The notes below the pieces were generated by a model, which saw only the letters and a list, made by a program, of their open reading frames with translations, did no database searches and was not told where the DNA came from. 10,825 bases of DNA, taken from an uncultured Helicobacteraceae bacterium. Lineage in GTDB: Bacteria; Campylobacterota; Campylobacteria; Campylobacterales; Helicobacteraceae. Made by a program: the position numbers and the translations under genes. Of this stretch, positions 1 through 10,825 are shown in pieces. The stretch is taken from the NCBI GenBank assembly GCA_934728205.1, contig CAKVEH010000030.1, positions 1 through 10,825 of the forward strand. Direction: 5' to 3'. Position 1 is the stretch's first letter. The number at the start of each line of letters is the position of its first letter.

Positions 1-128
1 CCTCCGAGCCATCGAAGGCAGTCTACATCGCCAACGTAGTCAAGTGCCGCCCCCCCATAATAGATTTTTTCATTGGCTAAAGCAAGATTAACTATTATTA
101 AACACAAAATAAGGCTCTTGGCATTCAT
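1..128 (-). CDS. Small exported protein, N-terminal part only (gene runs off the window)
   Basis: The ATG at 128 opens a frame of 42 codons that continues beyond base 1. The first 18 residues (MNAKSLILCLIIVNLALA) form a typical Sec signal peptide: one Lys, a hydrophobic core and an ALA cleavage site before NEK. The start is supported by GAGGA about 7 nt upstream and a TATAAT box further upstream. The mature part begins NEKIYYGGAALDYVGDVDC. The pattern AA..x..GDVDCLRWL..G would fit the helix pair of an ankyrin-type repeat, but only about 15 residues are visible, so this is a weak hint. A G7 run on the coding strand (positions 50-56) encodes the two Gly after YY. I do not recognise the family. 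Periplasmic or outer-membrane location is inferred from the signal peptide. Confidence 0.6.
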   Translation of the reverse strand, partial: MNAKSLILCLIIVNLALANEKIYYGGAALDYVGDVDCLRWLG

Positions 129-171
129 TGTGCAATCCTCATAAATTTTTGATTAAAAGAAAGAACGGCAG

Positions 172-177
172 ATTATA
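172..177 (-). promoter_or_regulatory. -10 box for the leftward exported-protein gene
   Basis: On the minus strand this reads TATAAT, preceded by TGGTGT. It lies about 44 nt upstream of the ATG at 128, giving an expected 5' leader of roughly 37 nt. No -35 box is evident, which is normal for sigma-70 promoters in this group. Assigned by consensus only. Confidence 0.5.
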
Positions 178-203
178 ACACCATAAAACTTAAAACCAAC
201 TTA

Positions 204-228
204 AATAATAAGAGACAATTTTATTATT
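204..228. repeat. 8-bp inverted repeat in the divergent intergenic region
   Basis: AATAATAA (204-211) and TTATTATT (221-228) are perfect inverted arms separated by 9 nt. The position, between the leftward and rightward promoters of a divergent pair, would suit an operator, possibly Fur-like because Campylobacterota Fur sites are rich in TAATAAT. An AT-rich chance match is equally possible. A further TATAAT reads rightward at 228-233. Confidence 0.3.
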
Positions 229-350
229 ATAATAGATATTTTTAAGAATGTCAGTCAATGATAATGCACAATATGGGACTTTGAAATAATTTGCGACACA
301 ACCAAACAAAAAAATATATTGCAGAGAGAGTAAATTTAGAAATTTTATGC

Positions 351-356
351 TACAAT
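351..356 (+). promoter_or_regulatory. Extended -10 box of rpsO
   Basis: TATGCTACAAT is an extended -10 element with TACAAT at 351-356, about 34 nt upstream of the rpsO ATG. T/A-rich sequence precedes it and there is no -35 box, as usual in Campylobacterota. Transcription would start near 363, leaving a leader of about 27 nt that contains AGGAGG at 379-384. Confidence 0.6.
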
Positions 357-389
357 CACGGCTTATTTTATACCATTTAGGAGGTCGTT

Positions 390-662
390 ATGGCTTTAGA
401 TATGGCGAAGAAAAAAGAGATTATCGCAAAATTTGGGCGAGATAAAAACGATACAGGCTCATCGGAGGTGCAAGTCGCGCTTTTAACCCAGCGCATAGCA
501 GACTTAACTCAACACTTAAAAGCAAACCCCAAAGACCACTCATCGCGTCTAGGCTTGCTTAAGCTCGTAGGTTTGCGAAAGTCTTTGTTATCATATTTGA
601 AACGCACAAAATACGAATCGTATGCCAAACTCATTAAGAGTTTAAAACTTAAAGACAGATAG
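390..662 (+). CDS. rpsO: 30S ribosomal protein S15
   Basis: This 90-residue protein has the normal S15 length. S15 is a primary 16S rRNA-binding protein that nucleates the platform of the small subunit and contributes to an intersubunit bridge. Family hallmarks are visible: [19 protein letters not shown] (residues 15-33), the central [19 protein letters not shown] segment (about 49-67) carrying the rRNA-contacting DH..R and following helix, and the C-terminal [19 protein letters not shown] helix. The start is set by AGGAGG five bases upstream of the ATG. A second Met at residue 5 lacks its own Shine-Dalgarno. The gene stands alone behind its own promoter and converges on the HIT gene. There is no pnp neighbour, unlike the rpsO-pnp arrangement in enterobacteria. 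Confidence 0.97.
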
Positions 663-770
663 GACTTTAAGTCCTCTGTCGCTTGAGAGAATCCCTCTAT
701 ATATCTTTTAAGGATTTATACAATCTTTCTACAAAATCTTTTCTAAAATTTCTGCAAAGTCAATAAGAAC

Positions 771-815
771 TTTATAGATTCTCTATAAATCTTTAGAAAA
801 ATTAGAGAATCTTTT
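771..815 (+). terminator. Overlapping hairpins between the convergent rpsO and HIT genes
   Basis: Two mutually exclusive inverted repeats are present. TTTATAGA/TCTATAAA (771-778/782-789) is an 8-bp stem with a 3-nt loop. AGATTCTCTA/TAGAGAATCT (776-785/803-812) is a 10-bp perfect stem with a 17-nt loop, followed on the plus strand by TTTT at 812-815. The longer stem overlaps the last codons of the HIT gene. It could end rpsO transcription or act bidirectionally. The stems are AT-rich, so termination strength is uncertain. Confidence 0.4.
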
Positions 816-1284
816 GGGCAATCGTTTTGATTTTCTTATACACACTATCAAAATCTACGCCATAAGTGCGTGTCTCACCAATGGTGGTGATAAAATTCGT
901 ATCGCCTATAAATCGAGGCACGAAGTGCAAATGCAAGTGCTCTGGGATACCCGCTCCACCTGCACGATGTATGTTCATACCCATATTTACCCCGCTTGCG
1001 CCATATTTGTAGAGAATCTCAAAAGCCTTTTGAGAAAGAGAGTGGATATGCTGCCATACTTGTGCGTCTAGATTCTCAGGGGAGCTACAATGTGCGTGCG
1101 GGATAATCATAAAATGTCCCGGCGTATAGGGAAAGAGATTCATCACTGCGAAGCACATTTCATCTCGGTAAAATACGCGGTGTTTCTCATCATCATTTGG
1201 GGTTTTTGAAATTGCGCAAAACACACATTCCCCGCCCTTATCCCCGAAGTATGCTTCGCGCCAAGGGCAATAGAGTGCTTGCAT
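802..1284 (-). CDS. HIT-family (histidine triad) nucleotide hydrolase/transferase
   Basis: This 160-residue protein carries the diagnostic histidine triad EHLHLHFVPR, with H116, H118 and H120; H118 corresponds to the catalytic nucleophile of the family. The N-terminus has the LYCPWREAYF motif and a CVFC pair (C20, C23). These mark the branch of HIT proteins related to Ap4A phosphorylases and diadenosine polyphosphate hydrolases, where the Cys pair is commonly part of a zinc site. NLFPYTPGHFMIIPHAH (49-65) is the usual core strand region. The expected activity is cleavage of nucleoside phosphoramidates or dinucleoside polyphosphates in the cytosol; the substrate cannot be read from sequence. 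The start lies 9 nt downstream of the murF stop, so it is the last gene of that transcript. The ribosome site (TAAGA) is poor, and translational coupling to murF is plausible. Confidence 0.92.
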   Translation of the reverse strand: MQALYCPWREAYFGDKGGECVFCAISKTPNDDEKHRVFYRDEMCFAVMNLFPYTPGHFMIIPHAHCSSPENLDAQVWQHIHSLSQKAFEILYKYGASGVNMGMNIHRAGGAGIPEHLHLHFVPRFIGDTNFITTIGETRTYGVDFDSVYKKIKTIAQKIL

Positions 1285-1293
1285 TAAAGATTC

Positions 1294-2766
1294 TTAAATA
1301 AAGCTTGGCGCATCATTGCTAAAGAGCACTAAATCATTTGGAAGCGTGCAGGCTTTTAGCATTGTTTCCAAAGATTCTTTGTTTTGCAAAATGATTTTTT
1401 GCGCACTTTTAATGTGATTAGAGAGCACTTTCGCATTAAGCGAGCCCGTGATAATGGCAATGTCAAAGACTTCATCAATTTTTTTGGCGAGTTTGATATT
1501 TGCCTCTTTAGTGCTCTCTACGATACCGGGCGTGATGATTACGCGCCGTCCATTGTAGAGCGAAGCAAGGCGCACGGCTTCGAGCATTCCATTAAGATTC
1601 CCATTGAAGCTATCATCAATGATAAGTTTTTGATTCACTTCCATTTTTTGCAAGCGGTGCTCTGTTGGCTCAAGCCTTTTGACAGCACGCACAAGTTCTT
1701 CGCTTTTCATTCCAAGTTCAGTGGCGAGACTTACTGCCACAGCGATATTGTGTGTGTTAAATGTGCCTAGAATCTGCGTCTCAAACTCCACCCATTTGTC
1801 TTTGATTTTGAGCTCAAATGTCGTGCCATCGAGCGTGGCATTGACATTACGGCACGCTGCGGGGTAGAACTCTGTATTGCGTGGTTTGATAGTATCAAAA
1901 TCGTGGGGCAAGAGATTTTTTTCATAAATATATGCTTTTTTTAATCTGTTAGAATGTAAAAGCTCAAATTTTGTCTCCACAATGTTTGCGAGGTTTTTGA
2001 AGTATTCCAAATGTTGCTCGCCAATCTCGCCGATAATGGCGTATTGCGGGTTTAAAAATTGCGCGATTTCATCAATATCGCCCTTTTGACGCGCACCAGC
2101 TTCGGCTATATAAATATCTGTGGTATAGGTAAGATTCTCGTTAATATCTGAGATAATGCCTGTGAGTGTATTAACACTGCGTGGTGTAGCATATACAGCG
2201 TATTGCGCGCCAAGAATCTGCCTAAGATAGTTTTTAATACTTGTCTTTCCGTAGCTTGCTGTAATTGCTATAATTTTTAACCTACTAAGCCGCTCTAGCT
2301 TCTCTTTTGCCATTTTTTTATACTGCTTCATAAGGACAAATTCATAAGTCTTAGACACAATATATCCAAAGATAAGCGGGAGGATATGAGAAATAGGCGT
2401 ATTTGCCTCAAAAGCAAAACTCAATGTTTCATCTAGGGTTAAAAATAAAAAGCACAAAATAAAGAATCTTATCACCCTTTTGGTGAATTTTAAAGGTTTA
2501 TCTTGTGAAAATCGCCACGAGCACAATGCCACAAAAAGCACACCCACAACAACAATGCAATATTTCTCAAACCCAAAAATATCAAGCGTTATAAACACCC
2601 CAACAGGCAAGAGAAAAAACCAAATATGCCAAAGTGGCTTATGATGGCGGAAAAAGACACGAAAGAGGCTGTAATTATACCATTGCAACAGCGTGATAAA
2701 ATAAAATGCTATTTCAAGGTTTAAAATAAAACGCGTGGCAACGCCTAAAATGTATTCATCACTCAT
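1294..2766 (-). CDS. murF: UDP-N-acetylmuramoyl-tripeptide--D-alanyl-D-alanine ligase with membrane-embedded N-terminus
   Basis: MurF joins D-Ala-D-Ala to UDP-MurNAc-tripeptide using ATP, the last cytoplasmic step of the peptidoglycan precursor. The P-loop TASYGKTS lies at 169-176. The Mur central domain shows EAGARQKGDI (222-231) and GEIGEQHLEYF (247-257). LGTFNTHNIAVAV (333-345) leads into the C-terminal domain, with EPTEHRLQ (366-373) and DDSFNGNLNGM (384-394). Instead of the soluble N-terminal UDP-binding domain of E. coli MurF, residues 1-145 contain about four or five hydrophobic segments (roughly 12-29, 47-64, 69-85, 99-113, 125-141), suggesting membrane anchoring. I recall H. pylori MurF having a similar total length (about 490). 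The ATG follows the hydrolase stop by 3 nt and its AGGA Shine-Dalgarno lies in the end of that gene, so the two are coupled. Confidence 0.94.
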   Translation of the reverse strand: MSDEYILGVATRFILNLEIAFYFITLLQWYNYSLFRVFFRHHKPLWHIWFFLLPVGVFITLDIFGFEKYCIVVVGVLFVALCSWRFSQDKPLKFTKRVIRFFILCFLFLTLDETLSFAFEANTPISHILPLIFGYIVSKTYEFVLMKQYKKMAKEKLERLSRLKIIAITASYGKTSIKNYLRQILGAQYAVYATPRSVNTLTGIISDINENLTYTTDIYIAEAGARQKGDIDEIAQFLNPQYAIIGEIGEQHLEYFKNLANIVETKFELLHSNRLKKAYIYEKNLLPHDFDTIKPRNTEFYPAACRNVNATLDGTTFELKIKDKWVEFETQILGTFNTHNIAVAVSLATELGMKSEELVRAVKRLEPTEHRLQKMEVNQKLIIDDSFNGNLNGMLEAVRLASLYNGRRVIITPGIVESTKEANIKLAKKIDEVFDIAIITGSLNAKVLSNHIKSAQKIILQNKESLETMLKACTLPNDLVLFSNDAPSFI

Positions 2767-2769
2767 TTA

Positions 2770-3873
2770 TTATCCTCGCAATATACTAAATTCACTGAAA
2801 GTTTTTCTCTCTTCACGGCTCGATTGTATATGTGAGACATTTGCTCGCAATGGTCCTTTTTTTAACATCTCACAATAACTTTGTAGCGTTTGCTCTTTAG
2901 CTTGGGCATAGATTTCTACGCTTCCATCTTGGAGATTTTGTGTGCTTCCCTTTATGCCCAGCTCATCGGCTTTAGCTTTGGCAAATTTACGATAACCAAC
3001 TCCTTGCACCTTACCATACACAAGGATATGCAAACAAGTAAGAGAATCTAAATCGTGCGATTGATTTGATTGCACTTCATAAGATTGTAGCGAAATTTTA
3101 GAATCTAAAGCCTCTTTAGGAGTATTTTTATGTGTAAAGTAAGATTGTATAACGCCAGCTTGATTTAAGAAAAAATAATGTCCGCCATCAAGCGCGAAAA
3201 AGTAGGCATTTGGCAATAGGTTGGCGATTTTTTCTCCACTGCTTAGTGGCGTGGCGTCATCTTGTGTCCCCCAAAAGACATAACTTTGAGCATTGCAGAC
3301 TTTAAAATGCTCACTAAAGTCTTCATTAACGACATTTTTAAATGTTTGATACATTGCTTCACTAAGATTGTCAGCGTCTTTTGAGCGCAGGGCTTTGGCA
3401 TTTAGTCCTAGAGTTTTGGCGACTTTGGCAATGGCGATTTTTATACGCGTTTTAAATGATTTGGGCGTTAAGATTCCAGCACTAGAAAGTAAGATAAGAG
3501 TGCGAAGACTAAGCGCATTGGTAAGCAAAAGTGCAACTTTCCCACCAAAGCTATGTCCCACAAGGATAAACGCGCTTAAATCAATATCACTCACGCTTTG
3601 TTGTAGTTGGTATAAGAATAACTCCATAATATTGGCATAATCATTCGTGTAAAGTGCCTTATCACAGGGACTTCCACCAAAGCCGGGTAAATCCACATAG
3701 CAATGCACAAACTCTGCAAAACTTTTGCTAAAGGCTTGCTTCATTAGCTCTTTATTACTTCCCCATCCGTGTAAAAATACCAGCATACCGCGCGGATTTT
3801 TTACTTGGAGATTGTGGAGTTCATAGCTTAATGGGAATGTTTGATTTATATATGTAATGTTTTTTATCGCCAT
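2770..3873 (-). CDS. Alpha/beta-hydrolase fused to a C-terminal acylphosphatase domain
   Basis: Residues 1-247 are an alpha/beta-hydrolase. HGWG (35-38) forms the oxyanion region, GHSFGG (106-111) is the nucleophile elbow with S108, WGTQDD (201-206) supplies the acid and DGGHYF (229-234) the catalytic H232. Such proteins are often labelled 2-hydroxy-6-oxohepta-dienoate hydrolases, but the substrate is unknown. A polar linker (about 248-278) joins a complete acylphosphatase domain (279-367) with signature GKVQGVGYRKF. R295 and N313 lie 18 residues apart, as do the catalytic Arg23 and Asn41 of muscle acylphosphatase. Acylphosphatases hydrolyse carboxyl-phosphate mixed anhydrides. I chose the ATG at 3873; a GTG two codons upstream is in frame but less well placed behind the weak AGAGAG. 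First gene of the hydrolase-murF-HIT transcript. As I recall, the H. pylori counterpart lacks the second domain. Confidence 0.9.
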   Translation of the reverse strand: MAIKNITYINQTFPLSYELHNLQVKNPRGMLVFLHGWGSNKELMKQAFSKSFAEFVHCYVDLPGFGGSPCDKALYTNDYANIMELFLYQLQQSVSDIDLSAFILVGHSFGGKVALLLTNALSLRTLILLSSAGILTPKSFKTRIKIAIAKVAKTLGLNAKALRSKDADNLSEAMYQTFKNVVNEDFSEHFKVCNAQSYVFWGTQDDATPLSSGEKIANLLPNAYFFALDGGHYFFLNQAGVIQSYFTHKNTPKEALDSKISLQSYEVQSNQSHDLDSLTCLHILVYGKVQGVGYRKFAKAKADELGIKGSTQNLQDGSVEIYAQAKEQTLQSYCEMLKKGPLRANVSHIQSSREERKTFSEFSILRG

Positions 3874-3933
3874 ACACACTCTCTTTTTAAGTTTTTAAAC
3901 GCCAAAGTCATTCCAAATTTATTTTTTGTATAT

Positions 3934-3947
3934 CGCATTATAATGCG
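3934..3947 (-). promoter_or_regulatory. Perfect 14-bp palindrome containing the -10 box of the hydrolase-murF-HIT transcript
   Basis: CGCATTATAATGCG is a perfect palindrome in the 112-nt gap between ddl and the hydrolase gene. TATAAT reads on both strands (3937-3942 minus, 3939-3944 plus). On the minus strand it is correctly placed to drive the hydrolase gene with a leader of about 57 nt. The GC ends of the palindrome could be an operator overlapping the -10 box. The -10 call is moderately secure; regulator binding is speculation. Confidence 0.5.
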
Positions 3948-3985
3948 CAGATTTTAGCGTTTAAGGAAATTTAAGTTAGAGGAGT

Positions 3986-5074
3986 TTATTTGCCTTTGGC
4001 ACGCTGGATTTTTTCTATGTAAGCATAGGAAATCTTTATGTGTTTTTTATGTGGGAGATTTGCGCTAAGTAAGTTGAGCACTTTTTTAAAGTCTTTAAAT
4101 AAATAATTTGACCCAGAACCCGGAATAGGGTTAATTTCGTTAAGATAGACTTCATTATCAATCACAAAAAAATCACAGCGGATAACTGCTCCCTCAAAGG
4201 CACTTTCATAAATTTGCTTAAAATTTTCTTGAATCTTTACACGAAGATTCTCACTTATATCCGCTTGGAGAATCTGCTGTGTGCGCGAGAAATCTAAATA
4301 TTTTTTCTCAAAGTCTAAAAACTTGCCTTTTTGTGGCTCTTCGATAAGGGAGAAAATCCACTCATTTTCGCCACTATCGTTTTTTATCTTGCACCCTGCG
4401 AGATTGTATTCTTTAATATCTTGGATAAAAGGCTCAATGAGCGCGCATTCATCGTATTCAAATGCACTCTCAATGGCATAAGCAATCTCTTTTTGCTCCG
4501 TAACCACACTCACACCAATAGAGCTTCCAAGTCTCGCTGGTTTCACAATCACAGGATAGGGGAAATCTGGAGTGAAATCGCTAAGTTTTTTATCAAACTC
4601 AAAGTCGTGAGTGTGTAAGACTTGATAGGGCAGGGTTTTGATTTTGCGTTCAGCACAAAAGAGCTTTGTTAAAGTTTTATTAAAACTTAGCACACACGCT
4701 TCTACTCGTGGCGCAATATAGGGAATCTTGTAAAATTCAAACAATGCACTTAGGATTCCATCTTCGCCATCTGCACCGTGTATGAGGCTATAAGCAGTTT
4801 GGATATGGATATTTTTGCGTGTTTTAAAAAGTGTATTGGTGTAATAAAATCCTGCAAATGTAGGGAAAATCTCCTTGCATTGAGTTTTATATTCTCCTTT
4901 GGCGAAAAATGAGGATTTCATATTTTTGCTTGGGATAAGCCAAAAACGATGCGCAGAATCTAAAAAGATAAAATGGGCTATGTCGTTGCCTAAAACCTTT
5001 TTAAGCGCAATCGCACTCACAATGCTAATCTCGTGCTCAAAACTTATCCCACCAAAAACCACACTAACTTTCAA
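3986..5074 (-). CDS. ddl: D-alanine--D-alanine ligase
   Basis: This 362-residue ATP-grasp enzyme makes the D-Ala-D-Ala dipeptide that MurF uses. The N-terminal motif is FGGISFEHEIS (7-17), with E15 matching E15 of E. coli DdlB. HGADGEDG lies at 99-106, the ATP-grasp core is VKPARLGSSIG (177-187), and the metal-binding residues are D301, E313 and N315 in the IRCDFF and LNEINPIPGSG segments. In the omega-loop, K258-Y259 corresponds to K215-Y216 of DdlB. Keeping the Tyr predicts D-Ala rather than D-lactate as second substrate. The start is TTG: AAGGAG lies 6 nt upstream, and the next downstream Met would remove the essential first motif. It lies 33 nt downstream of the ankyrin gene with no promoter visible between them, so co-transcription is likely. 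Confidence 0.96.
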   Translation of the reverse strand: MKVSVVFGGISFEHEISIVSAIALKKVLGNDIAHFIFLDSAHRFWLIPSKNMKSSFFAKGEYKTQCKEIFPTFAGFYYTNTLFKTRKNIHIQTAYSLIHGADGEDGILSALFEFYKIPYIAPRVEACVLSFNKTLTKLFCAERKIKTLPYQVLHTHDFEFDKKLSDFTPDFPYPVIVKPARLGSSIGVSVVTEQKEIAYAIESAFEYDECALIEPFIQDIKEYNLAGCKIKNDSGENEWIFSLIEEPQKGKFLDFEKKYLDFSRTQQILQADISENLRVKIQENFKQIYESAFEGAVIRCDFFVIDNEVYLNEINPIPGSGSNYLFKDFKKVLNLLSANLPHKKHIKISYAYIEKIQRAKGK

Positions 5075-5107
5075 TGCTTACTCCTTGCTTTGTTTAAGAT
5101 AGATATT

Positions 5108-5947
5108 TTACCAAAGTTTAAATTGCGTTTCAGTGCTTTTGTAGAGATTTTTTCGCACACCGCCTATATCATATTCTACGGCAAATCCGTATTTTACGGT
5201 TGTATTGCCTGATTTTCGTATTTTTGCTTTTTCATACACATCCGCTGGAATAGCTAGCGAGCCTACACCAGCCGAAGAATGTGGAGGGAGCTTTTTATTT
5301 GCGTTTCCATCGGTTATGAGATTCCCATCCATATACAGCGCAAGGTGGGAAATGTCTAAAAACTCTTGTGTTTTGTTGTCTATACTAAGAGCTACCGTGC
5401 CTTTAGAGAGATTAAAAGAATTTGCCTTTAGCACAAGATGTTCGTTTTCTATGCTAATGGCGGGGACAGATTTGTCTTTTAAAACCTTGCCTGCTGGCGT
5501 TTCGCCTCTGAAATTTGGCGCATACATATCCGCCCCGCGTGAAAGTAGTAATGCTATCATTTCTTTATGGTTGTTTTTTGTGGCGTAGTGCAGTGGCGTA
5601 TTCCCCAAATGCTCATCGGCGACATTGACTTGCGCTCCTTTTTTGATGAGTTCTTTTGCCACTTTGACATCGCCTAATGCCACGACTTTAAGTAATGCTG
5701 TCTCACCGTGGCACACAGCATTGACATCTGCCCCGCGCTGGATTAGGAGATTTACGATTTTTAGATTCCCTTTTCTTGCTGCGTCATAAAGCGGAGTGCT
5801 ATCGCGCAATCTCGCTTCAATATCTGCTCCAAGTGATATACCCTTGCGCACTTCCGTGTAACTATCGCTAAAAAGCATTGTGTTATACCTGTCATTTGCC
5901 TCTTGTGCTAGGGTAAATGCAAGCATTACAATCATTAAATATCTCAT
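5108..5947 (-). CDS. Exported ankyrin-repeat protein with a C-terminal beta-rich domain
   Basis: A short signal peptide (MRYLMIVMLAFTLAQEA, cleavage probably near 14-17) precedes ankyrin repeats. The first (about 21-45, ending ISLGADIEAR) is degenerate. Clear ones follow: TPLYDAARKGNLKIVNLLI with GADVN (51-76), ETALLKVVALGDVKVAKEL with GAQVN (82-108) and TPLHYATKNNHKEMIALLL with GAD (117-140), then a partial cap. Residues about 160-279 are different: Asn/Ser/Lys-rich, alternating hydrophobic, without repeats, probably beta-stranded. Its function is unknown; ankyrin stacks bind proteins, so a periplasmic scaffold or inhibitor is conceivable. The ATG is preceded by AAGGAAA at suitable spacing. 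The gene is upstream of ddl and divergent from the TonB-dependent receptor. I recognise no named homologue. Confidence 0.85.
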   Translation of the reverse strand: MRYLMIVMLAFTLAQEANDRYNTMLFSDSYTEVRKGISLGADIEARLRDSTPLYDAARKGNLKIVNLLIQRGADVNAVCHGETALLKVVALGDVKVAKELIKKGAQVNVADEHLGNTPLHYATKNNHKEMIALLLSRGADMYAPNFRGETPAGKVLKDKSVPAISIENEHLVLKANSFNLSKGTVALSIDNKTQEFLDISHLALYMDGNLITDGNANKKLPPHSSAGVGSLAIPADVYEKAKIRKSGNTTVKYGFAVEYDIGGVRKNLYKSTETQFKLW

Positions 5948-5987
5948 TGTTAGGTTTCCTTAAGTTATGGATTTTGCACTTTAGCTG

Positions 5988-5993
5988 ATTTTA
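5988..5993 (-). promoter_or_regulatory. Possible -10 box of the ankyrin-ddl transcript
   Basis: TAAAAT reads on the minus strand about 41 nt upstream of the ankyrin-protein ATG, within TTGCTTAAAATCAGC. It is the best -10 candidate in the leftward part of this divergent region, but the match is only moderate and there is no supporting -35 element. Confidence 0.3.
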
Positions 5994-6158
5994 AGCAATT
6001 TTTAATCCCTACTAAGCAAAGACAAATAGGGTTGTTTTTAAATGCCACTCTCTTATAAAAAACTTTTTAATTCCTATTTTATAAATTAAGACAAAATACT
6101 ACCGAATAAAAACATAACAATATAAGCATTTTACTTAAAAATTATCTTTTATAATAAA

Positions 6159-6173
6159 TAAAAATCATTATTT
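6159..6173 (+). promoter_or_regulatory. Fur-box-like 15-mer upstream of the receptor gene
   Basis: TAAAAATCATTATTT matches the palindromic Fur consensus described for H. pylori (TAATAAT-N-ATTATTA) at 12 of 14 specified positions. It ends 5 nt upstream of the -10 box, so bound Fur would occlude the promoter. This fits iron-repressed expression of a TonB-dependent receptor. The region is very AT-rich, which raises the chance of a fortuitous match. Confidence 0.45.
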
Positions 6174-6178
6174 TTTGT

Positions 6179-6184
6179 TATAAT
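6179..6184 (+). promoter_or_regulatory. -10 box of the TonB-dependent receptor gene
   Basis: A perfect TATAAT preceded by TTTTTTGT lies about 45 nt upstream of the receptor ATG. The expected start of transcription is near 6191, with a leader of about 39 nt containing AAAGGA at 6218-6223. Confidence 0.6.
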
Positions 6185-6229
6185 CCTTTCGCACAATCTT
6201 TGTGTGAAAAATATTTTAAAGGATTAAGT

Positions 6230-8431
6230 ATGAAAAGATATATTTCTACTTCACTCGCATTGGCATTGAGTGCTAATCTTTTGGCTAATGATGAAATGTC
6301 TAAGCAAGAGGGTATGCAAGAAGCTAAACTTGGTAAATCTACGGTTACAGCGCAAGTTATGCGCTCAGAGCTTGATGAGCTTAATCGTAGTGTGTATAAG
6401 ATTGATAAAGAGCAAATCGCAGAAAAAGGCTATCGCTCAAGTGAGGAAATATTTCGCTATATACCTTTTGTGGGGTTGGCAAATACAGGCTTAGGGAGCA
6501 ATTTAGATTTAAGAGGGCAGGGTAATCGCGCTAACACAAGCGTGCAGGTGCTCATCAATGGGAATTATTCTAATATGCTAGATTCTAGCCACGGCGTTAC
6601 GCCACTGAATACACTCTCGCCAAATAGCATAGAATCTATTGAGGTTTTGCCCGGTGGTGGCGCAGTAATGTATGGTAATGGCACGAGGGGGGGGGTTGTT
6701 AATATCCTTACACAAAAAAGATATGAGATTCCATATTTTAGCGCAGGGCTTGGCTATTCTAATATCATTGCTAGTGTGGGGAATAATTATAACGCCGATG
6801 TGCGCGTTGGTGGGAAGATTGGCGAGGGCACTTATATCACTACGAGCGCAGCCTATATCGATAGAGGAGGACCAAGACTAGGCGATAGGACTAATGGCGC
6901 GCAGGGTTCGTTTTCACTCACAAAGGACATTAGCCCTGATTCTAGTCTTAGCTTTGATATAGATTATTTCGCAGGGATTATCCGCACCACGCCGAATAAT
7001 TCCTTTAAGGATATAGCAAATCCAAGTAAGTCTGATAGAGGCACAGCGGGTAATGGACTAATGAATAATTCCCAACGCCGACTTGATGTAAGTCTAGCGT
7101 GGGATAAAGCTCTAAGTGAAAATGCCAAATTTGACTTACGCGCGTTTTATCACTTAAATAAAATCACTTATGATGATTCTATAACCAATCTTACAAACTA
7201 TAGCTATATGAATAATACTTTTAGCACGACTTCTGCTGACCAAAGTGGCTCACTTTTTAACGACCAAAAGGCTGGAGTGAATGCTAAATATGACTTACAT
7301 CATACCAATGGACGCTTTATGTTTGGATTAGAATCTATCTATCAAATAAGCAATCGCACAATGGAGCAACTCATTAAAGCAAGTGGCGGAGCGGGCACTA
7401 TTACCGCGTATAATCACCCAATGCACATCGCCTTTAATGGCAACAAATGGAATAGCGCGATTTTTGTATTAGAAAAATACGATTTTAACAAGCGATTATC
7501 TCTTACAGGCGGTGTGCGATATGAATATGCTTACTATGACATAGATGTGCGTAATCGGCAAACGATTACTATGATGCCGATGCCAAACCCGATACAAATT
7601 AACGGAAGCGGATATGTAAAAGATTCTCTGCATAACTATGCCTTAGAGATTACACCAAACTTCAAATACAGCGATAATGGCAATATATTTGTCAAATATG
7701 AAAAAGGATTTTTCTCTCCCTCTCCAAACTCTATGCTTACACGCAGTGGTAACAATTACATCACAACGAACTTAAAGCAAGAGGAGTATCACACCTTTGA
7801 GTTAGGGTTAAAAGATTTTTGGGGTAGTGTGGCATTGAGCGCGAGCGCGTTTTATACACTTACTAGCAATGAATTTTACACTATTGGTAACGCACATTCC
7901 GCAAGTGGCGTAGTTTATGGAAATTACGATAAGACACAAAGAGCTGGCGTGGAGATTTTCTCCGAGCAGTATTTGCTTGATGGAATTTTAAGCTTTAGTG
8001 AGAGTTTTACTTACATTGATGCGAGAATCTTACGCAATAATGGCGCAAGTGTGAAAAACTTACTTATTCCTTATGTAAGCAATTATAAAGCAACTATTGG
8101 GCTTAATTATAATCTTAATGCAATCTTTGGAATCTGGATACAAAATAGCTTCTATGGACAAAGTAAAGATATTGAGACTTTCACTACCACAGGTGGACGA
8201 CCTCAAACAAGAGCAAGCAATGGACAAAAAACCATCCCAGCTTATAGCCTCACAGACATTGGGCTAAATTTTAAACTAAGAGATTTCTCTTTGAGTGCGG
8301 GTGTGCGTAATGTCTTTGATACATTTTATTATAGCTATTACAACGGAGATGCGAGCGATAGTGTAGCGGGATATGGATTTTTAATCGGAGCTGGGCGCAG
8401 CGTGTTCCTTGAGGGTAGGCTGAGCTTTTAG
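6230..8431 (+). CDS. TonB-dependent outer-membrane receptor (siderophore/metal uptake type), phase-variable candidate
   Basis: The protein has 733 residues with signal peptide MKRYISTSLALALSANLLA. A TonB-box-like KSTVTAQ lies near 36-42. The plug domain (about 45-165) contains NLDLRGQGNR (91-100), VQVLINGNY (105-113), SIESIEVLPGGGAVMYGNG and GTRGGVVNILTQK (151-163), the conserved end of the plug. The rest is a 22-strand-type beta-barrel rich in aromatic and Asn/Ser/Thr residues. It ends in GRLSF, with the terminal Phe expected for BAM recognition. Such receptors import iron-siderophores, haem, nickel chelates or B12 using TonB-ExbBD energy; the ligand cannot be told. The ATG at 6230 follows AAAGGA and begins the signal peptide; an in-frame TTG at 6200 would spoil it. 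A G9 run lies in codons 153-156. The 3' end converges on the EamA gene, 23 nt apart. Confidence 0.95.
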   Translation: MKRYISTSLALALSANLLANDEMSKQEGMQEAKLGKSTVTAQVMRSELDELNRSVYKIDKEQIAEKGYRSSEEIFRYIPFVGLANTGLGSNLDLRGQGNRANTSVQVLINGNYSNMLDSSHGVTPLNTLSPNSIESIEVLPGGGAVMYGNGTRGGVVNILTQKRYEIPYFSAGLGYSNIIASVGNNYNADVRVGGKIGEGTYITTSAAYIDRGGPRLGDRTNGAQGSFSLTKDISPDSSLSFDIDYFAGIIRTTPNNSFKDIANPSKSDRGTAGNGLMNNSQRRLDVSLAWDKALSENAKFDLRAFYHLNKITYDDSITNLTNYSYMNNTFSTTSADQSGSLFNDQKAGVNAKYDLHHTNGRFMFGLESIYQISNRTMEQLIKASGGAGTITAYNHPMHIAFNGNKWNSAIFVLEKYDFNKRLSLTGGVRYEYAYYDIDVRNRQTITMMPMPNPIQINGSGYVKDSLHNYALEITPNFKYSDNGNIFVKYEKGFFSPSPNSMLTRSGNNYITTNLKQEEYHTFELGLKDFWGSVALSASAFYTLTSNEFYTIGNAHSASGVVYGNYDKTQRAGVEIFSEQYLLDGILSFSESFTYIDARILRNNGASVKNLLIPYVSNYKATIGLNYNLNAIFGIWIQNSFYGQSKDIETFTTTGGRPQTRASNGQKTIPAYSLTDIGLNFKLRDFSLSAGVRNVFDTFYYSYYNGDASDSVAGYGFLIGAGRSVFLEGRLSF
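6687..6695 (+). repeat. G9 homopolymer inside the receptor coding sequence
   Basis: Nine consecutive G encode the end of R153, G154, G155 and the start of V156 in the conserved plug motif. The present length keeps the frame open. One extra G gives GGT TGT TAA, a stop after residue 157. One fewer G gives a shifted frame ending at 6881 (about 216 residues). Both outcomes lose the whole barrel. Poly-G/C runs of this size are classic slipped-strand switches in Helicobacter and Campylobacter. Confidence 0.75.
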
Positions 8432-8454
8432 CCTCTTAGATTCTGTTAATTGGC

Positions 8455-9417
8455 TTACTTTTGGCTGACAAAAAGCCCAAGCAAAGTGAGAATCCCACCG
8501 ATAATGAGAAATGGTGTGAGAGACTCGCCTAAAGTGAGTGTAGCGATAAATACACCCACCACAGGAATCGCATAGATATACGCGCTCGCTTGTAGCGTGC
8601 CAAGTCGCTTTAGACAGGCATTCCAGCTTAGATAGCATAGCGCGCTTGCCACAAGCCCCAAAAAGAGCAAGTTTAGCGCGTTTGTGGGATTACTAAAGCG
8701 CGAAGATTCTATAATCTTGCTAAAATCTCCACCGCCTAACTCCACGCTCTGCCACAGCGCAAAAGGAAGTGTGAAAATAAGTCCATAAAAAAAGATTTTG
8801 CGCGTCATTGCGATAGCATTCTCCCCGCGATACACGCCAAAAAGTCGCTCCAAGATAATCGTATAAACCGACCAAGTAAGTCCCGCCAAAATACAGAGCA
8901 TATCGCCAAGCGGGGAGATTTCCACGCTAAAGCTACCATTTAGCACCACAAGCATAATGCCTACAAAGCATAGCCCAAAGCCAAGCGCATAAAATCGCCC
9001 AAGCCTTTTACCAAAGAGAAACCACGACAAAAGCGCGGTGGTAATGGGGCTAAATGCGACTAAAAGTGAGGCATTTGACGCGCTTGTGTAATGAAGTGCG
9101 ATATTTTCTAGCAAAAAATACAAACACGAGCCACTAAGCCCAGCTCCTGCGAATAATAGTTCGTTTTTCACGCCACGAAAGGCGATGGCTCTACGACACA
9201 AAAGTGCGAGGAATATATACGCCAAAAAGAAGCGGATAAAGAGAATCTCCGCAGGTGCAAAATCGCTTAACAACGCCTTTGTCGAGCTAAAAGTGCTTCC
9301 CCACACGACAATGGTAAAAATGGCTAAAAAATGCCCTAAGGTGTTTTTAAAGAGATTATGGTTGTGTTTGAAAAAATGGCGTTTGGCAAAATTATGCTTA
9401 GTGAAATTATCGCTCAA
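8455..9417 (-). CDS. EamA/DMT-superfamily transporter (RhaT/YdcZ-type permease)
   Basis: This 320-residue inner-membrane protein has about ten hydrophobic helices arranged as two EamA halves. The first starts at FTIVVWGSTFSSTKALL (34-50) and contains the typical EILFIRFFLAYIFLALL helix. The second starts at GDMLCILAGLTWSVYTIILE (171-190) and ends with YAIPVVGVFIATLTLGESLT and a final GLFVSQK. The family exports or exchanges metabolites, amino acids or drugs; the substrate is unknown. The 30-residue N-terminal extension is rich in His, Lys and Phe. The start is TTG: GGGGA lies just upstream, an in-frame TAA sits four codons upstream, and no Met occurs before the first helix. It converges on the receptor gene and has a leader of over 120 nt without an obvious close promoter. 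Confidence 0.9.
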   Translation of the reverse strand: MSDNFTKHNFAKRHFFKHNHNLFKNTLGHFLAIFTIVVWGSTFSSTKALLSDFAPAEILFIRFFLAYIFLALLCRRAIAFRGVKNELLFAGAGLSGSCLYFLLENIALHYTSASNASLLVAFSPITTALLSWFLFGKRLGRFYALGFGLCFVGIMLVVLNGSFSVEISPLGDMLCILAGLTWSVYTIILERLFGVYRGENAIAMTRKIFFYGLIFTLPFALWQSVELGGGDFSKIIESSRFSNPTNALNLLFLGLVASALCYLSWNACLKRLGTLQASAYIYAIPVVGVFIATLTLGESLTPFLIIGGILTLLGLFVSQK

Positions 9418-9524
9418 AGATTCCCCTTAGCTAAAGTTTGTGCTGTAAGTTTTACACTGCTTATGCTATGTGGAATCTATCCATATAAAGATAAATATAC
9501 AAAAAACAAAAGAATGAAACAAAG

Positions 9525-9539
9525 CGGGGATTATCCCCG
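9525..9539 (-). terminator. GC-rich hairpin, possible leftward terminator or attenuator before the EamA gene
   Basis: CGGGGA-TTA-TCCCCG is a perfect 6-bp stem with a 3-nt loop. Read leftward it is followed by CTTTGTTTCATTCTTTTG and then a T6 run. It could end a leftward RNA starting near 9708, or attenuate transcription into the EamA gene. The T stretch is interrupted, so efficiency is uncertain. Confidence 0.4.
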
Positions 9540-9598
9540 AGTTGCCCTTGCTATGCCAAATACATTGGATATTTATTCTGCTTGGTTGCATTAGTTTC

Positions 9599-9608
9599 TT
9601 TTTTTTTT
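9599..9608 (+). repeat. T10 homopolymer just upstream of AAAGGAGG
   Basis: Ten consecutive T end one base before GAAAGGAGG. If the element is transcribed rightward, the tract lies in the promoter or leader. It is long enough to vary in length by slippage in Helicobacter. Confidence 0.5.
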
Positions 9609-9714
9609 GAAAGGAGGTTACGAAAAAGAAAGTCTTTCAGTGGTCGGCATAACAAGTTATGGCGACTCTAGGGGTATCCTATGTCTTAGTGGGTTATCCA
9701 TAGGATACACGCTC

Positions 9715-9720
9715 ATTATA
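9715..9720 (-). promoter_or_regulatory. Leftward -10 box with an A10 tract in its spacer
   Basis: The minus strand reads A10-CAC-TATAAT-GAGCG. The RNA would start near 9708, run through both hairpins and be complementary to the AAAGGAGG region. The A10 tract (9724-9733 in window coordinates) sits three bases upstream of the -10 box, where length changes could alter promoter strength. It could serve an antisense RNA or the distant EamA gene. Confidence 0.4.
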
Positions 9721-9742
9721 GTGTTTTTTTTTTATAAAAATC

Positions 9743-9757
9743 ATTTACCAAGTAAAT
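9743..9757 (-). terminator. Weak AT-rich hairpin downstream of the ABC ATPase gene
   Basis: ATTTAC-CAA-GTAAAT forms a 6-bp stem with a 3-nt loop. Read leftward it is followed by GATTTTTAT, giving a plausible but weak intrinsic terminator about 83 nt past the ATPase stop. Read rightward it is followed by TTTTATG. Confidence 0.35.
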
Positions 9758-9839
9758 TTTATGTAAAAATTTCGCGCACAGATTCCAAAAATTCTCAAAA
9801 TTTCTCAAAAATCCCAAACACACCTAAAAATCTAAAATC

Positions 9840-10817
9840 TTATATCCGCACCACAAATCCATTTTCCTTATCCCTAGCACCCATAGAGTGAATCTCTAAT
9901 GGCACGCCATAGAGATTGCTTAAATGCGATTTGTCGAGCAAATCTGTGCTTGTGCCAAAGACCGCATTAGAATCTACTTTGCCATCATTGTGAAGTTTGG
10001 AAAGCAACAAAACCTTGTGTGATAAAAATAGTGCGTGGGCTGGGAAATGCGTGTTTAGCACGATAGATACGCCCTGCTTACTTAAGCATTTTAGCGTGTC
10101 TAAAATCATCTTTTGATTAGCAAAATCTAAGTTTGATTCTGGTTCATCAAGGATTAAAATCTGTGGGCGTTTTACTAAAGCACGGGCAAAAAGCACCATT
10201 TGGAGCTCTCCTCCGCTTAGCGAAGAGCAGTTTTTATCCGCTAGATGGGATACTCCTAGTTCGGTTAGCACTTCACGGGAGCGGGCGAAATGCTCCTCTT
10301 TTGGCTGAAATTTAATAGCATTATTTAGCCCTAGCACCACCATTTCAAGCGCGCTTATAGGCAGGATTGCACCCTTAGTCTGTGCGACATAGGATACTTT
10401 ATCCCACATAGTGCGTCCAAGCTCCGTGATATGAATCCCTTGCAATCTTATGTCCCCACTGCTTTTTAAAAATCCCAAAAGGCATTTTAGCAATGTCGTC
10501 TTCCCCGCACCATTGCGCCCCAAAATGCTTAAAATCTCTCCCCTCTCAAGGCAAAAACTAATGTGTTTTAAAATGTGTATTTTTTGCAATCCTACAAAAT
10601 GCCAAAAGCACAAATCTCTAACTTCTAGCAGGGCTGTTTTAGAATCTCCCCCCGCTTGAGAATCTAGCCCTACTTTTTGTGAAAAATCTTGCGACAAATC
10701 TTGTGAAAACTCTTGCGCGAAATTTTGATTGGATTTTTGCCTAGATTGTTGCTTAGATTCTTGCGAAGTGTCCTGCCTAGATTTTGGCAAAGATTTTGAG
10801 TTTATCATCTTGTTCAT
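9840..10817 (-). CDS. ABC transporter ATP-binding protein, iron-siderophore/B12 (FecE/BtuD-like) type
   Basis: The 325-residue protein contains one complete ABC ATPase domain (about 62-275). Motifs are Walker A GRNGAGKTT (100-108), Q-loop Gln146 in SYVAQ, signature LSGGE (200-204), Walker B LILDEP (221-226), D-loop SNLD (228-231) and switch His257 in NTHFP. Motif spacing and the phrase TLLKCLLGFLKSSGDI fit importers of iron-siderophore, haem or cobalamin complexes; the ligand is not determinable. It would form a dimer on a permease that is not in the window and probably lies further right. The protein is about 70 residues longer than usual FecE-type ATPases. The excess is mainly an N-terminal extension (1-61) with tetrapeptide repeats, plus a C-terminal tail (276-325). 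No start codon lies between residues 42 and 62 to remove the extension. The frame stays open to the window edge, so an earlier start cannot be excluded. Confidence 0.92.
   Translation of the reverse strand: MNKMINSKSLPKSRQDTSQESKQQSRQKSNQNFAQEFSQDLSQDFSQKVGLDSQAGGDSKTALLEVRDLCFWHFVGLQKIHILKHISFCLERGEILSILGRNGAGKTTLLKCLLGFLKSSGDIRLQGIHITELGRTMWDKVSYVAQTKGAILPISALEMVVLGLNNAIKFQPKEEHFARSREVLTELGVSHLADKNCSSLSGGELQMVLFARALVKRPQILILDEPESNLDFANQKMILDTLKCLSKQGVSIVLNTHFPAHALFLSHKVLLLSKLHNDGKVDSNAVFGTSTDLLDKSHLSNLYGVPLEIHSMGARDKENGFVVRI
10674..10781 (-). repeat. Nine degenerate 12-bp tandem repeats encoding tetrapeptides in the ATPase N-terminus
   Basis: Residues 13-48 read as nine consecutive four-residue units with Gln at the third position of every unit: SRQD, TSQE, SKQQ, SRQK, SNQN, FAQE, FSQD, LSQD, FSQK. 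The DNA shows the matching 12-nt period. Units have diverged but keep the CAA/CAG Gln codon. The segment is polar and probably disordered or weakly amphipathic helical. Confidence 0.7.
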
Positions 10818-10825
10818 AGCTTTAT

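Follow-up and report, generated by a model that had tools for sequence, protein, structure and literature searches.

Does a run of nine G residues, lying in an invariant motif of a TonB-dependent receptor gene, make that gene phase-variable? The question is raised by a G9 tract in the window, the whole 10,825-nucleotide stretch of Helicobacteraceae DNA that was analyzed here, and comparison with related sequences suggests that the answer is yes: we put the probability that the receptor gene varies in phase through slippage at positions 6687 to 6695 at roughly 0.78. Slipped-strand mispairing during replication would add a G to the tract or remove one; in frame, the gene would give the whole plug-and-barrel receptor, and out of frame, translation would stop at residue 157 or 216, leaving a product without the barrel. 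A population would then be a mixture of receptor-positive and receptor-negative cells, with the switching superimposed on a proposed Fur-type repression at the promoter. In the window species, slippage presumably proceeds at useful rates, and the out-of-frame state is presumably null.

Judged by its domains and its structure model, the product of the gene is a TonB-dependent receptor. Pfam places a plug in the N-terminal part (PF07715, residues 49 to 156, 63 bits against a cut-off of 23.9) and a barrel in the C-terminal part (PF00593, residues 237 to 695, 110.2 bits against a cut-off of 27), the order required of a TonB-dependent receptor. The AlphaFold model (pLDDT 77.1, pTM 0.79) had FecA as its top Foldseek match (E value of 4.8e-31), and PqqU and other receptors were also matched. 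The substrate may be iron or haem; scores against the haem/haemoglobin receptor models TIGR01785 (111.2, cut-off 316.85) and TIGR01786 (105.1, cut-off 323.75) both lay below the cut-offs.

Table 1. Positions of the receptor gene, its slippage tract, the sites of tracts in relatives, and the putative control elements, numbered along the window
Feature	Positions	Strand	Remarks
Fur-box-like element TAAAAATCATTATTT	6159-6173		Matches a Helicobacter-type consensus at 12 of 14 positions; putative function
Candidate -10 hexamer, TATAAT	6179-6184	+	Seen in the sequence beside the Fur-box-like element; absent from the promoter-scan list
Candidate ribosome-binding site, AAAGGA	6218-6223	+	Seen in the sequence
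TonB-dependent receptor gene	6230-8431	+	733 aa, in frame (ON); from reading frame, Pfam, AlphaFold, and Foldseek
Plug domain	6374-6697	+	G9 tract at its end
G9 tract	6687-6695	+	Within the plug motif GTRGGVVNI; codes for R153, G154, G155, and the first base of V156
+1-frame stop, TAA	6700-6702	+	Directly 3' of the tract; position from sequence
-1-frame stop	6879-6881	+	From reading frames
Turn, codons 236-237	6935-6940	+	G10-G12 in nine relatives, no tract in the window; periplasmic by model strand order
Outer loop, codons 450-454	7577-7591	+	C12 in L016, and P0033 and P0034 end here; no homopolymer in the window; extracellular by strand order

The tract, flanked by A6686 and T6696, is the only run of at least eight G or C residues in the window; from first-order composition, 0.003 runs of at least G9 would be expected. 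The tract has the length of about nine or more within an open reading frame that marks poly-G contingency genes, for which PMC5953494 gives a poly-G/C threshold of 9, and is at the lower end of the lengths that serve as switches. Gain of one G shortens the product to 157 aa and loss of one G to 216 aa, so that a change of a single base abolishes the full product, as in a poly-G phase-variable gene; because the tract sits at the end of the plug, the +1 product would consist of the signal peptide and the plug only. In these respects the initial annotation, which had placed the tract within GTRGGVVNI, predicted both premature stops, and called the present phase ON, was correct. Its description of the motif as invariant also held: in 31 aligned sequences, including that of the window, G151, T152, R153, G154, G155, V156, and I159 are invariant, and V157 and N158 are at least 90% conserved. 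Among the best 120 of 315 homologues, clustered at 90% identity, which form our homologue list, A replaced V156 in 2 of 113 motifs.

In close relatives, protein records suggest alleles of both kinds at this motif. The protein clusters P0001, P0002, and P0003 (100, 97, and 84% identical to the window protein) are full length. Four others, P0004 to P0007 (identities of 95, 87, 87, and 87% across 79% of the query), comprise 589 to 590 aa and start at an ATG in another frame, immediately 5' of G-G-G-V-V-N-I, which is the output expected of a gene caller at an out-of-frame tract; from these protein starts we deduce that the tract is out of frame in all four. The claim of switching stands in part on DNA, in which tracts of this kind were found in frame and out of frame among other species of the receptor family, whereas within the window clade the two states are deduced from protein starts.

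The plug site is also used further afield. In the distant species G054 (locus L055), a G10 occupies the same motif codons and the frame is broken there, giving an upstream product of 162 aa, counted from the chosen start, that ends just past the motif; in G049 (L057), a G9 at the same motif is in frame in a different receptor (27% identity). These two were the only ones of 121 family genomes with the all-G pattern, defined as both Gly codons GGG plus the preceding G, with at least eight G residues when Arg precedes. The pattern was absent from 398 sampled genomes of other Campylobacterales, and the G7 of L022 falls short of it. In 398 sampled Pseudomonadota, a run of at least nine gave one match, out of frame in a nonreceptor gene, which we take to be that of a translation initiation factor. 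The plug codons were readable with the motif pattern in 20 of the first 26 loci, and the run was interrupted in all 20, with a longest G run of 2 to 7 (7 in L022); the other six had no G run of at least 7 at these codons. The initial annotation had regarded a tract interrupted in relatives as speaking against switching. Interruption is indeed what the 20 loci display, but they belong to other species, several of which have a tract at some other point of the gene. The same annotation's view that use of the invariant motif is notable is upheld, since the placement is real and has counterparts in G054 and, within another receptor, in G049. Placement of a tract in the plug motif would be new; it is rare and represented in three lineages. 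A single ancestral plug tract was considered and rejected: G054 groups with the tract-free bin31 (support of 97), a long way from the window clade, and the G049 tract belongs to another receptor.

Elsewhere in this receptor family, tracts lie at more tolerant sites. From 58 loci at hand, 31 were used, one per genome, after 18 second copies from the same genomes and nine distant, degenerate, or partial loci (L019, L020, L022, L024, L025, L026, L053, L054, and L056) had been set aside; the latter include L022, whose plug codons hold the G7, and L025, with a C8 within its gene. Thirty of the 31 represent this family and the remaining one is L057, the other receptor of G049; family genomes with split matches, such as G072, G078, G090, and G093, lie outside the count. 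An intragenic G or C run of at least eight was present in 11 of the 30 loci, six in frame and five out of frame, with nine runs at a tight turn near residue 236, one in an outer loop, and one in the plug; 19 loci had none. The turn tract is in frame in H. magdeburgensis, H. labetoulli, G059, G062, G063, and G064 and out of frame in H. cinaedi, H. japonicus, and H. marmotae. The sister species H. labetoulli (ON) and H. cinaedi CCUG 18818 (OFF) are distinguished by the tract and by two adjacent bases; the H. cinaedi records P0037 and P0043 (three Gly at the turn) and P0045 (four Gly) are full length. FastTree and IQ-TREE placed the window clade differently, with IQ-TREE support of 41 to 47, which bears on whether this clade lost a turn tract.

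The outer-loop run is a C12 near residue 450 in L016, a metagenome-assembled genome (MAG), and is out of frame; the outer loop may be a second slippage site. P0033 and P0034 (98% identity across 61% of the query) have the plug in frame and end at ...TGGGTKP... in the loop that holds the C12 of L016. This loop is highly variable in close relatives, reading MMPMPNP, TGGGPNP, or TPTPRPGP. Three further observations concern related loci. In L005, L016, L021, and L037, a G11 to G12 run lies 312 to 542 bases downstream of the receptor gene, where a neighbor is possibly switched. In G063, the intact receptor gene has a second, tandem copy upstream (G063:C1:168618-170823, partly L027), whose match falls into three pieces with boundaries near residues 237 to 239 and 508 to 511. 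In L024 (H. mesocricetorum), the receptor was matched only piecewise, in three frames, and looks decayed.

The alternative that survives best, although we consider it unlikely, is that the tract is a chance homopolymer, made of synonymous codons for the invariant R-G-G-V and subject to ordinary slippage, and that the out-of-frame relatives are decaying genes. With the codon usage of the window, R-G-G would produce such a run with a probability of about 0.006 per receptor, so that one run among many receptors (112 of the 121 genomes gave a receptor match at an E value of at most 0.001) is not astonishing. The rarity of the all-G pattern and its interruption in every readable locus fit chance as well, and frames are broken also in two of the 19 tract-free loci, L013 (beside a T6) and L018 (beside an A9). 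On the other side, the four clusters and G054 break at the plug tract, with a barrel frame that is otherwise long and open, and in 10 further species the same receptor has tracts of 10 to 12 elsewhere in the gene, in mixed phases. Broken frames were found in 5 of 11 loci with a tract against 2 of 19 without one (Fisher p of 0.07); as this value is modest, more weight falls on the location of the five breaks, all of them at the tracts. Runs of at least nine G or C are abundant in all eight related genomes counted (G054, 112; G049, 21; G002, 129; G004, 124; G001, 73; G084, 89; G089, 76; and G087, 28), six of which have 73 or more. At such a density, one run in 10.8 kb is ordinary, and we count this abundance in favor of switching.

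Homopolymers are the classic site of sequencing and assembly errors, and such errors could yield the out-of-frame forms of genes that are in truth all in frame. Some of the records are MAGs (L016) or very long contigs (2,083,009 bases for G054 and 1,355,212 for P0007). Out-of-frame forms nevertheless recur in separate records, both as clusters (P0004, P0005, P0006, and P0007) and as loci (L009, L010, L016, L017, and L055), and full-length proteins differ at the turn by entire Gly codons (1, 3, or 4 residues), which single-base errors would not produce; we therefore regard error as a quite improbable source of the pattern.

Slippage of the tract as a genetic switch is compatible with a different role for the OFF state, in which the out-of-frame product is not null and is exported as a free plug (157 aa, or 162 aa in G054) that competes for TonB or binds the ligand. 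This idea follows from the end of the +1 product at the plug/barrel border, and we hold it to be very doubtful. The five out-of-frame plug-site alleles, that of G054 seen as DNA and those of P0004 to P0007 deduced from the best 120 of 315 homologues, are all +1, a pattern that is compatible with a preferred free-plug product and is no proof of it; the G049 tract has no immediate +1 stop. On the same doubtful reading, three lineages may have come to this site because a slip there cuts at the domain border and leaves a single ON length. Transcriptional or ribosomal slippage, by which one genotype would give both forms and the tract would set their ratio instead of a heritable state, is possible in principle at a long homopolymer but hardly credible here, as genomic tract length and position vary among relatives and the frame is lost, which points to slippage at replication.

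If the tract is a replication-slippage switch, its position should limit how it operates. Exactly two Gly residues were present in all 114 in-frame plug motifs among the best 120 of 315 homologues (113 by the T-R-Gly pattern, plus P0068), the remaining six listed proteins being out-of-frame calls. At the turn, by comparison, 41 of the 120 listed proteins matched the pattern, with 1, 3, or 4 Gly residues in 8, 26, and 7 proteins, respectively. Since the turn varies by whole codons and the R-G-G spacing of the plug is fixed, a single length of the plug tract is expected to be ON, whereas the turn tracts of relatives can be ON at several. We predict that a tract in a rigid motif has a single ON length and stays short and that tracts in tolerant turns can lengthen to 10 to 12 and be ON at more than one length; as DNA, the lengths are 9, 10, and 9 at the plug site and 10 to 12 at the turn. 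Depending on the species, slippage switches would sit at three sites of one receptor family: an invariant motif that is buried, a turn on the periplasmic side, and a loop on the outside. The nutrient receptors of these Helicobacter may accordingly be phase-variable, like those of Neisseria.

Promoter sequences hint at Fur-type control in addition. In 16 promoters, taken from the window and from 15 relatives (L003, L004, L007, and L023 were omitted from 19 relatives because their starts were unsure), the best matches to the Helicobacter-type Fur-box consensus summed to 188 against a shuffled mean of 160.7, and none of 300 shuffles scored as high, although the relatedness of the sequences makes this figure an overstatement. 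For the window alone, the E. coli Fur consensus was matched at 13 of 19 positions and 7.5% of shuffles did as well, which is not significant. The iron control assumed in the initial annotation is a weak point of its interpretation. In the leader of the receptor gene, positions 6187 to 6209 form a hairpin followed by a T-rich tail; sites of this kind occur at chance level here (2 found, 2.0 expected).

A TonB receptor that combines Fur repression with an intragenic poly-G switch is already on record, HmbR of Neisseria meningitidis (PMC3068627); given this precedent, the case made in the initial annotation for Fur-type repression joined with stochastic on/off variation was overstated. The window gene resembles hmbR as a TonB-dependent receptor gene with an intragenic poly-G tract, the Fur control of hmbR transcription being a possible further likeness, and the effective tract length of 9 is the commonest ON length of HmbR (PMC3786947). 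The two differ in that the HmbR tract encodes glycines on the tolerant periplasmic loop T4 (PMC3068627), whereas that of the window lies in the plug motif, and in that HmbR is a haemoglobin receptor, whereas the window protein scored below the cut-off of TIGR01785. What sets the present case apart is the use of the invariant motif at the plug/barrel border. The closer parallel of the T4 site is the turn site of the H. cinaedi type: the homologues from H. cinaedi, H. magdeburgensis, H. labetoulli, H. japonicus, H. marmotae, G059, G062, G063, and G064 belong to the same family as the window protein (64 to 70% identity over the matched stretches) and carry their G10 to G12 tracts, some ON and some OFF, near residue 236 instead of in the plug motif.

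Within the genus, H. canadensis shares translational switching through intragenic poly-G tracts of at least 9, and two of its G9 tracts ranged from G8 to G10 and from G7 to G11 in reads; it differs in that Table 1 of that report contains no TonB receptor and its main text does not mention TonB, receptor, or iron (PMC2823697). For H. bizzozeronii, 9-base tracts are listed in outer membrane proteins whose kind is not stated (PMC3234257), so that an earlier Helicobacter case is possible. Judged by title and opening of the abstract, none of the open-licence papers surveyed dealt with slippage tracts of Helicobacter TonB receptors or of plug motifs.

Synteny was considered as a proof of receptor orthology and rejected: none of the eight other genes of the window was found beside the receptor in any of 25 loci (L001 to L025; matches of the ABC gene below 40% identity were ignored), so that orthology is argued from sequence similarity. 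MurF of the window had a match in 117 of the 121 Helicobacteraceae genomes, the nearest six, including G084 and G089, being 63 to 65% identical; the window is therefore taken to derive from a Helicobacter. A search of viral contigs yielded no relative, nor did a first scan of genome contigs with the window protein as the sole query, and no known RNA family (Rfam) or tRNA was found in the window. Two T10 runs (positions 9599 to 9608 and 9724 to 9733) lie on either side of a region that has no evident gene and separates the EamA-type from the ABC transporter gene. An ankyrin-repeat protein gene (positions 5108 to 5947), divergent from the receptor gene, has a start that looks signal-like by eye. 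Downstream of the receptor gene by 1.4 kb, on the other strand, lies an ABC ATPase gene (positions 9840 to 10817), whose best NCBIfam match is a haem ABC transporter ATP-binding protein, at 132.9 bits and thus below the cut-off of 261.
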